Shown in pieces: positions 1 to 64,000 of a stretch of 64,000 nucleotides of DNA. The stretch's first letter is position 1. Every line of letters starts with the position of its first letter. Location of the stretch: NCBI RefSeq assembly GCF_002995495.1, contig NZ_PVZV01000002.1, positions 1,116,001 to 1,180,000 on the forward strand. Reading direction: 5' to 3'. Source of the DNA: Actinocorallia populi (GTDB taxonomy: Bacteria > Actinomycetota > Actinomycetes > Streptosporangiales > Streptosporangiaceae). Under the pieces are notes generated by a model. That model saw only the letters and a program-made list of their open reading frames with translations, was not told where the DNA came from and did no database searches. The translations under genes were made by a program, and so were the position numbers.

Positions 1-94
1 CGGCCGGGTGACGGATCCGGGAACGGAGGGCGGCGGGGGAGGTTCCGGGAGAGCGGTCCTCGCGTTCTGGCGCGAGGGACGGCGGGGAGGGGCA

Positions 95-100
95 TAGGGT
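95..100 (+). promoter_or_regulatory. -10 box TAGGGT for a leaderless transcript
   Basis: TAGGGT ends six bases before the GTG at 107 and no ribosome binding site lies between them. This spacing would start the RNA at or next to the start codon, giving a leaderless message. The rest of bases 1-94 shows no gene that I can support. Confidence 0.5.
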
Positions 101-106
101 ACGACG

Positions 107-1840
107 GTGGCTGAGAAGTGGGTGGAGACGACGGTCGAAGGGTTCGAGGCGTGGGCCGCCACGCGGGGAGGCGCCGACCTGCACGGGGCGCGGATCCTGG
201 TGGAGCTGGCCGACCTGAACCGGACCGCTGAGCTGGACGGGGAACTGCTGCGGGAGATCCTGCTGGAGGACTTCCCCGAGAACGTGGTGGCCGGGCCCGA
301 CGACGGGCCGGCCGTGCTGGGCGCCGCGCGCGACCTGGTGGCCTACCTCGCCGAGGGCGGCGAGCTGGACGGGGCGCGGGTGCGCGAGCTGGAGGGCGTG
401 CTCGACACCGTCGGGCCCGAGTTCACCGAGGCGCTGGAGGCGTCGGCCGAGAACGACGGGAACGCCGCCGAGCTGTTCCTGCGGATGATGGCCGCCGACG
501 GGGTGGACCCCGACGACGAGGCGGCCGTCGAGGCATGGGCGCGCGAGTTCGAGGCGCTCTCCGACGAGGAGAAGCTCGAGCGCACCATGCGGCAGTTCGC
601 CGCCGACAACGTGGTGCCGCCCGTCCGGCTGGCGCCCCGCGCCGAGCTGGCCGCCGCCGCCCGCGCGTCCGCGCTGCTCACCGGCGCGCTCGAGCTGGCC
701 TCCTGGGCGGACGGGCGCGCGCTGGAGGAGGACCGGCTCACCGAGGACGACGTGAAGGCCGCCGCGGCGGCCCTCGGCCTGCCCGGCGAGGACGGCGAGC
801 ACCCGGATCTGGAGCGCCTCTGGGACGCCGCGCGGCACGCCGACCTCATCGAGGTCGACGGCGGCCGCGCCCGCGGCGCGCAGGCGCCGGAGACCGGCGA
901 GGACGAGGCCGTGCTGGCCCTGTGGGTCGCGCTGTTCGACGGCGTCGTCACCCGCGAGTTCCCCGAGGACGCCGCGCTCAGCCCGCTGGAGGTCTGCCAG
1001 GGCGAGCTGCCCAGCGTGCTGCTGCACCTGTACGAGCACGGCACGGCGGCCCCGTTCGGCGAGCTGGTCAGCGGGCTGGTCGAGCACGTGCAGGACAGCT
1101 ACGAGATCGCCGACGCCCCGACCCTCGCCCAGGGCCTGCCGCAGGCGCTGCGCCTGGAGCTGGACGGCCTGGCCCGCTGGGGCGCGCTGACCCCGGACGG
1201 CGAGGGCGAGACCGCCCTCACCCCGCTGGGCGTCCACGCGGTCCGGGAGCTGCTGCTGGCCGACGGCTACACCGCCCCGCTCATCGGCGACCTCGCCGAG
1301 GGCTCGGCGGAGGAGCTGGTGGGCGGCCTGGTGCACCACCGCGAGGACACCGCGGAGCAGGAGATCGGCCTGTGGCTGGCGGCGCGCTCGGCGGCCGAGG
1401 CCGCCGACGGCCTGCTGGAGCTGATGCGCGAGGGCCTGCCGGCCCAGCGCAACATCGCGGCCGTCGTGCTGCAGCAGGTCGGCCAGGACGCCGAGCCGCT
1501 GATCCGCGCCGCCCTGGGGGCCCGCGAGACCCGCCCGTACGCGGCGATCTGGCTGAACACCCACGGCGACGAGGAGACCGCCCCGTCCGAGGACGACCTC
1601 CAGTGGATGTTCGTCGACACCCTCGCCGGGATGATCGAGGCGGTCGGCCCGCACGACGCCGTCCAGGTCGCGCTGGCCGACAGCGAGGTCGACGCCGACC
1701 TCACCGCGCTGATCGAGAACGTCTGGCGGCTGGACCACCCGCACGTCGGGGAGGTCCTGGAGGCCGTCGGCGAGCACCACCACGACAAGGAGCTGGCCAA
1801 GCTCGCCCGCAAGGCCGCCTTCAAGGCCCGTTCCAAGTAG
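107..1840 (+). CDS. Hypothetical acidic protein, 577 aa
   Basis: I do not recognise a named family. The protein is very rich in Glu, Asp, Ala and Leu, has no signal peptide or membrane segment, and looks like an all-helical soluble protein. A stretch around residues 355-385 (LARWGALTPDGEGETALTP) has the look of a small winged-helix element. The part after about residue 410 has helical repeats resembling HEAT-type repeats, and the C-terminus is Lys/Arg-rich. Codon use matches the neighbouring genes and the frame is intact, so it is a real gene. It is followed by its own terminator hairpin, so it is probably transcribed alone. The GTG start is chosen because a -10 box lies six bases upstream. 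Confidence 0.75.
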   Translation: MAEKWVETTVEGFEAWAATRGGADLHGARILVELADLNRTAELDGELLREILLEDFPENVVAGPDDGPAVLGAARDLVAYLAEGGELDGARVRELEGVLDTVGPEFTEALEASAENDGNAAELFLRMMAADGVDPDDEAAVEAWAREFEALSDEEKLERTMRQFAADNVVPPVRLAPRAELAAAARASALLTGALELASWADGRALEEDRLTEDDVKAAAAALGLPGEDGEHPDLERLWDAARHADLIEVDGGRARGAQAPETGEDEAVLALWVALFDGVVTREFPEDAALSPLEVCQGELPSVLLHLYEHGTAAPFGELVSGLVEHVQDSYEIADAPTLAQGLPQALRLELDGLARWGALTPDGEGETALTPLGVHAVRELLLADGYTAPLIGDLAEGSAEELVGGLVHHREDTAEQEIGLWLAARSAAEAADGLLELMREGLPAQRNIAAVVLQQVGQDAEPLIRAALGARETRPYAAIWLNTHGDEETAPSEDDLQWMFVDTLAGMIEAVGPHDAVQVALADSEVDADLTALIENVWRLDHPHVGEVLEAVGEHHHDKELAKLARKAAFKARSK

Positions 1841-1857
1841 CCTCCGCGCCGGAGCAC

Positions 1858-1886
1858 GGCCCGTCCCCGCCGAGCGGGGGCGGGCC
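1858..1886 (+). terminator. GC-rich hairpin terminator after the hypothetical gene
   Basis: Arms of 13 bases (1858-1870 and 1874-1886) pair with one G-U and a 3-base loop CGA. There is no T-tract, as usual for actinomycete terminators. It separates the first gene from def. Confidence 0.6.
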
Positions 1887-1923
1887 GCTCCCGCGCAGGG
1901 CCGGAGCGGCCCGGTGACGCTCG

Positions 1924-1962
1924 TAGACTGGGCTTGATCCGGAGAACCTTCTGCCTGAGGAG
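1924..1962 (+). promoter_or_regulatory. def-fmt promoter and ribosome binding site
   Basis: A -10-like TAGACT lies at 1924-1929. A strong GAGGAG Shine-Dalgarno sequence (1957-1962) directly abuts the ATG at 1963, which is too close to serve it. It is ideally placed (6 bases) for a TTG at 1969 in the same frame. Confidence 0.45.
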
Positions 1963-2514
1963 ATGGCTTTGGCGGTCAAGCCGATACGTTTGTTCGGTGA
2001 CCCGGTGCTGCGGACGCCTGCGGAGCCCGTCAAGGACTTCGACAAGGAGCTGCGGCAGCTGGTCAAGGACCTCACCGACACCATGATCGACGCGCCGGGC
2101 GCGGGGCTGGCCGCGCCGCAGCTGGGCGTGGGCCTGCGGGTGTTCACCTACTACGTGGACGACCGGCTCGGGCACCTGGTGAACCCGTCCCTGGACCTCA
2201 GCGAGGAGCAGCAGGACGGCGAGGAGGGCTGCCTGTCCCTGCCGGGCCTGTCGTTCCCGACGCCGCGCGCCTACCGGGCGGTGGCCAGGGGCTTCAACAT
2301 GCACGGCGAGCCGGTCACGGTGGAGGGCACCGAGCTGCTGGCGCGCTGCGTCCAGCACGAGACCGACCACCTCGACGGCATCTTGTTCATCGACCGGATG
2401 GACCCCGAGCAGCGCAAGCTCGCGATGCGGGCGGTGCGGGAGGCCGAGTGGTTCGGCGAGCCCGCGCCGGTGGTCAGGGACTCGCCGCACCGCACGTTCG
2501 GGCGGGCGATCTGA
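1963..2514 (+). CDS. def: Peptide deformylase
   Basis: Removes the formyl group from the N-terminal methionine of new proteins, a metal-dependent cytosolic reaction. The three family motifs are present: [10 protein letters not shown] at residues 46-55, EGCLSLPG at 88-95 with the metal ligand Cys90, and QHETDHLDG at 131-139 with His132, His136 and the catalytic Glu133. Length (183 aa) is normal. The true start may be TTG at 1969, giving [11 protein letters not shown], because the Shine-Dalgarno GAGGAG touches the ATG at 1963. It sits one base upstream of fmt, the enzyme that adds the formyl group it removes, so the two are an operon. Confidence 0.97.
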
Positions 2515-2515
2515 G

Positions 2516-3442
2516 ATGAGACTGGTCTTCGCCGGAACGCCCGAGACGGCGGTGCCGTCGCTGCAGGCGCTGCTGGACTCCCACCACGAGGTCGCCGCCG
2601 TCGTCACCCGCCCGGACGCCCCCGCGGGGCGCGGCCGGCGCCTGGTGGCCGGCCCGGTCGCCGAGCTGGCCGAGGCCCACGGCGTCGAGGTGCTCAAGCC
2701 CGCCAAGGCCGACGACCCGGCCTTCCTGGAGCGGCTGGCGGAGCTGGCGCCCGACTGCTGCCCGGTCGTCGCCTACGGCGCGATCCTGCGCAAGGCGGCC
2801 CTGGACATCCCGCGGCTGGGCTGGGTCAACCTGCACTTCTCGCTGCTGCCGGCCTGGCGCGGCGCCGCCCCCGTCCAGCGGGCCGTGCTCGCCGGGGACG
2901 AGATCACCGGCGCGATGACCTTCCTCATCGAGGAGGGCCTGGACACCGGACCGGTCTTCGGCCACCTCACCGAGCCGATCCGCCCCGACGACACCAGCGG
3001 CGCCCTGCTGGAGCGCCTCGCGCACGCGGGCGCCCGGCTGCTGCGCGACACCATGGACGGTCTGGAGGCCGGCGCCCTGAGCCCCGTCCCCCAGCCGGAG
3101 GAGGGCGTCTCCCACGCGGCCAAGCTCACCCCCGAGGACGCCCGCGTCGACTGGACGGCGCCCGCGATGCGGGTCGACCGCCTCTGCCGCGCCTGCACCC
3201 CGGCCCCGGGCCCCTGGACGACGTTCCGCGGCGAACGCCTCAAGCTCGGCCCCGTCCGCCTGGCCGTCGGCGCGGGCCCGCTGGCCCCCGGCGAGCTGAA
3301 GACCACCAAGACCGAGGTCCTCGCCGGGACCGCCACCCATCCGGTGGCCCTGGGCGAGGTCCAGCCCCCCGGCAAGAAGCGCATGCGCGCCGTGGACTGG
3401 GCGCGCGGCCTCCGCCTCACCCCGGAGGACCGTCTCCAGTGA
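2516..3442 (+). CDS. fmt: Methionyl-tRNA formyltransferase
   Basis: Formylates initiator Met-tRNA using 10-formyl-tetrahydrofolate. The N-terminal Rossmann domain starts [10 protein letters not shown]. The active-site region has Asn105, His107 and Asp143 with the signature [13 protein letters not shown] at 109-121, and the C-terminal OB-type domain follows (about 205-308). The 308 aa length is normal. ATG lies one base after the def stop, indicating translational coupling. A large inverted repeat follows the gene and probably ends the def-fmt transcript, although rsmB continues the same translation/RNA theme downstream. Confidence 0.97.
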
Positions 3443-3451
3443 CCTCCGGCC

Positions 3452-3489
3452 CTCCCGCCCGGCAGGCCTCGAGGCCTGCCCGGCGGGGG
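3452..3489 (+). terminator. Long inverted repeat after fmt
   Basis: A perfect 20-bp palindrome at 3461-3480 is extended by eight more pairs on each side (one mismatch at 3460/3481). A second GC-rich stretch at about 3492-3520 can compete for the same arms. It probably terminates or attenuates between fmt and rsmB. Bases 3521-3618 hold no other gene that I can see. Confidence 0.5.
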
Positions 3490-3618
3490 CGCGCCGCCCG
3501 GCGGGCAGGGCGGGGAGGGTGCGAAGCGGTGAAGAAGACGAACGAATGCTTGAGCGGTGGGGCGGCCGGGAGCCGTCCGGCGCGGGTTCAGGCGGTCTTG
3601 TACTGAGAGGAAGAGGGA

Positions 3619-5037
3619 ATGCCTGAGCAGCGGCGGCGGAGCACGCACCGGAACCGGGGCCACGACAACCGGAGGCCGGCGCGGCAGGCCCAGCGCAGGA
3701 CGCCCGGCGACGCGGTGCGCAAGGCCGCCTACGACGTGCTGCGGGCGGTGGAGACGCGGGACGCGTACGCCAACCTCCTGCTGCCCAGGGTGCTGCGCGA
3801 GCGCGGGCTGTCCGGACGCGACGCGGCGCTGGCGACGGAGCTGACGTACGGGACGCTGCGGGGACGCGGGACGTACGACGCGATCCTCGACCTGTGCAGC
3901 GACCGGCCGGTGGCGCAGATCGACGCGCCGCTGCGGGACCTGCTGCGCCTGGGCGTGCACCAGCTGATGCGGACGCGGATCCCGGCGCACGCGGCGGTCT
4001 CCACCACGGTCGACCTCGTGCGGTCGGTGGCGGGGCCGGGGCAGGCGAAGTTCGCCAACGCGGTGCTGCGGCGGGTGACGAGCCGGGACCTGCCGAGCTG
4101 GCTGGTGATCATCGCGCCCGAGGACGAGCTGGGCCGCCTGTCGGTCACCTACAGCCACCCCAAGTGGGTGGTCTCCGCGCTGCGCGACGCCGTGGGCGGG
4201 GACGAGATCGAGGAGCTCCTGGCCGCCGACAACGAGCGTCCCGGCGTCACCCTGGTGGCACGTCCGGGCCGTGCCTCGGTCGAGGAGCTCTACGAGCTGG
4301 GCGCGGGCCCCGCCGCGTACTCCCCGTACGCCGCCTACCTGCCCGAGGGCGATCCCGGCGAGCTCGCCGCCGTCCGCGAGGGCCGGGCCGGGGTGCAGGA
4401 CGAGGGCAGCCAGCTGGTGGCGCTGGCGCTGGCCGCGGTCCCCGTCGAGGGCGCCGACGCGCGCTGGCTGGACCTGTGCGCGGGCCCGGGGGGCAAGGCC
4501 GCGCTGCTGTCGGGCCTGGCCGGGCAGCGGGACGCACGCCTGGTGGCCTGCGACGTGCAGCCGCACCGCGCCGAGCTGGTGCGCAAGGTGGTCTCGCCCG
4601 GCACGGCCGTGCTCGTCGCCGACGGCACCCGCCCCGCCTGGGAGCCCGGAAGCTTCGACCGGGTGCTGGTGGACGTCCCGTGCACCGGCCTGGGCGCGCT
4701 GCGGCGCCGCCCGGAGGCCCGGTGGCGGCGGTCTCCGCAGAACGTCGCCGAGCTGGGCCCGCTCCAGCGCGAGCTGCTGCGCACCGCCCTGGACTCCGTC
4801 CGCCCCGGAGGCGTCGTGGCGTATGTCACGTGCTCCCCGCACCTGGCGGAGACGAGGGTGGTCGTCGACGACGTGCTGCGCTCCCGCCAGGACGTCCAGC
4901 GGCTGGACTCCGTGGACGTCCTGTCGCAGGTGGCGCCGCGCCTGTCCGGTCTGGGCGCCGGCCCGTACGCCCAGTTCTGGCCGCACCGCCACGGCACCGA
5001 CGCGATGTTCCTGGCCCTGCTGCGCCGCACCTCCTGA
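3619..5037 (+). CDS. rsmB: 16S rRNA cytosine-5 methyltransferase RsmB (Fmu/Sun)
   Basis: Methylates C967-equivalent of 16S rRNA with S-adenosylmethionine. Domains in order: an Arg-rich tail (1-30), a NusB-like RNA-binding domain (about 31-165) and a Rossmann methyltransferase domain (about 240-472). The SAM site is DLCAGPGGK at 285-293. The release cysteine is Cys355 in VDVPCTG and the nucleophile is Cys405 in TCSPHLAET. The ATG at 3619 has a purine-rich ribosome site (GAGAGGAAGAGGG) just upstream. Length 472 aa is typical of actinobacterial RsmB. It follows def-fmt, a conserved neighbourhood. Confidence 0.95.
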   Translation: MPEQRRRSTHRNRGHDNRRPARQAQRRTPGDAVRKAAYDVLRAVETRDAYANLLLPRVLRERGLSGRDAALATELTYGTLRGRGTYDAILDLCSDRPVAQIDAPLRDLLRLGVHQLMRTRIPAHAAVSTTVDLVRSVAGPGQAKFANAVLRRVTSRDLPSWLVIIAPEDELGRLSVTYSHPKWVVSALRDAVGGDEIEELLAADNERPGVTLVARPGRASVEELYELGAGPAAYSPYAAYLPEGDPGELAAVREGRAGVQDEGSQLVALALAAVPVEGADARWLDLCAGPGGKAALLSGLAGQRDARLVACDVQPHRAELVRKVVSPGTAVLVADGTRPAWEPGSFDRVLVDVPCTGLGALRRRPEARWRRSPQNVAELGPLQRELLRTALDSVRPGGVVAYVTCSPHLAETRVVVDDVLRSRQDVQRLDSVDVLSQVAPRLSGLGAGPYAQFWPHRHGTDAMFLALLRRTS

Positions 5038-5080
5038 GCCGGGGGGCGTCCGGAGCACCGCCCGGCCGATGCGATCATGA

Positions 5081-6040
5081 GTGATGGACCAGATACTCTC
5101 GGCGATCGGAAGTGCGGGGTTCTACGTCCCGTTCCTGCTCGTCCTCTCCTGGTGCGTCAGCCCCCTCATGGGCGTGCGGGGCCTGGTGATGCTGATGATC
5201 AGCGGGACGCTGAACGAGCTCGTCAAGTTGTGGACGGCCGAGCCCCGGCCGTACTGGACCGATCCGTCGATCGACCCCGGCGCCTCCGTGGAGTCGTTCG
5301 GCATGCCCTCGGGCCACGCGCAGAACGCCGTCGTGGTGTGGGGCGTGCTGGCCTGGACGCTGGGGCGCCGCGCGGCCTGGACGGCGGCGGCCCTGCTGGC
5401 GCTGGGCATCGGCTGGTCGCGCTACTCGCTGGGCGTGCACTCCCCGGGCCAGATCCTGGCCGGCTGGGCGATCGGCCTGGCGCTGCTGGCCGGGGCGATG
5501 GCCTGGGAGCGGCGGCTGGGCCGCTGGTGGCGCGCGCAGACCCGGGCCGTGCGGCTGATCACCGCGGTCACGCCGCCGCTGATCCTGCTGGCGGCGACGT
5601 TCCTGGCGGCCCGCGGCCTGGCCGACGACGCCTTCCCGCGGACGTGGACCGAGGCCGTCCTGCGGGAGGGGGGAAGCGAGCTGCGGATCTCCTCCGACAA
5701 CGCCGCCACGGGCGCCGGCTTCCTGGCGGGCTGCCTGCTGGGCCTGGTCCCGCGGGCGGGCCTGCCGCCGCTGGCGCCGGCGGCCGGACCGGGCCGCGCC
5801 GTCCTGCGCCTCCTGATCGGCGCGGGCCCGCTCGCCGTGCTCGGGGGCGCCCACCTGGCCCTGGTGAATTTCGGCACACCCTACGCACCCGCCCTCTTCG
5901 CCCTGGCCGCGGCGGCGGGCCTGTGGGCGGTCCTGGGCGCTCCGGCGGTCTTCCGCCGGGCGGAGCCGGCCATGGGGGAGGACAAGGCGCACCGGCGTCT
6001 CCCCCGTCCGGGTGAACGCTCCGATCTGCCCGAACCCTAG
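5081..6040 (+). CDS. PAP2-family membrane phosphatase, glucose-6-phosphatase-like motif set
   Basis: A polytopic membrane protein with helices near 13-35, 85-105, 125-145 and several more towards the C-terminus. The PAP2 signature is complete in its first two parts: Lys49 to ArgPro56-57 (KLWTAEPRP) and PSGH at 76-79. The third part is SR at 113-114 with His120, but the Asp expected four residues after this His is Gln124 (HSPGQ). An H-x3-Q pattern is known from glucose-6-phosphatases. Substrate is unknown: a lipid phosphate, prenyl diphosphate or sugar phosphate are possible. The start is GTG 5081 or the adjacent ATG 5084. It lies alone between rsmB and rpe. Confidence 0.85.
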   Translation: MMDQILSAIGSAGFYVPFLLVLSWCVSPLMGVRGLVMLMISGTLNELVKLWTAEPRPYWTDPSIDPGASVESFGMPSGHAQNAVVVWGVLAWTLGRRAAWTAAALLALGIGWSRYSLGVHSPGQILAGWAIGLALLAGAMAWERRLGRWWRAQTRAVRLITAVTPPLILLAATFLAARGLADDAFPRTWTEAVLREGGSELRISSDNAATGAGFLAGCLLGLVPRAGLPPLAPAAGPGRAVLRLLIGAGPLAVLGGAHLALVNFGTPYAPALFALAAAAGLWAVLGAPAVFRRAEPAMGEDKAHRRLPRPGERSDLPEP

Positions 6041-6043
6041 ACT
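6038..6043 (+). promoter_or_regulatory. -10 box TAGACT upstream of rpe
   Basis: TAGACT overlaps the stop codon of the phosphatase gene, nine bases before the rpe ATG. It would give rpe its own very short-leader transcript. Confidence 0.35.
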
Positions 6044-6052
6044 CGGGGCATC

Positions 6053-6748
6053 ATGGGAACACAGATCTCTCCGAGCATCCTCTCCGCCGACTTCGCCCAC
6101 CTGGCGCGTGACATCGAGGCCGTCTCCGACGCCGCCGACTGGGTGCACGTCGACGTGATGGACAACCACTTCGTCCCCAACCTCACCCTGGGGCTGCCGA
6201 TCGTCGAGTCGATCCTGAAGCACAGCCGCATCCCGGTCGACTGCCACCTCATGATCGCCGATCCCGACCGCTGGGCGCCGGCCTACGCCGAGGCCGGCGC
6301 GGGCAGCGTCACCATCCACGCCGAGGCCGCCAAGGCCCCGGTGCGCACGCTGCGGATGATCCGCGCGGCGGGCGCCCGCGCCTCGCTGGCGCTGAACCCG
6401 GCGACCCCGGTCGAGTCGTATGAGGACATCCTCGGCGAGCTCGACATGCTGCTGCTGATGACGGTCGAGCCCGGCTTCGGCGGCCAGAAGTTCCTGGACG
6501 TGGTGCTGCCCAAGATCCGCCGCGCCCGCGAGATGATCAAGGGCCGCGACCTCGACCTGTGGCTGCAGGTCGACGGCGGCGTCTCCGCCGAGACGATCGA
6601 GCGCGCCGCCGAGGCCGGCGCCGACGTCTTCGTGGCCGGCAGCGCCGTCTACGGCGCCGACGACCCGGACAAGGCGGTGCGCGAGCTGCGCGCCCTGGCC
6701 GACAAGACCGTCCGCCCCGAGCGCCCGATCGGCTTCGGCAGGGGCTGA
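6053..6748 (+). CDS. rpe: Ribulose-phosphate 3-epimerase
   Basis: Interconverts ribulose 5-phosphate and xylulose 5-phosphate in the pentose phosphate pathway. A TIM-barrel of 231 aa, the usual length. It has the family motifs: SPSILSADF near the N-terminus, [12 protein letters not shown] at about 32-43 with the metal/catalytic Asp34 and Asp37, HLMI at 65-68, PGFGGQKF at about 145-152 and VDGG at about 174-177. Ribulose 5-phosphate is also the substrate of the RibB domain encoded 0.9 kb downstream, so the position next to the riboflavin operon makes metabolic sense. A hairpin follows the gene. Confidence 0.96.
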
Positions 6749-6758
6749 GGGTGAGACC

Positions 6759-6773
6759 CCGGCTTTTCGCCGG
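6759..6773 (+). terminator. Small hairpin after rpe
   Basis: CCGGC (6759-6763) and GCCGG (6769-6773) flank the loop TTTTC, ten bases after the rpe stop. A weak terminator candidate. Confidence 0.35.
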
Positions 6774-6794
6774 AACAGTCGACATGGCAAACTT

Positions 6795-6831
6795 GTTGCA
6801 GAGTCATGAGACTCGCAACATGAAGTAGGGT
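6795..6831 (+). promoter_or_regulatory. Promoter with overlapping inverted repeat before the FMN riboswitch
   Basis: GTTGC-A-GAGTC (6795-6805) and GACTC-GCAAC (6810-6819) form an inverted repeat with one bulged base around ATGA. A good -10 box TAGGGT follows at 6826-6831. The repeat sits where the -35 region would be, so it may be a protein binding site that controls riboflavin operon transcription in addition to the riboswitch. Confidence 0.45.
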
Positions 6832-6871
6832 CATCGCCAACTGGGCGGTGGCCCGGTAGTCACACAGCGTG

Positions 6872-6993
6872 CTCCGGGGTCGGTGAAATTCCGAGCCGGC
6901 GGTGAAAGTCCGCGACCCGGCCGAAGCCATCGGCCGGTTGAGCCGGTGAAATTCCGGTACCGACGGTGACAGTCCGGATGGGAGGCAGCGCGC
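6872..6993 (+). ncRNA. FMN riboswitch (RFN element)
   Basis: The conserved FMN aptamer is plain: GGGGTCGGTGAAATTCCGA near the 5' side, GGCGGTGAAAGTCCGCGACCC next, then GCCGGTGAAATTCCGGT, GACGGTGACAGTCCGGATG and the closing GGGAGGCAG strand. FMN binding shuts down riboflavin synthesis genes. It lies 80-200 bases upstream of ribE, which encodes riboflavin synthase, so it controls ribE-ribBA-ribH. Confidence 0.97.
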
Positions 6994-6996
6994 GAG

Positions 6997-7030
6997 CCCC
7001 ACCCTGCCCGTATGGGCGGAGTGCGGTTTT
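6997..7030 (+). terminator. Expression-platform terminator of the FMN riboswitch
   Basis: A bulged hairpin pairs 6997-7009 with 7014-7026 around the loop GTAT and is followed directly by TTTT (7027-7030). This is one of the few T-tracts in the window. Farther on, CTCCCC (about 7045-7050) can pair with GGGGAG (7069-7074) over the ribE start, so translation could be masked as well. Confidence 0.5.
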
Positions 7031-7073
7031 CCTCACCCCCGGAGCTCCCCGCCAGAACAGGGAGGACAGGGGA

Positions 7074-9351
<2,278 letters not shown>

Positions 9352-9364
9352 CCACCGGGCGCGG

Positions 9365-9397
9365 TAGAGTGGCGTGCCCGCAACACGGCGGGCACGT
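9365..9397 (+). promoter_or_regulatory. Promoter -10 box and 5' hairpin before the his leader
   Basis: A -10-like TAGAGT lies at 9365-9370. It is followed at once by a perfect 9-bp stem (9373-9381 with 9388-9396, loop AACACG). The hairpin may end the riboflavin transcript, or be the 5' hairpin of a new transcript that starts near 9377 and runs through the leader ORF into hisG. Confidence 0.45.
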
Positions 9398-9425
9398 CAT
9401 ACGCGTTCAGCGAGGCAGGGAGGCG

Positions 9426-9515
9426 ATGGTGACCGCGCTCGACACGGTGATCGACCTGCGAGGACCGCGTCACGGGATCCATGCCGGGCATGACGGGGAG
9501 CATCGACGCTCCTGA
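9426..9515 (+). CDS. Putative histidine-rich leader peptide upstream of hisG, 29 aa
   Basis: A short frame starts at ATG 9426 with an excellent GGGAGG site five to six bases upstream. It encodes 29 residues whose second half contains four histidines in about eleven positions (RHGIHAGHDGEHRRS) and ends at TGA 9513-9515, 58 bases before hisG. The His-coding part overlaps small hairpins (CATGCC/GGCATG at 9479-9491; GGAGC/GCTCC at 9497-9512). This is the layout of a histidine attenuator leader. It may instead be a chance ORF. It shows no resemblance to HisE, the gene usually found here in actinomycetes. Confidence 0.4.
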   Translation: MVTALDTVIDLRGPRHGIHAGHDGEHRRS

Positions 9516-9573
9516 CCGTCCACCCGAGAAGTCCCGATAGCGCCGCCACCGGCCATCACTGAAAGGCATCACC

Positions 9574-10449
9574 GTGCTCTCGCTCGTGCTTCCCAAGGGC
9601 TCGCTGGAAAAGGCGACCTTCGAGCTGTTCAACGCCGCCGACCTGACGATCCGGCGCGCCAGCGACCGCGACTACCGCGCGTCCATCGAGGACCCGCGCA
9701 TCGACAAGGTCCGGGTGCTGCGCCCGCAGGAGATCCCGACCTACCTCGAGCAGGGCCTGTTCGACCTGGGCGTCACCGGCCGCGACTGGATCTCCGAGAC
9801 CGACTCCGACGTGGTGTCCCTCGGCGAGCTGAAGTACTCCAAGGCCACCTCCAACCCGGTGCGCGTCATCATGGCGGTGCCCCAGGACGCCCCCTGGCAG
9901 AAGGTCTCCGACCTGCCGGACGGGGTGCGCATCTCCACCGAGTTCCCCGCGCTGACCGACCGCTTCCTGGCCCGGCACGGCGTCAAGGCCAAGGTCGTGC
10001 CGTCCTACGGCGCCACCGAGGCCAAGGTCCCCGACATCGTGGACGTGATCGTCGACCTTACCGAGACAGGCTCGTCGCTGCGCAAGAACGGCCTGCGCAT
10101 CCTGGACACCCTGCTGGTCAGCTACACCGAGCTGGTCGCCAACCGCGAGGCCTACGAGGACCCCGCCAAGCGCGCCGCGATGGAGGACATCGCGCTGCTG
10201 CTGCAGGGCGTCATCCGGGCCCGCGGCAACGTGCTGATCAAGCTGAACGTGCCGCAGGGCCAGCTGCAGGACGTGCTGAACGTGGTGCCCTCGCTGGCGT
10301 CCCCGACGGTCACCCCGCTGGCCGGCGGCGAGATGTTCGCGGTCGAGAGCGTGGTGGCCAAGACCGGCATCAACGAGCTCATCCCCAACGTCAAGGCCGC
10401 GGGCGGCCGCGACATCCTCGAGATCCCGATCTCGAAGATCATCGACTAG
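9574..10449 (+). CDS. hisG: ATP phosphoribosyltransferase (long form)
   Basis: Catalyses the first, feedback-regulated step of histidine synthesis. The 291 aa length is the long HisG type, with two catalytic lobes and a C-terminal ACT-like regulatory domain (about 215-285) that binds histidine. Typical stretches: LSLVLPKGSLEK at the N-terminus, GLFDLGVTGRDW in lobe one, and DVIVDLTETGSSLRKNGL, the PRPP-binding loop, at about 158-175. GTG at 9574 has GAAAGG about eight bases upstream. hisE, the next pathway enzyme, is not next to it. A PH-domain membrane protein follows 11 bases downstream. Confidence 0.96.
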   Translation: MLSLVLPKGSLEKATFELFNAADLTIRRASDRDYRASIEDPRIDKVRVLRPQEIPTYLEQGLFDLGVTGRDWISETDSDVVSLGELKYSKATSNPVRVIMAVPQDAPWQKVSDLPDGVRISTEFPALTDRFLARHGVKAKVVPSYGATEAKVPDIVDVIVDLTETGSSLRKNGLRILDTLLVSYTELVANREAYEDPAKRAAMEDIALLLQGVIRARGNVLIKLNVPQGQLQDVLNVVPSLASPTVTPLAGGEMFAVESVVAKTGINELIPNVKAAGGRDILEIPISKIID

Positions 10450-10460
10450 CGGGGCGGACG

Positions 10461-10892
10461 ATGACCGGCAGGACCTGGCGGCCCCGGCGCACCCGGGTGA
10501 CGGCCTTCGCGATGGCGGCCATGATCATGGCGCTCATGCTCTGGCTCGCCTTCATGATCGCGGACACCTTCAAGCTGGTCGACAGGATCGGCATCGTCCT
10601 GTTCGGCGCACTCGTGGCGGCCATCCTCGCGATGGTCGCCCGGTCGCGCGTCACCGCGGACGAGCACGGCCTGACCGTGGTCAACCCGCTGCGCACCCAC
10701 CGCTACGCCTGGGCCGAGGTGGTGGGCCTGTCCTACGAGCCGGGCGCGCCCTGGCCCTACCTGGACCTGGCCGACGGCACCTCCAAGGGCGTCGTCGGCA
10801 TCCAGGGATCGGAGAAGGCGGCGGCCTGGTCGGCCATCGCGGAGATCCGCGAGCTGATCGCCCAGCGCGGTGAGGCCCAAGAACCTCACTGA
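10461..10892 (+). CDS. PH-domain (bacterial PH) membrane protein
   Basis: 143 aa. An Arg-rich start is followed by two membrane helices (about 14-34 and 40-60). A soluble domain follows from about residue 62 (SRVTADEHGLTVVNPLRTHRYAW), with the strand pattern and conserved aromatic/acidic positions of bacterial PH-like domains (the bPH_6 type). It follows hisG closely, as in other actinomycetes, and is probably co-transcribed. The function is unknown. Confidence 0.8.
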   Translation: MTGRTWRPRRTRVTAFAMAAMIMALMLWLAFMIADTFKLVDRIGIVLFGALVAAILAMVARSRVTADEHGLTVVNPLRTHRYAWAEVVGLSYEPGAPWPYLDLADGTSKGVVGIQGSEKAAAWSAIAEIRELIAQRGEAQEPH

Positions 10893-10902
10893 TCGGGGCA
10901 AA

Positions 10903-10924
10903 ATCAGCGCCCGCACGCGCTGAT
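10903..10924 (+). terminator. Hairpin between the hisG unit and the symporter gene
   Basis: Perfect 8-bp arms ATCAGCGC (10903-10910) and GCGCTGAT (10917-10924) with a 6-base loop. A terminator of the hisG transcript, or an operator for the symporter gene that starts 29 bases later. Confidence 0.45.
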
Positions 10925-10952
10925 CCGCCGCCGCGGCGGGAATGCCAGGCGC

Positions 10953-12629
10953 GTGATCCTTCCCGCCGCGCCGGGCGACGACCTCAGGCTCGACGTCACC
11001 GCCCTGGACTACCTGATTCTCGCGATCTACTTCGCGACCGTGCTCGGGATCGGCTTCGCCGCGCGGCTGACGATCCGCTCCAGCGTCGACTTCTTCCTGT
11101 CCGGGCGCTCGCTGCCGGCCTGGATCACGGGCCTGGCGTTCCTGTCGGCCAACCTGGGCGCCACCGAGATCCTCGGGATGGCGGCCAACGGCGCCCAGTA
11201 CGGCCTGATGACCACGCACTACTACTGGATCGGCGCGGTCCCGGCGATGGTCTTCCTCGGCATCGTGATGATGCCGTTCTACTACCGCTCGGGCGTGCAC
11301 AGCGTGCCGGAGTTCCTGCGCCGCCGGTTCAACTCCGAGACCCAGCTGCTCAACGCGGTGACCTTCGCGATCGCGCAGATCCTCATCGCCGGCATCAACC
11401 TGTACGCGCTGGCGCTGGTGATGCGGGCGCTGGTGGGCTGGCCGCTGCCGGTCTCGGTGGTGGTCGCGGCGGTGTTCGTGCTGGCCTACATCACGCTGGG
11501 CGGCCTGTCCTCGGCGATCTACAACGAGGTGCTGCAGTTCTTCGTGATCGTCGCGGGGCTGGTCCCGCTGGTCGTGCTCGCGCTGATCAAGGTCGGCGGG
11601 CCCGGCGGGCTGGCCGAGCGGATCAGGGCCTCGCCGCTGGGCGAGCCGGGCCTGCACACCTGGGCCGACACCGGCTCGGAGAACAACCCGATGCAGGCCA
11701 CCTGGCTCGGCATCCTGCTGGGGCTGGGCTTCGTGCTGTCGTTCGGCTACTGGACCACCAACTTCGCCGAGGTCCAGCGCGGGCTTTCGGCCAAGAACAA
11801 CACCGCGGCACGGCTCACCCCGATCGTCGCGGCCTTCCCGAAGATCGTCATCCCGGTGCTCACGGTCGTGCCCGGCATGGTCGCGCTGGTGGTGTTCCCC
11901 GCGCTGCGCCAGCCCGGCGCCGACTACAACAACGCGATCCCGATGCTCATGGGCGACCTGCTGCCGAGCGGGGTGCTGGGCGTGGCGCTCACCGGCCTGC
12001 TCGCCTCGTTCATGGCCGGCATGGCGGCGAACGTGTCCGGCTTCAACACGGTGTTCACCTACGACATCTGGAGGGGCCACCTGCGCAAGGGCCGCCCCGA
12101 CGCCTACTACGTGACGACCGGCCGGTGGATGACGGTCGTGGCCGTGGTCGGCGGCATCATGACGGCGTTCATCGCCGCCCAGTACAGCAACATCATGGCC
12201 TACATGCAGCAGCTGTTCTCGTTCTTCAACGCGCCGCTGTTCGCCACCTTCATCGTCGGCCTCGTCTGGCGGAGGATGACGCCCTGGGCGGGCTTCTGGG
12301 GGCTGCTGCTGGGCACGCTGGCCGGCGTCACGTCCTACCTGCTGTACCTGCTCGGACCGCTGGAGGAGGCCTACGGCACGGAGCTCAACGCCAGTTTCTG
12401 GGGCGCGGGCATCGCGTTCACGGTGGACGTGGTGGTCTCCGTCGCGGTCAGCCTGGCGACGAGGGGGACCGCCAAGTCCGACGAGGAGCTGAGGGGCCTG
12501 GTGCGGGGCCTGCCCAGCGACCGGCCCGACGACTTCCACGCCGGCGACGAGAAGTGGTACCGCTCGCCCGTCAAGCTCGGCCTGGGCGCGCTGGCACTGT
12601 CCCTGGCCTGCTACATCCCCTTCTGGTAG
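10953..12629 (+). CDS. Sodium:solute symporter (SSS family, SGLT-like)
   Basis: 558 aa, about 14 membrane helices, the usual SSS length. It begins with LDYLILAIYFATVLGIGF and has the TM1-2 region DFFLSGRSLPAWITGLAFLSANLGATEILGMAA, characteristic of SGLT-type sodium symporters. The loop SFGYWTTNFAEVQRG and the later SGFNTVFTYDIWR also fit. Substrate cannot be read from sequence: a sugar, inositol or carboxylate is likely. The GTG start at 10953 has no clear ribosome site. A 91-aa membrane protein starts nine bases downstream and is probably a partner subunit. Confidence 0.88.
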   Translation: MILPAAPGDDLRLDVTALDYLILAIYFATVLGIGFAARLTIRSSVDFFLSGRSLPAWITGLAFLSANLGATEILGMAANGAQYGLMTTHYYWIGAVPAMVFLGIVMMPFYYRSGVHSVPEFLRRRFNSETQLLNAVTFAIAQILIAGINLYALALVMRALVGWPLPVSVVVAAVFVLAYITLGGLSSAIYNEVLQFFVIVAGLVPLVVLALIKVGGPGGLAERIRASPLGEPGLHTWADTGSENNPMQATWLGILLGLGFVLSFGYWTTNFAEVQRGLSAKNNTAARLTPIVAAFPKIVIPVLTVVPGMVALVVFPALRQPGADYNNAIPMLMGDLLPSGVLGVALTGLLASFMAGMAANVSGFNTVFTYDIWRGHLRKGRPDAYYVTTGRWMTVVAVVGGIMTAFIAAQYSNIMAYMQQLFSFFNAPLFATFIVGLVWRRMTPWAGFWGLLLGTLAGVTSYLLYLLGPLEEAYGTELNASFWGAGIAFTVDVVVSVAVSLATRGTAKSDEELRGLVRGLPSDRPDDFHAGDEKWYRSPVKLGLGALALSLACYIPFW

Positions 12630-12638
12630 GAGACCGCG

Positions 12639-12914
12639 ATGCAACGCCTGCTCACCGGCCTGCTGGCCAGCCTGCTCGACATCCGCGTCGTCATCGGCGG
12701 CCTCTTCTCGATATACGGCGTGATCCTGACGATCACCGGCCTCGTCGACAGCCCGGCCGCGCGCGCCAAGGCCGAGGGCGTGGACGTCAACCTGTGGGTG
12801 GGCCTGGCCATGCTCGCGTTCGGCCTGTGCTTCCTCTTCTGGAGCATGCGCAACCCCAGGCACCAGGTCCACGAGGCCGAGGAGCCCGACGAGGACCTGC
12901 CCCCGCAGGGCTGA
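12639..12914 (+). CDS. Small two-helix membrane protein, symporter partner candidate
   Basis: 91 aa with two membrane helices (about 15-36 and 50-68), a short polar loop between them and an acidic tail (EAEEPDEDLPPQ). It starts nine bases after the symporter stop with GGAGA upstream, so it is co-transcribed. Several bacterial SSS transporters have a small two-helix subunit of the DUF4212/DUF485 type. This protein has the same size and topology, but I cannot show that it belongs to either family. Confidence 0.7.
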   Translation: MQRLLTGLLASLLDIRVVIGGLFSIYGVILTITGLVDSPAARAKAEGVDVNLWVGLAMLAFGLCFLFWSMRNPRHQVHEAEEPDEDLPPQG

Positions 12915-12923
12915 ACGCGGGGG

Positions 12924-13502
12924 CTACCGACCGGTCTTCAGCAGCGCCCTGCCGAGGACCGCCCGGACGTGTTCCGGGTCGGCCTCGCGGTCGTCGAGGA
13001 GGATCGAGGTGCACAGCCCGTCGCAGAGCGCGATGAAGGCCTCGACGGCGTCGGGGTCGTCCGTCTGCGTCCTGGCGAGCTCGGCGACGTTGTCGCGCCA
13101 GCCCTGCGCCGCGGGGCGCAGGGCGGGGCGGCGGGCCGCCAGGGTCGACAACTCGCGTTCGGCGAGCGCGCGCTCACGGCCCGGCCCCCCGGACTCGGCG
13201 ATGAGCCGGGCGAGTCCGCCGAGAGGGTCGTCCGAGGTGTCGATGAGCCGGCGGATACGGCGGGTGTAGGTGTCGGTGATGCTGGTCAGGGCGGCGACCA
13301 GCAGGTCGTCGAGCGTGGCGAAGTAGTAGAGGGTCAGGCTGGTGGTGATCCCCGCCTCCTTGGCGACGGTCCGGTGGGTCACCCCGGCGGCGCCGTCGCG
13401 GCGGACGATCGTGAGCGTGGCCTCGATGATCTGGGCGCGGCGGCGTTGGCCGCGCAGCCTGCGGCCGTCGGCCGTGCCCTGCTCATCCGCCATCGTCCTC
13501 AC
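12924..13502 (-). CDS. TetR-family transcriptional regulator
   Basis: 192 aa. The N-terminal helix-turn-helix spans about 20-65 (IIEATLTIVRRDGAAGVTHR, then ITTSLTLYYFATLDDLL), followed by a helical ligand-binding domain. GTG at 13502 overlaps the stop of the upstream MFS gene by GTGA; ATG at 13493 is the alternative. As the second gene of the MFS operon it probably represses that operon through the palindrome upstream of the MFS gene, forming a feedback loop relieved by a drug or metabolite. Confidence 0.92.
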   Translation of the reverse strand: MRTMADEQGTADGRRLRGQRRRAQIIEATLTIVRRDGAAGVTHRTVAKEAGITTSLTLYYFATLDDLLVAALTSITDTYTRRIRRLIDTSDDPLGGLARLIAESGGPGRERALAERELSTLAARRPALRPAAQGWRDNVAELARTQTDDPDAVEAFIALCDGLCTSILLDDREADPEHVRAVLGRALLKTGR

Positions 13503-15052
13503 CGATCGTCGACGCTCCCGCAGGTCGAGGCTACCGGCTCCGGCCCGGGGGCGGCGTCACCGATCGGGCGGATGTGGCGCAGCATCCTGAAGCAGGCGAC
13601 CGACGCTCCGGCGATCGCGACGCCCGCGGCGATCGCGGCGGTGTTGAGCCCGCCGGTGAACGCGTCCTGCGCCTGCCGGAGAGCCCCGGCCGGCAGCCGG
13701 TCCGCCACGGACACCGCCCCGGAGAGGCTGTCGCCGTAGGGCTCGGCCACGGACCGGGGCAGGCCGGGCAGGGCCTGGACCGCCTCGCGGTAGATCGCCG
13801 TGGTGAGGCTTCCCAGGACCACGATCCCGACCGCGACCCCGAGCTCCTGCACGGTCTCCGAGAGCGCGGCGGCCGACCCGGACCTCTCCGGCGGCGCCGC
13901 GCCCACGACGAGGTCGGTCCCCAGCGCGGCGATGACACCGAGGCCGAGGTACAGGAACGCGAACCCGGTGACCACGCTCAGCCTGCCGCCGGTCCCGGCC
14001 AGGGCGAGGAAGGCGTATCCGACGAGGGACAGCGCGAGGGCGGAGGCCATGACGGTCCCCGGCGGGACGCGAGAGGCGATCAGGGGGGCGCCGACGCCCC
14101 CGATCAGCATGGCCAGTGCCGGCGGCCCCATCCACAGGCCGGCCGCGACGGGCGAGAGGCCCGCGACGAGCTGCAGGTGCTGGGTGACCAGGAACATCAT
14201 CCCGCCGAAACCGACAAGGCCGATCAGCAGGACCCCCAGCGCGGCGGAGAAGGCCCGGTCGGCGAAGAGCCTGATGTCCAGCAGCGGCTCCTTCAGGCGC
14301 AGCTGGCGGCGGACGAACGCGACGGCCGAGCCGCCGCCGAGCAGGACGGCGGCCGATGCCGGGACGTCGACGCCGTGCGCGGCGACATGCTTGATCGCAT
14401 AGATGATCGGGAGCATCGCCGCCAGGGACAGGCCGACGCTCCACAGGTCGAGCCGGCCGGCACCGGTCCGGAACTCCGGCAGCAGCACCGGCGCGGCGGC
14501 CAGCACGAGCACGCTGACGGGCACCGCGACCAGGAAGGCCGCGCCCCACCAGAAACCGTCGACCAGGGCCCCGCCCACGACCGGTCCGGCCGCCATCCCG
14601 AGCGCGAACATCGTGGCCCACGCGCCGATCGCCGACGCCCGCTGCCGGGCGTCGGTGAACATGTTGCCGATCAGGGACAACGTGGAGGGCATCAGCGTCG
14701 CTCCGGCCGCGCCCAGCAGCGCCCGCGCCAAGATCAGCCACAGGGCGCTGGTGGCGAACGCCGCGAGGACCGACGCGGCGCCGAACGCGGCCATGCCGAT
14801 CATCAGCAGGCGCCGGCGCCCGATCCGGTCGCCCAGCGTCCCCATGGCGATCAGCAGCCCCGCGATGAGGAACCCGTAGACGTCCATGATCCACAACGTC
14901 TCCGTCGCGGTCGGGTGCAGGTCCGCGGCCAGGCTCGGAACGACGAGGTACAGCACCGTCACGTCGAGTCCCAGGAGCATGGTCGGCAACGCGAGCACCG
15001 CGAAGCCCGCCCACTCCCGCATCCCGGCCCGTGACGACGATCGCGTTTCCAT
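13499..15052 (-). CDS. MFS efflux transporter, DHA2 (EmrB/QacA) type
   Basis: 517 aa with about 14 membrane helices. Helix 1 carries the acidic LDVTVLYLVVPSLA, the DHA2 signature. Motif A is GTLGDRIGRRRLL at about 71-83, and a motif C-like segment WATMFALGMAAGPVVGG occurs in helix 5, both marks of drug/H+ antiporters. Start ATG 15052 has GGGAG seven bases upstream. It is co-transcribed with the TetR gene. A strong palindrome lies 17 bases before the start. Probable role: export of an antibiotic or toxic metabolite. Confidence 0.92.
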   Translation of the reverse strand: METRSSSRAGMREWAGFAVLALPTMLLGLDVTVLYLVVPSLAADLHPTATETLWIMDVYGFLIAGLLIAMGTLGDRIGRRRLLMIGMAAFGAASVLAAFATSALWLILARALLGAAGATLMPSTLSLIGNMFTDARQRASAIGAWATMFALGMAAGPVVGGALVDGFWWGAAFLVAVPVSVLVLAAAPVLLPEFRTGAGRLDLWSVGLSLAAMLPIIYAIKHVAAHGVDVPASAAVLLGGGSAVAFVRRQLRLKEPLLDIRLFADRAFSAALGVLLIGLVGFGGMMFLVTQHLQLVAGLSPVAAGLWMGPPALAMLIGGVGAPLIASRVPPGTVMASALALSLVGYAFLALAGTGGRLSVVTGFAFLYLGLGVIAALGTDLVVGAAPPERSGSAAALSETVQELGVAVGIVVLGSLTTAIYREAVQALPGLPRSVAEPYGDSLSGAVSVADRLPAGALRQAQDAFTGGLNTAAIAAGVAIAGASVACFRMLRHIRPIGDAAPGPEPVASTCGSVDDR

Positions 15053-15068
15053 CCCGCTCCCCGATCTA

Positions 15069-15103
15069 GTTGAACGAACGTACTAGTTGTACCATCGTTC
15101 AAC
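15069..15103 (-). promoter_or_regulatory. TetR-type operator upstream of the MFS-tetR operon
   Basis: Perfect 9-bp arms GTTGAACGA (15069-15077) and TCGTTCAAC (15095-15103) flank a 17-base centre containing a second GTAC-TAGTT-GTAC repeat. AT-rich relative to its surroundings and immediately upstream of the MFS start, it is a likely binding site of the TetR encoded by the second gene. Confidence 0.6.
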
Positions 15104-15176
15104 ATGATGGGTGAAGGGGAGGCGGGCCGCGGCGCACGGGAACGCACCTCCCGACGCGGAGGGGAAGGGCGATGAC

Positions 15177-15273
15177 GAGGCGCGGGGACGGCGAACGGAC
15201 CGCACGGCGGATCGTCGGCGGTGGCGAGGTGCGGGGACGGCGAACGACCGCACGGCGGAGTGCCGGCGGTGGC
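15177..15273. repeat. Two-copy tandem repeat of 48-49 bp
   Basis: Copy one (15177-15225) and copy two (15226-15273) are directly adjacent and differ at only a few positions. They lie in the 286-base gap between the MFS operator and the stop of the molybdoenzyme gene. I see no convincing gene in that gap. Confidence 0.8.
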
Positions 15274-15390
15274 GTTCGGTACAGCGGCAGGGCCGGGTGC
15301 CACCGGCGCGGCGCGGCAGAGGGCTCCTCCACGCCCGCGGTTCGCCGGCGGGGCGGCCGGCCGCGATCGCGGTACGGGCGTCGGCTGCGG

Positions 15391-16482
15391 CTAGACGACC
15401 GTGACCGGGTGGCGGACGACGGCGCCGAAGACGTAGCCCTTGGTGTTGTAGGGGGCGCCCAGGGACTGGGTCACGCCCGTCTCGTCGGTGGCGCGGGCCA
15501 TGAGCTCGACGCGGCCGCGCCGCTCGGGGCGCCAGGGGAACTCCCACTGGGCCCAGGTGTGCCGGTGGCGGGGGCCGACCATGCGGGCGGGGAGCCACCG
15601 GCCGCCGCCGTCGGTGCTCACCTCGACCGAGCGGATCGCGCCGTTGCCCGACCAGGAGCGGCCCGTCAGGAGGTACTCGTGCTCCAGGCAGACCCGGGCG
15701 CCGGGGGAGAGCTCGAAGGCGCTCTTGACCGGCACGGTGGTCAGCGGGGCGCTGCCCTCGGGCGGGTGGCCGAGCCCGAACAGCCGGTAGAAGTCGGTGT
15801 CCCAGGGGGAGTGCAGCGGGCCGGTGGAGACCTCGACGTCGCCGAGCCATTTGATCGAGGCCACGCCCACCCAGTCGGGCACGACCAGGCGCGCCGGGTG
15901 GCCGTGCTCGGGGCGCAGCGGGTGGCCGTTCATCTCGTAGGCGACCAGCACGTCCTTCATCGCCTTGGAGACCGGCAGCGGCCTGCGGACGGGACCGTAG
16001 TCCACCCCGTGCCTGACGTAGGGGCGGTCGAGGCCGCGGGGCAGCAGGTCGACGGCGTCCGCGCGGATCCCGGCCCGCTCCAGCACCACCGCCAGCGGGA
16101 CGCCCGTCCAGTGGGCGACGCCGATCGCGCCCAGGCCCCAGGGGGTGCCCTCCACGCGCTGGTTCTGCTGGATGGTGTAGAGGCTGCGGCCGTTGCCGGC
16201 GCACTCGATGAACGCGGTCATCGAGCGCCGGGGCAGCGCGCGCAGGTCCTCGAGGTCGAACTCCACGGGACCGCCGCGCAGGCCGTCGCCGTGCAGCCGC
16301 AGCGACCAGGTGCGGGGGTCGATCCGGGGCACCCCGCTGTGGCTGCGGACGAAGAACCGCTCGGCGGGCGTGTGGTGGCCGGAGCCCCGCAGGGACTCCC
16401 AGCACATCTCGACGTCACCGCCCGGGTCCCGCCGGACGGTGTCGTGGACCTGCTGTTCGCGGAAAGAGTCTTCACGCAGCAC
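15391..16482 (-). CDS. Sulfite oxidase-like molybdopterin oxidoreductase (cytosolic)
   Basis: 363 aa. The molybdopterin domain (about 35-225) contains FIECAGNGR at 91-99 with the molybdenum ligand Cys94, and the cofactor-binding GHPARLVVPDWVGVASIKWL near 195. The C-terminal domain (about 235-360) is the Ig-like dimerisation domain of sulfite oxidases. There is no signal peptide or haem domain, so it is cytosolic and must use a separate electron acceptor. Start GTG 16482 lies just downstream of an AT-rich promoter-like stretch. It follows a degenerate MocA-like gene in the same direction, so cofactor and enzyme may be linked. Confidence 0.9.
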   Translation of the reverse strand: MLREDSFREQQVHDTVRRDPGGDVEMCWESLRGSGHHTPAERFFVRSHSGVPRIDPRTWSLRLHGDGLRGGPVEFDLEDLRALPRRSMTAFIECAGNGRSLYTIQQNQRVEGTPWGLGAIGVAHWTGVPLAVVLERAGIRADAVDLLPRGLDRPYVRHGVDYGPVRRPLPVSKAMKDVLVAYEMNGHPLRPEHGHPARLVVPDWVGVASIKWLGDVEVSTGPLHSPWDTDFYRLFGLGHPPEGSAPLTTVPVKSAFELSPGARVCLEHEYLLTGRSWSGNGAIRSVEVSTDGGGRWLPARMVGPRHRHTWAQWEFPWRPERRGRVELMARATDETGVTQSLGAPYNTKGYVFGAVVRHPVTVV

Positions 16483-16525
16483 GGTTCCAGGATGCCCTAT
16501 GAATTCCTACTAAGTCAATCGGTAA
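16483..16525 (-). promoter_or_regulatory. AT-rich promoter/operator candidate before the sulfite oxidase-like gene
   Basis: Read on the minus strand this stretch contains TTGATT, TTGACT, TTAGTAG and GAATTCATAGGG, unusually AT-rich for the window. The TAGGAATTCATAGG core (about 16494-16507) resembles sites seen upstream of sulfur-starvation genes in other bacteria. It could be a promoter internal to the pair of genes. Confidence 0.4.
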
Positions 16526-16927
16526 TCAAGACATGTGCTCCGCGCGCCCGGCGTGCAGGGCGAGGAAGGCCAGGCCGGCGGGGCGGTCGAGGTCGGCGGG
16601 CGGGCGCGCGCCGGCCGCGATCACCTGCCTGACGGCGCCCGGCGTGAGGTCCGGCGCCCCGGTGCGGGCCAGGACGGCGCGGTCGGTGCGCGGGGGCAGC
16701 GCGGCCAGGCCCGTCCGGACGCTCGAGCCGGGGCCGTCCCGCCAGCGCGGGTCGGACACGACCAGGCCGCCCAGCAGCTCGATCGGCACCTGCCCGGTGA
16801 CCACCACGATCGGGCCGCAACCGCCCTCGCGCAGCGCCCTGACGTCCCGGTCGACCCTGCGCTCGCCGTCGACGGGGGCCACGGCGCCCTCGTCCACGGC
16901 CAGCAGTACCGCCGCGATCCTCATCAT
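16526..16927 (-). CDS. Degenerate MocA/MobA-like nucleotidyltransferase homologue
   Basis: 133 aa. The order of elements (RIAAVLLAV, LREGGCGPIVVVTG, DPRWRDGPGSSVRTGLAALP, LTPGAVRQVIAAGA) matches the MocA-type molybdenum cofactor nucleotidyltransferase family, usually about 190 aa. The N-terminal GTP/CTP loop (normally LAAGxGxRxGxPK) is replaced by LAVDEGAVAPVDGERR, the metal-binding Asp motif before LTP is lost, and the C-terminus is short. It is therefore probably not a catalytic transferase, although codon use is normal and the frame open. ATG 16927 follows TATCGT by six bases. Partner role for the adjacent molybdoenzyme is inference. Confidence 0.65.
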   Translation of the reverse strand: MMRIAAVLLAVDEGAVAPVDGERRVDRDVRALREGGCGPIVVVTGQVPIELLGGLVVSDPRWRDGPGSSVRTGLAALPPRTDRAVLARTGAPDLTPGAVRQVIAAGARPPADLDRPAGLAFLALHAGRAEHMS

Positions 16928-17029
16928 TCCCCGACGATAACGGGCCGGGGCGGCCGGTGGTGGGATTCCCCGGCGGCCGTGGCGCGCCGGATTCGCCAGC
17001 GATCACCAGGGTGTGCGAGATTGTTCGCC

Positions 17030-17863
17030 ATGCGCGGTGGTTTCCCCCTCCTCTCCAGTGCGGTGGCGGCTGTCCTTGCGGTGGCCGCCGGAGTCTGGCC
17101 CACGGTACGGGCCCAGGCGGTCGGCGGTCCCGACGTCGAGGAGATGCGGGCGCGGTACCGCGCGGCGTTCGCCGACCAGGCGTGGCCCAGGCCCGCCGCG
17201 GGCTCCTGGACGGCGCCGCAGCCGTCCGCCGACGGGCTGCCGCCGGTCATCAGCCGGATCGAGACCCAGGAGAAGGTCGTCTTCCTGACGATCGACGACG
17301 GCTACGAGTACGACGCGGAGTTCGTCGAGATCGTGCGCAAGGAGAAGGTCCCCATCATGACCTTCCTGACCTCGGTCTACATCCCGCAGCACGGGCCGTA
17401 CTTCTGGGCGCTGAAGAACGCGGGCTCGCGCATGGAGAACCACAGCGTCAACCACAAGAACCTCGCGCTGCTCGGGCCCGAGGGCCAGCGCCAGGAGATC
17501 TGCGCCGCCTCGGACGCGATCGAGGGCCAGTACGGCCGCCGCCCGACCGTCTTCCGCCCGCCGTTCGGCAGCTACAACCCCACGACGCTGCAGGTGGTCA
17601 AGGAATGCGGCATGAAGTCGGTGCTGCTGTGGTCGGCGGAGTTCTACAACGGCACGACCTCCCCGCAGGGCGTGCGTGACGCGTTCGTGCGCGGGGACGG
17701 CGGCCAGGGCTTCAAGCCCGGCGACATCATCCTCATGCACTACCGCAAGGGGCTCGCCGGGCAGATGCGCACGATCCTCGGCTGGATCCGCGAGCAGGGC
17801 TTCAAGCCCGCCGCGGTCGAGAACTACCTGCCGCAGTCCCTGGGCGGCGACGCGCCGGGCTGA
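17030..17863 (+). CDS. Secreted polysaccharide deacetylase (NodB domain)
   Basis: 277 aa. A signal peptide covers about residues 1-30 with a cleavage site near RAQA-VGG. The NodB domain follows: TIDDG at 87-91 (motif 1, catalytic Asp), His138 and His142 (motif 2 metal ligands), RPPFGSYN at 176-183 (motif 3) and ILMHYRKG near 234-241 (motif 5). It acts outside the membrane, removing acetyl groups from peptidoglycan or another polysaccharide. The ATG at 17030 is chosen because the signal peptide begins there. Gene tail meets the convergent PucR gene with one base between. Confidence 0.93.
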   Translation: MRGGFPLLSSAVAAVLAVAAGVWPTVRAQAVGGPDVEEMRARYRAAFADQAWPRPAAGSWTAPQPSADGLPPVISRIETQEKVVFLTIDDGYEYDAEFVEIVRKEKVPIMTFLTSVYIPQHGPYFWALKNAGSRMENHSVNHKNLALLGPEGQRQEICAASDAIEGQYGRRPTVFRPPFGSYNPTTLQVVKECGMKSVLLWSAEFYNGTTSPQGVRDAFVRGDGGQGFKPGDIILMHYRKGLAGQMRTILGWIREQGFKPAAVENYLPQSLGGDAPG

Positions 17864-17864
17864 G

Positions 17865-19535
17865 TCATATCCCGCGCATGCGCAGCACCCGCAGGGCGAG
17901 GTTGAGGTTCAGCTGCAGGTGCGGGTCCTCGGTGAAGGGGCCGACCAGCCGCTCCAGCTTGCCGATGCGGTAGCGCAGCGTGTTGTAGTGGAAGTGCAGC
18001 CTGCGCGCCGTCTCGGCGACGTTCAGGTTGGTCTCCAGCAGCACCTGCAGCGTGCGGCGCAGGTCGGCCGCCTCCGGGTCGGTGTCGTCGGCGAGCTCGC
18101 CCAGCGTCTCGCGGACGAAGGCGTGCAGCTCGGCGGCGTCCTCGACCAGGCTGAGCAGCCGGTAGACGCCCAGCGCGTCGAAGTGCGCGGTCTCGCCGGG
18201 GCCGTGCATCTGCCTGCCGACCCGCACCGCCTTGACCGCCTGGTCGTAGGCGCGGGGCAGCGCGTCGGGCGTCTCGGCAGGGCGGCTGACGCCGGTGGAG
18301 AACACCAGTGACTCCGCCGCGGAGACCTCGCGGACCAGCCCGCCGACCAGGTCCGGCAGGTCGCCGATCGCGGGCAGGCCGATGACGGCGACGGCCTCGT
18401 GGGCGAAGGCGGCGACCGCGGCAGACCGGTCCCTGCGCCGCACCGCCGCCTCCCAGGCCGCGGCGAGCCGCTCCTGCGCCAGCTTGGCGGTGCCGTCGTC
18501 GGCGTCCTCCGAGCGGCCGGCGTCCAGGTCCAGCGCGGCGACGACCACCGCCACCGGCCGGTCGAGGTCCCAGCCGAAACCCGCGCAGTGCGCCACGACC
18601 CGGTCGCGGTCCCCGGCGCGCCCGGCGAGCACGTCGCGCAGGAAGTCGGCGCGGTACTTGCTCTCCACCGCCGCGACGGCCTGCTGCTTGGTGATGACCA
18701 GCGCCGCGACCGTGGCGGCGCGCTCCAGGATGCCGACCTCGGTGTCGCTGAGGTCGCCGCCGGGAAAGTGCGCGGCGATGAGCCCGTGGCCGAAGCCGCC
18801 CGCGGCGACCGGCACCACGACCCGGTCGCCGTGCAGGCCCGGCGCGGGCCGCCCGTCCAGCCAGTCCTCCAGCGCGCGCAGCACCTCCGGGTCGCCCGCC
18901 CGCGCCAGGACGCGCTGGTCGCCGTCGAGGGTGAGGACCGCGCCGCCCAGCAGCGCCGCGAGCTCCTCGGTCACCTCGCGCAGCCCGCCGCCGCACAGGA
19001 CGATCTGGACCAGCGCCCGGTGCACCTCCTCGGTGCGGGCCAGGATCGCCGCCTGCCGGTTGAGGATGTCGGTGAGCACCTGGTTGAGGATGTCGTCGAA
19101 GCCGACGTGCTCGGGCAGTTGGATGAGGGGGAAGCCGAGCCGGTCGGCGCGGGCGAGCATCTCGGCGGGCAGCTCGTCGAGGTAGGCGCCGGGTTTGACG
19201 GCCAGCGCCGCGACGCCGCGCTCGTTCAGCCCGGTCACCAGGTGGCCGAGCGCGGCGGGGCGGTTGCGCAGCGGGTAGCCGGTGGTCAGCAGCAGCTCGT
19301 TGGGCTTGACCCAGGCCAGGACGTCGGGCACCTCCATCACGTTGAGGCGCTGCACCACCCGGTCGAGCCCGGAGGCGCCGGCGACGAGCTCGGCGTCGGC
19401 GAGGGTGGAGACGCCGAGGACCTCGCCCACGGGCAGGCCGTAGGTGAGGGTGCCGGTGCTGGCCAGGCGGAGCCGGGGCGGGAGGGCGTGTTTCTCGCCG
19501 GTACGCCGGGTCCAGAGGTCGGTTCGGTTGTCCAT
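17865..19535 (-). CDS. PucR-family transcriptional regulator
   Basis: 556 aa. Domains: N-terminal PucR sensor domain (about 33-150, GLPVGEVLGVSTLADAELV), a central GGDEF-like segment (about 290-430) and a C-terminal helix-turn-helix near residues 500-530 (NLNVAETARRLHFHYNTLRY). PucR proteins commonly govern purine/allantoin catabolism or other nitrogen pathways. The ATG at 19535 is preferred: longer forms would run into the divergent promoter region. It is divergent from an AllH-like gene, which supports an allantoin/oxamate-type regulon. Confidence 0.92.
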   Translation of the reverse strand: MDNRTDLWTRRTGEKHALPPRLRLASTGTLTYGLPVGEVLGVSTLADAELVAGASGLDRVVQRLNVMEVPDVLAWVKPNELLLTTGYPLRNRPAALGHLVTGLNERGVAALAVKPGAYLDELPAEMLARADRLGFPLIQLPEHVGFDDILNQVLTDILNRQAAILARTEEVHRALVQIVLCGGGLREVTEELAALLGGAVLTLDGDQRVLARAGDPEVLRALEDWLDGRPAPGLHGDRVVVPVAAGGFGHGLIAAHFPGGDLSDTEVGILERAATVAALVITKQQAVAAVESKYRADFLRDVLAGRAGDRDRVVAHCAGFGWDLDRPVAVVVAALDLDAGRSEDADDGTAKLAQERLAAAWEAAVRRRDRSAAVAAFAHEAVAVIGLPAIGDLPDLVGGLVREVSAAESLVFSTGVSRPAETPDALPRAYDQAVKAVRVGRQMHGPGETAHFDALGVYRLLSLVEDAAELHAFVRETLGELADDTDPEAADLRRTLQVLLETNLNVAETARRLHFHYNTLRYRIGKLERLVGPFTEDPHLQLNLNLALRVLRMRGI

Positions 19536-19568
19536 CGCGCGATAACCCTCACAAGAAAGACGAAGAAC

Positions 19569-19617
19569 GGCAAGTATCCTTGGCAACTTTCTCCATACGG
19601 CGATCTTGGTCATACGG
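19569..19617. promoter_or_regulatory. Divergent promoter region with two pairs of direct repeats
   Basis: GGCAA repeats at 19569-19573 and 19582-19586, and CATACGG repeats at 19594-19600 and 19611-19617 in the 121-base region between pucR and the DUF2877 gene. These are the best candidates for PucR binding sites. Confidence 0.35.
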
Positions 19618-19656
19618 TTAACGTCCGTGCAAATCCGAAAAAACGGAGGGGACCCG

Positions 19657-20595
19657 GTGATCGAACGGAGCGAGAGCTCTCTCAGGGGGCCCCAGCCGGT
19701 CGCGCCGGATCACGGGCCCGAACCGTTCCGCGCCCCGGTGCCCGGAGCGGCCGGGCTGGCGGTGCGCGAGGCGCTGGAGCGCCCCCGCAGGCAGGCAAGG
19801 GTGATCGCGGTCTTCCCCGCGGCCGCCTACCTGCGGCTCAACGGTGGCGCGGAGCCCCGCGTCGTCGCGCTGGTGGGGCCGGACGGCGTGCGCCCCGCCA
19901 ACTCCATCGTGGTGCCCGGGACCGGGCGGCAGCCCTTCCACGGGGTGCGCGAGGGCGACACCGGCTGGATCGGCGACGGGCACGCCGAGGCGGGCGGCCT
20001 GCGCGTCAGGGTGCGGCGCTGGTGGGACCCCCGCCCGGTGCTCGGCCCGCTGTCCGAGGCCAGGCTGCGGCACGGGGCGATGCTGCTGGAGGCGGCGCTG
20101 GACCCGCGCGCCTGCGGGCTGTCCGGCCACCCCGGCCCCGCCGCGCTGGCCGACGGCTGCGCGGCGGGCGACCTGGCGCGGGCGGTGCAGGCGGCCGAAC
20201 GCATCGTCGGGCTCGGGCCCGGCCTCACCCCCAGCGGCGACGACGTGATCTCGGGCCTGCTGCTGTCGCTGCGGCTGCTGGGCGAGGTGACGGCAGGCGG
20301 CTCGCGCTCGGTGTGGCTGGCCGACTGGCTCGGCGCCGCGGTCACCACCGACGCCGACACCCGCACGACCTCGCTGTCGGCGTCCCTGCTGCACTGCGCG
20401 GCGGCGGGCCAGCCCAGCGGCGAGGCGGCGGCGGTGCTGCGCGGCCTGGCCGGACGCGAGGCGCTCGCCCCGGCCGTACGCCGGCTGGTGTCCTCCAGCC
20501 GCTACTCCGGAGCCGACATGGCCTGGGGGATGCTCGCGGGCTGCCGGGCGGTGCTGGCGCTGGGCCGCGCCCCCTCCCGGCTGGCCTCTGCGTGA
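19657..20595 (+). CDS. DUF2877 protein, AllH (oxamate carbamoyltransferase subunit)-like
   Basis: 312 aa. The C-terminal half carries GLGPGLTPSGDD at 185-196, the hallmark of the DUF2877 family, whose Escherichia coli member YlbF/AllH takes part in oxamate carbamoyltransferase during anaerobic allantoin use. The N-terminal half is a beta-rich region of unknown role. GTG 19657 has a strong GGAGGG site six bases upstream. The stop overlaps the next gene by GTGA, so it is coupled to the FdrA-like gene. AllG is not present here, so whether a working carbamoyltransferase can form is unclear. Confidence 0.8.
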   Translation: MIERSESSLRGPQPVAPDHGPEPFRAPVPGAAGLAVREALERPRRQARVIAVFPAAAYLRLNGGAEPRVVALVGPDGVRPANSIVVPGTGRQPFHGVREGDTGWIGDGHAEAGGLRVRVRRWWDPRPVLGPLSEARLRHGAMLLEAALDPRACGLSGHPGPAALADGCAAGDLARAVQAAERIVGLGPGLTPSGDDVISGLLLSLRLLGEVTAGGSRSVWLADWLGAAVTTDADTRTTSLSASLLHCAAAGQPSGEAAAVLRGLAGREALAPAVRRLVSSSRYSGADMAWGMLAGCRAVLALGRAPSRLASA

Positions 20596-21134
20596 ACGAG
20601 CCGGTCCCGGTCGCCGGGCCGCACGCCTTCCGCGAGGCGGTCGCGGCGCTGCGGCGGGGCCGCGACGTGCTGCTGCCCGGTGAGGACCTCACCCTCGCCG
20701 AGGAGATCGCGCTCAAGGACGAGGCGGCCGGCCGCGGCCGGCTGGTGCTGGGCCCGTGCGCCGCGCCGGGCGGCCTGCCCCCCGGCCGGTTCGGCGTGGT
20801 GGCGGTCGGCGCGGCGGCGACCGGGCGGGTGCTGGGCCTGCTGGCCCGCGCCGGGGAGGGCGGGCGGGTGCTGCCGGTGGGCGCCCGCGACCTGTCGTCC
20901 GCGGTGTGCGGGCGCTCCACCCTCCAGGCGCTGGTCGCCCTGGACGAGGACCCGCGCGTGCAGACCGTGGTGATCGCCGCCGAGCCCCCGCCGCCGGAGG
21001 TCTCCGCGCTGCTGCGGGAGGCGGCGCGCCGGCTGGCGACCCCCGTGGTCTCCGCGGCGCCCGGCGAGGCGTGGTCGGTGCCGGTCCTGCCGGGGCGCCC
21101 CGCCGCGGAGGAGGGCGCCGCGGAGGAGGGATAG
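20592..21134 (+). CDS. Short FdrA-like (acyl-CoA synthetase fold) protein
   Basis: 180 aa, against about 550 for full FdrA/AllF. It aligns by eye with the second quarter of FdrA: DVLLPGEDLTLAEEIALKDEA corresponds to the NVTLEDEI region, LVLGPC to the VMGPDCG loop, LLARAGEGG and VGARDLSSAVCG to the AGEG..GGRDLS..VGG block. The catalytic-type GPDCGT loop is changed to GPCAAPG and the glycine loop to GAAATG. It may be a minimal stand-alone domain that partners the AllH-like protein, or a decayed FdrA. Codon bias is normal. It overlaps the preceding gene by four bases. Confidence 0.6.
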   Translation: MNEPVPVAGPHAFREAVAALRRGRDVLLPGEDLTLAEEIALKDEAAGRGRLVLGPCAAPGGLPPGRFGVVAVGAAATGRVLGLLARAGEGGRVLPVGARDLSSAVCGRSTLQALVALDEDPRVQTVVIAAEPPPPEVSALLREAARRLATPVVSAAPGEAWSVPVLPGRPAAEEGAAEEG

Positions 21135-21214
21135 GGGATTGTCCACGAGGCGGGCAGGGAACTGTGTCAGCCCTCAGGGATCTTGGCCGTGAGGCGGTCC
21201 GCGACAATGGCGGC

Positions 21215-22117
21215 ATGACGCTCACCGGCATCCAGCACACCATCACCGACGGGCCTTACCAGGCGGTCGTCACCGAGCAGGGCGCGACGCTGCGCTCCCT
21301 CACCCTCGACGGGCGGCCCCTCGTCCTGGAGCACGACCCCGACGACGTGGTCCCCGCGGCCCTCGGCCAGATCCTCGCGCCCTGGCCCAACCGGATCGAC
21401 CGCGGTGTCTACGTCTTCGAGGGCGTCGAGCAGCGTACGCCCGTGACCGAGCCCGAACGCGACTGCGCGATCCACGGCCTGGTGCGCTGGGAGTCCTGGC
21501 GGCCCGCCGAGCAGGGGCGCTCCAGCGTGACCCTGCGCCACCGGCTGCTCGGCCGCCCCGGCTACCCCTACCTGCTCGACCTGAGCGTCACCTACGCCGT
21601 GCACGCCGAACGGGGGCTGACCGCCACGCTCTCGGCGACCAACTCCGGCACCCGCAACGCCCCCTACGGGCAGAGCGCCCACCCCTACCTCACCGTGGGG
21701 CTGCCGCTGGACGAGTGCACCGTCACGTTCGGCGCCACCCACTACCAGCCCGTCAACGACCGGCTCATCCCCTCCGGCGCGCCCGTCCCCGTCGCCGGCA
21801 CCCGCTACGACCTGACCGCGGGCGGGCGCTTCGGCGACCGCCGCATCGACACCGCCTTCACCGGGCTGCCCCACGCCGACGGCCGGGTGTGGGTCGGGCT
21901 CAGCGGCGGCGGCCGCACCGTCGGGCTGTGGGCCGATGAGAACCATCCGTGGCTCCAGCTCTACACCGCGGACGACCTTCCCGGCGAAACCATGCGGACC
22001 GGACTGGCCGCCGAGCCAATGACCTGTCCGCCCAACGCATTCAACACCGGTGTCGACCTCATCACCCTCAAACCGGGTGACACATTCTCCGGATCTTGGG
22101 GGATCATTTCCCTGTGA
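21215..22117 (+). CDS. Aldose 1-epimerase family protein (GalM-like)
   Basis: 300 aa beta-sandwich. It has PWPNRIDRGVYVFEG at 57-70, His87 (CAIHGLV), catalytic acid His156 (GQSAHPYL) and the catalytic-base Glu near 272 (AAEPMTCPPNAFNTG), all in the mutarotase pattern. It interconverts alpha and beta anomers of an aldose, possibly galactose or glucose, in the cytosol. ATG 21215 follows a -10-like GACAAT by six bases, suggesting a leaderless message. Its stop overlaps the next gene start (GTGA), coupling it to the aldolase-like gene. Confidence 0.9.
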   Translation: MTLTGIQHTITDGPYQAVVTEQGATLRSLTLDGRPLVLEHDPDDVVPAALGQILAPWPNRIDRGVYVFEGVEQRTPVTEPERDCAIHGLVRWESWRPAEQGRSSVTLRHRLLGRPGYPYLLDLSVTYAVHAERGLTATLSATNSGTRNAPYGQSAHPYLTVGLPLDECTVTFGATHYQPVNDRLIPSGAPVPVAGTRYDLTAGGRFGDRRIDTAFTGLPHADGRVWVGLSGGGRTVGLWADENHPWLQLYTADDLPGETMRTGLAAEPMTCPPNAFNTGVDLITLKPGDTFSGSWGIISL

Positions 22118-23283
22118 ACCTCAGCCTGTCGAAGACCGACGACCTGGCCGAGCGGGCGAACGCCCTGGCCGCCGACCTCGCCAGCCAGTTCCCCGGCTCC
22201 AGCGGGGGCCGCCAACCCGTCCACACCGTGTTCGTCCCGGCCGACCAGTTCTCCCGCACCACCGCGGCGGACTGGGGGGAGCGAGCGCTGCGCCTGCTCA
22301 ACAAGCACACGCCGGGGGACGGCTCCTTCGGCACCACCTTCGACCTCGACCCGTCGCTGGCCGGGGCGATCCGCTCGCGGGTCGCCGCCAAGCTCGCCCG
22401 CGAGCCGATCGAGGACCTGCGCGTCGACTTCGCCGACGGGTACGGCACGCGCGGCGACGACGAGGAGGACGCCCACGTCGCGCAGGTCGTCGAGGCCGTC
22501 GCCACCTCCTACAACGCCCAGCAGCTCCCGCACTTCTGGGGCGTGCGCGTCAAGTCGTTCTCCGGCGGCGGGCACGAGCGGGCGATGCGCACCCTCGACG
22601 GCTTCCTCACCTCGCTGCGCGACCGGCTCGGCCGGCTGCCCGGCGGCTTCACCATCACCCTGCCCGACGTGATGGCCGCCGAGCAGGTCGCGGTGTTCAC
22701 CGAGTACCTCGACCGGCTGGAGGCGGCGCTCGGGCTGCCGAACGGGGTGCTGCACTTCGAGATCCAGGTCGACCTGCCCGAGGCGCTGGCCGACCACCGC
22801 GGCGGCCTGGGCGTCCGGCGCATCCTCACCGCCGGCCAGGGCAGGATCGGCACCGTGCACTTCGGCGCGGCCTCCTACACCGCGGCGCTGGGGCTGCCGC
22901 ACGAGGAGCAGCGCCTGGACCACCCGGTCTGCGACTTCGCCCGGCACATCCTGCAGACGTCCGTCTCCGGCCGCGGCATCCGCCTGGCGGACGGCCCGTC
23001 GCACCTCGTCCCCCGCGACGAGGGCAGCGACGAGATCACCGCCTGCTGGCAGGCGCACGCCGCGGGCGTCCGGCACTCCCTGGCCCACGGCTTCTACCAG
23101 AGCTGGGACCTGCACCCCGCCCACCTGACGGCCCGCTACGCCGCCCTGTTCGACTTCCACCTCACCGGGGTGGAGGCCACCGTCGGCAAGGTCAAGGCCG
23201 CCCCCGCCGCCCCGCCGCACCTGCTGGAGCGGCTGCGCCGCGGCATCGCCTGCGGCGCCCTGGACGAGTCGGTCCTGGGCTGA
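22114..23283 (+). CDS. HpcH/HpaI aldolase/citrate lyase-like protein (DUF6986 type)
   Basis: 389 aa. A TIM-barrel pattern resembling the citrate lyase beta/HpcH aldolase superfamily is visible, with DLRVDFADGYGTRGDDEED near residue 107, HFEIQVDLPEAL near 213 and GRIGTVHFGAASYTAALG near 245, corresponding to metal-binding acidic strands. GTG 22114 overlaps the epimerase stop by GTGA. Role likely a carbon-carbon lyase in sugar or acid breakdown; the substrate is unknown. The pairing with an epimerase suggests sugar catabolism. Strong terminator follows. Confidence 0.75.
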   Translation: MNLSLSKTDDLAERANALAADLASQFPGSSGGRQPVHTVFVPADQFSRTTAADWGERALRLLNKHTPGDGSFGTTFDLDPSLAGAIRSRVAAKLAREPIEDLRVDFADGYGTRGDDEEDAHVAQVVEAVATSYNAQQLPHFWGVRVKSFSGGGHERAMRTLDGFLTSLRDRLGRLPGGFTITLPDVMAAEQVAVFTEYLDRLEAALGLPNGVLHFEIQVDLPEALADHRGGLGVRRILTAGQGRIGTVHFGAASYTAALGLPHEEQRLDHPVCDFARHILQTSVSGRGIRLADGPSHLVPRDEGSDEITACWQAHAAGVRHSLAHGFYQSWDLHPAHLTARYAALFDFHLTGVEATVGKVKAAPAAPPHLLERLRRGIACGALDESVLG

Positions 23284-23302
23284 GCCCGGCCGAAAACGGA
23301 AA

Positions 23303-23334
23303 GAAGGGGGCCCGCCGACCGGCGGGCCCCCTTC
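23303..23334. terminator. Bidirectional hairpin terminator
   Basis: A perfect 14-bp stem (23303-23316 with 23321-23334, loop GACC) lies between the convergent aldolase-like gene and the FKBP gene. GAAGG/CCTTC ends give it A- and T-containing bases on both sides. Confidence 0.85.
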
Positions 23335-23348
23335 CCACGGACGTCTCC

Positions 23349-23720
23349 CTACACGGCGAGCAGGTCCACGACGAAGATCAGGGTCTCGTTCGGCTTGATC
23401 GAGGGTCCCGCGCCGCGCTGCCCGTAGCCCAGGTGCGGCGGGATGACGAGCTTGCGCCGCCCGCCGACCTTCATGCCGGCGACCCCCATGTCCCAGCCCT
23501 TGATGACCCGGCCGCCGCCGAGCGGGAAGGAGAACGGCTCGCCCCGGTTCCAGGAGGAGTCGAACTCATCGCCGGTGGAGTACGCCACGCCCACGTAGTG
23601 CACCGTCACCTGCTGCCCGCGGACCGCCTCCTCGCCGTCCCCGACCACCAGATCGGTGATCTCGAGGTTCGCGGGCGGCGGCCCCTCCGGAAAGTCGATC
23701 TCAGGGCGTTCAAGCGCCAT
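23349..23720 (-). CDS. FKBP-type peptidyl-prolyl cis-trans isomerase
   Basis: 123 aa, a single cytosolic FKBP domain. It has VTVHYVGVAYSTGDEFDSSW near 37-56, FPLGGGRVIKGWDMGVAGMKVGG near 64-87 and YGQRGAGPSIKPNETLIFVVDLL at the C-terminus, which include the usual FK506-pocket residues. It speeds proline isomerisation during folding. ATG 23720 has AAGGAG ten bases upstream, which rules out the longer upstream frame. It is transcribed alone. Confidence 0.95.
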   Translation of the reverse strand: MALERPEIDFPEGPPPANLEITDLVVGDGEEAVRGQQVTVHYVGVAYSTGDEFDSSWNRGEPFSFPLGGGRVIKGWDMGVAGMKVGGRRKLVIPPHLGYGQRGAGPSIKPNETLIFVVDLLAV

Positions 23721-25546
23721 GTCTTCAGGCTCCTTAGAAATCTTGCGGACCCGTCCGAGATTACTAGGGCCGCAGGCGGACCGGCGGACAGATCGAGGCC
23801 GAGTTCCGGCGTGGGCTTTGCCGATGGTGGCAAGAATTTTAGTGACTCTATGTATTTCACCGATTGCGCATGGCAAGATCTGGGCTCATGCAGACGGCCA
23901 CTTCCAAGCCGGGGCCACCGGATGTGCCCGGTGCCTCTGCTGGTGGTGCGCGGGATGCGAACAAGGCTCCGGCGTGGCGGTGGGACGGTCCCGTCTCGGT
24001 GATCCGCCTGCCGCTGACGGTCGACGAGCAGTCCGCGGCGCGTCTGGAGTCGTTGTTCTCCGCGATGTTCCATCTCAAGCGAGCGGTGCAGCGCGATGCC
24101 CGCTCCCGGACGGAGGCGTTCTGGGCGGGCAGGCGCCGCCGGGAAGCGGACGAGGCGGCCTGGCGACGGGAAGTGGGTCTGACGCGCCCGGCGCTGGAGC
24201 GGGCGGCATATCGGCATCTGGACGCCTCCGGCTGGTTGCGCCACCACGCGTCGAAGGCGCTGGCGTTGCACCAGGCCGATGAGGTGTGGGCGGGGGTGGA
24301 ACGGCACCTGTTTTTTTGATGCTTCCGGGAAGCGTGCCGGGCGTCCCCGGACAGGTTCGTGGTGGGAGTACGACGGTCCGCTGACGGTGGTGTTCACCGG
24401 CGGCCCCGACAGCCGACGCGGGGAGATCGTGCTGCCGGTACGGCTACCCCAAGGAGCCGGACGGTGGGAGTGGCTGTGCCACTTCCTGAACCGACCTGAG
24501 CTGTGGCACAAGATCGACCTGGTGCGCAGGTCCCACCCCTCGATGCCGGGCGGGTGGGTGTACGAGGCGCATCTGATGGTCCTGGACGGCGGATACACCT
24601 CCCCGGACACCCGCGAGCGCAGACGGCAGGCCGCCGCACTGGAGCGGGCCGGCAGGGTGGACGTCAACGTGGGCAATCTGTCCATCGTCTCCCTGCCCGT
24701 CACCCTGCAACCGGCTGATGGGCCCGTGCTGGCCGAGCAGATCGTCCTCACCGACCTGGAGCATGCCGCCGCGGAGCGCCAATGGCACACTATCCGCAGG
24801 CGGGCCCGGGCGCTGGAGCGCTCACGGCGAGCCGCGAACAAAGCGCGGTACGAGCTCTCGCGCCGCCAGCGCAGACGACAGCAGCGCAGGCAGGCCGCCG
24901 GACTGCCCGAACGACATGTCGATCTGCCCAAGGGGCCGCGGCTGGCCAATGCGGCAGGCCGTCCCCTGGTCTCGTATCGCAGGGACCGGCTCACCGGTGC
25001 CTACCGGGCGCACCCGCACCCGCGCTGAACAGGCTGGACGCACCGAAGCCAAACATGCTCGTGCCCGGAAGGCGGCCGAGCGGCTCACCGCCGCCCACGG
25101 GGTGCGGCTGACCGTCGAAGACGGGCCGGTCAGCTCCTGGTTCCGGCTGTGGGGACGGGCGTGCGCAGTGTTCACTCCCGGCATGCTGAGGGCGGCGCTG
25201 GCCGCCGAATGCGCCGCGTCCGGAGGTCGGCTGGGGCGGGCGGCCACGGTCACCACCGCCCTGTCCCAGTACTGCCTGTGCGGCCAGAGAACACCAAAAC
25301 CCTTGGGGCAGCGGATGCACCACTGCCCCGCCTGCGGACTGGATGCCGACCGCGACCTGGTCTCGGCCGCGCTGGGTGCGTTCGTGGTCTGGACCGCTCC
25401 AGCCGACCCGCGCACGGCTTCAGTCGACTTTGATGCTTCCCGGCACGCGTTGGGCGTGTTCGGGCTCGGGCTGCAAGGAGCCCTGGCCGAGTCAACCGCC
25501 ACCCGCCCCCGACCGACCCCAACGGGCGGCAGGGAGCGAGGCGGCA

Positions 25547-25568
25547 GCCGCCCCCGTGCAGGGGCGGC
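25547..25568 (+). ncRNA. Hairpin at the 3' end of the TnpB gene, possible omega-RNA scaffold part
   Basis: A perfect 8-bp stem (25547-25554 with 25561-25568, loop CGTGCA) lies where TnpB elements encode their guide RNA scaffold. Assignment rests on position only. Confidence 0.3.
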
Positions 25569-25659
25569 CTCTGCTCGGCCGCATCCGGAATGCCAGAAGC
25601 GCCGACCCCGACCGGGGGCCTCCAGGGGTCCCACCGGACAGACGTTACCGGGCACCGGA

Positions 25660-25679
25660 CTGTTTCGATTTCGAAACAG
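25660..25679. repeat. Inverted repeat, IS right end or terminator candidate
   Basis: CTGTTTCGA (25660-25668) and TCGAAACAG (25671-25679) around TT, AT-rich for the window. It lies three bases from the stop of the leftward ABC permease, so it could be that operon's terminator, the right end of the TnpB element, or both. Confidence 0.55.
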
Positions 25680-25682
25680 GCC

Positions 25683-26507
25683 TTAGGCGTCCTGCCTCAG
25701 GAAGCGCAGATGGGCGGGGATGAGGACGGCGGCGAGGTAGCAGCAGAAGACGAGGAGGCCGGCCGGCGGGGACAGGTAGGCGTCGTTGGGGGTGACGACG
25801 GTGATGGCGGAGCCGGCCTGGGTGGGGATGAGGCGGCGGACCGCCATGCCCCCTTCGCCGGGCAGGAAGGCCGCGACGAGGGGGAGGACGAACATGACGC
25901 CGACGATGAGGGTGAGGGCGGCGGCGGTGCGGCGGAGCAGGACGCCGACGCCGAAGGCGAGCAGGGTGACCAGGGTGAGGTAGAGGCCGCAGCCGGAGAC
26001 GGCGCGCAGGACTCCCTCCTCGCCCAGGGAGACGTCCAGGCCGCGGGCGGCGAAGAAGGCCTGGCCGAGCAGGAAGCTGGCGAACGCCGAGACCTGGGCC
26101 GCGGTGAAGGCGACCGCGCACAGCACGAGCGCCTTGGCGGCCAGGAAGCGGGTGCGGTCGGGCACGGCGGTGAGCGAGGCGCGGATCGTGCCGGTGGCGT
26201 ACTCGGAGGTCACCGTCAGGACGCCCAGCGCCGCCAGGACGAGCAGGCCGGCGTTGGTGCCGAACATCGCGTAGGAGGTGGGGTCGAACAGCGCCCTGTC
26301 GCGTTCGGGGAGTTCGTCCCAGCTCGTGGCGACCGCCAGGGACAGCAGGCCGCTGAGGCCGATGGAGACGGCGACGGCGGCCAGGACCGTCCAGTACGTG
26401 GAGCGGACCGACCTCAGTTTGACCCACTCCGAGGCCACCATGTGGCGGAAGGCGGGGCGGCGGCGGGGCAGGGCCTTGGCGGGCGCCGTCGCCGGTGCGG
26501 TCCGCAT
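25683..26507 (-). CDS. ABC-2 type exporter permease
   Basis: 274 aa with six predicted membrane helices, for example LAAVAVSIGLSGLLSLAVA near 35 and FCCYLAAVLIPAHL at the end. It begins with a cytoplasmic stretch AFRHMVASEWVKLRSVRSTYW, the usual start of single-domain ABC-2 permeases next to BcrA-like ATPases. ATG 26507 overlaps the ATPase stop (TGATG), so it is made in step with the ATPase. Substrate unknown; such pairs often export peptides or antibiotics. A similar pair lies at 38.2-40.0 kb. Confidence 0.88.
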   Translation of the reverse strand: MRTAPATAPAKALPRRRPAFRHMVASEWVKLRSVRSTYWTVLAAVAVSIGLSGLLSLAVATSWDELPERDRALFDPTSYAMFGTNAGLLVLAALGVLTVTSEYATGTIRASLTAVPDRTRFLAAKALVLCAVAFTAAQVSAFASFLLGQAFFAARGLDVSLGEEGVLRAVSGCGLYLTLVTLLAFGVGVLLRRTAAALTLIVGVMFVLPLVAAFLPGEGGMAVRRLIPTQAGSAITVVTPNDAYLSPPAGLLVFCCYLAAVLIPAHLRFLRQDA

Positions 26508-27427
26508 CACGCGGCCTCCAGCGGGACGTCCGCCCGGTACTCGACGCTCTGGCCGGTCAGCCGCAGGAACGCCTCCTCCAGGGAGGCGCGGACCGGGCTC
26601 AGCTCGTGCAGCGCCACGCCGGCCCGCGCCGCCAGCTCGCCCACCGCGGCGGCGGACGCGCCGCGCACCCGGAAGGCGCCGTCGCCCTCGCCCTCGACCC
26701 GCAGGCCGCGCCGGACCAGCAGCGGGCAGAGCACGTCCGGACGCGGGGTGCGCACCCGCAGGCCGAGCTCGGAGTGGGTCTCGATGAACTGCCGCATCCC
26801 GGTGTCGGCCAGGATGCGCCCCCTGCCGATGACCAGGAGGTGTTCGGCGGTCAGCGCCATCTCCGACATGAGGTGGCTGGAGACGAAGACCGTCCTGCCC
26901 TCGGCGGCCAGGGCACGCATGAGGGTGCGGATCCACCGCACGCCCTCGGGGTCGAGCCCGTTGACCGGCTCGTCGAAGACGAGCACGGCGGGGTCGCCCA
27001 GCAGGGCCGCGGCGATGCCCAGCCGCTGGCCCATGCCCAGGGAGAAGCCGCGGCACGGGCGGTCGGCGACGGCGGCGAGGCCGACCAGCTCCAGCACCTC
27101 GCCGACCCGGGCCGCGGGGATGGCGTTGGCCTCGGCCAGGCAGCGCAGGTGGTCGCGGGCGCTGCGCCCGCCGTGCACGGCCTTGGCGTCGAGCAGCGCG
27201 CCGACCCGGCGCAGCGGCGCGCGCAGGTCGCGGTAGCGCCTCCCGTCGATCAGCGCGGTGCCCCCGGTGGGCCGGTCCAGGCCGAGGATCAGCCGCATCG
27301 TGGTGCTCTTGCCCGCGCCGTTGGGGCCGAGGAAGCCGGTGACGACCCCCGGCCGCACCGTGAAGTCCAGCCGGTCGACCGCCGTCCTGTCCCCGTACCG
27401 CTTGCTCAGTCCGCGCGCTTCGATCAC
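26507..27427 (-). CDS. ABC transporter ATP-binding protein (BcrA/CcmA-like)
   Basis: 306 aa. Walker A GPNGAGKST at about 33-41, signature FSLGMGQRLGIAAAL (an LSGGQ variant) near 128, Walker B VLVFDEPVNGLDPEG near 150 and switch His in SSHLMSEM. A C-terminal extension of about 90 aa is typical of drug-export ATPases. GTG 27427 is chosen because IEARGLSKRYGD starts the domain; a further 40-residue upstream extension has no homology pattern. It energises the adjacent permease. Confidence 0.93.
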   Translation of the reverse strand: MIEARGLSKRYGDRTAVDRLDFTVRPGVVTGFLGPNGAGKSTTMRLILGLDRPTGGTALIDGRRYRDLRAPLRRVGALLDAKAVHGGRSARDHLRCLAEANAIPAARVGEVLELVGLAAVADRPCRGFSLGMGQRLGIAAALLGDPAVLVFDEPVNGLDPEGVRWIRTLMRALAAEGRTVFVSSHLMSEMALTAEHLLVIGRGRILADTGMRQFIETHSELGLRVRTPRPDVLCPLLVRRGLRVEGEGDGAFRVRGASAAAVGELAARAGVALHELSPVRASLEEAFLRLTGQSVEYRADVPLEAA

Positions 27428-27521
27428 GTCATCGGGTCTACCAGCGGCCGCGGACGGGCCGCCGGGGGAGCGGGGAAAGCGGACCGGGAATTTACCCGCC
27501 TGTCCGGCAGTTGTCTCCTCC

Positions 27522-28160
27522 GTGAAGATCGACATCTTTTCCGACATCGTCTGTCCCTGGTGCTACCTCGGCCAGGCCCGCATGCGGACCGCGCTGGAGG
27601 GCCACGACGGCGGGGTGGAGGTGGGCTGGCGCCCCTTCCAGCTCGACCCGTCGGCGCCGGTGCGCGACGGCGGCCCGGCCGACGAGTGGCTGGTGGAGAA
27701 GTTCGGCGGTGCGGACAAGGTCGCCTCGGCCCACGCGCAGATGCGCGCGCTGACGGCGGCCGAGGGGCTGCCGTACGAGCCGGAGCGCACGCGGCGCGTC
27801 AACAGCATCCCGGCGCACCGGGTGGTGTGGCTGGCCGGGGCGTCCGGCGAGCCCGGCCTGCAGGACGCGGTGGTCTCCCGGCTCTTCCGCGCCCACCACG
27901 CCGAGGGCCTGGACGTGTCGGAGGAGGAGACGCTCGCCGCGCTGGCCGCCGAGGCGGGACTGCCCGGCGGGCGGGTGCGCGAGATGTTCGCCTCCAACGA
28001 GGGCATGCCCGAGATCGGGGCCTCGCTGGAGGAGGCCAGGGCGCTGGGGATCAGCGGGGTGCCGTTCTTCCTCTTCGAGGGCCAGTGGGCGGTCTCAGGA
28101 GCCCAGCCCGTCGAGGTCCTGTCCGCCGCGCTGGACGAGGTCGCGGGCAGGATCGGCTGA
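27522..28160 (+). CDS. DsbA-family oxidoreductase (FrnE-like)
   Basis: 212 aa thioredoxin-fold protein without signal peptide. Active site CPWC at residues 11-14 (FSDIVCPWCYLG), helical insertion in the middle, and the cis-Pro loop GISGVPFFLF near 177. FrnE-like proteins act as cytosolic disulfide oxidoreductases/isomerases, some in polyketide formation or oxidative stress. Start GTG 27522. It is divergent from the ABC exporter. Its last 66 bases overlap the convergent kinase-like gene. Confidence 0.9.
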   Translation: MKIDIFSDIVCPWCYLGQARMRTALEGHDGGVEVGWRPFQLDPSAPVRDGGPADEWLVEKFGGADKVASAHAQMRALTAAEGLPYEPERTRRVNSIPAHRVVWLAGASGEPGLQDAVVSRLFRAHHAEGLDVSEEETLAALAAEAGLPGGRVREMFASNEGMPEIGASLEEARALGISGVPFFLFEGQWAVSGAQPVEVLSAALDEVAGRIG

Positions 28161-28646
28161 GACCCCGGCGGGATCGGCGGAGTCGACGATCAGGTCGGCG
28201 CGGTCCCGGGTGCCGTCCAGGGTGAAGTGCGCCGCCTCCCGGAGCGACCACTCCTCCCAGGCGGCCGTCCCTTCCGCGCCGTCCCGCCCGGCGGCGCGGC
28301 GGCGGCGCACCTCGTAGGGGGCGTCCACCCAGATCCGGAGGTCGGCGGGCCCGCCCCGCCAGGCCGCGCCCACCCCTTCGAGGACCAGCAGCGGCGACGG
28401 GCGCAGGACGCGCGGCGGCCCGTACGTCCCGGCACGCCAGTCGTACGGCCGGTAGACGGCGGGCTCCCCCCGGCGCAGCGACTCCAGCAGCGGCCTGACG
28501 CGCGGCCACCAGGCCAGCACCGGGCCGTCCCAGGGAACCGGGAACTCGTCGGTGCCCAGCAGCGGGGCGTCCAGGGCGACGGCGAGCCGCGCGGCGTACG
28601 TCGACTTGCCCGCCGCGCTGGGCCCGTCCACCGCCACCACTCGCAC
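28095..28646 (-). CDS. Uridine kinase-like P-loop protein
   Basis: 183 aa. The Walker A loop GPSAAGKST at about 8-16 begins the protein, a catalytic Asp follows in LLGTDEFPVPW, and LLVLEGVGAAW looks like the Walker B-side strand; RRRRAAGRDG is an Arg-rich lid. This fits the uridine kinase/AAA_18 group of small nucleoside or metabolite kinases. Actual substrate unknown. GTG 28646 follows GAGAAT by six bases (leaderless type). Its 3' end overlaps the DsbA-like gene by 66 bases on the other strand. Confidence 0.8.
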   Translation of the reverse strand: MRVVAVDGPSAAGKSTYAARLAVALDAPLLGTDEFPVPWDGPVLAWWPRVRPLLESLRRGEPAVYRPYDWRAGTYGPPRVLRPSPLLVLEGVGAAWRGGPADLRIWVDAPYEVRRRRAAGRDGAEGTAAWEEWSLREAAHFTLDGTRDRADLIVDSADPAGVSADPARDLVQRGGQDLDGLGS

Positions 28647-28714
28647 CCCTCGATTCTCTCCCGTGTCCGGAACGGGCGATACTTCTGGTCCGGAGGGCAC
28701 GAAGGAGTGAGGGC

Positions 28715-30085
28715 ATGACACTGCTGGGCGGACCGGAGGGACGACCCCTGCGCGTCGCGGGGGAGGAGATCTCCAGGGAGGCGCTGATCTCCCGCGCCGC
28801 GGCCGTCGCCGGACACATCTACGGCGCCCGCGCGGTGGCCGTGAACGCCACCGCGACGCTCGACACCGTGATCGCGGTGGTCGCCGGGCTGCTGTGCGGG
28901 GTGCCCGTGGTCCCCGTGCCGCCGGACTCGGGCCCGGCCGAGCGCGACCACATCCTCGGGGACTCCGGCGCCGAGATGCTCGTCGGCGAGGGCGAGTCCG
29001 GGCTCCCCGCCGTCCCGGTCCCCGGCGGCGCCTCGGCGTACTCGGCGTCCTTCCCCGAGCCGCCGGGCGACGCGACCGCATTGATCCTCTACACCAGCGG
29101 CACGACCGGCGCCCCCAAGGGCGTGATGATCTCCCGTGACGCGATCGCCGCCGACCTGGACGCGCTCGCCGAGGCTTGGGGCTGGACGGCCGAGGACACC
29201 CTCGTGCACGGCCTGCCGCTCTTCCACGTCCACGGCCTCGTGCTGGGCGTGCTGGGCGCGCTGCGCACCGGCTCGGCCCTCGTGCACACCGGGCGCCCGA
29301 CTCCCGAGGCGTACGCGGCGGCCGGAGGCACCCTGTACTTCGGCGTCCCCACGGTCTGGTCGCGCATGGTGGAGTCCGGCGCGGCGAGGGAGCTGCGCGG
29401 CGCGCGCCTGCTCGTCTCCGGCAGCGCGGGGCTGCCCGCCCCCGTCTTCGAGGCGCTGGAGGCGATGTCGGGGCACCGCGCCGTCGAGCGGTACGGCATG
29501 ACCGAGACGCTCATCACCGTCAGCGCCCGCCACGACGGGGAGCGCCGCCCCGGCCAGGTCGGCCTGCCGCTGCACGGGGTGCGGACCCGGCTCGTCGCCG
29601 AGGACGGCGGCCCCGTCCCGCACGACGGGGAGAGCCCCGGCGAGCTGCTCGTGCGCACCCCGACGGTCTTCAACGGCTACCTGAACCGGCCCGAGGCCAC
29701 CGCCGAGGCGCTGCGCGACGGCTGGTTCCGCACCGGGGACATCGCGACGATCGGCCCCGACGGCTGGCACCGGATCGTCGGCCGCGCCTCCACCGACCTG
29801 ATCAAGAGCGGCGGCTACCGCATCGGCGCGGGCGAGATCGAGGCGGCGCTGCTGTCGCACCCCGCCGTCCGGGAGGCCGCCGTGATCGGCACTCCGCACC
29901 CGGACCTGGGCGAGCAGGTGACGGCGTTCGTCGTGGCCGCCGAGGCGGTCACCGAACGGGAGCTGATCGACTTCGTGGCCGGCGGGCTGTCGGTCCACAA
30001 GCGTCCGCGCACCGTCCGCCTCGTCGACGCGCTGCCGCGCAACGCGCTCGGCAAGGTCCAGAAGAAGCTGCTCCCGCGGCCCTGA
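28715..30085 (+). CDS. Acyl-CoA synthetase, malonyl-CoA synthetase (MatB)-like
   Basis: 456 aa adenylate-forming enzyme. ATP loop YTSGTTGAPKG at 126-136, VHGLPLFHVHGLVLG near 173, ERYGMTETLI near 260, the hinge region RTGDIATIGPDGWHRIVGR, and the catalytic Lys near the C-terminus in LPRNALGKVQKK. These stretches closely resemble Streptomyces MatB, which makes malonyl-CoA from malonate, CoA and ATP. A medium-chain acyl specificity cannot be excluded. ATG 28715 has AAGGAG ten bases upstream. An AccD/AccA fusion follows, consistent with malonyl-CoA metabolism. Confidence 0.82.
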   Translation: MTLLGGPEGRPLRVAGEEISREALISRAAAVAGHIYGARAVAVNATATLDTVIAVVAGLLCGVPVVPVPPDSGPAERDHILGDSGAEMLVGEGESGLPAVPVPGGASAYSASFPEPPGDATALILYTSGTTGAPKGVMISRDAIAADLDALAEAWGWTAEDTLVHGLPLFHVHGLVLGVLGALRTGSALVHTGRPTPEAYAAAGGTLYFGVPTVWSRMVESGAARELRGARLLVSGSAGLPAPVFEALEAMSGHRAVERYGMTETLITVSARHDGERRPGQVGLPLHGVRTRLVAEDGGPVPHDGESPGELLVRTPTVFNGYLNRPEATAEALRDGWFRTGDIATIGPDGWHRIVGRASTDLIKSGGYRIGAGEIEAALLSHPAVREAAVIGTPHPDLGEQVTAFVVAAEAVTERELIDFVAGGLSVHKRPRTVRLVDALPRNALGKVQKKLLPRP

Positions 30086-30089
30086 CCGG

Positions 30090-30116
30090 CCCGGCGGACC
30101 CGGCAGACCCGGCGGA
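30090..30116. repeat. Three 9-bp tandem repeats
   Basis: CCCGGC(G/A)GA occurs three times in a row between the synthetase stop and the carboxyltransferase start. A similar CCGGCC-rich repeat follows the carboxyltransferase gene. Probably slippage of GC-rich spacer. Confidence 0.6.
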
Positions 30117-30150
30117 CCGGACGAACGGGCCGGATGGTTGAATCGGGCGT

Positions 30151-31596
30151 GTGGAAGATCGCGGAACCGCGCGTCGGCTCATCGACCTGACGCTCGACCC
30201 GGGCAGCTGGCGCTCCTGGGACACCCCGCCCCGGCAGCCGCCCGGCTACGAGGACGAGCTGGCCGCCGCCCGCGAACGTTCGGGCGCCGACGAGGCGGTC
30301 CTCACCGGCGAGGGACTGCTGGAGGGGCGGCGCGTCGCGCTGGTCGTCAGCGAGTTCGGCTTCCTGGCCGGGTCGATCGGCGCGGCCACCGCAGACCGGA
30401 TCGTCGCCGCGGTCGAGCGCGCCACCCGCGAGGGGCTGCCGCTGCTGGCCGCGCCGTCCTCCGGCGGCACCCGCATGCAGGAGGGGACCTTCGCGTTCGT
30501 GCAGATGGCGCGGATCACCGCCGCCGTCATGGCCCACCGCAAGTCCCGCCTGCCCTACCTGGTCTACCTGCGCCATCCCACCACCGGCGGCGTCCTGGCC
30601 TCCTGGGGGTCGCTGGGCCACGTGACGGCCGCCGAGCCCGGCGCGCTCATCGGCTTCCTCGGGCCCCGCGTCTACGAGGGCCTGTACGGCGAGAAGTTCC
30701 CCCAGGGCGTGCAGCGGGCCGAGAACCTCGCCGCGCGCGGCCTGGTGGACGCCGTCGTCCCGCCCGGCGACCTGCGCGCGGTCGCCGCGCGGGCGCTGAA
30801 CGTCCTGATGCCGCCCCGCACGCCGTTCCCGCCCCTGTACCGCTACGCCCGGCCCATGGGGGAGCCGCCGGGGGCGTGGGAGTCGGTCCTGCACACCCGC
30901 GGGGACGGCCGGACGGGAGTGCGGGAGCTGCTGGCCGAGGCCGCCGACGTCAGCCTCCTGTCGGGCACCGGCGCGGGCGAGAACGACCCGGGGCTGCTGC
31001 TGGCCCTGGCCCGTTTCGGCGCCGCCCGCTGCGTGGTCGTGGCGCAGGACCGGCACAGCCAGCGCACCGGCCACCCCATCGGACCCGCCGGGCTGCGCGT
31101 CGCGCGGCGCGGCATGCGCCTGGCCGCCGAGCTGGGCCTGCCGCTGGTCACCGTGGTCGACACGCCCGGCGCCGTACTGTCGGCCGACGCCGAGAACGGC
31201 GGCCTGGCCGGGGAGATCGCCCGCTGCCTGGCCGACCTCGTCACCCTGGAGACCGCGACCGTCTGCCTGCTGCTGGGCGAGGGCGCGGGCGGCGCGGCGC
31301 TGGCCCTGCTGCCCGCCGACCGGGTGCTGTGCGCCGAGCACGCCTGGTTGTCCCCGCTGCCGCCCGAGGGCGCGTCCGTCATCGTGCACCGCACGCCGGA
31401 CCGGGCCGCCGAGCTCGCCGAGTCCCAGGGCGTGCGCGCCGCCGACCTGCTGGACCGCGGCATCGTCGACTGGATCGTCTCCGAGCAGCCCTTCGCCCTG
31501 GCCGCAGAGCTGGAGACGGCCGTGCTGGCCGCCTGCGCCCTGCCCGAGGGCGACCGCGCGTCCGCGCGCACCGCCCGCTTCGCCCGTACCGGCTGA
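30151..31596 (+). CDS. Acetyl-CoA carboxylase carboxyltransferase, fused beta-alpha type
   Basis: 481 aa. The N-terminal half (about 40-215) matches the AccD carboxyltransferase core (SSGGTRMQEGTFAFVQMA, HPTTGGVLASWGSLGH, EPGALIGFLGPRVYE) but lacks the zinc ribbon. The C-terminal half (about 255-470) matches AccA (LPLVTVVDTPGAVLS, LLLGEGAGGAALALL, SPLPPEGASVIVH). Such single-chain enzymes transfer CO2 from biotin to an acyl-CoA, giving malonyl-CoA. GTG 30151 follows TTGAAT by seven bases. Its link with the preceding MatB-like gene is inferred from order and chemistry. Confidence 0.88.
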   Translation: MEDRGTARRLIDLTLDPGSWRSWDTPPRQPPGYEDELAAARERSGADEAVLTGEGLLEGRRVALVVSEFGFLAGSIGAATADRIVAAVERATREGLPLLAAPSSGGTRMQEGTFAFVQMARITAAVMAHRKSRLPYLVYLRHPTTGGVLASWGSLGHVTAAEPGALIGFLGPRVYEGLYGEKFPQGVQRAENLAARGLVDAVVPPGDLRAVAARALNVLMPPRTPFPPLYRYARPMGEPPGAWESVLHTRGDGRTGVRELLAEAADVSLLSGTGAGENDPGLLLALARFGAARCVVVAQDRHSQRTGHPIGPAGLRVARRGMRLAAELGLPLVTVVDTPGAVLSADAENGGLAGEIARCLADLVTLETATVCLLLGEGAGGAALALLPADRVLCAEHAWLSPLPPEGASVIVHRTPDRAAELAESQGVRAADLLDRGIVDWIVSEQPFALAAELETAVLAACALPEGDRASARTARFARTG

Positions 31597-31618
31597 CCCG
31601 GCCGACCCGGCCGCCCGG

Positions 31619-32401
31619 CTAGAGGCGGCGGTGCTCCAGGGACGGCAGGACGCGGCGGACCTCGCCGGTCAGCGTCAGGTCCACCGGGAGCACCCGGACG
31701 GCGGGGAAGGGGCCCAGGTCGGCGGTGACGGCGCCCATCGGGTCGACCAGCATGCTGCGGCCCACCCCGGTGCGCCCGCCGCGCGGCGGGTCGTCGCGGT
31801 CGGGGGCCTTGCCCACGGCGGCCGTCCAGATCGTGTTCTCGATCGCGCGGGCGCGGACCAGGGTCGTCCAGTGCTCCTCCTTGAAGACGCCCTGCGCCCA
31901 GGCCGCGGTCACCACCAGCAGGTGCGCGCCCTGGTCGACCAGGGCGCGGGCCAGTTCGGGGAAGCGCACGTCGTAGCAGGTGATCAGGCCGAGCCGGACG
32001 CCGCCGACCTCCACGACCGCCGGCTCGCCGCCCGGCGCGATCGTGCGCGACTCGGCGAACGCGAACGCGTCGAACAGGTGGATCTTCCGGTAGGAGCCGG
32101 CCAGGGCGCCCGAGGAGTCGACCACCACGGTGGTGTTGAAGGCGCGCCCGTCGGGGGAGGTCTCGAAGACCCCGGCGACCAGCGCGGTGCCGTGCTCGCG
32201 CGCCGCCTCGCGCAGCGCGGTGACGAACGGGCCGTCCAGCGGTTCGGCCGCCTCGCGCGGGTCGTTGCCGAACCGGACCATCACGGCTTCGGGGAAGACG
32301 GCCAGGTCGGCGCCCTCCGCCCGCGCCAGCGCCTCGCGAACCGCGGCCAGGTTGGCCTCCGGCTCGTCCCCGACCTCGATCTGACACAACGCGATCCGCA
32401 T
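31619..32401 (-). CDS. Carbon-nitrogen hydrolase (nitrilase/omega-amidase family)
   Basis: 260 aa. The catalytic triad is visible: Glu38 in VFPEAV, Lys106 in YRKIHLFD and Cys142 in LITCYDVRFPE. This pattern is of the Nit2/omega-amidase branch, which deaminates alpha-ketoglutaramate or ketosuccinamate left by glutamine transaminases. The divergently placed aminotransferase next door would fit such a pair. ATG 32401 follows CAGACT by six bases, suggesting a leaderless transcript. Confidence 0.9.
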   Translation of the reverse strand: MRIALCQIEVGDEPEANLAAVREALARAEGADLAVFPEAVMVRFGNDPREAAEPLDGPFVTALREAAREHGTALVAGVFETSPDGRAFNTTVVVDSSGALAGSYRKIHLFDAFAFAESRTIAPGGEPAVVEVGGVRLGLITCYDVRFPELARALVDQGAHLLVVTAAWAQGVFKEEHWTTLVRARAIENTIWTAAVGKAPDRDDPPRGGRTGVGRSMLVDPMGAVTADLGPFPAVRVLPVDLTLTGEVRRVLPSLEHRRL

Positions 32402-32461
32402 GAGGCCAGTCTGCCCTCCTCGTCGCGGGGCCCGGAAGGGGCAGCCGATTAGGGTGATCCC

Positions 32462-33625
32462 GTGAGAGATCCACTGGTGGAGCGGATGCGGGGCTTCGGG
32501 ACGACGATCTTCGCGGAGATGTCCGCGCTGGCCGTCGCGACCGGGGCGATCAACCTGGGACAGGGCTTCCCCGACGAGGACGGGCCCGCGGGCGTGCTGG
32601 AACGCGCCGTCGAGGCGATCCGGGACGGGGGCAACCAGTACCCGCCGGGCATCGGCGTCCCCGAGCTGCGGCAGGCCGTGGCGGCCCAGCGCCTCGCCCG
32701 CTACGGCCAGGCCTACGACCCCGACACCGAGGTCCTCGTCACGGTGGGCGCCACCGAGGCGATCGCCTCGGCAGTCCTCGCGCTCACCGAGCCCGGCGAC
32801 GAGGTGATCGCCTTCGAGCCGTTCTACGACTCCTACGCCGCGACGGTCGCGCTGGCGGGGGCGCGGATCGTCCCCGTCACCCTGCGTCCGGAGGCGGGCC
32901 GCTTCACCTTCGACCCCGCCGAGCTGCGCGCGGCCGTGACGCCCCGGACGAAGATCGTTCTCGTCAACTCCCCGCACAACCCCTGCGGGACGGTCTTCAC
33001 CGAGGCGGAGCTGCGCACCGTCGCGGCGGTCTGCGTCGAGCACGGCCTGACGGCGGTCACCGACGAGGTGTACGAATATCTGACCTTCGACGACGCCGTC
33101 CACCTGCCGCTGGCGTCCTTCCCGGGGATGCGGGAGCGCACCGTGACGATCTCCTCGGCGGGCAAGACGTTCTCCGTCACCGGGTGGAAGACCGGCTGGG
33201 TCTGCGCGCCCGAGCCGTACATCCGGGCCGTCAGGACGGTCAAGCAGTTCCTCACCTATGTGGGAGCCGCCCCCTGGCAGCTCGCCGTCGCCCACGGCCT
33301 GCGGCACGAGCTCGATCAGGTGGAGGGGCTGCGCAGGTCGCTGCAGGCCAAACGCGACCGGCTCTCCGCCGGGCTGGAGTCGGCCGGCTTCACCGTCCAC
33401 CGGCCCCAGGGCACCTACTTCGTGCAGGCCGACGTGAGCCCGCTGGGCCGCCGGGACGGCGAGGAGCTCGCCCGCGCCCTGCCCGGCCTGGCGGGCGTCG
33501 TCTGCATCCCCACCCAGGTGTTCTACGCCGACCCCGCGCGAGGCCGACGGTATGTCCGTTTCGCCTTCTGCAAGCGGGACGAGATCATCGACGAGGCGGT
33601 GGAGCGGCTGCGGCACGGCCTGTGA
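32462..33625 (+). CDS. dapC: PLP aminotransferase, N-succinyldiaminopimelate aminotransferase (DapC)-like
   Basis: 387 aa, fold-type I class I/II aminotransferase. The PLP lysine is Lys235 in SSAGKTFSVTGWKTGW; NSPHNPCG at 169-176 and TDEVYEYL at 200-207 hold the cofactor. The start GFGTTIFAEMSALA with NLGQGFPDEDGP is nearly the same as in mycobacterial DapC (Rv0858c), used in lysine/peptidoglycan precursor synthesis. Kynurenine/glutamine transaminases look very similar, and the divergent omega-amidase-like gene leaves that option open. GTG 32462 follows TAGGGT by six bases (leaderless type). Confidence 0.82.
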   Translation: MRDPLVERMRGFGTTIFAEMSALAVATGAINLGQGFPDEDGPAGVLERAVEAIRDGGNQYPPGIGVPELRQAVAAQRLARYGQAYDPDTEVLVTVGATEAIASAVLALTEPGDEVIAFEPFYDSYAATVALAGARIVPVTLRPEAGRFTFDPAELRAAVTPRTKIVLVNSPHNPCGTVFTEAELRTVAAVCVEHGLTAVTDEVYEYLTFDDAVHLPLASFPGMRERTVTISSAGKTFSVTGWKTGWVCAPEPYIRAVRTVKQFLTYVGAAPWQLAVAHGLRHELDQVEGLRRSLQAKRDRLSAGLESAGFTVHRPQGTYFVQADVSPLGRRDGEELARALPGLAGVVCIPTQVFYADPARGRRYVRFAFCKRDEIIDEAVERLRHGL

Positions 33626-33645
33626 ATGGTTATACCCTTCGACAC

Positions 33646-34335
33646 GTGGCTGGACCGTCTCTCATCAAACCCCAGTTCCCCGACGACGACGGGAGCGCCG
33701 ACCCGGGCCTGGTCGCCGCGCTCACCGCCTACGCCGCCGGGCAGGGCGGCGAGCACGCCGTGCTCGACGCGCTCTCCCGCAGCAGGATCCTGGTCCCCAT
33801 CGTGGCGCTCCTGACCACCGAGGAGACCGTCGACGGGCTGCGCCGGGAGAAGGAGAGCGAGATGGCGCTGCCGACCATCACGGGCGCGGACGGGCGGCGC
33901 GGCGTGCTCGGCTTCACCTCGCTCAAGACCCTCCAGCTGTGGCGCGCGGACGCCCGGCCGGTGCCGGTCCGCGCCGTCGACGCCTGCCGGACCGCGCTGG
34001 ACGAGAAGGCCGAGGCGCTCGTCCTGGACGTCGCGGGCCCGGTCCCGTTCGCGGTCGACGGGGTGCGCCTGCACCTGATGGCCGAGGGGCGCCCGGTGCC
34101 GCCGCCGCACCAGGACCCCGAGGTGCTCGCCGCGATCGAGGCCGCGTTCGGCATGGAGGCCGGGATCACCGGGGTCAGGGTCGGCCCCGGCGACGGCGCC
34201 GAACTGTCCGTGCGCTTCAGCGTGGACCCCGGCATGGACGAGCAGGCCGCCGTACGAAGGGTCGGCGACCGGCTCGCCGACGTGCTGCGCGGCAGGATCG
34301 TGGGAGGCGTCGAACTGGCGGTCGCCCGCCGGTAG
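33646..34335 (+). CDS. SseB-family protein
   Basis: 229 aa. Typical SseB N-terminal domain: KPQFPDDDGSADP near the start, SRILVPIVALL around 45, REKESEMALPTITGADGRR and GFTSLKTLQLW, then a C-terminal half of unknown role. SseB proteins are common and poorly understood in actinomycetes. GTG 33646 is preferred to GTG 33622 (which overlaps the dapC stop) because the -10-like TACCCT at 33633-33638 ends seven bases before it. Confidence 0.85.
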   Translation: MAGPSLIKPQFPDDDGSADPGLVAALTAYAAGQGGEHAVLDALSRSRILVPIVALLTTEETVDGLRREKESEMALPTITGADGRRGVLGFTSLKTLQLWRADARPVPVRAVDACRTALDEKAEALVLDVAGPVPFAVDGVRLHLMAEGRPVPPPHQDPEVLAAIEAAFGMEAGITGVRVGPGDGAELSVRFSVDPGMDEQAAVRRVGDRLADVLRGRIVGGVELAVARR

Positions 34336-34338
34336 GGT
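34333..34338 (+). promoter_or_regulatory. -10 box TAGGGT of a leaderless transcript
   Basis: TAGGGT overlaps the sseB-like stop codon and ends seven bases before the GTG at 34346. Confidence 0.45.
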
Positions 34339-34345
34339 CACCGGG

Positions 34346-34915
34346 GTGACCCCGACCACCCCCCGGGACCCCTGGTTCGACCCCGTCCGGCGGCGGCCCG
34401 CGCCGGTCGCCCTGGTCGCGCTCGCCGTCCTGGCGCTGCTGGCCTGGCGGCTGGGACCGCGCCCCGACCTCGCCGCGTTCGCCGTCCTGGGCCTGGCCGG
34501 CACGTGCCTGGCCTTCATCGACGCCGAACTGCTGCGCCTGCCCGACCCGCTGACCCTCCCGCTCCTGCCGGTCCTGCTCGCCCTGCTGGGCCTGGCGGCC
34601 GCGACGGGGCAGGACGGCTCCCTCACCGGCGCGCTGTACGGGATGGGGGCGCTTCTGCTGGTCTACGGGGTGCTGTGGTTCATCGCCCCCTCACAGATCG
34701 GCCTGGGCGACGTGAAGCTGGCGCCGTCGCTCGGCCTGGCGCTGGGCTGGCTGGGGGCGGAGGCGTTCGTCACCGGGGTCGTGGCGATCCACGTGCTCGG
34801 CGGGCTGTGGGGCGCGGCGCTGCTGGCCACCCGGCGCGCCGGGCGCGGCTCGTCCTTCCCGTTCGGGCCGTTCATGCTGGCCGGGACGCTGGCCGCGGTG
34901 CTGCTGCACGGCTGA
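34346..34915 (+). CDS. Prepilin peptidase-like membrane protease (type IV, A24 family)
   Basis: 189 aa with about six membrane helices. Both catalytic Asp regions are present: AFIDAELLRLPDPLT near 57 (Asp60) and IGLGDVKLAPSLG near 117 (Asp122, the GxGD motif). The N-terminal cytoplasmic methylase domain of the full PilD type is absent, as in the short TadV/CpaA group. It processes prepilins of type IV/Tad pili or competence pseudopili. No pilin genes are nearby. It is 72 bases upstream of aroC, a conserved actinobacterial order. Confidence 0.88.
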   Translation: MTPTTPRDPWFDPVRRRPAPVALVALAVLALLAWRLGPRPDLAAFAVLGLAGTCLAFIDAELLRLPDPLTLPLLPVLLALLGLAAATGQDGSLTGALYGMGALLLVYGVLWFIAPSQIGLGDVKLAPSLGLALGWLGAEAFVTGVVAIHVLGGLWGAALLATRRAGRGSSFPFGPFMLAGTLAAVLLHG

Positions 34916-34987
34916 GCGCGCCGCGCCGCGTCTCATCTTTCGGACACGCGGTCCGTCCGGTGGCGGCGAGGTGAAAGAATTGCGGGC

Positions 34988-36169
34988 ATGTTGCGCTGGT
35001 TGACCGCGGGTGAGTCGCACGGCCCCGCCCTTGTCGCGATCGTGGAGGGCATGCCCGCCGGAGTGCGGGTGACCTCGGCCGACATCGCCGAGGGGCTGCG
35101 CCGCCGCCGGCTGGGCCACGGCCGCGGGGCCCGGATGAAGTTCGAGCAGGACAAGGTCACGATCGTCGGGGGGATCCGGCACGGGTCGACCCTCGGCGGG
35201 CCGGTCGCGATCGAGGTCGGCAACTCCGAGTGGCCCAAGTGGGAGACGGTCATGGCCGCCGACCCGGTGGACCCGGAGGTGCTGGCCGCCCAGGCGCGCA
35301 ACGCGCCCCTGTCGCGCCCCCGGCCCGGCCACGCCGACCTCTCGGGCATCCAGAAGTACGGCTTCGACGACGCCCGGCCGGTGCTGGAGCGCGCCAGCGC
35401 CCGCGAGACCGCGGCCCGCGTCGCGCTCGGCGAGGTCGCCAGGGCGTTCCTGCGCCAGGCGCTGGGCGTCGAGGTGCTCAGCCACGTGGTGGAGCTCGGC
35501 GAGGTCGCCGTGCCCGAGGACGCCCCGCTGCCGGGCCCCGAGGACCTCGCGGCGATCGACGCCACCCCGGCGCGCTGCTTCCACGCCGCCACGGACGCGG
35601 CGATGGTCGCGCACGTCGACGACCTGAAGAAGGCCGGCGACACCCTCGGCGGCGTGGTCGAGGTGCTGGCCTACGGGCTGCCGCCGGGCCTGGGCAGCTA
35701 CGTGCACTGGGACCGGCGCCTGGACTCCCGCCTCGCCGGCATCCTCATGGGCATCCAGGCGATCAAGGGCGTCGCGGTCGGCGACGGGTTCGAGACCGCG
35801 CGCCGCCCCGGCACCCGCGCCCACGACGAGATCGAGAACACCCCCGAGGGCGTGCGGCGGCGCACCAACCGCGCCGGCGGCATCGAGGGCGGCATGACCA
35901 ACGGCGAGGTCCTGCGGGTCCGCGCCGCGATGAAGCCGATCTCCACCGTGCCGCGCCAGCTCGACACCGTCGACGTGCTGACCGGGGAGGCCGCCAAGGC
36001 GATCAACCAGCGCAGCGACGTCACCGCGGTGCCCGCCGCGGGCGTGGTGGCCGAGGCGATGGTCGCGCTGGTGCTGGCCGACGCCGTCCTGGAGAAGTTC
36101 GGCGGCGACAACGTCGAGGAGACCGCCCGCAACGCGCGCGCCTACCTGCAGTCCCTGGTGGTCAAGTGA
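34988..36169 (+). CDS. aroC: Chorismate synthase
   Basis: Last step of the shikimate pathway, converting EPSP to chorismate with reduced FMN. 393 aa. Signature blocks: [18 protein letters not shown] near the start, [15 protein letters not shown] at about 40-54, [14 protein letters not shown] and [15 protein letters not shown] near 115-150, and [10 protein letters not shown] at about 297-306. All active-site regions look intact. First gene of the aroCKBQ operon; the stop overlaps the aroK GTG. Confidence 0.97.
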
Positions 36170-36672
36170 GCCCCCGCGCGGTGCTCGTCGGGCCGCCCGG
36201 CAGCGGCAAGACCACCATCGGCACGGCCCTGGCCGAGGCGCTCGGCGTGGAGTTCCGCGACACCGACGCCGACGTCGAGGCCAAGGCGGGCAAGCCGATC
36301 AGCGAGATCTTCATCGACGACGGCGAGCAGTACTTCCGCGCCCTGGAGCGCGAGGCGGTGCGCGAGGCGCTGGCCGGACACGACGGCGTCCTGGCCCTGG
36401 GCGGCGGCGCGGTCCTGGCCGCCGAGACGCAGGAGCTGCTGGCCGGCCACACCGTGGTCTACCTCGAGGTCTCGTTGAGCGAGGCGGTCAAGCGCGTCGG
36501 GCTGAACTCCGCGCGCCCCCTGCTGGTGCTCAACCCCCGCTCCCAGCTGCGCAGGCTGCTGGAGGAGCGGCTGCCGATCTACCGTCGGCTGGCGAAGATC
36601 ACCGCCGACACCACCGAGCGTTCCGAGGAGGAGGTCGTCGCCGAGCTGGCGGCGGCCCTGAAGGAGTCCTGA
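36166..36672 (+). CDS. aroK: Shikimate kinase
   Basis: 168 aa. P-loop [10 protein letters not shown] at about 7-16, shikimate-binding DTDADVE near 32-38, GGGAVL near 79-84 and Arg in NSARPLL near 115. Phosphorylates shikimate. GTG 36166 overlaps the aroC stop (GTGA) and the stop overlaps the aroB ATG (TGATG), so the operon is coupled from end to end. Confidence 0.96.
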
Positions 36673-37751
36673 TGAGCGAGGTCAGCCGGATCACCGTCGG
36701 CGGCGACGAGCCCTACGACGTGGTGATCGGCACCGGGATCCTCGGCGAGCTGCCCGCGCTGGTGGGCGAGCGCGCCCGCACCGTCGCGGTGGTCTACTCG
36801 GCGAACCTGCCGCAGATCGCCCGGCCCGTCGCCGGCGCGCTCGAGCAGGCCGGGTACCTGACGCACCTGGTGCCGGTGCCCGACGGCGAGGCGGCCAAGG
36901 ACGTCACGACGCTGGCCGGGCTGTGGTCGTCCTTCGCGGAGCTGGGCGTCACCCGCTCGGACGCCGTCGTCGGCGTCGGCGGCGGGGCGACCACCGACCT
37001 CGCCGGGTTCGCCGCCGCCTCCTGGCTGCGCGGCGTGCGCTGCGTGCTGGTGCCGACCACGCTGCTGGCGATGGTCGACGCGGCCGTCGGCGGCAAGACC
37101 GGCATCAACATCGCCGAGGGCAAGAACCTCGTCGGCGCCTTCGCCCCGCCCGCCGGGGTGCTGTGCGACCTGGCGACGCTGATGACGGTCCCGCGCGAGG
37201 ACTACATCTCCGGCCTCGCCGAGACGATCAAGGCGGGGTTCATCCGGGACCCGCGCATCCTCGAGCTCGTCGAGGCCGACCCCGAGGGCGCGGCGCGCCC
37301 CGACGGGCCGCACACCCGCGAGCTGGTCGAACGCGCGGTCCAGGTCAAGGCCGACGTCGTCGGCGCCGACCTGAAGGAGTCGGGCCTGCGCGAGATCCTC
37401 AACTACGGCCACACCCTCGCCCACGCCATCGAGAAGAGCGAGGACTACCGCTTCCGGCACGGCCACGCGGTCGCGATCGGCTGCGTCTTCGCCGCCGAGC
37501 TCGCCCGCCTGGACGGCCGCATCGACGACAAGCTGGTGGAGCGCCACCGCGCGGTCTTCTCCTCGGTCGGCCTGCCGACGTCCTACCGCCTTGAGGCCTG
37601 GGACGAGCTGCGCGCCACCATGAACGTCGACAAGAAGACCCGCGGCGCCACCCTGCGCTTCGTCGTCCTGGACGACCTGGCCTCCTGCGGCCGCCTCGCC
37701 GGCCCCTCGGAGGAGCTGCTGCGCGCCGCCTACGCCGAGGTGGCGCGGTGA
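36672..37751 (+). CDS. aroB: 3-dehydroquinate synthase
   Basis: 359 aa, NAD- and metal-dependent. [21 protein letters not shown] near 96-116 binds [24 protein letters not shown] near 122-142 follows; the metal ligands lie in GLAETIKAG (Glu near 179), [11 protein letters not shown] (His near 242) and RHGHAVAIG (His near 258). Converts DAHP to dehydroquinate, the second shikimate step. Confidence 0.97.
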
Positions 37752-38197
37752 ACCCGGAGGAACCGGTGAAGAAGGTCCTGGTCCTCAACGGCCCCAACCT
37801 GCGCCGCCTGGGCACCCGCGAGCCGGAGATCTACGGCGCCGACACCTTCGACGACCTGGCGGAGCTCTGCCGCGCGACCGGCCGGGAGCTGGGCCTGGAC
37901 GTCGAGGTCCGCCAGACGAACGACGAGGCCGAGCTGGTCGGCTGGGTGCACCGCGCCGCCGACGAGCGCACCCCGATCGTGCTCAACCCGGCGGCCTTCA
38001 CCCACTACTCCTACGCCCTGCACGACGCCCTCGCCCAGCGCACCGCCCCGCTGATCGAGGTGCACATCTCCAACCCGGCGGCCCGCGAGGAGTTCCGCCA
38101 CACCTCGGTCGTGGCGTCCGTGGCCACCGGCACCATCGCCGGTTTCGGCCTGCGCTCCTACGTCCTGGCCCTGCGGGCCCTGGCCGAGCTGCTCTGA
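37748..38197 (+). CDS. aroQ: Type II 3-dehydroquinate dehydratase
   Basis: 149 aa, normal for the dodecameric type II enzyme. [19 protein letters not shown] near 11-30 contains the catalytic Arg and Tyr, [16 protein letters not shown] near 80-95 the Asn, and [19 protein letters not shown] near 105-123 the His. GTG 37748 overlaps the aroB stop. Last gene of the operon. pepQ, which commonly lies between aroQ and efp in actinomycetes, is not here. Confidence 0.97.
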
Positions 38198-38218
38198 CCG
38201 GCGCCCGCCCGGCGCCCC

Positions 38219-39073
38219 TCAGACGTCCCGCCGGCGGACGGCCGCCACCGCGACCGCCACCGCGACCAGCGCCCAGGCCCCGAAGACGATCCAGGCCTCG
38301 GTGACCGTCACCGGGTACCTGCTCACCCAGCGGACCGGCCCTTCGGGCTGCAGGCTCCGCGCGGGATTCTCCACCAGGGCCGTCCAGGCGCTGACGGGCA
38401 TCGCGTTGCCGATCTCCTTGACCCAGCGGTACGTCTCGCCCTCGAAGAGCCGGGGGAGCAGCAGGAGCACGCCGACGATCGCGACGACGGTGCCGGCGGC
38501 GTTCCGGACGAGGGCGCCCAGCGCCATGCCGACCAGGGCGGCGACCGGGGCCAGGAGCGCGGACCCCGCGACGGCGCGGAACGCGCCGGGCGCGGTGACC
38601 GGCAGCCCGATCCGCACCGAGTCGTAGATCGCCTGCGTCACGCCGAACGAGGCGGTGGCGACGACCGCGCCGTAGGCGAGCATGACCGCCGCCACCACGA
38701 CGACCTTGGCGGCGACCACCGAACGGCGGGCCGGAACCGCCGCGAACGTCGTACGGATCATTCCGCCGGCGTACTCGCCGAAGATCGTGGCGGCGCCCAC
38801 GACGGCGGCGACGACCATGAGGATCTGGAACGCCTCGGGGACGAACGCGGCGTGCAGGGGGTCGATCGCCGTGCGCTGGTCCGGGTTCGCGCTGCGCTCG
38901 ATGAGGTGGACGTTGGACCGGGCGGAGTTCACGCAGATCCCGATGGGCACCAGCGCTCCGGCCGCGAGGACGGCGTAGGACGAGCGGAGCGACCGCATCT
39001 TGATCCACTCGGCGGCCAGCAGGTCGCCGAACCGGGCGCGGGGTTCGGCCGCCGCCGGTGTCGTCGTGCTCAT
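38219..39073 (-). CDS. ABC-2 type exporter permease (second copy)
   Basis: 284 aa, six membrane helices. Starts with a cytoplasmic FGDLLAAEWIKMRSLRSSYAVL, the same pattern as the permease at 25.7-26.5 kb, and ends with VAVAVAAVRRRDV. ATG 39073 overlaps the ATPase stop (ATGA). Probably exports a peptide, antibiotic or signal with the ATPase at 39070-39981. The divergent two-component system may control it. Confidence 0.88.
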   Translation of the reverse strand: MSTTTPAAAEPRARFGDLLAAEWIKMRSLRSSYAVLAAGALVPIGICVNSARSNVHLIERSANPDQRTAIDPLHAAFVPEAFQILMVVAAVVGAATIFGEYAGGMIRTTFAAVPARRSVVAAKVVVVAAVMLAYGAVVATASFGVTQAIYDSVRIGLPVTAPGAFRAVAGSALLAPVAALVGMALGALVRNAAGTVVAIVGVLLLLPRLFEGETYRWVKEIGNAMPVSAWTALVENPARSLQPEGPVRWVSRYPVTVTEAWIVFGAWALVAVAVAVAAVRRRDV

Positions 39074-39981
39074 CGGGATTCCCCTGTCCGGTATTCGGCG
39101 CTGTCGGCGGTGAGCTCCATGAAGGCCTGTTCCAGCGACGAGCTCCGGGCGGTGACCTCGTGCAGCAGGACGCGCCGCTCGAAGGCGAGCTCGCTGACAC
39201 GGTCCGCGCCGAGCCCGGTCACCGTGTACGACCCGTCGTCCTCCCGCTCCATCACGCCGCCCTCGGCGGCCACGACGGCCGCCAGCGCGGCGGGATCGGA
39301 CGTCCGGACGGCCACGCTCCGCCGGGTACCGCGGGCCGCGAACTCGGCCAGGGACTCGGAGGCGATCAGCTCGCCGCGGCCGATGACGACCAGCCGGTCG
39401 GCGGTGTGCTCCATCTCGGACATCAGGTGGCTGGAGACGAACACGGTGCGGCCCTCGGCGGCCAGCCGGCGCAACAGCCCGCGCACCCACAGCACGCCCT
39501 CGGGGTCCAGCCCGTTCAGCGGCTCGTCGAACAGCAGCACCGGCGGGTCGCCGAGCAGCGCGGCGGCGATCCCGAGCCGCTGCTTCATCCCCAGCGAGAA
39601 CCCGCCGACACGGCGCCGCGCCGCACTCGCCAGGCCCACCTCCTCCAGCACCTCGCTCACCCGGCGACGCGGGACGGCGTTGCTCCGGGCCAGCGCCGAC
39701 AGGTGCGCCAGCGCGCTGCGCCCGCCTTGGACGTCGCCCGCGTCGAGCAGCGCGCCGACATGGCGCAGCCCGCGCGGCCGTTCCCGGAACGGACGGCCGC
39801 CGATGGTCACACTTCCCCGGGTGGGTTCGTTCAGGCCGAGGGCCATGCGCAACGTGGTGGTCTTGCCCGCGCCGTTCGGGCCGAGGAAGCCGGTGACGAC
39901 CCCGGGACGTACGGTGAAACTCAGCGCGTTCACGGCCGTGGTGCGGCCGTGGCGCTTGGTCAGCTCCCTGGCTTCGATCAT
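39070..39981 (-). CDS. ABC transporter ATP-binding protein (second copy)
   Basis: 303 aa. Walker A GPNGAGKTT at about 33-41, signature FSLGMKQRLGIAAAL near 128, Walker B VLLFDEPLNGLDPEG near 150, SSHLMSEMEHT switch. Very similar along its length to the ATPase at 26.5-27.4 kb, so the two exporter pairs are paralogues. ATG 39981 begins directly at MIEARELTKRHG. Confidence 0.93.
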   Translation of the reverse strand: MIEARELTKRHGRTTAVNALSFTVRPGVVTGFLGPNGAGKTTTLRMALGLNEPTRGSVTIGGRPFRERPRGLRHVGALLDAGDVQGGRSALAHLSALARSNAVPRRRVSEVLEEVGLASAARRRVGGFSLGMKQRLGIAAALLGDPPVLLFDEPLNGLDPEGVLWVRGLLRRLAAEGRTVFVSSHLMSEMEHTADRLVVIGRGELIASESLAEFAARGTRRSVAVRTSDPAALAAVVAAEGGVMEREDDGSYTVTGLGADRVSELAFERRVLLHEVTARSSSLEQAFMELTADSAEYRTGESR

Positions 39982-40042
39982 GTGGCCAACGGTGCAGGAG
40001 GCGGCGCCCGCGCCGCATCGGGCCGTCGTCCAGTCCTGCGTT

Positions 40043-40068
40043 GGACCGTGGGCGTAAGCCCGCGGTCC
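40043..40068. promoter_or_regulatory. Inverted repeat in the divergent exporter/kinase promoter
   Basis: GGACCGTGGGC (40043-40053) and GCCCGCGGTCC (40058-40068) pair with one G-U around GTAA. A possible binding site of the adjacent response regulator, placed between the ABC operon and the two-component genes. Confidence 0.4.
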
Positions 40069-40105
40069 GATGCGCCCGACGGACCCGCCGTCCTACGATC
40101 GCGGC

Positions 40106-41260
40106 ATGAACGCCTCGTCGCTCAGGCGCCTGCCGCCCGGAACGTGGACGGCCCTGGCCTGGTCGGCCGCCATGGCCTATGAAACGGCCATCAGTGTCAG
40201 GCTTCCGGGCGAGGTGCCGCGTTTTCGTCCCGAAGGGCTCGGCCACCTGTCGTCCGGTGACGCGCCGTTCGTCGTGGCGGCCACCGTCCTGGTGCTGGGC
40301 GGCGCTCTCCTGCTGGGCCGTCGGCCGCTGCCCGCCCTGGCGCTGTTCCTGGCCGGGTCCGTGTTCACGGCGATGGCGCTGAACTCGACCGAGATCACGT
40401 TCCCGCAGTTCCTGGCCGCCGGCATCGCCCTCGGCCGCATCGCGGCCACCCGTTCCCGCCGGACCTCGATCATCGCGGTGGCGATGGCGCTCGCCGTCCT
40501 GGTCGGCCACTCCGCCATCCGGTTGATGCTCGGCTTCCCCATCGGCACCTCGACGCAGTCGAGCGTCGCGCTGAGCGCCGTCATCGCCTGGCTGGCGGGA
40601 GGCTGGATCCGGCAGAGCCGAGACCACGCCCGGATGGCGCACGTCCAGGCGGTCACGGCCGAACGGCTCCGGATCGCCCGCGAGCTGCACGACTCGGTGG
40701 CGCACAGCATCGGCGTCATCGCCATCCAGGCAGGCGCGGCCAAGATGGTCATCGACACCCGGCCCGCCGCGGCCCGCGAGGCACTGGGCACGATCGAGCA
40801 CGCGAGCCGGGAGACCCTCGCGGGCCTGCGGCGGATGCTCGGCGCGCTCCGCCAGGCCGATACGGTGCCGGATTCCCCGGCGCCCGGCCTGGCCGACCTC
40901 GAACGCCTCGCCGTGACGACGGAGGCCGCCGGCGTCCGCGTCGACGTGCGCCGACGGGGGCGGCGCGACCCGCTGCCCGCCGAGATCGACCTGTCGGCGT
41001 TCCGCATCGTGCAGGAGGCGGTGACCAACGTGGTGCGCCATGCCGGCGCCCGCAGCTGCCGGGTCTCCATCGAGCAGCGGGACGACGAGCTGGCCATCGA
41101 GGTGGTGGACTCCGGCCGGGGCGGCACCGGGCTCGGCGGAGGCCACGGCATCGTCGGGATGCGCGAGCGCGTCGGCCTCCTGCACGGCGACTTCACCGCG
41201 GGTCCGCGTCCCGAGGGCGGGTTCCGCGTCGCGGCCCGGCTGCCGGTGAGGTCGCGTTGA
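40106..41260 (+). CDS. Sensor histidine kinase (NarL-type partner, HisKA_3)
   Basis: 384 aa. Four or five membrane helices in residues 10-165. The dimerisation/phosphorylation helix follows with ERLRIARELHDSVAHSIGVI (phosphorylated His in HDS), then an ATPase domain with N box VQEAVTNVVRHAG and G boxes VVDSGRGG and GGHGIVGMRERV. ATG 40106 is chosen because TACGAT ends six bases upstream (leaderless type). It is coupled to the response regulator by a TTGA overlap. Confidence 0.93.
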   Translation: MNASSLRRLPPGTWTALAWSAAMAYETAISVRLPGEVPRFRPEGLGHLSSGDAPFVVAATVLVLGGALLLGRRPLPALALFLAGSVFTAMALNSTEITFPQFLAAGIALGRIAATRSRRTSIIAVAMALAVLVGHSAIRLMLGFPIGTSTQSSVALSAVIAWLAGGWIRQSRDHARMAHVQAVTAERLRIARELHDSVAHSIGVIAIQAGAAKMVIDTRPAAAREALGTIEHASRETLAGLRRMLGALRQADTVPDSPAPGLADLERLAVTTEAAGVRVDVRRRGRRDPLPAEIDLSAFRIVQEAVTNVVRHAGARSCRVSIEQRDDELAIEVVDSGRGGTGLGGGHGIVGMRERVGLLHGDFTAGPRPEGGFRVAARLPVRSR

Positions 41261-41928
41261 CGATACGGGTCGTCCTGGTCGACGACCAGCCGCTGGTGCG
41301 GGCGGGCCTGCGCATGGTCATCGCCGAGGACCCCGGCCTCCGGGTCGCCGGCGAGACGGGAACGGGGGGCGAGGCCGTCCGGCTCGCCCGTGAGCTGCGT
41401 CCCGACGTGGTGGTCATGGACATCCGCATGCCCGGCATGGACGGCATCGAGGCCACCCGGATCATCACGGCCGACCCCGGGAGCCCGCGCGTGGTCGTCC
41501 TGACCACGTTCGACGACGACGACAACGTCTACGGCGCCCTCCGCTCCGGCGCGTCCGGCTTCCTGGTCAAGGACATGGCGCTGCCGGAGATCCTCACGGC
41601 GATCCGGGTGATCGCCGCCGGCGACGGCCTGATCGCGCCGGGCGTCACGCGCCGTCTGATCGAGCGGTTCGCCCGGAGCCCCGGGCCGCCCCCGGTCCTG
41701 CGGCACCGGACGACGAAGGCCGTCACCGACCGGGAGCGCGAGGTGCTGACCCTGGTCGGCACCGGGCTGACCAACCACGAGATCGCGGACCGGCTCGTGA
41801 TCAGCGTCTCCACCGTCAAGGCGTACGTGACACGGCTGCTCGCCAAGCTGGACGCACGCGACCGCGTCCACCTGGTCATCCTCGCCTACGAGAGGGGACT
41901 GGTGTCCCCGACCCGCGGTGGTGCGTGA
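41257..41928 (+). CDS. NarL/LuxR-family response regulator
   Basis: 223 aa. Receiver domain 1-120 with acidic pair Asp9-Asp10, phospho-acceptor Asp55 in VVMDIRMPG and Lys105 in FLVKDM. LuxR-type helix-turn-helix at about 152-210 (VTDREREVLTLVGTGLTNHE, then ISVSTVKAYVTRLLAKLD). The start is TTG 41257, overlapping the kinase stop as TTGA. Likely target: the divergent ABC exporter or its own promoter. Confidence 0.94.
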   Translation: MTIRVVLVDDQPLVRAGLRMVIAEDPGLRVAGETGTGGEAVRLARELRPDVVVMDIRMPGMDGIEATRIITADPGSPRVVVLTTFDDDDNVYGALRSGASGFLVKDMALPEILTAIRVIAAGDGLIAPGVTRRLIERFARSPGPPPVLRHRTTKAVTDREREVLTLVGTGLTNHEIADRLVISVSTVKAYVTRLLAKLDARDRVHLVILAYERGLVSPTRGGA

Positions 41929-41943
41929 GGCGGGGCTCAGGGC

Positions 41944-42516
41944 TCAGTCCGTGGTCCTCAGGGCGTTGTCCACGACGGCTTCGAGTTCGACGGCGACCTG
42001 GTCGAGGGCGGAGGCGTCGCGGGCGGCGCGGCACAGGATGGTGGCGCCCTCGACGGAGGAGACGATGAGGGTGGACAGGCTCGCGGCGCGTTCGGCGGAG
42101 CAGCCGCCCGCCACCAGTCCGGCGGCCAGCGCCTCCTTCCAGCGGCGGAAGGCGTGGGCGGCGGCCTGGGCGAGCTGCGGGGCCTCCTCGTGGGACTCGA
42201 CGGTGACCGCCGCGATCGGGCAGCCCGCCTGGAAGTCGCTCTTGATCAGGACGCGGCGCCACCAGCCGATGAAGGCGTGCACCGCGGCGACGGCGTCCCC
42301 CTCCTGGATGGCCGACTCGGTGCCCGCCGCGACGAAGTCCCCCGCGTAGCGCATGGCCTCGACGGCGAGCTGCACCTTGCCGCCGGGGAAATGGTGGTAG
42401 ATCGAGCCGCGCGGGGCGCCGCTGTGCGCGATCACGTCCCGGAAGCCCGTCCCGCTGTAGCCGCGCTCCCGGAAGAGGTACGCGGCACTGCGCACCATGC
42501 GCTCTTTCGCACTCAC
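41944..42516 (-). CDS. TetR-family transcriptional regulator (LmrA/YxaF-like)
   Basis: 190 aa. Helix-turn-helix at about 10-55 (SAAYLFRERGYSGTGFRDVI, SGAPRGSIYHHFPGGK). C-terminal domain with CPIAAVTVE, typical of the LmrA/YxaF subgroup that responds to flavonoids or drugs. GTG 42516 lies six bases from a -10-like CATAAT that is buried in an 18-bp palindrome, so it should repress itself and probably the divergent aldo-keto reductase gene. Confidence 0.92.
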   Translation of the reverse strand: MSAKERMVRSAAYLFRERGYSGTGFRDVIAHSGAPRGSIYHHFPGGKVQLAVEAMRYAGDFVAAGTESAIQEGDAVAAVHAFIGWWRRVLIKSDFQAGCPIAAVTVESHEEAPQLAQAAAHAFRRWKEALAAGLVAGGCSAERAASLSTLIVSSVEGATILCRAARDASALDQVAVELEAVVDNALRTTD

Positions 42517-42523
42517 CCGTCTA

Positions 42524-42541
42524 TTATGACGTACATCATAA
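42524..42541. promoter_or_regulatory. TetR operator palindrome overlapping the tetR -10 box
   Basis: TTATGA (42524-42529) and TCATAA (42536-42541) flank CGTACA. The minus-strand -10-like CATAAT (42523-42528) sits in one arm, six bases before the GTG of the TetR gene. Confidence 0.6.
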
Positions 42542-42633
42542 ACGGTGCGGCGTGGAAGGCGATGTCCGGCGGTCTCCCCTCACCGGGGTAGGGGCAAGAT
42601 GAGGTTCGACGTCCTCCAGGAAAAGGAACCGTG

Positions 42634-43503
42634 ATGACCACCGCCCTCTCCCGCCCCGCCGACGCCTCGGGGACCTTCCCGATCGGCGGCGACCTGACCG
42701 TCAACCGGCTCGGCTACGGCGCCATGCAGCTGACCGGCAAAGGCGTCTGGGGCGAGCCGCAGGACCCCGACGAGGCGGTCCGGGTCCTGCGCCGCGCCGT
42801 CGAGCTCGGCGTGAACTTCATCGACACCGCCGACTCCTACGGGCCGTTCGTCAGCGAGCGGCTGATCAGGCGGGCGCTGCACCCCTACGCCGACGGCCTC
42901 GTCATCGCCACCAAGGGCGGGCTCACCCGCTCGGGGCCGGACGACTGGCGGCCCGTCGGCCGGCCCGAGTACCTGCGCCAGCAGACCGAGCTGAGCCTGC
43001 GCCACCTGGGAGTGGAGCGCATCGACCTCTACCAGCTGCACCGCATCGACGCCCAGGTGCCGCTCGCCGACCAGCTCGGCGAGCTGGTGAAGCTGCAGGA
43101 GGAGGGCAAGATCCGGCACATCGGCCTGTCGGAGGTGACGGTCGCCCAGCTGGAGGAGGCGCGCGGGATCGCCGAGATCGTCTCGGTCCAGAACCTCTAC
43201 AACCTCGCCCGCCGGGACGCCGAGGACGTCCTGGAGTACTGCGAGCGGGAGGGGATCGCCTTCATCCCCTGGTTCCCCATCGCCACCGGCCGGCTCGCCC
43301 GGCCCGGCGGGCCGCTGGACGCCTTCTCCCGCGAGCACGGGGCGACGCCGTCCCAGCTGGCCCTGGCCTGGCTGCTGCGCCGCTCCCCGGTCATGCTCCC
43401 CATCCCGGGCACCTCCAGGGTCGCCCACCTGGAGGAGAACACCGAGGCGGCCCGCATCACCCTCACCGACGCCGAGTACGCGGCGCTCACCGCCGCCGTC
43501 TGA
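42634..43503 (+). CDS. Aldo/keto reductase
   Basis: 289 aa, NADPH-dependent TIM-barrel. The catalytic tetrad is visible: Asp and Tyr in [12 protein letters not shown] near 66-77, Lys in VIATKGGL near 93 and His in YQLHRID near 131. NADP contacts appear in [13 protein letters not shown] near the C-terminus. ATG 42634 is preferred to GTG 42631 because the AAAAGGA site lies 6 bases upstream of it. Divergent from its likely TetR regulator and 29 bases upstream of a crotonase gene. Confidence 0.93.
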
Positions 43504-43532
43504 GTTTCCCGCACGACCTTCGGAGAGAAAAG

Positions 43533-44204
43533 ATGATCAAGATCGAGAACGCCGGTTCCGGTGTCTTCGTCTTCCGCTTCCAGAACGGCGAGAACCGGTT
43601 CACCCCCGAGTTCCTCGAGGGGGTGAACAAGGCGCTGGACGAGGTGGAGGGCGAGGCCGGGGCGGTGGTCACCACCGGCGAGGGCAAGTACTACTCCAAC
43701 GGCCTCGACCTGGACTGGCTGAGCGCCAACGGGGAGAAGAGCAACTGGTACATAGGGGAGATCCACGCCCTGTACGCGCGGTTCCTCAAGCAGAACATCC
43801 CGTCCGTCGCGGCCGTCAACGGCCACGCCTTCGCCGGCGGGGGCATGCTCGCCCTCAGCCACGACTTCGCCGTGATGCGCCGGGACCGCGGCTGGTTCTG
43901 CCTGCCGGAAGTGGACATCAACATCCCGTTCACCCCGGGGATGGCCGCGCTGGTGCAGGCCAAGCTCTCCACCGCGGCCGCGCACGACGCCATGCTGACC
44001 GGCCGCCGCTACACCGCGCCCGAGGCGCTGGAGGCGGGCATCGTGCACCGGACGGCGCCCGAGGAGGAGGTGGTGCGCACGGCGATCGAGCTGGCCGCGG
44101 CCCTGGCGGGCAAGGACGGCCGGACGTTCGGCGCGATCCGCCGCACCATGTACCGGCCCGCCATCCAGGTGCTCTCCGGCGAGTCGGCACTCCCGGTACC
44201 GTAG
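43533..44204 (+). CDS. Enoyl-CoA hydratase/isomerase family protein
   Basis: 223 aa crotonase-fold protein. Oxyanion-hole residues in GKYYSNGLDLDWL near 51 and NGHAFAGGGM near 96. FCLPEVDINIPFTPG near 127 resembles enoyl-CoA delta-isomerases of the ECI type more than standard hydratases. ATG 43533 follows GGAGAG by about five bases. Co-transcribed with the aldo-keto reductase. Substrate unknown. Confidence 0.88.
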   Translation: MIKIENAGSGVFVFRFQNGENRFTPEFLEGVNKALDEVEGEAGAVVTTGEGKYYSNGLDLDWLSANGEKSNWYIGEIHALYARFLKQNIPSVAAVNGHAFAGGGMLALSHDFAVMRRDRGWFCLPEVDINIPFTPGMAALVQAKLSTAAAHDAMLTGRRYTAPEALEAGIVHRTAPEEEVVRTAIELAAALAGKDGRTFGAIRRTMYRPAIQVLSGESALPVP

Positions 44205-44216
44205 TGAATCTGACGA

Positions 44217-44245
44217 TTGGCATACTGAGTCTGATTCGGTACGTC
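44217..44245 (+). promoter_or_regulatory. Promoter for the LLM oxidoreductase gene
   Basis: TTGGCA (44217-44222) and TACGTC (44240-44245) separated by 17 bases, in a locally AT-richer stretch, 30 bases before the ATG. Confidence 0.45.
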
Positions 44246-44274
44246 TGACCCACTGACATCGAGGAGCGCAAGCC

Positions 44275-45324
44275 ATGCGGATCGGAATGCCCCTCGGCTA
44301 CGCCGGCGGCTTCAAGGAGAGCGTCGCCGAGCTGGTCGAGTACGAGAAGGCCGGGCTGGACATCGTCTACGTCGCCGAGGCCTACAGCTTCGACGGCGTG
44401 AGCCAGATGGGCTACATCGCGGCCAGGACCGAGCGGGTGGAGATCGCCGCCGGGATCCTCAACATCTACTCCCGCACGCCCACCCTGATGGCGATGACCG
44501 CCGCGGGCCTGGACTACGTCTCCGACGGCCGCTTCACCCTGGGCCTCGGCGCGTCCGGCCCGCAGGTGATCGAGGGCTTCCACGGCGTGCCCTACCACGC
44601 GCCGCTGGGCCGCACCCGCGAGGTCATCGAGATCTGCCGCAAGGTGTGGAAGCGCGAGGCGCCGCTGGAGCACCACGGCAAGTACTACGAGCTGCCGCTG
44701 GACCCGGCCAAGGGCACCGGCCTCGGCAAGGCCCTGAAGATCATCAACCACCCGGTGCGCCCCGACATCCCGATCCAGGTCGCCGCGATCGGCGAGAAGA
44801 ACGTCGAGCTGACCGCCGAGATCGCCGACGGCTGGCAGCCGATCTTCTTCCTGCCGGAGAAGGCCGGGGACGTGTGGGGCGACGCCCTGGCCAGGGGCGA
44901 GGCCAGGCGCGACCCGTCCCTGGGCACCCTGGACATCGTCGCCCAGGCCCCGCTGGCCATCGGCGACGACGTCGAGGGCTACCTCGACTTCGGCCGCCCC
45001 ATGGCCGCCCTGTACATCGGCGGCATGGGCGCCAAGGGCAAGAACTTCTACAACTCCCTCTGCCGCCGCTACGGGTGGGAGAAGGAGGCCGAAGAGATCC
45101 AGGACCTCTACCTGGCCGGCAAGAAGAACGAGGCTGCCGAGAAGGTCCCCGCCGAGCTCGTGCGCAACATGTCCCTCATCGGCCCCGAGTCCTGGGTCAA
45201 GGAGCGCCTTGCGGCCTTCAAGGAGGCGGGCGTCACCACCTTGAACATCACCCCCATCGCCGCCGACCACAAGTCCAAGCTCAAGCTCATCGAGCGCATC
45301 AAGGAGCTCGCGGCGGACGTCTGA
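44275..45324 (+). CDS. LLM-class F420-dependent oxidoreductase
   Basis: 349 aa, bacterial luciferase-like TIM barrel. Start MRIGMPLGYAGGF, then YVAEAYSFDGVSQMG, FTLGLGASGPQVIEGFHG near 84-101 and PIQVAAIGEKNVELTAEIADGW near 163-184, matching the Rv3520c-type F420 family. It would use coenzyme F420 to oxidise or reduce an unknown substrate. GAGGAG lies eight to nine bases before ATG 44275. It is a single-gene unit ended by two large hairpins. Confidence 0.9.
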   Translation: MRIGMPLGYAGGFKESVAELVEYEKAGLDIVYVAEAYSFDGVSQMGYIAARTERVEIAAGILNIYSRTPTLMAMTAAGLDYVSDGRFTLGLGASGPQVIEGFHGVPYHAPLGRTREVIEICRKVWKREAPLEHHGKYYELPLDPAKGTGLGKALKIINHPVRPDIPIQVAAIGEKNVELTAEIADGWQPIFFLPEKAGDVWGDALARGEARRDPSLGTLDIVAQAPLAIGDDVEGYLDFGRPMAALYIGGMGAKGKNFYNSLCRRYGWEKEAEEIQDLYLAGKKNEAAEKVPAELVRNMSLIGPESWVKERLAAFKEAGVTTLNITPIAADHKSKLKLIERIKELAADV

Positions 45325-45335
45325 TCCCCGTGTCC

Positions 45336-45371
45336 GGGCCCCGCGGCCGTCCTCGGGCGGCCGCGGGGCCC
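45336..45371 (+). terminator. First terminator hairpin after the LLM gene
   Basis: A perfect 14-bp stem (45336-45349 with 45358-45371), loop of 8 bases. Confidence 0.8.
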
Positions 45372-45390
45372 CGCGCTTCGCCGGGCCCGC

Positions 45391-45420
45391 GACGGCCGCT
45401 CCCCGCGGGGAGCGGCCGTC
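45391..45420. terminator. Second terminator, perfect 30-bp palindrome
   Basis: Bases 45391-45405 are the exact reverse complement of 45406-45420. In RNA this folds to a long stem. The two hairpins in tandem insulate efp from upstream transcription. Confidence 0.8.
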
Positions 45421-45470
45421 ACGATCGGCCCCGGATCTCCGCCGTGCCGGAGTGGGGGTCGGCGACCCAG

Positions 45471-45594
45471 TAAAATGGCGGATCGAGTTCCCCTCGAACG
45501 CGGGGTCAGGGCGGACGGCCCGGAGCTCCTTCAGACCATCAAGCCAGGGACCGCCCACATCGTGGGCGGGGACCGCGACGGAAAGACGATTCGA
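45471..45594 (+). promoter_or_regulatory. efp promoter and structured leader
   Basis: A near-consensus -10 TAAAAT at 45471-45476 starts a leader of about 110 bases. It contains a strong hairpin CCGCCCAC/GTGGGCGG (45551-45558 with 45562-45569), 25 bases before the GTG, and GGAAAG (about 45579-45584) as ribosome site. An upstream in-frame ATG at 45475 overlaps the -10 box and is not used. Confidence 0.55.
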
Positions 45595-46155
45595 GTGGCG
45601 ACGACGAACGATCTTAAGAACGGCATGGTACTCAAGCTCGACAACGGCGAGCTGTGGTCGGTCGTGGAGTTCCAGCACGTCAAGCCGGGCAAGGGCCCCG
45701 CCTTCGTCCGCACCAAGATCAAGCACGTCAAGTCCGGCAAGATCGTCGACAAGACCTTCAACGCGGGCACCAAGGTGGAGACCGCCACCGTCGACAAGCG
45801 CGACATGCAGTTCTCCTACAAGGACGGCGAAGACTACGTCTTCATGGACACCCAGTCCTACGAGATGCTGAACGTCCCGCCGGCGGTCCTGGGCAAGGCC
45901 GCCGACTTCCTGCTGGACAACGGCCAGGCGATGCTGGCGATGCACGAGGGCCAGGTGCTCTACGTCGAGCTGCCGGTGACCGTCGAGATCGTCGTCAAGC
46001 ACACCGACCCGGGCCTGCAGGGCGACCGCTCCACCGGCGGCACCAAGCCCGCCACCCTGGAGACGGGCGCGGAGATCAAGGTGCCGCTGTTCATCACCAC
46101 CGGCGAGAAGATCAAGGTCGACACCCGGACCGGCGACTACCTCGGCCGCGCCTGA
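45595..46155 (+). CDS. efp: Translation elongation factor P
   Basis: 186 aa, three OB-type domains. Starts [21 protein letters not shown]; the functional loop tip is PGKG at 31-34 with Lys33, which reaches the peptidyl-transferase centre to rescue ribosomes stalled on proline runs. [27 protein letters not shown] and the C-terminal signature with [17 protein letters not shown] are canonical. GTG 45595 gives the family's exact length. Coupled to nusB by TGATG. Confidence 0.97.
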
Positions 46156-46571
46156 TGGCCGCACGCACCAAGGCCCGCCGCTACGCCTTCGAGATCCTCT
46201 TCGAGGCGCAGCAGCGGGGCATCTCCCCCGGTGAGGTGCTGCTGCACCGCGGCAAGCCCAAGGGTGAGGAACTCGCCGAGCACGGCCACGCCGTCCGGCT
46301 GATCGAGGGGGTGGACCGGCACCGCGAGCGCATCGACGAGCTGCTGGCCACCTACGCGGTCGGCTGGACGCTGGACCGCATGCCGGCGGTGGATCTGACG
46401 GTGCTGCGCATCGGCGCCTTCGAGCTGCTGTGGGCCGACGACGTCCCCGACGGGGTCGCCCTCAGCGAGGCCGTGGGGCTGGCCACCGACTTCTCCACGG
46501 AGGAGTCGCCGAAGTTCGTCAACGGCCTGCTCTCCCGGTTGCAGGACCTCAAGCCCAGCCTGACGCTGTGA
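46155..46571 (+). CDS. nusB: Transcription antitermination factor NusB
   Basis: 138 aa all-helical protein. Starts [20 protein letters not shown]; conserved stretches VDLTVLRIGAFELLW and GVALSEAVGLATDFSTEESPKFVNGLLSR. Forms the rRNA antitermination complex with NusE/S10 on boxA RNA. ATG overlaps the efp stop. A strong terminator follows. bldD, found after nusB in Streptomyces, is not here. Confidence 0.96.
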   Translation: MAARTKARRYAFEILFEAQQRGISPGEVLLHRGKPKGEELAEHGHAVRLIEGVDRHRERIDELLATYAVGWTLDRMPAVDLTVLRIGAFELLWADDVPDGVALSEAVGLATDFSTEESPKFVNGLLSRLQDLKPSLTL

Positions 46572-46574
46572 CGG

Positions 46575-46606
46575 GCGAGGCCCGTCCCCGCGGGGGCGGG
46601 CCTCGC
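46575..46606 (+). terminator. Terminator after nusB
   Basis: GCGAGGCCCG (46575-46584) pairs with CGGGCCTCGC (46597-46606), with CCCCG/CGGGG pairing inside. Confidence 0.8.
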
Positions 46607-46698
46607 GTGCCGTGCCCCCCGCCCGCGGCCGTGCCCTTCCGGGAACACGGTCCCGTCTTTCCGGACGGCCTGTCGTCCGGTCTGGCTAGGCTGGGGGC

Positions 46699-47439
46699 AT
46701 GACCGTGGACGAGGGAGTGCGCAGTCAGGGCGGCAGGACCGCCGGGCAGGGCGGCCGCGCCGCCGTGCGGGAGCTCCTGGCTCCGCTGCTGGAGGCCGGG
46801 CCGCTGGACGTGGTCGACGTCGGCGGGGGCACCGGCCATCTGGCCGTCCCGCTGGCCGCTCTCGGCCACCGGGTGACGGTCGTGGACCCCAGTCCCGACG
46901 CGCTGGCCACCCTGGAGCGCCGGGCCGCCGAGGCGGGGGTGCGGGTGCGCGCCCTGCAGGGCGAGGCCGCCGGGCTCCAGGACGTCGTCGGCGCGCGGTC
47001 CGCCGATCTCGTGTTGTGCCACAGCGTGCTGCAGTACGTCGAGGACCTCGGCGCCGCCGTGGGCGCGCTCGTCGCGGCGCTGCGGCCCGGGGGAGGCCTG
47101 AGCCTGCTGGTGCCCGGGGCGCTGGCGGCCGTGGTGCAGCGGGCCGTGGCCGGCCACTTCGAGGAGGCCCGCGAGCTGCTCGCCGCGGCCCCCGCGGGCG
47201 GTGACGGGCCGCGCCGGTTCACTCCCGAGTCCCTGCTGGAGCTGGCCGCCGGGGCGGGGCTGGCCGAGCCCGAGGTGCACGGGGTGCGGATCTTCGCCGA
47301 TCTGGTGCCCGGCGGCCACGCCGAGGCCGACCCGCACGCCGCCGAGTCCCTGCGCGCCCTGGAGGCCGCCGCGGCCGTCCATCCGGTGCTGCGCTCGCTG
47401 GCGGCCCGGCTGCACCTGTTCGCGCGGCGCCCGGCCTGA
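46699..47439 (+). CDS. Class I SAM-dependent methyltransferase
   Basis: 246 aa. SAM-binding motif I VVDVGGGTGHLAVPLAALG near 38-56, acidic VVDPSPDAL near 61-69, and motif IV-like LVLCHSVLQYVEDL near 104. Substrate unknown. ATG 46699 follows TAGGCT by six bases (leaderless type). The stop overlaps the dinB ATG as TGATG, suggesting a shared DNA repair or stress context, but that is only context. Confidence 0.88.
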   Translation: MTVDEGVRSQGGRTAGQGGRAAVRELLAPLLEAGPLDVVDVGGGTGHLAVPLAALGHRVTVVDPSPDALATLERRAAEAGVRVRALQGEAAGLQDVVGARSADLVLCHSVLQYVEDLGAAVGALVAALRPGGGLSLLVPGALAAVVQRAVAGHFEEARELLAAAPAGGDGPRRFTPESLLELAAGAGLAEPEVHGVRIFADLVPGGHAEADPHAAESLRALEAAAAVHPVLRSLAARLHLFARRPA

Positions 47440-48743
47440 TGTCGCGCAAGCAGCAGCTGGACCGCCCCGGCCCCCAGCCGGGCCCGCCCGCCGACGACAC
47501 CGGATGCCCGATCCTGCACGTGGACATGGACGCGTTCTTCGTGTCCGTGGAGCTGCTGGAGCGCCCCGAGCTGCGGGGCAGGCCGGTCCTGGTCGGCGGT
47601 CTGGGCGGCCGGGGCGTGGTCGCCGCGGCCTCCTACGAGGCGCGCCGGTTCGGGGTGCACTCGGCGATGCCGATGAGCCGGGCGCTGCGGGCGTGCCCGC
47701 ACGCGGTGGTGCTGGAGCCGGCCCACGGCAAGTACTCGGCCGCCTCCCGCCGGGTCATGGAGATCTTCCGCTCGTTCACCCCGCTGGTGGAGCCGCTCGC
47801 CCTGGACGAGGCGTTCCTGGACGTGGCGGGCGCGCGCGGGCTGTTCGGCCGCCCTGCCGAGATCGCCGCCGCGATCCGGCGGCGCGTGGCGGGCGAGCTG
47901 GGCCTGACCTGCTCGGTGGGGGTGGCGCCCACGAAGTTCCTGGCCAAGCTGGCCTCCACCCGCTGCAAGCCCGACGGCCTGCTCGTGGTGCCCGCGCAGG
48001 GCGTCCTGGAGTTCCTGCACCCGCTGCCGGTGGCCGCGCTGTGGGGGGTGGGCGAGCGCACGGAGGAGCGGCTGAGGAGGCTGGGGCTGCGCACGGTGGG
48101 GGAGCTGGCCCGCATCCCCTCCGAGACGCTCAGGCGCCATCTGGGCGCCGCCCAGGGCACTCACCTGCACGAGCTGGCCTGGGGCCGCGACCCGCGCCAG
48201 GTGCGCCCCGACGGCCCCGACAAGAGCGTGGGCGCCGAGGAGACCTTCGAGGTCGACGTCGCCGAGCCCGAGAGGGTGCACCGGGAGCTGCTCGGGCTGG
48301 CCGAGAAGGTGGGCGCCCGGCTACGGGCAGGGGGGAACCGGGGACGCACCGTGAGCATCAAACTCAGGGAGCCGGACTTCTCGACGATCACCCGGTCCCG
48401 AACCCTTCCCGAAGCGACGGATGTCTCACGTGTGATCTACATCACAGCGCGCGAGCTCTACGAGGCCTCGGGACTGGAGCGGGTACCACTGCGGTTGATA
48501 GGCGTCAGGGTCGAGAATCTGGCCGGCGCCGGCCCGGAGACCCGGCAGCTGGCTCTGGACGAACCGGAGCACGGCTGGCGGGAGGCCGAGCAGGCGATCG
48601 ACGAGGCTGCGCGCAGGTTCGGCCGGGGGGCGATCCGCCCCGCGGCCCTGATCCGGCCACCGAGCGCCCCGCGCGGGGACGGGCGGGACTCCGGTGGCCA
48701 GGGAGGCGGTGGAACACCGATGAGAAGGACCGCGGATGAATAG
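47439..48743 (+). CDS. dinB: DNA polymerase IV (Y-family, translesion)
   Basis: 434 aa. Catalytic acid motifs HVDMDAFFVSVE at 27-38 and PLALDEAFLDVAG near 120 carry the Asp/Asp-Glu metal ligands; SVGVAPTKFLAKLAS near 165 and the helix-hairpin-helix WGVGERTEERLRRLGLRTVG near 200 follow, then the little-finger domain. The C-terminal 60 residues are Pro/Arg-rich without a clear beta-clamp motif. It copies past damaged bases. No LexA box is visible near it. Confidence 0.94.
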   Translation: MSRKQQLDRPGPQPGPPADDTGCPILHVDMDAFFVSVELLERPELRGRPVLVGGLGGRGVVAAASYEARRFGVHSAMPMSRALRACPHAVVLEPAHGKYSAASRRVMEIFRSFTPLVEPLALDEAFLDVAGARGLFGRPAEIAAAIRRRVAGELGLTCSVGVAPTKFLAKLASTRCKPDGLLVVPAQGVLEFLHPLPVAALWGVGERTEERLRRLGLRTVGELARIPSETLRRHLGAAQGTHLHELAWGRDPRQVRPDGPDKSVGAEETFEVDVAEPERVHRELLGLAEKVGARLRAGGNRGRTVSIKLREPDFSTITRSRTLPEATDVSRVIYITARELYEASGLERVPLRLIGVRVENLAGAGPETRQLALDEPEHGWREAEQAIDEAARRFGRGAIRPAALIRPPSAPRGDGRDSGGQGGGGTPMRRTADE

Positions 48744-48769
48744 CTTGTGGTCTCACCGCGACGGTTTTC

Positions 48770-48835
48770 TTCACTCAGGTCGTCCGGACTCGTATTCTGG
48801 GCATATCACCGTTAGCCAGGTCCCCGTCCGGCTAA
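48770..48835 (+). promoter_or_regulatory. Promoter and leader hairpin of the DUF3040 gene
   Basis: TTCACT (48770-48775) and TATTCT (48793-48798), 17-base spacing. A TTAGCC/GGCTAA hairpin (48812-48817 with 48830-48835) follows in the predicted leader, 46 bases before the GTG. Confidence 0.5.
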
Positions 48836-48880
48836 GGAGCACCAGGCACCTGATCCACGGGGCAGTCGTTGGGAGGCACC

Positions 48881-49291
48881 GTGCCGCTCTCTGAGCACGA
48901 GCAACGTCTGCTCGAGCAGATCGAGCGCGAACTGTACGCGGAAGACCCGAAGTTCGCGCATGCCGTTCGCACCACCAATCCGCAGAGCCACTACAAGCGC
49001 CAGGTCATCAAGGCCGCCCTCGGGCTGGTGGTGGGCATCGCGGTGCTCATGGCGGGCCTGGTGGTCAGCCAGGGCACCCTCAGCGTCGCGATCAGCGTGG
49101 CCGGGTTCCTGCTCATGCTCGCCAGCGGCGTGTGGGCCCTGTCCAGCTGGAAGCGCATGACCGGAATCGGCGGCGAGTACGAGACCGGCGGCACGCCCGG
49201 CGGCCGCGCACCGCGCGGCGGACGGCAGCAGTCCGGCTTCATGAACCGGCTCGAGGAGCGGTGGCGCCGCAGGACCGAAGAAGGATCCTGA
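48881..49291 (+). CDS. DUF3040 membrane protein
   Basis: 136 aa. Starts VPLSEHEQRLLEQIERELYAEDPKFA, the DUF3040 signature. Two membrane helices follow (about 49-68 and 71-92), then a Gly/Arg-rich cytoplasmic tail. Found near the division gene cluster throughout actinomycetes; function unknown, possibly envelope or division linked. GTG 48881 has GGGAGG five bases upstream. Own promoter and terminator. Confidence 0.92.
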   Translation: MPLSEHEQRLLEQIERELYAEDPKFAHAVRTTNPQSHYKRQVIKAALGLVVGIAVLMAGLVVSQGTLSVAISVAGFLLMLASGVWALSSWKRMTGIGGEYETGGTPGGRAPRGGRQQSGFMNRLEERWRRRTEEGS

Positions 49292-49310
49292 CGCCCCGCC
49301 TCCACGGCGT

Positions 49311-49352
49311 GTGAAGGGGGCCGCATCCCGTCGGGGGTGCGGCCCCCTTCAC
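49311..49352. terminator. Strong bidirectional terminator
   Basis: 19-bp arms (49311-49329 with 49334-49352, one G-U) around GTCG, between the DUF3040 gene and the convergent transglutaminase gene. Confidence 0.85.
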
Positions 49353-49388
49353 CGTGTCCGCGGCAGGACGGGCGCGGATGCGGCCGGA

Positions 49389-51713
49389 TCAGTCGCCTCC
49401 GCCGCGCCGCGACCGCGCCAGGCCCTTCAGCCGGGCGGCGGCGCGGCGCAGGACGTCCAGGGACGAGGGCGGGAACAGCCGGGCCCGCCAGCGGGCGGGC
49501 GGGGAGGAGGAGGCGGCCAGCGCCGAGCGCACCGTCGCGGTGTCGGCGCGCAGGCTCGCGGCGGTGGCCCGCTGGGGATGGCCGGGCGGGGCGTAGCGCG
49601 ACAGCTCGCTGGCCAGGGTGATCCGGGCCAGGGGCTCGGCCACCTCGGTGCCCAGCGCGGGCCCCAGCCGGCGCAGCACTCCGCGCGGCGACTCCGCCGG
49701 ATGCCAGCCCAGCCCGTGGTCGAGGGTGTCGGCCCGCAGCTGGGACCAGGCCGCGGTGGCGGCCGCCGCGGGATCGCCGGCCCCCGCCCAGCGCCGCCGC
49801 CGGGCGGCCTCCCGCACCAGGCGGGGCGCCGCGACCAGGAGCGCCGCCGCCAGCCCGCCGAGGATCCAGCCGACGGGCAGGGGGGACCCCCCGTCCGAGG
49901 CGGCCTCGGTCTTCTGGTCCTGCGCGGCCTGCGGCTGCCCCTCGGCCCCGGGCGTGGGCCCGGGGGCGGGCGCGGTGGTGGGCGTCGAGGGGGCGGTGGG
50001 ACGGGCGTCCTCCGGCTCCTTCCGGCGGGACTCCTGGCGGGTGTAGTCGGGGATGCCCACCGAGGCGGGCGCGCCCGTCCCCGAGGGCGTGGGCTCGAAC
50101 CGCACCCAGCCGGCGCCCTCGAAGTACAGCTCCGGCCAGGCGTGGGCGTCCCGCTGGCGGACGAGGTGGCTCCCGTCGGCCTGGCGCGTGCCGGGCGCGT
50201 ACCCGACGACCACGCGGGAGGGGATGCCCAGCTCCCGGGTCATCAGCGCCATCGTCGCGGCGAACTGCTCGCAGTAGCCCTCGCGGTCGCGCAGGAAGGC
50301 CATCAGGTCCGACATCCGGCTCGGCGGCGCGGGCTCCAGCGAGTAGGTGAACTCCCGGTGGAACCAGCGCTGCAGCAGCACCGCCCGGTCGAACGGCGTG
50401 GCGCCCTTGGCGGTGACCTTCCAGGTCAGCTCGGACAGCTCCTCGGGCAGCCCGTCCGGCAGCCGGGTGTACTCCGGGGGCATGGCGTGGAACCCGGACT
50501 CGCGCAGCTGCCCGGTGGTGGGCAGGGCGCGGCGGCTGTCCACCGAGTACGTCATGCCGTCGGCGTCGTCGCCGGTGGAGAAGACCATCAGGGACTGGCG
50601 GTCGGCCCGCCAGTCGTCGCCCTCGATCCGCACCCGGCGCGGCGCGTAGGGCAGCGCCAGGAACTTCATGTCCCTGACCTTGTCGCCGACCGTGATCTCG
50701 GTGGCGCCGTCCTCGGTCGCGGCCGCCGACAGGCCGGGCACGGCGGGCAGCTCCCGGTCCTCCCGGATGAGCGGAGCCGACCCGGCGACCAGGGGGGAGT
50801 AGGTCCAGCGGTTGCCGTCGAACCGGTCGAGCGCGTAGATGCGCAGGTAGTCGGGGTCGCCGGAGGTGGTCCGGTAGCGCAGGACCTCCTCGTTGCTCAG
50901 CCGGGTGAGCTTGCGCTTGAGGTCGACCAGGGGGTCGGCGGTGGTGATGGTGGTCGAGCCGCCGCCGTCCCGCTCGCCCAGCCCGAACAACCCGGAGGTG
51001 CCCGGCAGCAGGGCGGGCACCGCGACGGACGCCGCGATCGCGGCGAGGCCGACCCGCCTGCCCGCCGAACCCGTCGGCCGCGCGCCGGGCGCCTCCTGGT
51101 CGGGGCGCGGGGTGAACACCGGGCGGCCCCAGCCCGTCACCCTGGTGCGCGCGTCGGCGACCAGCAGGGCCAGGTATCCGGCGGAGCCCGCCGCGAACGT
51201 CAGCCAGTGCACGCTCTCGGACCGCACCGCGGCCGGGACGCTGTACATGGCCAGCAGCGGCAGCCCGGCGGGCGCGGCCCGGTGCAGCCGGACGGCCAGC
51301 AGGTCCACGGTCACCGCGACCAGCCCGACGCCCAGGACGGCCAGCAGCCGCACCCCGTCGCCGACCGGCAGCGGCGCCGCGTAGGTCTCGGCGGTGTTCC
51401 AGCCCCCGCGCAGCACGTCGGCGAGCACCGACAGGGAGCCGGGGGTGGGGATCAGCCACAGGAGGGCCGAGGAGCCCGCGTACAGCGCCGTCACGTACAG
51501 CAGCAGGACGGCGGGGCCGGCCAGCAGGTCGAGCGCCGGGGCCAGCCGCAGCCGCCGGGAGACCATCGCGGTCACCGTCACCACCACGACGGCGCCCGTG
51601 ACGGGGGCGATCCAGCTGCGGTCCTGGAAGAGCGGGTAGAGGCTGGTGGCGCCCAGGAGCGTCGCCAGGGCCGCGAGCGCGCTCAGCCCCGGCCTGACAC
51701 CCGGCTCGTTCAT
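49389..51713 (-). CDS. DUF3488/transglutaminase-like membrane protein (TgpA type)
   Basis: 774 aa. Six or so membrane helices in 1-240, an extracytoplasmic transglutaminase-like domain, one more helix near 620-640, and a cytosolic tail with DUF4129-like character. Catalytic Cys481 in GYCEQFAATMALM and His524 in RDAHAWPELYFEG; the third residue, often Asp, is Glu540 in VRFEPTP. Last gene of a moxR-DUF58-transglutaminase operon that is widespread in actinomycetes beside the division cluster. Likely cell envelope protein processing; substrate unknown. Confidence 0.9.
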   Translation of the reverse strand: MNEPGVRPGLSALAALATLLGATSLYPLFQDRSWIAPVTGAVVVVTVTAMVSRRLRLAPALDLLAGPAVLLLYVTALYAGSSALLWLIPTPGSLSVLADVLRGGWNTAETYAAPLPVGDGVRLLAVLGVGLVAVTVDLLAVRLHRAAPAGLPLLAMYSVPAAVRSESVHWLTFAAGSAGYLALLVADARTRVTGWGRPVFTPRPDQEAPGARPTGSAGRRVGLAAIAASVAVPALLPGTSGLFGLGERDGGGSTTITTADPLVDLKRKLTRLSNEEVLRYRTTSGDPDYLRIYALDRFDGNRWTYSPLVAGSAPLIREDRELPAVPGLSAAATEDGATEITVGDKVRDMKFLALPYAPRRVRIEGDDWRADRQSLMVFSTGDDADGMTYSVDSRRALPTTGQLRESGFHAMPPEYTRLPDGLPEELSELTWKVTAKGATPFDRAVLLQRWFHREFTYSLEPAPPSRMSDLMAFLRDREGYCEQFAATMALMTRELGIPSRVVVGYAPGTRQADGSHLVRQRDAHAWPELYFEGAGWVRFEPTPSGTGAPASVGIPDYTRQESRRKEPEDARPTAPSTPTTAPAPGPTPGAEGQPQAAQDQKTEAASDGGSPLPVGWILGGLAAALLVAAPRLVREAARRRRWAGAGDPAAAATAAWSQLRADTLDHGLGWHPAESPRGVLRRLGPALGTEVAEPLARITLASELSRYAPPGHPQRATAASLRADTATVRSALAASSSPPARWRARLFPPSSLDVLRRAAARLKGLARSRRGGGD

Positions 51714-51731
51714 GCGGACCGCTCCTTGCCG

Positions 51732-52967
51732 TTACTCATCCGGTGCTCCCTGCACGCCCGCCCAGGCGGCGGGCAGTTCGGTGACCGAGGACAGGACCAG
51801 CACCCGCCAGCCGGCGCGGCGCAGGAAGCCGGCGGCGTCGTAGGGCGCCCCCGGCTGGCCCAGCAGCACCGCGACGCCGATCGCGGTGCCGCGCCGGGCG
51901 GAGGCGACCGCCCCGGCCTCCTCGGAGGTCAGCCGCCCGAAGACCCCGACGATCAGCGCCTCGCCGTCGCGCCCCCCGGAGCCGCGCACCGCGGCGAGTC
52001 CCGGCAGCAGGGCCGTGCCGTCGCCCTGCCCGATGACGGCGAGCACGTCCAGCAGCTCCCCGCCCGCGGCGGGTCCCGAACCGGCGGGGAGGTCGGCGCC
52101 GCGGCCCGCGTCGGTGACCAGGCGCAGCGGCAGCCCCTCGCGGGCCAGGTGGGCGCCCACCGAGGCGGCGACCGACACCGCCTGCTCGAAGGAGGAGCCC
52201 GGACCCTCCCCGGTGTGCGCGCCGCGCCGGGTGTCCAGCAGCAGGACGGCGCGGCTCTGCCACTGCTGCTCCTCGCGCCGGACCATCAGCTCGCCGTAGC
52301 GGGCGGTGGAGCGCCAGTGGACCCGGCGCGGGTCGTCGCCGCGCCGGTACTCCCGCGGCACCACGTCGTCCTCGCCCGCGGCGGACAGGGCGCGGGCGAG
52401 GTTCTGCCCCTCGCCGTGCCAGGCGCCGGGGACGCGCCCGGGCGGCAGCTCGACGGTGAGCGGGGTGACGGTCAGGGTGTCGGTGAGGCTGAAGGAGCGG
52501 GCCAGCTCCACCAGGCCGAACGGGTCGGCCAGCCGGACGGTCAGCGGCCCGATCTTGAACCGGCCCCGCACGTCCGAGCGCAGCCGGTAGCTCAGCTCCC
52601 GGGAGCCCAGCGGCTCGATCCGGTCGAGCACGAACCTGGCGCGGCCGCCCAGGGTGTAGGGCACCCGGTCCTCCACCAGCAGCAGCCCCGTCGGCAGCCG
52701 CGAGACGTTCTCCAGCCGCAGGTCCGCCCTGGCCTCGTGGCCGACGGGCAGCCGGGAGGGCCCGAGCCGCCGCGCGCAGGCCAGCCGGTAGCGGGTGCGC
52801 GAGACGGCGAACACCGCGAACAGCGGCAGGACCAGCACCAGCATCCCGGCCCGCAGCAGGTCCTGCTCGCCGAGCAGGAACGCGCACACCACCGCGGTCA
52901 GCCCGGCCGCCATGAACGACCGCCCCCGGGTGGTGAGCGCGTCCAGCGCCACCTTCACCAGCCGCAC
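51732..52967 (-). CDS. DUF58 protein (von Willebrand-like, MoxR partner)
   Basis: 411 aa. Two membrane helices (about 18-50) followed by an extracytoplasmic-type beta region and the DUF58 core with VVPREYRRGDDPRRVHWRSTARYGELMVR near 218-246, the family signature. The C-terminal part resembles a vWA fold (AVLLLDTRRG). GTG 52967 lies two bases after the moxR stop. DUF58 proteins are thought to work with MoxR AAA ATPases in assembling protein complexes. Confidence 0.9.
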   Translation of the reverse strand: MRLVKVALDALTTRGRSFMAAGLTAVVCAFLLGEQDLLRAGMLVLVLPLFAVFAVSRTRYRLACARRLGPSRLPVGHEARADLRLENVSRLPTGLLLVEDRVPYTLGGRARFVLDRIEPLGSRELSYRLRSDVRGRFKIGPLTVRLADPFGLVELARSFSLTDTLTVTPLTVELPPGRVPGAWHGEGQNLARALSAAGEDDVVPREYRRGDDPRRVHWRSTARYGELMVRREEQQWQSRAVLLLDTRRGAHTGEGPGSSFEQAVSVAASVGAHLAREGLPLRLVTDAGRGADLPAGSGPAAGGELLDVLAVIGQGDGTALLPGLAAVRGSGGRDGEALIVGVFGRLTSEEAGAVASARRGTAIGVAVLLGQPGAPYDAAGFLRRAGWRVLVLSSVTELPAAWAGVQGAPDE

Positions 52968-52969
52968 GG

Positions 52970-53947
52970 TCAGCCCCGTACGGGCAGCCGGGCCACCAGC
53001 TCGCTCACGATCTGCTCCGGGCGCCGCCGTTCGACCTGGGCCTCGGCGGTGGTCAGCAGCCGGTGCGCCAGCACCGGGACGGCCAGCGCCTGCAGGTCGT
53101 CGGGGAGCACGTACTCGCGCTCCTCCAGCGCCGCGCGGGCCCGCGCGGCGCGCACCAGCTGCAGGGTGGCCCGCGGGGAGGCGCCCAGGCGCAGCTCCGG
53201 GTGGGCGCGGGTGGCGTTGACCAGGTCGACGGCGTACTGCTTGACCGCGGGGGAGGTGTGCACGGCGCGCACCTCCTCGATGAGCGAGCGCACGTCCGCG
53301 ACGGTCGCGGCGGGCGTGATGGCGTCCAGAGGGGAGGTGCGGCTGTGGCTGTCGAGCATGTCCAGCTCGGCGTTGGGGCTGGGGTAGCCCATGGAGATCC
53401 GCGCGGTGAACCGGTCGCGCTGTGCCTCGGGCAGCGGGTACGTGCCCTCCATCTCGACCGGGTTCTGGGTGGCGATCACCATGAACGGGCGCTCCAGCGG
53501 GTAGGTGGTGCCGTCCACCGTCACCTGGCGCTCCTCCATGCACTCCAGCAGCGCCGACTGGGTCTTGGGGGAGGCGCGGTTGATCTCGTCGCCGATGAGG
53601 AGGTTGGCGAAGACCGGTCCGGGCACGAACTCGAACGCCCGCCGGTCCTGCTGGTAGACGCCGACGCCGGTGATGTCGCTGGGCAGCAGGTCGGGGGTGA
53701 ACTGCACCCGGCGCACCGTGCCGTCGATGGCGCGGGCGAGCGTCTTGGCGAGCATGGTCTTGCCCACGCCCGGCACGTCCTCGATGAGGAGGTGCCCCTC
53801 GGCGAGCATGACGATCAGCGCCAGCCGCACCGCCTCGGACTTGCCCTCGATGACGGACTCGACGGTCGCCCGGATCTTTCCCGCCCTGCCCGCGACCCCG
53901 CCGAAGCCGCGTCCGACGCCGGCCTCGCCCTGCACACCCACTGCCAC
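52970..53947 (-). CDS. MoxR-family AAA ATPase
   Basis: 325 aa. Walker A VPGVGKTM near 58-65, Walker B LLIGDEINRA at 116-125, sensor MVIATQNPVEMEGTYPLPEAQ near 156-176. GTG 53947 is preferred over an upstream TTG because the GGCGGAGAC site is well placed. First gene of the moxR-DUF58-transglutaminase operon. Acts as a chaperone-like ATPase, probably activating its vWA/DUF58 partner. Confidence 0.93.
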   Translation of the reverse strand: MAVGVQGEAGVGRGFGGVAGRAGKIRATVESVIEGKSEAVRLALIVMLAEGHLLIEDVPGVGKTMLAKTLARAIDGTVRRVQFTPDLLPSDITGVGVYQQDRRAFEFVPGPVFANLLIGDEINRASPKTQSALLECMEERQVTVDGTTYPLERPFMVIATQNPVEMEGTYPLPEAQRDRFTARISMGYPSPNAELDMLDSHSRTSPLDAITPAATVADVRSLIEEVRAVHTSPAVKQYAVDLVNATRAHPELRLGASPRATLQLVRAARARAALEEREYVLPDDLQALAVPVLAHRLLTTAEAQVERRRPEQIVSELVARLPVRG

Positions 53948-54021
53948 GAAGTCTCCGCCCTGAGTCCGCCCTTGTTCCAGGGCCAAATGTATTGCTCTTC
54001 ACGCGCTGATGCGGTTGGAGC

Positions 54022-54052
54022 ATTATCCGTGGTTCGTCGCTCTTCTCGACAA
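54022..54052 (-). promoter_or_regulatory. moxR promoter candidate
   Basis: On the minus strand TTGTCG (54047-54052) and GATAAT (54022-54027) with 19-base spacing, in the AT-richest part of the 307-base moxR-mraZ gap. Confidence 0.4.
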
Positions 54053-54181
54053 TAAGCAGCCGGATAACCTTCCCGGCGTTACCGACAGTACGCCGCTAAG
54101 TGCGTCATCGGTCATGTTTCGGACATCCCACAGTCATCCCCCGGATGCGCCCGCCGCTCGCGTCCCGGGGCCCCGCCGCCG

Positions 54182-54197
54182 CCCCACTCCGCCCCAC
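54182..54197 (-). promoter_or_regulatory. Inverted pair of MraZ-like boxes facing moxR
   Basis: On the minus strand GTGGGG at 54197-54192 and GTGGGG at 54187-54182 recur with the same 10-bp period as the boxes before mraZ, but in the opposite orientation and nearer the moxR side. Confidence 0.4.
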
Positions 54198-54254
54198 CCA
54201 TGCTGAGCAGGCAATTTCACATCTCCATGTCTCCAGGAACACAGGTTTTCACAG

Positions 54255-54300
54255 TTGACGGTGGGGAAGAGTGGAGTACAGTGGGGCGCTGTGGGGGAAG
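54255..54300 (+). promoter_or_regulatory. mraZ promoter with four MraZ boxes
   Basis: TTGACG (54255-54260) and TACAGT (54277-54282), 16 bases apart, form the promoter of the division cluster. Four GTGG(G/A)G units start at 54261, 54271, 54281 and 54291, exactly 10 bp apart. MraZ is known to bind TGGGN repeats with 5-base spacers and repress its own promoter, so this is the expected operator, overlapping -10 and start site. Confidence 0.8.
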
Positions 54301-54361
54301 GGTCTCCACATGCATTCTCGAGCTGTTGACGGGCGTCCAATGGCGCGAGGGGGTGGCTCCT

Positions 54362-54793
54362 GTGTTCCTCGGAACACACCCACTTCGCCTCGACGACAAA
54401 GGACGACTGTTCCTGCCGGCCAAGTACCGCGAGGAGCTGTCTGGGGGACTGGTGATCACGAAGGGCCAGGAACGCTGCCTGTACGTCTTCCCCATGGCGG
54501 AGTTCGAGCGCATCACCGAGGCGCTGGCCACGGCACCCGTCACCGCCAGGTCCGTCCGCGCCTACAGCCGGGTCTTCTTCGCCAGCGCCTCCGACGAGGT
54601 CCCCGACAAGAGCGGCCGCATCACGGTCCCGGCGGCGCTGCGCGCCTACGCCGGACTGGAGCGCGACTGCGCGGTCATCGGGGCCAACTCCCGCCTTGAG
54701 ATCTGGGACGCGCCCTCCTGGGAGGCCTATCTGGCCCAGGAGGAGGAGTCCTTCTCCGACCTGTCGGAGGAGGTGCTGCCCGGAATTCTCTAG
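54362..54793 (+). CDS. mraZ: Transcriptional regulator MraZ
   Basis: 143 aa, the normal length. Two AbrB-like repeats: [20 protein letters not shown] with KYREEL (1-26) and [20 protein letters not shown] near 78-100, each with the conserved DxxGR...P motif. Binds its own promoter as a ring-shaped oligomer and controls the dcw cluster. GTG 54362 starts exactly at the family's usual VFLG; the GAGGGGG site lies nine to ten bases before it. Confidence 0.95.
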
Positions 54794-54976
54794 TACGACC
54801 CCGCAGGGCCCACGCCCGGCCAGGTCTCCACCCGCTCTCTCCGCCAGCTGGCGCAGCTTCCCCGGCGCCAGGTGGCCCTTCCTCAGGGCAGCGGTTGGGG
54901 ACCTGGCCGGACGAGCCCGCGGGTCGCATGTCCGATCGACCGCGAGCGGTCGGCTGCAGTGGGGGTAGACAAAACC
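54794..54976 (+). ncRNA. Structured spacer before rsmH (mraW RNA motif candidate)
   Basis: 183 bases without a gene. CCGGCCAGGTCTCC (54816-54829) and GGGGACCTGGCCGG (54897-54910) pair over 13 of 14 positions and enclose a second hairpin, CTGGCGC (54848-54854) with GCGCCAG (54865-54871). A conserved actinobacterial RNA called the mraW motif is known from this position. I cannot verify the match without a covariance search. Confidence 0.5.
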
Positions 54977-55930
54977 ATGAATGAGTCCGGACACGTTCCG
55001 GTCCTGCTCGACCGCGTACTGTCGACGCTGGGTCCCGCCGTGGGCAAACCGGGGGCCCTGTACGTCGACGGCACGCTCGGCATGGGCGGCCACGCCGCCG
55101 CCATGCTCGAGGCCTACCCCGAGATCCGCCTGCTCGGCCTCGACCGCGACCCCGTGGCGCTGGAGCGCGCGGGCGCGCGCCTGGCGCCCTTCGGCGACCG
55201 GGCGACGCTGGTGCACGCGGTCTACGACGAGCTCCCCGGGGTGCTGGCGAGGCTGGGCCTGGACCGCGTCGACGCGGTCCTGTTCGACCTGGGCGTCTCC
55301 TCGCCCCAGCTGGACGAACCCGAGCGCGGGTTCGCCTATTCCTATGACGCTCCGCTGGACATGCGCATGGACCAGACCAGGGGCATGACCGCCGCGGACG
55401 TGGTGAACACCTATCCGCCGGCGGACCTGGCGCGGATCCTGCGCGAGTACGGGGAGGAGCGCTTCGCCCAGCGCGTCGCCTCGGCGATCGCGCGCGAGCG
55501 GGCCAAGGAGCCGTTCACCGGCACCCTCCGGCTGGCCGAGCTGGTGCGCACGGCCATCCCGGCGGCCACCCGCCGGAGCGGCGGCAACCCCGCCAAGCGC
55601 ACCTTCCAGGCGTTGCGCATCGAGGTCAACAGCGAGCTGAAGGTCTGGGAGCGGGCGCTGCCCGCGGCCCTGGACGCGCTCGCGGTGGGCGGCCGGGTCG
55701 CCGTGCTGTCCTACCACTCCCTGGAGGACAGGATCACCAAGCGGGTCCTGGCCGAGCGCACCACCGACCACACCCCGGCGGGGCTTCCGGTGTCGCTGCC
55801 GGAGTTCGAGCCGAGGTTCCGCCTGCTCACCCGGGGGAGCGAGCAGGCTTCCGAAGAGGAGATCAGCAGCAATCCGCGAGCGGCATCCGTCCGGTTCCGC
55901 GCGGCGGAACGGGTTCGGGAGGACACATGA
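54977..55930 (+). CDS. rsmH: 16S rRNA (cytosine1402-N4)-methyltransferase RsmH (MraW)
   Basis: 317 aa. [10 protein letters not shown] start, [12 protein letters not shown] near 29-40 (SAM site), LLGLDRDP near 52-59, [21 protein letters not shown] near 98-118, [12 protein letters not shown] near 211-222 and [15 protein letters not shown] near 244-258. Methylates 16S rRNA at C1402. ATG 54977 has a GTGGGGG purine run about 14 bases upstream. Stop overlaps ftsL start (ATGA). Confidence 0.96.
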
Positions 55931-56736
55931 CGACGATCGAGCGCAAGACCGTCGCACGACCCCGGCGGCGGTCCGCCGGGCCCGGCCCCCAGAGCGACAC
56001 CCGGCCGGACCGCGGGAAGGGCGGCGGGAAGGAACCGCCGGAGGAGCCCCCGGTCAAGGCCAAGGAGCCGAAGACCAAGGCGAAGGAACCGAAGGTGAGG
56101 CGACCACGGGCCGGCCGTAGGGCCGGGCCCGCCGAGCCGCGCGCGAGCAGGACGAAAGAGCGCACGCCGAAGACGCGTACGCCCGAAAAGCGCACGCTGA
56201 AGCCGGGCAGGGCGCGGCCGGCGGCCGAACCCGCCGAGCGGGGGCAGGCTCAGAAGCGGCCCCGGCCCAGGCCGCAGCCGTCCTCGGGACGTCCTCGTGC
56301 ACCGTTCGTGTTGCTCATCCTCTGCCTGTTGGGAGGGGCGCTGGTCGGTCTGCTGGTGCTCAACACCGTGCTGGCCCGTGACGCCTATACCTTGAGCGCG
56401 CTGGAGGACAGCGAGCACCGGCTCACCCAGCAGAAGCAGACGCTGATCGAGGAGATCGCACGGGAGGAGGCGCCGCTCAGGCTGGAACTCAAGGCTCGTA
56501 ATCAAGGGATGGTACAGCCCAGGGAGCTCGCTTTCGTCGATCCCGATAACGGTCGGGTAACCGGTGGGAAGAAGCGGCCGGTCCCGTCGGCCGCCGCCGC
56601 TGCCGCCGCCGCGACCGGGATCATCGGGGTGCCGGGCGCGATCGTCCCCGGCGACGGCATCCCCGGCTGGACCGGTGCCGCCGACGCCGCACGGCCCGAG
56701 CAGCCCGAGCAGACCAGGCCCGAGAGGACCCCGTGA
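55927..56736 (+). CDS. ftsL: FtsL-like cell division protein with long basic tail
   Basis: 269 aa. A cytoplasmic tail of about 125 residues very rich in Lys, Arg, Pro and Glu is followed by one membrane helix (about 127-148, [20 protein letters not shown]) and a heptad-type coiled coil (about 150-190, [20 protein letters not shown]), the FtsL/DivIC layout. An Ala- and Gly/Pro-rich C-terminal tail follows. Bitopic divisome scaffold needed for septal wall synthesis. Position between rsmH and ftsI supports the call. ATG overlaps the rsmH stop. Confidence 0.85.
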
Positions 56737-58703
56737 CCGACCGACCGCGCACCCCCGGCGGTGCGCAGCCACCGGGCCGCCGCGGCCCGCGCGGCCCGGT
56801 GCCGCCGTCGCGCGGGACCCAGGCGGGCCGCCGCTCCGGCTCGGGCACCCTGCCCCCCCGGCCCGCGTCCCGGCGCACGGCGGCGCCGCGCGCCGGGACG
56901 CGGGCCGGGGGGGAGCGGTCCGCCGGCCCCGCCGCCCCGCCGCGCCGCCCGCCCCGCCGTCCCGCGCCGCGCACGTCGATGCGGTTGAAGGACCCGATGC
57001 GCCGGCTCAACGCCGCGCTGCTGGTGATCGCCTTCGTGCTGTCCCTGTTCGCGGGCCGCCTGGTGCAGCTGCAGGGCATCAACTCCGAGAAGTACGCCCA
57101 GGCCGCCATGGACCAGCGGCTGCAGCGGATCGACCTGCCCGCCGTGCGGGGCGGCATCACCGACGCCGACGGCAACCCGCTGGCGCTCACCCAGGACGCC
57201 CGCGGCATCTTCGTCGACCCGACCCGCGTGGAGCCGGAGAAGAAGACCGAGGTCGCGGCACGGCTCGCCTCCATGCTCGGACTGGACGTCGGCTTCGTGC
57301 TGAAGAGCCTGGAGAAGAAGGGCACCGAGTACGTGCCGCTCGCCCACCGGGTGCCGCCCGAGCGGGCCGAGCTCGTGTTGTCGCTGGGCTACCGGGGCGT
57401 GGGCACCGTGCCGGAGTCGCGCCGCTCCTACCCGGCCGACGGGGTCGCCGCGAACGTCATCGGCTTCGTCAACCAGGACGGCGACGGCGGCGGCGGGCTG
57501 GAGTACTCCCACGACAAGCTGCTCAAGGGCGAGTCCGGCTGGCAGCGGGTGGAGATCAGCCCCGACGGCCAGCACATCCCGATGGGCGAGGGCCAGATCA
57601 AGGAGCCGGTGCCCGGCAAGGGCCTGCGGCTGACGCTGAGCCAGGACGTCCAGTGGAAGGCCGAGGAGGCGATCGCCGCCGCGGTCCGCAAGCACAAGGC
57701 CGAGTCCGGCACCGTGGTGGTGCTCACCCCGGACGGCAAGGTCGTGGCGATGGCCTCCTACCCGAGCTTCGACCCCAACGAGTACTCCAAGGCCAGCGCG
57801 TCCGAGCGCAGCAACCGCGTGGTGGGGGAGGCGTTCGAGCCCGGCAGCACCGGCAAGGTCATCACCGCCGCCGCGCTGCTGGAGGAGGGCCTGGTCACCC
57901 CGGAGACGCCCTTCAACGTCCCGGACCACATCTGGAAGTACAGGACCAGGTTCGAGGACTCCCACCCCCACAAGACCTGGAAGGGCCTCACGTTCGGCGG
58001 CATCCTCGCCAAGTCGAGCAACGTCGGCACCATCCTGGCCTCGGAGAACCTCACCGACGAGAAGCTGTACTCCTACATGACGGCGTTCGGTTTCGGCACG
58101 AGCACGGGCGTGGGCCTGCCGGGGGAGACGCCCGGCCTGTTCAGCACGCCGGACAAGTGGAGCGGCACCGACCGGTACCCGATCTCCTACGGGCAGACCA
58201 TCTCGGTGAACGCCCTGCAGATGGCCAGCGTCTACGCGACCATCGCCAACGGCGGCGTCCGGGTCACCCCCACGCTGATCTCCGGCACCCTGGACGGTGA
58301 GGGGAACTTCACACCCGCCGAGGCGCCCAAGAGCCGCCGGGTCATCAGCGAGGACACCGCGCACCAGCTGATCCGCATGCTGGAGGGGGCGACGACCGAC
58401 GAGGGCACCGCCCCGGCGTCGCGCATCCCCGGCTACCGGGTGGCGGGCAAGACCGGCACCGCCGACCGCTACGTGGAGTCCAAGGGCCGCTACGACGGGT
58501 ACACCGCGTCCTTCGTGGGAATGGCTCCGGCCGACGATCCCCAGCTCATTGTCCAGGTCGTGCTGCAGGACCCCAGGAAGGGATACTACGGTGGCGAGGT
58601 GGCCGCGCCGGTCTTCAAGGAAGTGATGGAGTTCGCCCTGAAGACCCGCAAGGTGGCCCCCACGGGGACGGCGGCGCCGACCCTGAAGATGTTCGTCGAC
58701 TGA
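56733..58703 (+). CDS. ftsI: Penicillin-binding protein, septal transpeptidase FtsI-like
   Basis: 656 aa. A long Pro/Arg-rich cytoplasmic tail (1-88), one membrane helix (about 92-112), the dimerisation/PBP domain (about 130-290) and the transpeptidase domain (about 300-640). Catalytic SxxK is Ser372-Thr-Gly-Lys375, SxN is Ser428-Ser-Asn430 and KTG is 573-575. Cross-links septal peptidoglycan. GTG 56733 overlaps the ftsL stop (GTGA). The PASTA repeats found in some actinobacterial PBPs are absent. Confidence 0.95.
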   Translation: MTDRPRTPGGAQPPGRRGPRGPVPPSRGTQAGRRSGSGTLPPRPASRRTAAPRAGTRAGGERSAGPAAPPRRPPRRPAPRTSMRLKDPMRRLNAALLVIAFVLSLFAGRLVQLQGINSEKYAQAAMDQRLQRIDLPAVRGGITDADGNPLALTQDARGIFVDPTRVEPEKKTEVAARLASMLGLDVGFVLKSLEKKGTEYVPLAHRVPPERAELVLSLGYRGVGTVPESRRSYPADGVAANVIGFVNQDGDGGGGLEYSHDKLLKGESGWQRVEISPDGQHIPMGEGQIKEPVPGKGLRLTLSQDVQWKAEEAIAAAVRKHKAESGTVVVLTPDGKVVAMASYPSFDPNEYSKASASERSNRVVGEAFEPGSTGKVITAAALLEEGLVTPETPFNVPDHIWKYRTRFEDSHPHKTWKGLTFGGILAKSSNVGTILASENLTDEKLYSYMTAFGFGTSTGVGLPGETPGLFSTPDKWSGTDRYPISYGQTISVNALQMASVYATIANGGVRVTPTLISGTLDGEGNFTPAEAPKSRRVISEDTAHQLIRMLEGATTDEGTAPASRIPGYRVAGKTGTADRYVESKGRYDGYTASFVGMAPADDPQLIVQVVLQDPRKGYYGGEVAAPVFKEVMEFALKTRKVAPTGTAAPTLKMFVD

Positions 58704-58769
58704 CGGAGGCCCAACCGAGGTCTCCGCGCCGGCGTCAGACAGAGCATGTCCGTACGAGAGAGCCAGTAG

Positions 58770-60269
58770 ATGCGTCCTTCGAGCAACCCCGCTCGGCCGC
58801 TGTCGGGCCTCGCAGAGCGGCTCGGGGTGTCCGGGCCGTTCGAAGGCGAGGTCTCCGGGATCACCCACGATTCCCGGCAGGTCGGGCCGGGTGATCTGTA
58901 CGCCGCGCTTCCGGGCGCGCGCTTCCACGGGGCGCAGTTCGCCGCGCAGGCCGCCGAGGCCGGGGCGGCCGCCATCCTGACCGACGCCCAGGGCCGCGAG
59001 GCGGCCGAGGAGACGGGCCTGCCCGTCCTGGTCGTCGAGGCCGTCCGCCCGGTGCTGGGCGAGGCCGCCGCCTACGTCTACGGCGACCCGGCGGGGCAGC
59101 TCCTGCTGCTGGGCGTCACCGGCACCAGCGGCAAGACGACCACCGCCTACATCCTCGAGGCGGGTCTGGCCGGCGCGGGACTGCCCACCGGGGTGATCGG
59201 CACGGTGGAGACCCGCCTGGCGGGAGAGCGCCTGCCGTCCGCGCTGACCACCCCCGAGTCCACCGACCTGCACGCGACCTTCGCCACCGCCCTCGAACGC
59301 GGGGTGGAGGCGATCGCGATGGAGGTCTCCAGCCACGCGCTGGAGCAGAACAGGGTCGGCGGCGCGGTCTTCGACGTGGCGCTGTTCACCAACCTGTCGC
59401 AGGACCACCTCGACTACCACCCGACGATGGACGACTACTTCGCCGCCAAGGCGAAGCTGTTCACCCCCGCGTACAGCAGGATCGGCGTCATCAACACCGA
59501 CGACCCCCACGGGCGCAGGCTCACCGGGATCGCCGGCGTGCCCTTCACCACGTTCTCGCCGGGCGGGGACCGGGGCGCCGACTGGCGGGCCGAGGAGGTC
59601 AGGCTGGGCCCGGAGGGCAGCTCGTTCCGGATCGTGGGCCCCGGCGGCATCGAGGCGGTCGCGCAGGTGCGGCTGGCCGGGCCGTTCAACGTCGCCAACG
59701 CACTCGGCGCGATCGTCGCCCTGGTCGAGGCCGGCATCCCGCTGCAGCGCGCGGTCGAGGGCGTCGGCCGGATGCCGGGCGTGCCCGGCCGGATGGAGCG
59801 CGTGGACGAGGGCCAGGAGTTCGTCGCGCTCGTCGACTACGCGCACAAGCCGGGCGCGGTCGAGGCGGTGCTCACCACGCTGCGCCCGGTCACCGAGGGC
59901 GAGCTGGTCGTCGTGCTGGGCTGCGGCGGCGACCGCGACAGGGGCAAGCGCCCGCTCATGGGCGAGGCCGCGGCTCGGCTGGCCGATCTGGCGGTCTTCA
60001 CCGACGACAACCCGCGCTCGGAGGACTCCCTGGCGATCCTGACCGCGATGCTGGAGGGCGCCCTGCGGGTGCCCACGGCCGAGCGCGCCCACATCGTGGT
60101 GGAGCCCGACCGCGCGGCGGCGATCGCGCTGGCCGTCGCCCGCTCGGGCCGCGGCGACGTCCTGGTGGTCGCGGGCAAGGGCCACGAGCGCGGCCAGTAC
60201 ACCGCGGGTCAGGTGACCCCGTTCGACGACCGAGAGGTCCTCGCCAAGGCCATCCGGGAGTGCCGGTGA
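58770..60269 (+). CDS. murE: UDP-MurNAc-Ala-Glu:meso-diaminopimelate ligase
   Basis: 499 aa Mur ligase. ATP loop TGTSGKTT at 117-124, carbamylated Lys229 in AKAKLF, and the specificity motif DNPR at 413-416, which marks diaminopimelate (not lysine) as the added amino acid. So the wall contains DAP, as in actinomycetes. The 66-base gap after ftsI holds no gene. ATG 58770 is preceded by GAGAGAG. GTGA overlap to murF. Confidence 0.96.
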   Translation: MRPSSNPARPLSGLAERLGVSGPFEGEVSGITHDSRQVGPGDLYAALPGARFHGAQFAAQAAEAGAAAILTDAQGREAAEETGLPVLVVEAVRPVLGEAAAYVYGDPAGQLLLLGVTGTSGKTTTAYILEAGLAGAGLPTGVIGTVETRLAGERLPSALTTPESTDLHATFATALERGVEAIAMEVSSHALEQNRVGGAVFDVALFTNLSQDHLDYHPTMDDYFAAKAKLFTPAYSRIGVINTDDPHGRRLTGIAGVPFTTFSPGGDRGADWRAEEVRLGPEGSSFRIVGPGGIEAVAQVRLAGPFNVANALGAIVALVEAGIPLQRAVEGVGRMPGVPGRMERVDEGQEFVALVDYAHKPGAVEAVLTTLRPVTEGELVVVLGCGGDRDRGKRPLMGEAAARLADLAVFTDDNPRSEDSLAILTAMLEGALRVPTAERAHIVVEPDRAAAIALAVARSGRGDVLVVAGKGHERGQYTAGQVTPFDDREVLAKAIRECR

Positions 60270-61687
60270 TCGAGCTTTCCCTGTCCGAGATCGCCGCGCT
60301 GACCGGGGGGGCGCTGCACGGCGCCGACGCCCGGGTGAGCGGCCCCGTCGTCATCGACTCCCGCCTGGCCGGGCCCGGCGCGCTGTTCGTCGCGCTGCCC
60401 GGCGAGCGGGTGGACGGCCACGACTTCGCCGCGGCCGCGGCGGCGGGCGGCGCGGCGGGCGTGCTGGGCGCGCGCCCGCTGCCGGGCGTCCCCGTCGTCG
60501 TGGCGGGCCCGAGCCGGGACGCCCACGAGGTCGACGACGTCGTGGGCGCCCTGGGCCGGCTGGCCCGGGGTGTGCTGGAGCGGCTGCCGCGGACCACCGT
60601 GATCGGGATCACCGGTTCCTCCGGCAAGACCTCCACCAAGGACCTCATCGGCCACGTCCTGGCCGAGGCCGGTCCCACCATCGCGCCGGAGGGCTCGCTC
60701 AACAACGAGATCGGCCATCCGCTGACCGTCCTGCGGGCCGACGAGGGCACCCGCTTCCTGGTGCTGGAGAAGAGCGCGCGTGGGGTCGGTCACATCGCGT
60801 ACCTGACGCGGATCGCCCCGCCGCACATCGGCGTGGTGCTCAACGTCGGCACCGCGCACCTGGGCGAGTTCGGCGGCCGCGAGGCCGTCGCGCGGGCCAA
60901 GGGCGAGCTGGTCGAGGCGCTGGAGCCCGCCGGGACGGCGGTGCTGAACGCCGACGACCCGCTGGTGCGCGCCATGGCCGAGCGCACGGCCGCGCGCGTG
61001 GTGCTGTTCGGGCGCTCCCCGGACGCCGAGGTCAGGGCCGAGGAGGAGACCTTCGACGCCGACGGCCGCGCCCGGTTCACCCTGGCGGGCCCCGGGGGCC
61101 GCGCACGGGTGGAGCTGCGGCTGCACGGCGCGCACGCCGTCTCCAACGCGCTGGCCGCCGCCGCGGTGGCACTGCGGGCCGGGATGCGGCTGGAGGACGT
61201 CGCCGCGGCGCTGTCACGGGCCGTGCCGGTCAGCCGCTGGCGGATGGAGGTCGACCACAGGGCGGACGGCCTGACGGTCGTCAACGACGCCTACAACGCC
61301 AATCCCGAGTCGATGCGCGCCGCGCTCGACGCCCTGTCCGCGATGTCCCGAGGGCGGCGGACCTATGCCGTGCTCGGTCACATGGCCGAGTTGGGGCCCT
61401 CTTCCGTTGCGGAACACGAGAAGATCGGACAACATGCCGCGCGGAGCGGTGTCACCGGTCTCATCGCGGTCGGCCCGGCCGCGGCGCCCTTGCTGAAGGG
61501 CGCCGAGCAGGTGGGGACATGGAACGGAGAGTGCGTACAGGTGGACGATGTCGGTACGGCGGTGGCCGTGCTGGGCGACCGGCTCGGGCCGGGGGACGTG
61601 GTGCTCGTGAAGGGCTCGCGCGTCGCCGGACTGGAGCGGGTGGCCAGGGCACTGCTGACGGACGCCCCCGCGGAGGCTGAGGCGTGA
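60266..61687 (+). CDS. murF: UDP-MurNAc-tripeptide:D-Ala-D-Ala ligase
   Basis: 473 aa. ATP loop TGSSGKTS at 116-123, LNNEIGHPLTVLRAD near 145-160, GTAHLGEFGG near 187, and DAYNANPESMRAALDAL near 332-348, all MurF-typical. Completes the UDP-MurNAc-pentapeptide. GTG 60266 overlaps the murE stop; a GTG two codons upstream is the alternative. Coupled to mraY by GTGA. Confidence 0.96.
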   Translation: MIELSLSEIAALTGGALHGADARVSGPVVIDSRLAGPGALFVALPGERVDGHDFAAAAAAGGAAGVLGARPLPGVPVVVAGPSRDAHEVDDVVGALGRLARGVLERLPRTTVIGITGSSGKTSTKDLIGHVLAEAGPTIAPEGSLNNEIGHPLTVLRADEGTRFLVLEKSARGVGHIAYLTRIAPPHIGVVLNVGTAHLGEFGGREAVARAKGELVEALEPAGTAVLNADDPLVRAMAERTAARVVLFGRSPDAEVRAEEETFDADGRARFTLAGPGGRARVELRLHGAHAVSNALAAAAVALRAGMRLEDVAAALSRAVPVSRWRMEVDHRADGLTVVNDAYNANPESMRAALDALSAMSRGRRTYAVLGHMAELGPSSVAEHEKIGQHAARSGVTGLIAVGPAAAPLLKGAEQVGTWNGECVQVDDVGTAVAVLGDRLGPGDVVLVKGSRVAGLERVARALLTDAPAEAEA

Positions 61688-62757
61688 CCAACGTAATCCT
61701 GGCGAGCGGGATCGCACTGATCATCGGCCTGCTCGGCACCCCCCTGTGGATTCGGCTGGTGGTGCGCCTCGGCTACGGCCAGATGATCCGCGAGGACGGC
61801 GTCAGCACCCACCAGAGCAAGCGCGGCACCCCCACCATGGGCGGCACCGTGATCGTCATCGGTTCGCTGGTGGGCTACGCCGCGGCGCACCTGATCACCT
61901 GGACGATCCCGACGGTCTCCGGCGGGCTGGTGCTGTTCCTGATGACGGGCCTGGGCGTCGTCGGCTTCGTCGACGACTACATCAAGGTCTTCAAGCAGCG
62001 CAGCCTCGGCCTGCGCAGCCGCGCCAAGGCCACCGGCATCGTCATCGTCGGCGTCGTCTTCGCGGTGGCCTGCCTGCAGTTCCCCAACGCGATGCAGGTG
62101 ACCCCGGCGGACACCCACTTCTCGTTCCTGCGCGACTTCGGGCCCAACATCGGCCCGTACCTGTTCGTGCTGTGGGCGCTGATCCTCATCCAGGGCGTCT
62201 CCAACGGCGTGAACCTCACCGACGGCCTGGACGGCCTGGCCTCGGGCACCGTGGGCCTGATCCTGGCCGCCTACGTGATCATCGGCAACTGGCAGTTCCG
62301 GCAGAGCTGCGCGCAGGTGATGGTCCCGAACTGCTACGCGGTGCGCGACCCGCTGGACCTCGCGGTGGTCGCCGCCGCGGTGCTGGGCGCCTGCTTCGGC
62401 TTCCTGTGGTGGAACGCCCCGCCCGCCAAGATCTTCATGGGCGACACCGGCTCGCTGGCCCTGGGCGGCGTGCTGGTCGGCCTGGCCATCACCACCCGCA
62501 CCCAGATCCTGCTGGCCATCCTCGGCGGCATGATCGTGCTGATCACCATGTCGGTGATCCTGCAGGTGGGCTGGTTCAAGATCAGCGGTAAACTGTTCGA
62601 CCAGCCCAGACGCCTGTTCAAGATGGCTCCGCTGCAGCACCACTTCGAACTGTCGGGCTGGGCCGAGACCACGATCGTGGTGCGGTTCTGGCTCATCTGC
62701 GGGCTGTGCGTCGCCTCCGGCGTCGGCCTGTTCTACCTGGAGTGGGTGCCCAAGTAA
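61684..62757 (+). CDS. mraY: Phospho-MurNAc-pentapeptide transferase
   Basis: 357 aa integral membrane enzyme with ten predicted helices. HQSKRGTPTMGG at 43-54, DDY at 97-99 (metal-binding Asp pair), GVNLTDGLDGLASG near 175-188, KIFMGDTGSLALGG near 250-263 and PLQHHFELSG near 319-328. Transfers phospho-MurNAc-pentapeptide to undecaprenyl phosphate, making lipid I. Stop overlaps the murD ATG (TAATG). Confidence 0.97.
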   Translation: MTNVILASGIALIIGLLGTPLWIRLVVRLGYGQMIREDGVSTHQSKRGTPTMGGTVIVIGSLVGYAAAHLITWTIPTVSGGLVLFLMTGLGVVGFVDDYIKVFKQRSLGLRSRAKATGIVIVGVVFAVACLQFPNAMQVTPADTHFSFLRDFGPNIGPYLFVLWALILIQGVSNGVNLTDGLDGLASGTVGLILAAYVIIGNWQFRQSCAQVMVPNCYAVRDPLDLAVVAAAVLGACFGFLWWNAPPAKIFMGDTGSLALGGVLVGLAITTRTQILLAILGGMIVLITMSVILQVGWFKISGKLFDQPRRLFKMAPLQHHFELSGWAETTIVVRFWLICGLCVASGVGLFYLEWVPK

Positions 62758-64000
62758 TGGGGTTCGAGGACGTTCGCATCACGGTGGCCGGGCTGGGCGT
62801 GTCCGGCCGGGCCGCCGCGCGGGTGCTGGCCGGACGCGGCGCGGTCGTCACCGCGGTGGACGCCCGGACCGAGGGCGTCGAGGGCGTCGACGAGCTGCGG
62901 GCCGCGGGCGTGGCGGTCCGCCTCGGCGACGGCGAGAGCCTCCCCGAGGGCACCGAGCTGGTCGTCACCTCCCCGGGCTGGAAGCCGTCCACGCCGCTGC
63001 TGGCGGCGGCCGCCGCCCGGAACGTGGAGGTCATCGGCGAGGTGGAGCTGGCCTGGCGGCTGCGCCCGGCCGAGGGCGCCGCGCCCTGGCTGGCGCTGAC
63101 CGGCACCAACGGCAAGACCACCGCGGTCCGGATGCTCACCGCCATCCTGCGGGCCGCCGGGCACGACGCGGTGGCCGTCGGCAACGTGGGCGAGCCCATC
63201 GTGGAGGCGGTGCTGGCCGGGCACGACGTGCTGGCCGTCGAGCTGTCCAGCTACCAGCTGCACTGGTCCTCCACCCTGGCGCCGTACGCCGCGGCGGTCC
63301 TCAACGTCGCGCCCGACCACCTGGACTGGCACGGCTCCCTGGACGCGTACGCCGCGGCCAAGGGCAAGATCTACGGGCCGGGCACGGTCCGCGTCTGCAA
63401 CGCCGACGACGAGACGGCGGCCGCGCTGGCCGGGCCGGACGCCCACGGGTTCACCCTGCGCATGCCGGCCCCCGGCCAGTTCGGCGTGGTCGAGGACCTC
63501 CTGGTCGACCGCGCCACCGTCGCCGACCCGGCGCGGTCGGCCGAGGAGCTGGCCGAGCTGAAGGACGTCGTCCCGTTCGCCCCGCACAACGTGGCCAACG
63601 CCCTGGCCGCCGCCGCCCTGGCCCGCGCCTTCGGCGTGCCCTGCGCAGCGGTCCGCGAGGGGCTGCGGGCCTTCCGGCCCGACCCGCACCGGATCGCGTT
63701 CGTGGCGTCCGCCGGCGGGGCGGACTACGTGGACGACTCCAAGGCCACCAACCCGCACGCCGCCGCCGCCTCCCTGGCCGCCTACGAGCGCGTCGTGTGG
63801 ATCGCGGGCGGGCTGCTCAAGGGCGCCGACGTCGACGACCTCGTCGCCGCGGCCGCGCCCCGGCTGCGCGGCGCCGTCCTGCTCGGCGCCGACCGGGAGC
63901 GGATCGCCGAGGCGCTGCGGCGACACGCGCCGGACGTCCCCGTGGTCGAGGTCGCCGAGACCGACACTGGTGCGATGGATCTCGTGGTGCAACAGGCGGC
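62757..64000 (+). CDS. murD: UDP-MurNAc-Ala:D-Glu ligase, cut by the window end
   Basis: 414 codons visible, no stop; the full enzyme is usually 450-480 aa. Rossmann start TVAGLGVSGRAAARVLAGRG near 9-28, ATP loop TGTNGKTT at 115-122, LSSYQLHWSSTLAPYAAAVL near 163-182, NVAPDHLDWHGSLDAYAAAK near 183-202 and VDDSKATNPHAA near 323-334. Adds D-glutamate to UDP-MurNAc-Ala. ATG overlaps the mraY stop. ftsW and murG are expected beyond the window. Confidence 0.96.
   Translation, partial: MGFEDVRITVAGLGVSGRAAARVLAGRGAVVTAVDARTEGVEGVDELRAAGVAVRLGDGESLPEGTELVVTSPGWKPSTPLLAAAAARNVEVIGEVELAWRLRPAEGAAPWLALTGTNGKTTAVRMLTAILRAAGHDAVAVGNVGEPIVEAVLAGHDVLAVELSSYQLHWSSTLAPYAAAVLNVAPDHLDWHGSLDAYAAAKGKIYGPGTVRVCNADDETAAALAGPDAHGFTLRMPAPGQFGVVEDLLVDRATVADPARSAEELAELKDVVPFAPHNVANALAAAALARAFGVPCAAVREGLRAFRPDPHRIAFVASAGGADYVDDSKATNPHAAAASLAAYERVVWIAGGLLKGADVDDLVAAAAPRLRGAVLLGADRERIAEALRRHAPDVPVVEVAETDTGAMDLVVQQA

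Follow-up and report, generated by a model that had tools for sequence, protein, structure and literature searches.

In the present study, a histidine-rich open reading frame (ORF) upstream of hisG in Actinocorallia populi was recognized as probably being a ribosome-stalling histidine leader (attenuator) for hisG that descends from the 3′-end of the upstream gene ribH. Sequence comparisons document the homology of the ORF to the ribH tail, its conserved His codons, a retained start site, a conserved hairpin and the repeated release of the element from ribH; they suggest that hisG, the presumed target gene, is regulated by histidine. The window, i.e. the whole stretch of DNA that was analyzed, comprises 64,000 nt of contig NZ_PVZV01000002.1.

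Leader ORF and its surroundings in the window

The features located between ribH and hisG are listed in Table 1. The initial annotation of this region had described a 29-codon frame with four His codons, a ribosome site and a stop codon 58 nt before hisG, and all of these were found as described (stop TGA at 9513-9515, hisG start GTG at 9574). What it had missed is that, in relatives, the upstream RibH carries a homologous stretch at its C-terminus. The likelier start of the leader is GTG 9429 (spacing of 5 to the ribosome site) rather than ATG 9426, because relatives begin at an in-frame GTG.

Table 1. Features of the ribH-hisG region, with positions in the window
Feature	Position	Strand	Remarks
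ribH, lumazine synthase, upstream gene	8872..9351	+	PF00885 (E 1e-47), TIGR00114; no C-terminal His run
TAGAGT, promoter-like −10 box	9365-9370	+	putative; found by eye
Perfect 8-bp hairpin GTGCCCGC/GCGGGCAC	9374-9395	+	directly 3′ of the −10-like box; from sequence
GGAGG, ribosome site of the leader	9419-9423	+	GGAGGCGA..GTG common to fused and split loci
His leader ORF	9426-9515	+	MVTALDTVIDLRGPRHGIHAGHDGEHRRS; 29 aa; homologue of the C-terminal ribH tail in relatives
CGA Arg codon preceding the His codons	9459-9461	+	conserved in relatives' leaders/tails
His codon cluster	9471-9503	+	CAC 9471, CAT 9480, CAT 9489, CAT 9501
P2 hairpin over last His codons and stop	9484..9526	+	fold z = −2.1; outer CGGG/CCCG, middle GACGG/CCGTC (perfect), inner GGAGC/GCTCC
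C-rich spacer, P2 to hisG ribosome site	9527..9560	+	relatives: 44% C, 19% G
GAAAGG, hisG ribosome-binding site	9561..9566	+	from sequence; near-invariant in relatives
hisG, long-form ATP phosphoribosyltransferase	9574..10449	+	TIGR00070, TIGR03455, PF01634, PF08029

Taken by itself, the His cluster departs only moderately from chance: 38 of 3000 dinucleotide shuffles of the gap between ribH and hisG produced an ORF with four or more His in 12 codons. Shuffling is a weak test, and the significance of the cluster is therefore drawn from its conservation. The Rfam search of positions 8000-11500 gave no match up to an E-value of 1, and in the same region neither the covariance model of the enterobacterial his leader (RF00514) nor that of the T-box produced a match.

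Homology of the leader to the RibH tail

The closest hisG relatives were found in Actinocorallia, Actinoallomurus, Actinomadura and Thermomonospora. Comparison of the hisG upstream regions revealed the homology of the leader ORF to the C-terminus of RibH, whose tail in relatives reads ...KGWEATVAALDTALTLRGLRHHGHAGHLSEHLSS up to the stop codon. In the window RibH ends with ...LRELRRSEV and is followed by the separate ORF VTALDTVIDLRGPRHGIHAGHDGEHRRS. After collapsing duplicates, 87 distinct loci of the Thermomonosporaceae clade were available; the His stretch forms the tail of ribH in 73 of them (fused loci) and a separate ORF in the other 14 (split loci), the window included. One split call (L054) is based on the leader alone, as its ribH lies beyond the contig end. 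All 87 loci carry four to six His codons between LRG and the stop codon.

In each of the 13 split genomes with a readable ribH the RHHGH tail is absent from RibH and is retained by the free ORF. Among the 14 split leaders the four His columns are occupied by His in 14, 14, 13 and 14 cases, and a fifth column in 11, with Gly in the three Actinocorallia genomes. The expectation of the initial annotation that the His codons would be conserved in the hisG leaders of relatives was thus borne out at every locus examined, and the 14 free copies keep them while the ribH tails lose them. The N-terminal half that the free ORF inherited from RibH drifts. The reading frame is open in every split leader, the His columns are the most conserved residues even as CAT and CAC vary at some of them, and the tails of Actinoallomurus have extra His added. 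The hisG tree requires seven changes of the split or fused state (six to seven over bootstrap trees), and at least three changes are forced by well-supported branches. In Actinomadura sp. J1-007 (L047) the leader is kept despite 1.9 kb of opposite-strand ORFs between ribH and the leader; these ORFs lie at 573-2094 of that locus (− strand), and one contains an HEFGH motif as in zinc proteases.

The His stretch could also be read as a functional C-terminal tail of RibH, e.g. for metal binding, with the free ORF of the window as a decaying duplicate without a role. The stretch is indeed part of RibH in 73 of the 87 loci. However, split genomes drop the tail from RibH and retain it in the free ORF, which is the opposite of what such a function predicts. 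Moreover, the start site is conserved, as is a hairpin that reaches past the stop codon, the wobble sites are frozen in a way that protein function does not demand, and the element adjoins hisG even when 1.9 kb separate it from ribH. This explanation is accordingly considered very improbable, and selection appears to act on the leader, not on the RibH protein. Derivation from hisE was considered as well, since hisE adjoins the other hisG type in one genome (G003), and was rejected in view of the match between the ORF and the ribH tail. In outgroups with the same hisG type (L020-L030, L079-L087) many RibH proteins end in ...RH, with a lone terminal His codon before the stop.

Conservation at the nucleotide level

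At four- and sixfold degenerate sites of the fused genomes, the fraction of the commonest codon was 0.91-0.93 in the leader stretch versus 0.63-0.71 upstream of codon −26. Along the whole of ribH genes lacking the tail it was 0.56-0.64; this set is more diverse, so that the contrast within the fused set is the fair one. It is only in genes with the His tail that the wobble sites of the ribH 3′-end are frozen. The Arg residue preceding the His cluster is encoded by CGA in all 14 free leaders, and by CGA, AGA or AGG in the tails of fused loci, which are the codons expected to be rare in such genomes; alternatively, the constancy of this codon can be viewed as that of a conserved GAGG/GGGG.

Conservation beyond the coding need, seen in the CGA codon, the near-constant GAG CAT that is part of the inner stem of the hairpin, the wobble sites and P2, would also be expected of a cis-regulatory RNA or protein-binding site of hisG whose function resides in the RNA, with the His codons being incidental. 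Against this stand the frame that is open in every split leader, the start codon and ribosome site that are kept, the His residues that are conserved best while CAT and CAC alternate, and the His codons added in Actinoallomurus. A purely RNA-based element is for these reasons regarded as unlikely, and a translated leader is preferred.

Distribution and transcriptional organization

A sequence model (R1) of the 88-nt core was used to search for the element. Full-length matches with E-values of at most 1e-16 were obtained in 88 out of 343 genomes of the family, and the next best match had an E-value of 1e-8. Several weaker matches 0.2-0.4 kb from the main match in the same genomes are the ribH 3′-end itself. 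Among 395 genomes at class level, the best match outside the family was partial (E 7e-10), and its locus looks like an ordinary ribH 3′-end without a His tail. In each of the 69 loci that were retrieved via the leader only, hisG is located directly downstream. Based on these matches and on the position of the 69 loci, the element is essentially single-copy, tied to hisG and limited to one clade of soil actinomycetes.

The initial annotation had assigned a −10 box of its own to the leader. TAGAGT looks like such a box, and a consensus scan of the window region detected no sigma-70 promoter and no T-tailed terminator. The hairpin that directly follows this box is present in all three Actinocorallia genomes, with longer arms in L002 and L003. 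In split loci TANNNT boxes were found by eye between ribH and the leader, and in one locus (L009) ribH is immediately followed by a T-tailed hairpin. Due to these boxes, this hairpin and the opposite-strand ORFs of L047, the leader and hisG likely form a separate transcription unit in split genomes. In fused loci no clear promoter was found ahead of the leader.

RNA structure

The small hairpins mentioned in the initial annotation were recovered, as GTGCCCGC/GCGGGCAC and as a larger hairpin, P2, which extends over the final His codons and the stop codon. The general layout of P2 is CCGGG-CA-N6-GGAGC-loop-GCTCC-TGA-N3..9-CCCGG. RNAalifold on a MAFFT alignment (A1) missed the outer stem owing to a misaligned 3′ arm, and a structure-guided model was used instead. 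In this model 97.9% of the cells were paired over 81 distinct sequences, compared to 33-65% in slid controls, with the alignment being fitted to the structure and hence leaning towards P2. Four pairs show changes on both sides, and none of 500 shuffles gave as good a structure. When the 3′ arms were swapped among loci, the hairpin became weaker in 1000 of 1000 trials, an outcome largely due to Actinoallomurus and its compensated outer stem GCGGC/GCCGC. When only the CCGGG class was considered, swapped arms did as well in 1 of 1000 trials and, once repeated 5′ arms were collapsed, in 107 of 1000; the middle stem of P2 is hence weakly supported. With regard to the covariation of terminator and antiterminator that had been suggested as a check, compensatory changes were seen in P2, and the candidate upstream antiterminator helix failed. 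This helix, P1, which joins the region of the leader start to the first His codons, folds well, reached 164 of 1000 in the arm-swap test and is not claimed.

Many loci have insertions in the apical loop of P2, some of which contain the stop codon, and both stems are kept. In L012, L043, L056-L059, L069, L071, L078 and others these insertions measure tens of bases, have hairpins of their own and often shift the ribH stop upstream. The distance from the stop to hisG bears on whether the ORF merely couples translation by reinitiation at hisG, with no sensing of histidine. Reinitiation has been proposed at leader ORFs in Actinobacteria (PMC4833913), and a distance of 39-52 nt between the stop and hisG is common. 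The full range here is 39-161 nt with long insertions, against a reported peak at 10-11 bp (PMC4833913), and coupling leaves unexplained why the His codons are the residues kept best. There is accordingly little to recommend reinitiation over a histidine-sensing leader, and its probability is judged to be very low.

Proposed mechanism

When charged His-tRNA is short, a ribosome would stall at the His codons of the leader. A stall at any His codon after the first would cover the 5′ arm of P2 (CCGGG), so that P2 could not form and hisG would be expressed. With plentiful histidine the ribosome would finish and depart, P2 would form and transcription into hisG would be curtailed. In most relatives these His codons would be read by the ribosome finishing ribH, possibly also by another one entering at the internal GTG, and in the window by ribosomes using the leader's own start on a transcript from the promoter-like box. 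P2 may act as a terminator without a U-tract, through Rho or by another route; this output step and the sign of the P2 action are the least certain parts of the model.

The ribosome dependence was predicted by refolding the RNA outside a masked, approximate ribosome footprint. The probability of the P2 outer stem was 0.87 with no ribosome and 0.77 with the first His codon occupied; with a ribosome on any of the second to fourth His codons it was 0. A ribosome halted at the stop codon is predicted to block P2 as well (probability 0), which counts against the model. Control by an anti-Shine-Dalgarno sequence as the main output was discarded, since the predicted exposure of the hisG Shine-Dalgarno sequence is the same in stalled states with or without P2. 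P2 has no U-tract and is followed by the C-rich, G-poor spacer, for which reason Rho or a U-less terminator is possible.

With regard to the hallmarks of an attenuator, the short ORF rich in codons for the pathway product is present in all 87 loci, with ribosome site and start kept and translation predicted, and the compensatory changes in P2 together with the footprint prediction point to a structure that depends on ribosome position. As to mutually exclusive structures that would control termination or the ribosome site, no T-tailed terminator was seen, the alternative helix was not supported, and the predicted Shine-Dalgarno exposure is independent of P2. The His codons are spaced rather than in one run, which likewise speaks against an attenuator.

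Comparison with known systems

The initial annotation had compared the region to enteric his leaders. The proposal of a His-codon leader that regulates hisG is supported by the conservation of the His residues in sequence, while the enteric type of architecture is not. The enterobacterial hisL (RF00514) is likewise a leader peptide with His codons before hisG, at which stalling is proposed to sense charged His-tRNA; the element described here differs in having no run of seven His codons, no T-tailed terminator, no antiterminator that could be shown and no Rfam match. In contrast to hisL, it is derived from ribH and mostly embedded in it, and its hairpin overlaps the His codons and the stop. 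SecM senses export via its specific nascent peptide and controls secA. There, as proposed here, ribosome stalling within the C-terminal region of a longer upstream protein governs the following gene; unlike in SecM-secA, the signal proposed for the present element is the charging of His-tRNA, and the protein that carries it is a metabolic enzyme. Mycobacterial polycysteine leaderless ORFs, reportedly described by Canestrari et al. in 2020 (cited in PMC13236596), are said to tune the downstream operon. They are similar as short actinobacterial ORFs with codons for one amino acid, and differ in being leaderless and in using cysteine, whereas the present ORF retains a ribosome site and stems from the upstream gene.

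Predicted His leaders are known in Proteobacteria and some Firmicutes, where the attenuators of Firmicutes comprise three to five consecutive His codons and terminator/antiterminator hairpins (PMC9413887). These are also His-rich leaders before his genes deduced from comparative genomics; in the present element the His codons are spaced and no terminator was seen. For hisDCB of Corynebacterium glutamicum a T-box-like 5′-UTR with direct tRNA binding and no His-rich ORF was proposed (PMC3896937). RNA control of his genes is thus proposed in both actinobacteria, in our case with a His-rich ORF and no T-box match. An earlier comparative survey covering Actinobacteria had reported no conserved RNA structures ahead of their histidine operons (PMC1262725). 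In the literature that was searched for attenuation together with ribH, hisG, Actinomadura or Thermomonospora no such element was found described; the 2015 proceedings of Korolev et al. on actinobacterial His leader peptides (cited in PMC4833913) lie outside this comparison.

Regarding the histidine pathway, hisE (phosphoribosyl-ATP pyrophosphatase; TIGR03188, PF01503) had no match in the genome of the window (G000) or in 13 relatives with this divergent hisG. It adjoins the other hisG type in G003, and most outgroups with the window-type hisG also lack it. A MazG-domain gene is present where hisE, which acts in the second step of histidine synthesis, has no match.

Implications

Codon-sensing attenuators are a known kind of regulator; the embedding of one in an upstream enzyme gene, and its repeated release from there, were not found described. 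On balance we favor the interpretation that the ribH 3′-end serves as a dual-use leader of hisG, which would link the translation of a riboflavin gene to histidine supply, and that its release as leader mini-genes by partial duplication on several occasions documents a route by which leader peptides originate. The element would provide a candidate histidine control in a group for which the earlier survey found none (PMC1262725), and it lies outside the enteric terminator/antiterminator layout. The origins of leader peptides are rarely traceable because the peptides are very short. Here a single clade contains both embedded and free states and several independent transitions between them, which may open the birth of an attenuator to direct study.

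Follow-up and report, generated by a model that had tools for sequence, protein, structure and literature searches.

An inverted pair of MraZ-like boxes conserved upstream of mraZ in relatives of Actinocorallia populi: a candidate second MraZ operator

The regulator MraZ is very widely conserved among bacteria, and its boxes at the division cluster of E. coli were reportedly described by Eraso et al. in 2014. According to the passages on MraZ in two papers, the E. coli and Mycoplasma proteins repress their own gene cluster through repeated boxes, and binding as an octamer is mentioned (PMC8475190, PMC5282649). The site of Mollicutes is given in these passages as (AAAGTGKN3)3 (PMC5282649, PMC8475190), and the MraZ sites described in those of one paper consist of three or more direct units (PMC5282649). 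Among the matches listed by searches of an open-licence literature collection, no title or abstract opening reports inverted MraZ boxes or a link between MraZ and moxR. For the action of MraZ at the division cluster, a conserved inverted second site offers a testable architecture in actinobacteria.

The window, i.e., the whole stretch of 64,000 nucleotides from A. populi that was analysed, includes mraZ and, in the divergent direction, a moxR-DUF58-transglutaminase operon. The MraZ encoded here matches MraZ proteins of solved structure. The features considered are the following:

49389..51713, minus strand, TgpA_N / transglutaminase-core gene
51732..52952, minus strand, DUF58 gene (PF01882), approximate start
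52970..53986, minus strand, moxR (AAA_3); comparison by eye with genus mates makes the GTG at 53947 the probable real start
54084..54092, minus strand, CGTACTGTC, part of the conserved moxR-side motif CGTACTGTCG, a possible moxR promoter element
54182..54197, minus strand, two MraZ-like boxes in inverted orientation, GTGGGG-CGGA-GTGGGG, a proposed second mraZ operator lying upstream
54204..54211, plus strand, TGACCTG-like element in its local variant TGAGCAGG, 57 bp before the first direct box
54255..54282, plus strand, TTGACG-16-TACAGT in front of mraZ, promoter-like by consensus match only; it overlaps with the direct boxes
54261..54296, plus strand, four direct MraZ-like boxes with a 10-bp period, GTGGGG-AAGA-GTGGAG-TACA-GTGGGG-CGCT-GTGGGG, proposed main operator
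54362..54793, plus strand, mraZ (PF02381), GTG start inferred from homologues
54872..55930, plus strand, rsmH (mraW; PF01795), open frame from the first possible start

A terminator-like stem followed by a T-rich tail was also seen on the minus strand at 54059-54077, between the moxR-side motif and moxR (shuffles average 0.3).

The preliminary description of this DNA had claimed a second pair of GTGGGG units with the same 10-bp period, facing the opposite way, and had named GC-rich noise among the things that would undo its reading. The pair is present: read on the minus strand, 54182-54197 is GTGGGGCGGAGTGGGG, in which two GTGGGG units with a 10-bp period face the direct array. It lies 79 bp upstream of the first direct box, leaving 63 bp between pair and array. 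Bare counts did not separate it from chance. Allowing up to one mismatch, the window holds 4 matches against a shuffle mean of 1.72, a number reached in 12 of 100 shuffles and so not significant, and the 13 sites of the form GTGGRG-N4-GTGGRG in the whole 8.25-Mb genome equal the 13 of the reversed-letter control. Four of these 13 sites lie within 115 bp in the mraZ gap, as do two of the three genomic sites in which both units are GTGGGG. While the counts are not significant, location and conservation mark the inverted pair as beyond chance.

Conservation was assessed in 90 family regions. Out of 111 sequences, the window among them, these are the ones that differ from one another in the 140 bp directly before mraZ; they were drawn from the best 30 and the best 80 matching loci, and the sample therefore favours close relatives. 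All 90 carry the four-box direct array, and in 68 a strict inverted pair precedes the first direct box by 77-79 bp. When the same 140 bp were shuffled with dinucleotides preserved (200 rounds), a mean of 0.1 of the 90 regions had a pair anywhere and none had one at 77-79 bp, so that the objection of GC-rich noise fails. Orientation and spacing were restricted as well. Direct-orientation pairs were found in none of the 90 upstream regions of 140 bp, and inverted pairs occurred in 70 regions at a gap of 4 and in 0-3 at other gaps, which shows that a gap of exactly 4 is needed. The strict reversed-letter control CACCNC-N4-CACCNC matched 5 of 90 regions at gap 4, and the CACCNC control matched 7 at gap 1. 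With mismatches allowed, 9 or all 10 of the 10 core bases were found at 76-80 bp in 79 of 89 regions (one of the 90 was too short); at a control position another 30 bp upstream, none of these 89 scored above 7 of 10. The remaining 10 fell below 9 of 10, the pair being largely lost in L007, L012 and L017. Chance and GC noise were thus ruled out for the inverted pair by the position, orientation and spacing controls. The three genomes of the genus all have the pair at 79 bp. Among eight family genomes taken from a wider draw of the class and provided with upstream sequence, the pair was strict in three, had 9 of 10 core bases in three and was missing in two.

An inverted copy is complementary to the direct array by nature, and pairing of the two in an RNA or DNA hairpin was considered for this reason. 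Of three registers compared at the six variable positions, two gave no co-change, the observed match being reached in 128 and 55 of 200 shuffles of the partners, and the third gave a weak one (6 of 200). A hairpin with the array was rejected for want of clear co-change, and we regard it as highly improbable.

The pair was also sought beyond the family. In 197 class genomes, the pair together with three direct units was matched in 18 (reversed control, 0). With two direct units, matches were found in 24 genomes at gaps of 51-80 bp, in 27 at gaps of 81-110 bp, partly the same loci reached through later boxes, and in 2 at gaps of 21-50 bp, the control giving 4 in each case. Coordinates or a reading of the locus placed the match at mraZ in 21 of the 24 genomes, and in 2 it was found only elsewhere; for the 27 genomes, at least three matches lie away from mraZ, including one from a genus with no mraZ in the genomes sampled. 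A phylum sample gave matches in 11 of 198 genomes (control, 1), 8 of them outside the class; seven of these eight were fetched, and mraZ lies beside the match in all seven. Of loci L111-L214, 103 had enough upstream sequence (L126 had none), and 98 were anchored to the promoter, 5 being dropped. In the 90 anchored regions outside the family, a strict pair was found within 160 bp in 19, spanning 10 of 33 families; direct pairs occurred in 12 of the same regions and the reversed-letter control in 4. No strict inverted pair was present within that distance in the other 23 of the 33 families. The inverted pair is dispensable, since it is strict in only three of the eight family genomes of the class draw and missing from these 23 families. 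Two further arrangements were observed. In family f19, loci L297 and L298 have, in addition to an inverted pair, another direct GTGGGG array on the upstream side of the one at the promoter, and genome G232 has two copies of mraZ (contigs C39 and C64), both with an inverted pair and TGACCTG upstream.

The preliminary description had tentatively assigned the pair at 54182-54197 to MraZ and, through it, to control of the moxR-DUF58-transglutaminase operon. That the pair would be the MraZ operator of this divergent operon is suggested by its orientation, which faces moxR, but its position does not agree with such a role. Within the family, the distance from the pair to the mraZ array has a standard deviation of 0.45 bp (n = 68), whereas that to the moxR-side motif CGTACTGTCG, which in its 10-base form is found in 57 of 90 regions, has a standard deviation of 40 bp and ranges from 77 to 288 (n = 49), and the pair therefore holds no constrained place relative to the moxR promoter. 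Moreover, outside the family the pair is found at mraZ where other genes lie upstream. The next identified gene upstream, small genes possibly intervening, is MurT, a polyprenyl synthetase (0.76-0.80 kb distant, two loci), an LppM-domain gene at a distance of 0.85 kb, or a methyltransferase that stands in tandem with a moxR lying further out. Because the distance to the array is fixed, that to the moxR motif is variable and other upstream neighbours occur, the pair is tied to mraZ: it belongs to mraZ, not to moxR. The reading of this pair as a moxR operator was rejected on the variation in distance and on the other neighbour genes; we hold it to be unlikely, and the pair is better read as part of mraZ autoregulation than of moxR control.

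A wider link between MraZ and moxR found some support in the relatives. A further inverted pair, beyond the first, is present in 58 of the 90 family regions, 170-267 bp from the array (two entries at 87-88 bp are shifted first pairs), and this speaks for control of moxR by inverted boxes. A GTGGAGCACAATGG-like motif lies on the moxR strand in 33 of the 90 regions; 27 of these also have the further pair, which in 25 of the 27 stands 28-32 bp from the motif (distances obtained by subtraction). L044, L057 and L080 are among the loci where a second inverted pair was seen about 30 bp before the GTGGAGCACAATGG-like motif on the moxR side. The window itself has no strict further inverted pair, the best non-overlapping match having 7 of 10 core bases, and this counts against a moxR operator at the locus studied here. 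The idea of a link between MraZ and moxR thus survives in relatives and does not extend to the window in strict form. Where it is present, the further pair nearer to moxR is a better candidate for MraZ control of moxR than the pair at 54182-54197, and Actinomadura-like relatives, with their second inverted pair, are the place to look for the link.

As to the protein that recognizes the pair, MraZ is the obvious candidate. The units have a GTGG core at a 10-bp period and are conserved upstream of mraZ. In one genus (family f18), none of the 10 sampled genomes gave a mraZ match and moxR still lies upstream of rsmH, so mraZ seems to have been lost. The moxR-rsmH gaps of these 10 genomes, 12.25 kb in total, have no inverted pair. 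Since the mraZ-side DNA may have left together with mraZ, this absence supports MraZ as the binder and does not prove it. Of the earlier reading, then, the part that stood is that the units are MraZ-type, with the same core and period, conservation at mraZ and absence from all 10 mraZ-less genomes; the part that fell is the assignment to moxR. The described operators have at least three direct units and the array here has four; because the inverted pair has two units only, we classify it as a variant MraZ operator and not as a standard one. Its units are very probably MraZ boxes, and it is likely that MraZ binds them. A protein other than MraZ could be the binder, given that the pair adjoins the conserved TGACCTG-like element and that binding by MraZ is a prediction. 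Against this stand the GTGGNG core, the 10-bp period, spacer letters that in part match those of the direct array, and the absence of the pair from the 10 mraZ-less genomes, and we consider a different binder very improbable.

The TGACCTG-like element lies between the pair and the promoter. Of the 90 family regions, 78 match TGA[C/G]C[T/A]G at exactly 56 bp from the first direct box, on its upstream side, and 82 at 55-57 bp. In several other families the element is found 21-22 bp from the pair while both move together relative to the array; each is also found without the other. Of 120 family genomes, 53 matched a composite of the pair and strict TGACCTG; the reversed control matched none. Of 57 composite places, compared by eye with the mraZ coordinates, at least 46 are at mraZ, and at least 7 lie away from it or belong to a genome that gave no mraZ match. 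This strict composite is absent from the window, which has TGAGCAGG, and from its two genus mates. Among the 10 mraZ-less genomes, 2 have TGACCTG or the complementary sequence between moxR and rsmH. Inspection by eye of aligned relatives revealed no conserved -10 for a second plus-strand promoter at TGACC. In Dietzia, MtrA binds the mraZ promoter region, as stated in passages of PMC9602371. The likeness lies in another regulator of an actinobacterium that binds around the mraZ promoter; the difference is that the passages on MtrA give no site sequence to compare with the TGACCTG-like element (PMC9602371). Our search found no binder of the element and no link between it and MtrA. Conserved together with the pair, the element points to a second input into division control.

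The distances between pair and array outside the family fall near values such as 77, 87, 99 and 110. Nineteen loci measured by machine gave a resultant of 0.55 at a helical period of 10.5 bp (p ~0.002 vs uniform) and 0.64 at 11 bp. For 33 hand-entered distances, partly read by eye, it was 0.59 at 10.5 bp, a value reached by none of 20000 random sets, and 0.70 at 11 bp; a family-level set of 23 distances gave p 0.0006 and a hand-chosen set of 14 a resultant of 0.81. These sets consist of related lineages, so that the test is not strict, and a period of 11 bp fits at least as well as 10.5. Spacing that changes by roughly one helical turn suggests that both sites lie on the same face of the helix, as they would in a loop.

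We propose that the pair is an inverted second MraZ operator that acts jointly with the main one by means of a short DNA loop, and give this reading a probability of roughly 0.5. MraZ would bind the four direct boxes, covering the -35/-10 region, and, some 79 bp upstream, the inverted pair as well. Both sites could then be held by a single MraZ ring or by two assemblies in contact, and the 63 bp between them, with the TGACCTG-like site, would be bent into a short loop. Such a loop may make autorepression tighter or more switch-like; alternatively, it may shut a second regulator out of the TGACCTG-like site. We infer MraZ binding, joint binding, the loop and the direction of its effect from the sequence comparisons, and repression by analogy with E. 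coli and Mycoplasma. The same conservation evidence would also serve a separate MraZ site for mraZ autoregulation that forms no loop, and that either stores or nucleates MraZ or directly blocks the TGACCTG-like site. The joint movement of pair and element relative to the array agrees with this arrangement, which by itself does not predict distances in helical steps and which we find possible but doubtful. Most likely the pair functions as a second operator, reinforcing or modulating autorepression by MraZ, perhaps by way of a short loop. As a more tentative generalization, many lineages of Actinomycetota may have a two-part MraZ operator with whole-turn spacing, in which one ring clamps a loop around a TGACCTG-like site for a second division regulator.

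LacI, GalR and AraC are looping repressors with two operators, the second of which lies upstream near whole helical turns. The spacing may be alike in the arrangement proposed here; the protein fold of MraZ is unrelated to theirs, and its loop is a proposal from sequence. With E. coli, where MraZ represses its own cluster through conserved upstream boxes (PMC8475190), the locus shares such boxes, and it differs in the inverted pair, a second pair far upstream not being mentioned in the passages of that paper on the E. coli boxes (PMC8475190). The likeness to Mollicutes, as far as the passages on their sites go, lies in direct repeats with a GTG core and a 10-bp period at the mraZ promoter (PMC5282649, PMC8475190), whereas the proposed operator region here has a GC-rich GTGGRG core, with four direct boxes and an inverted pair.
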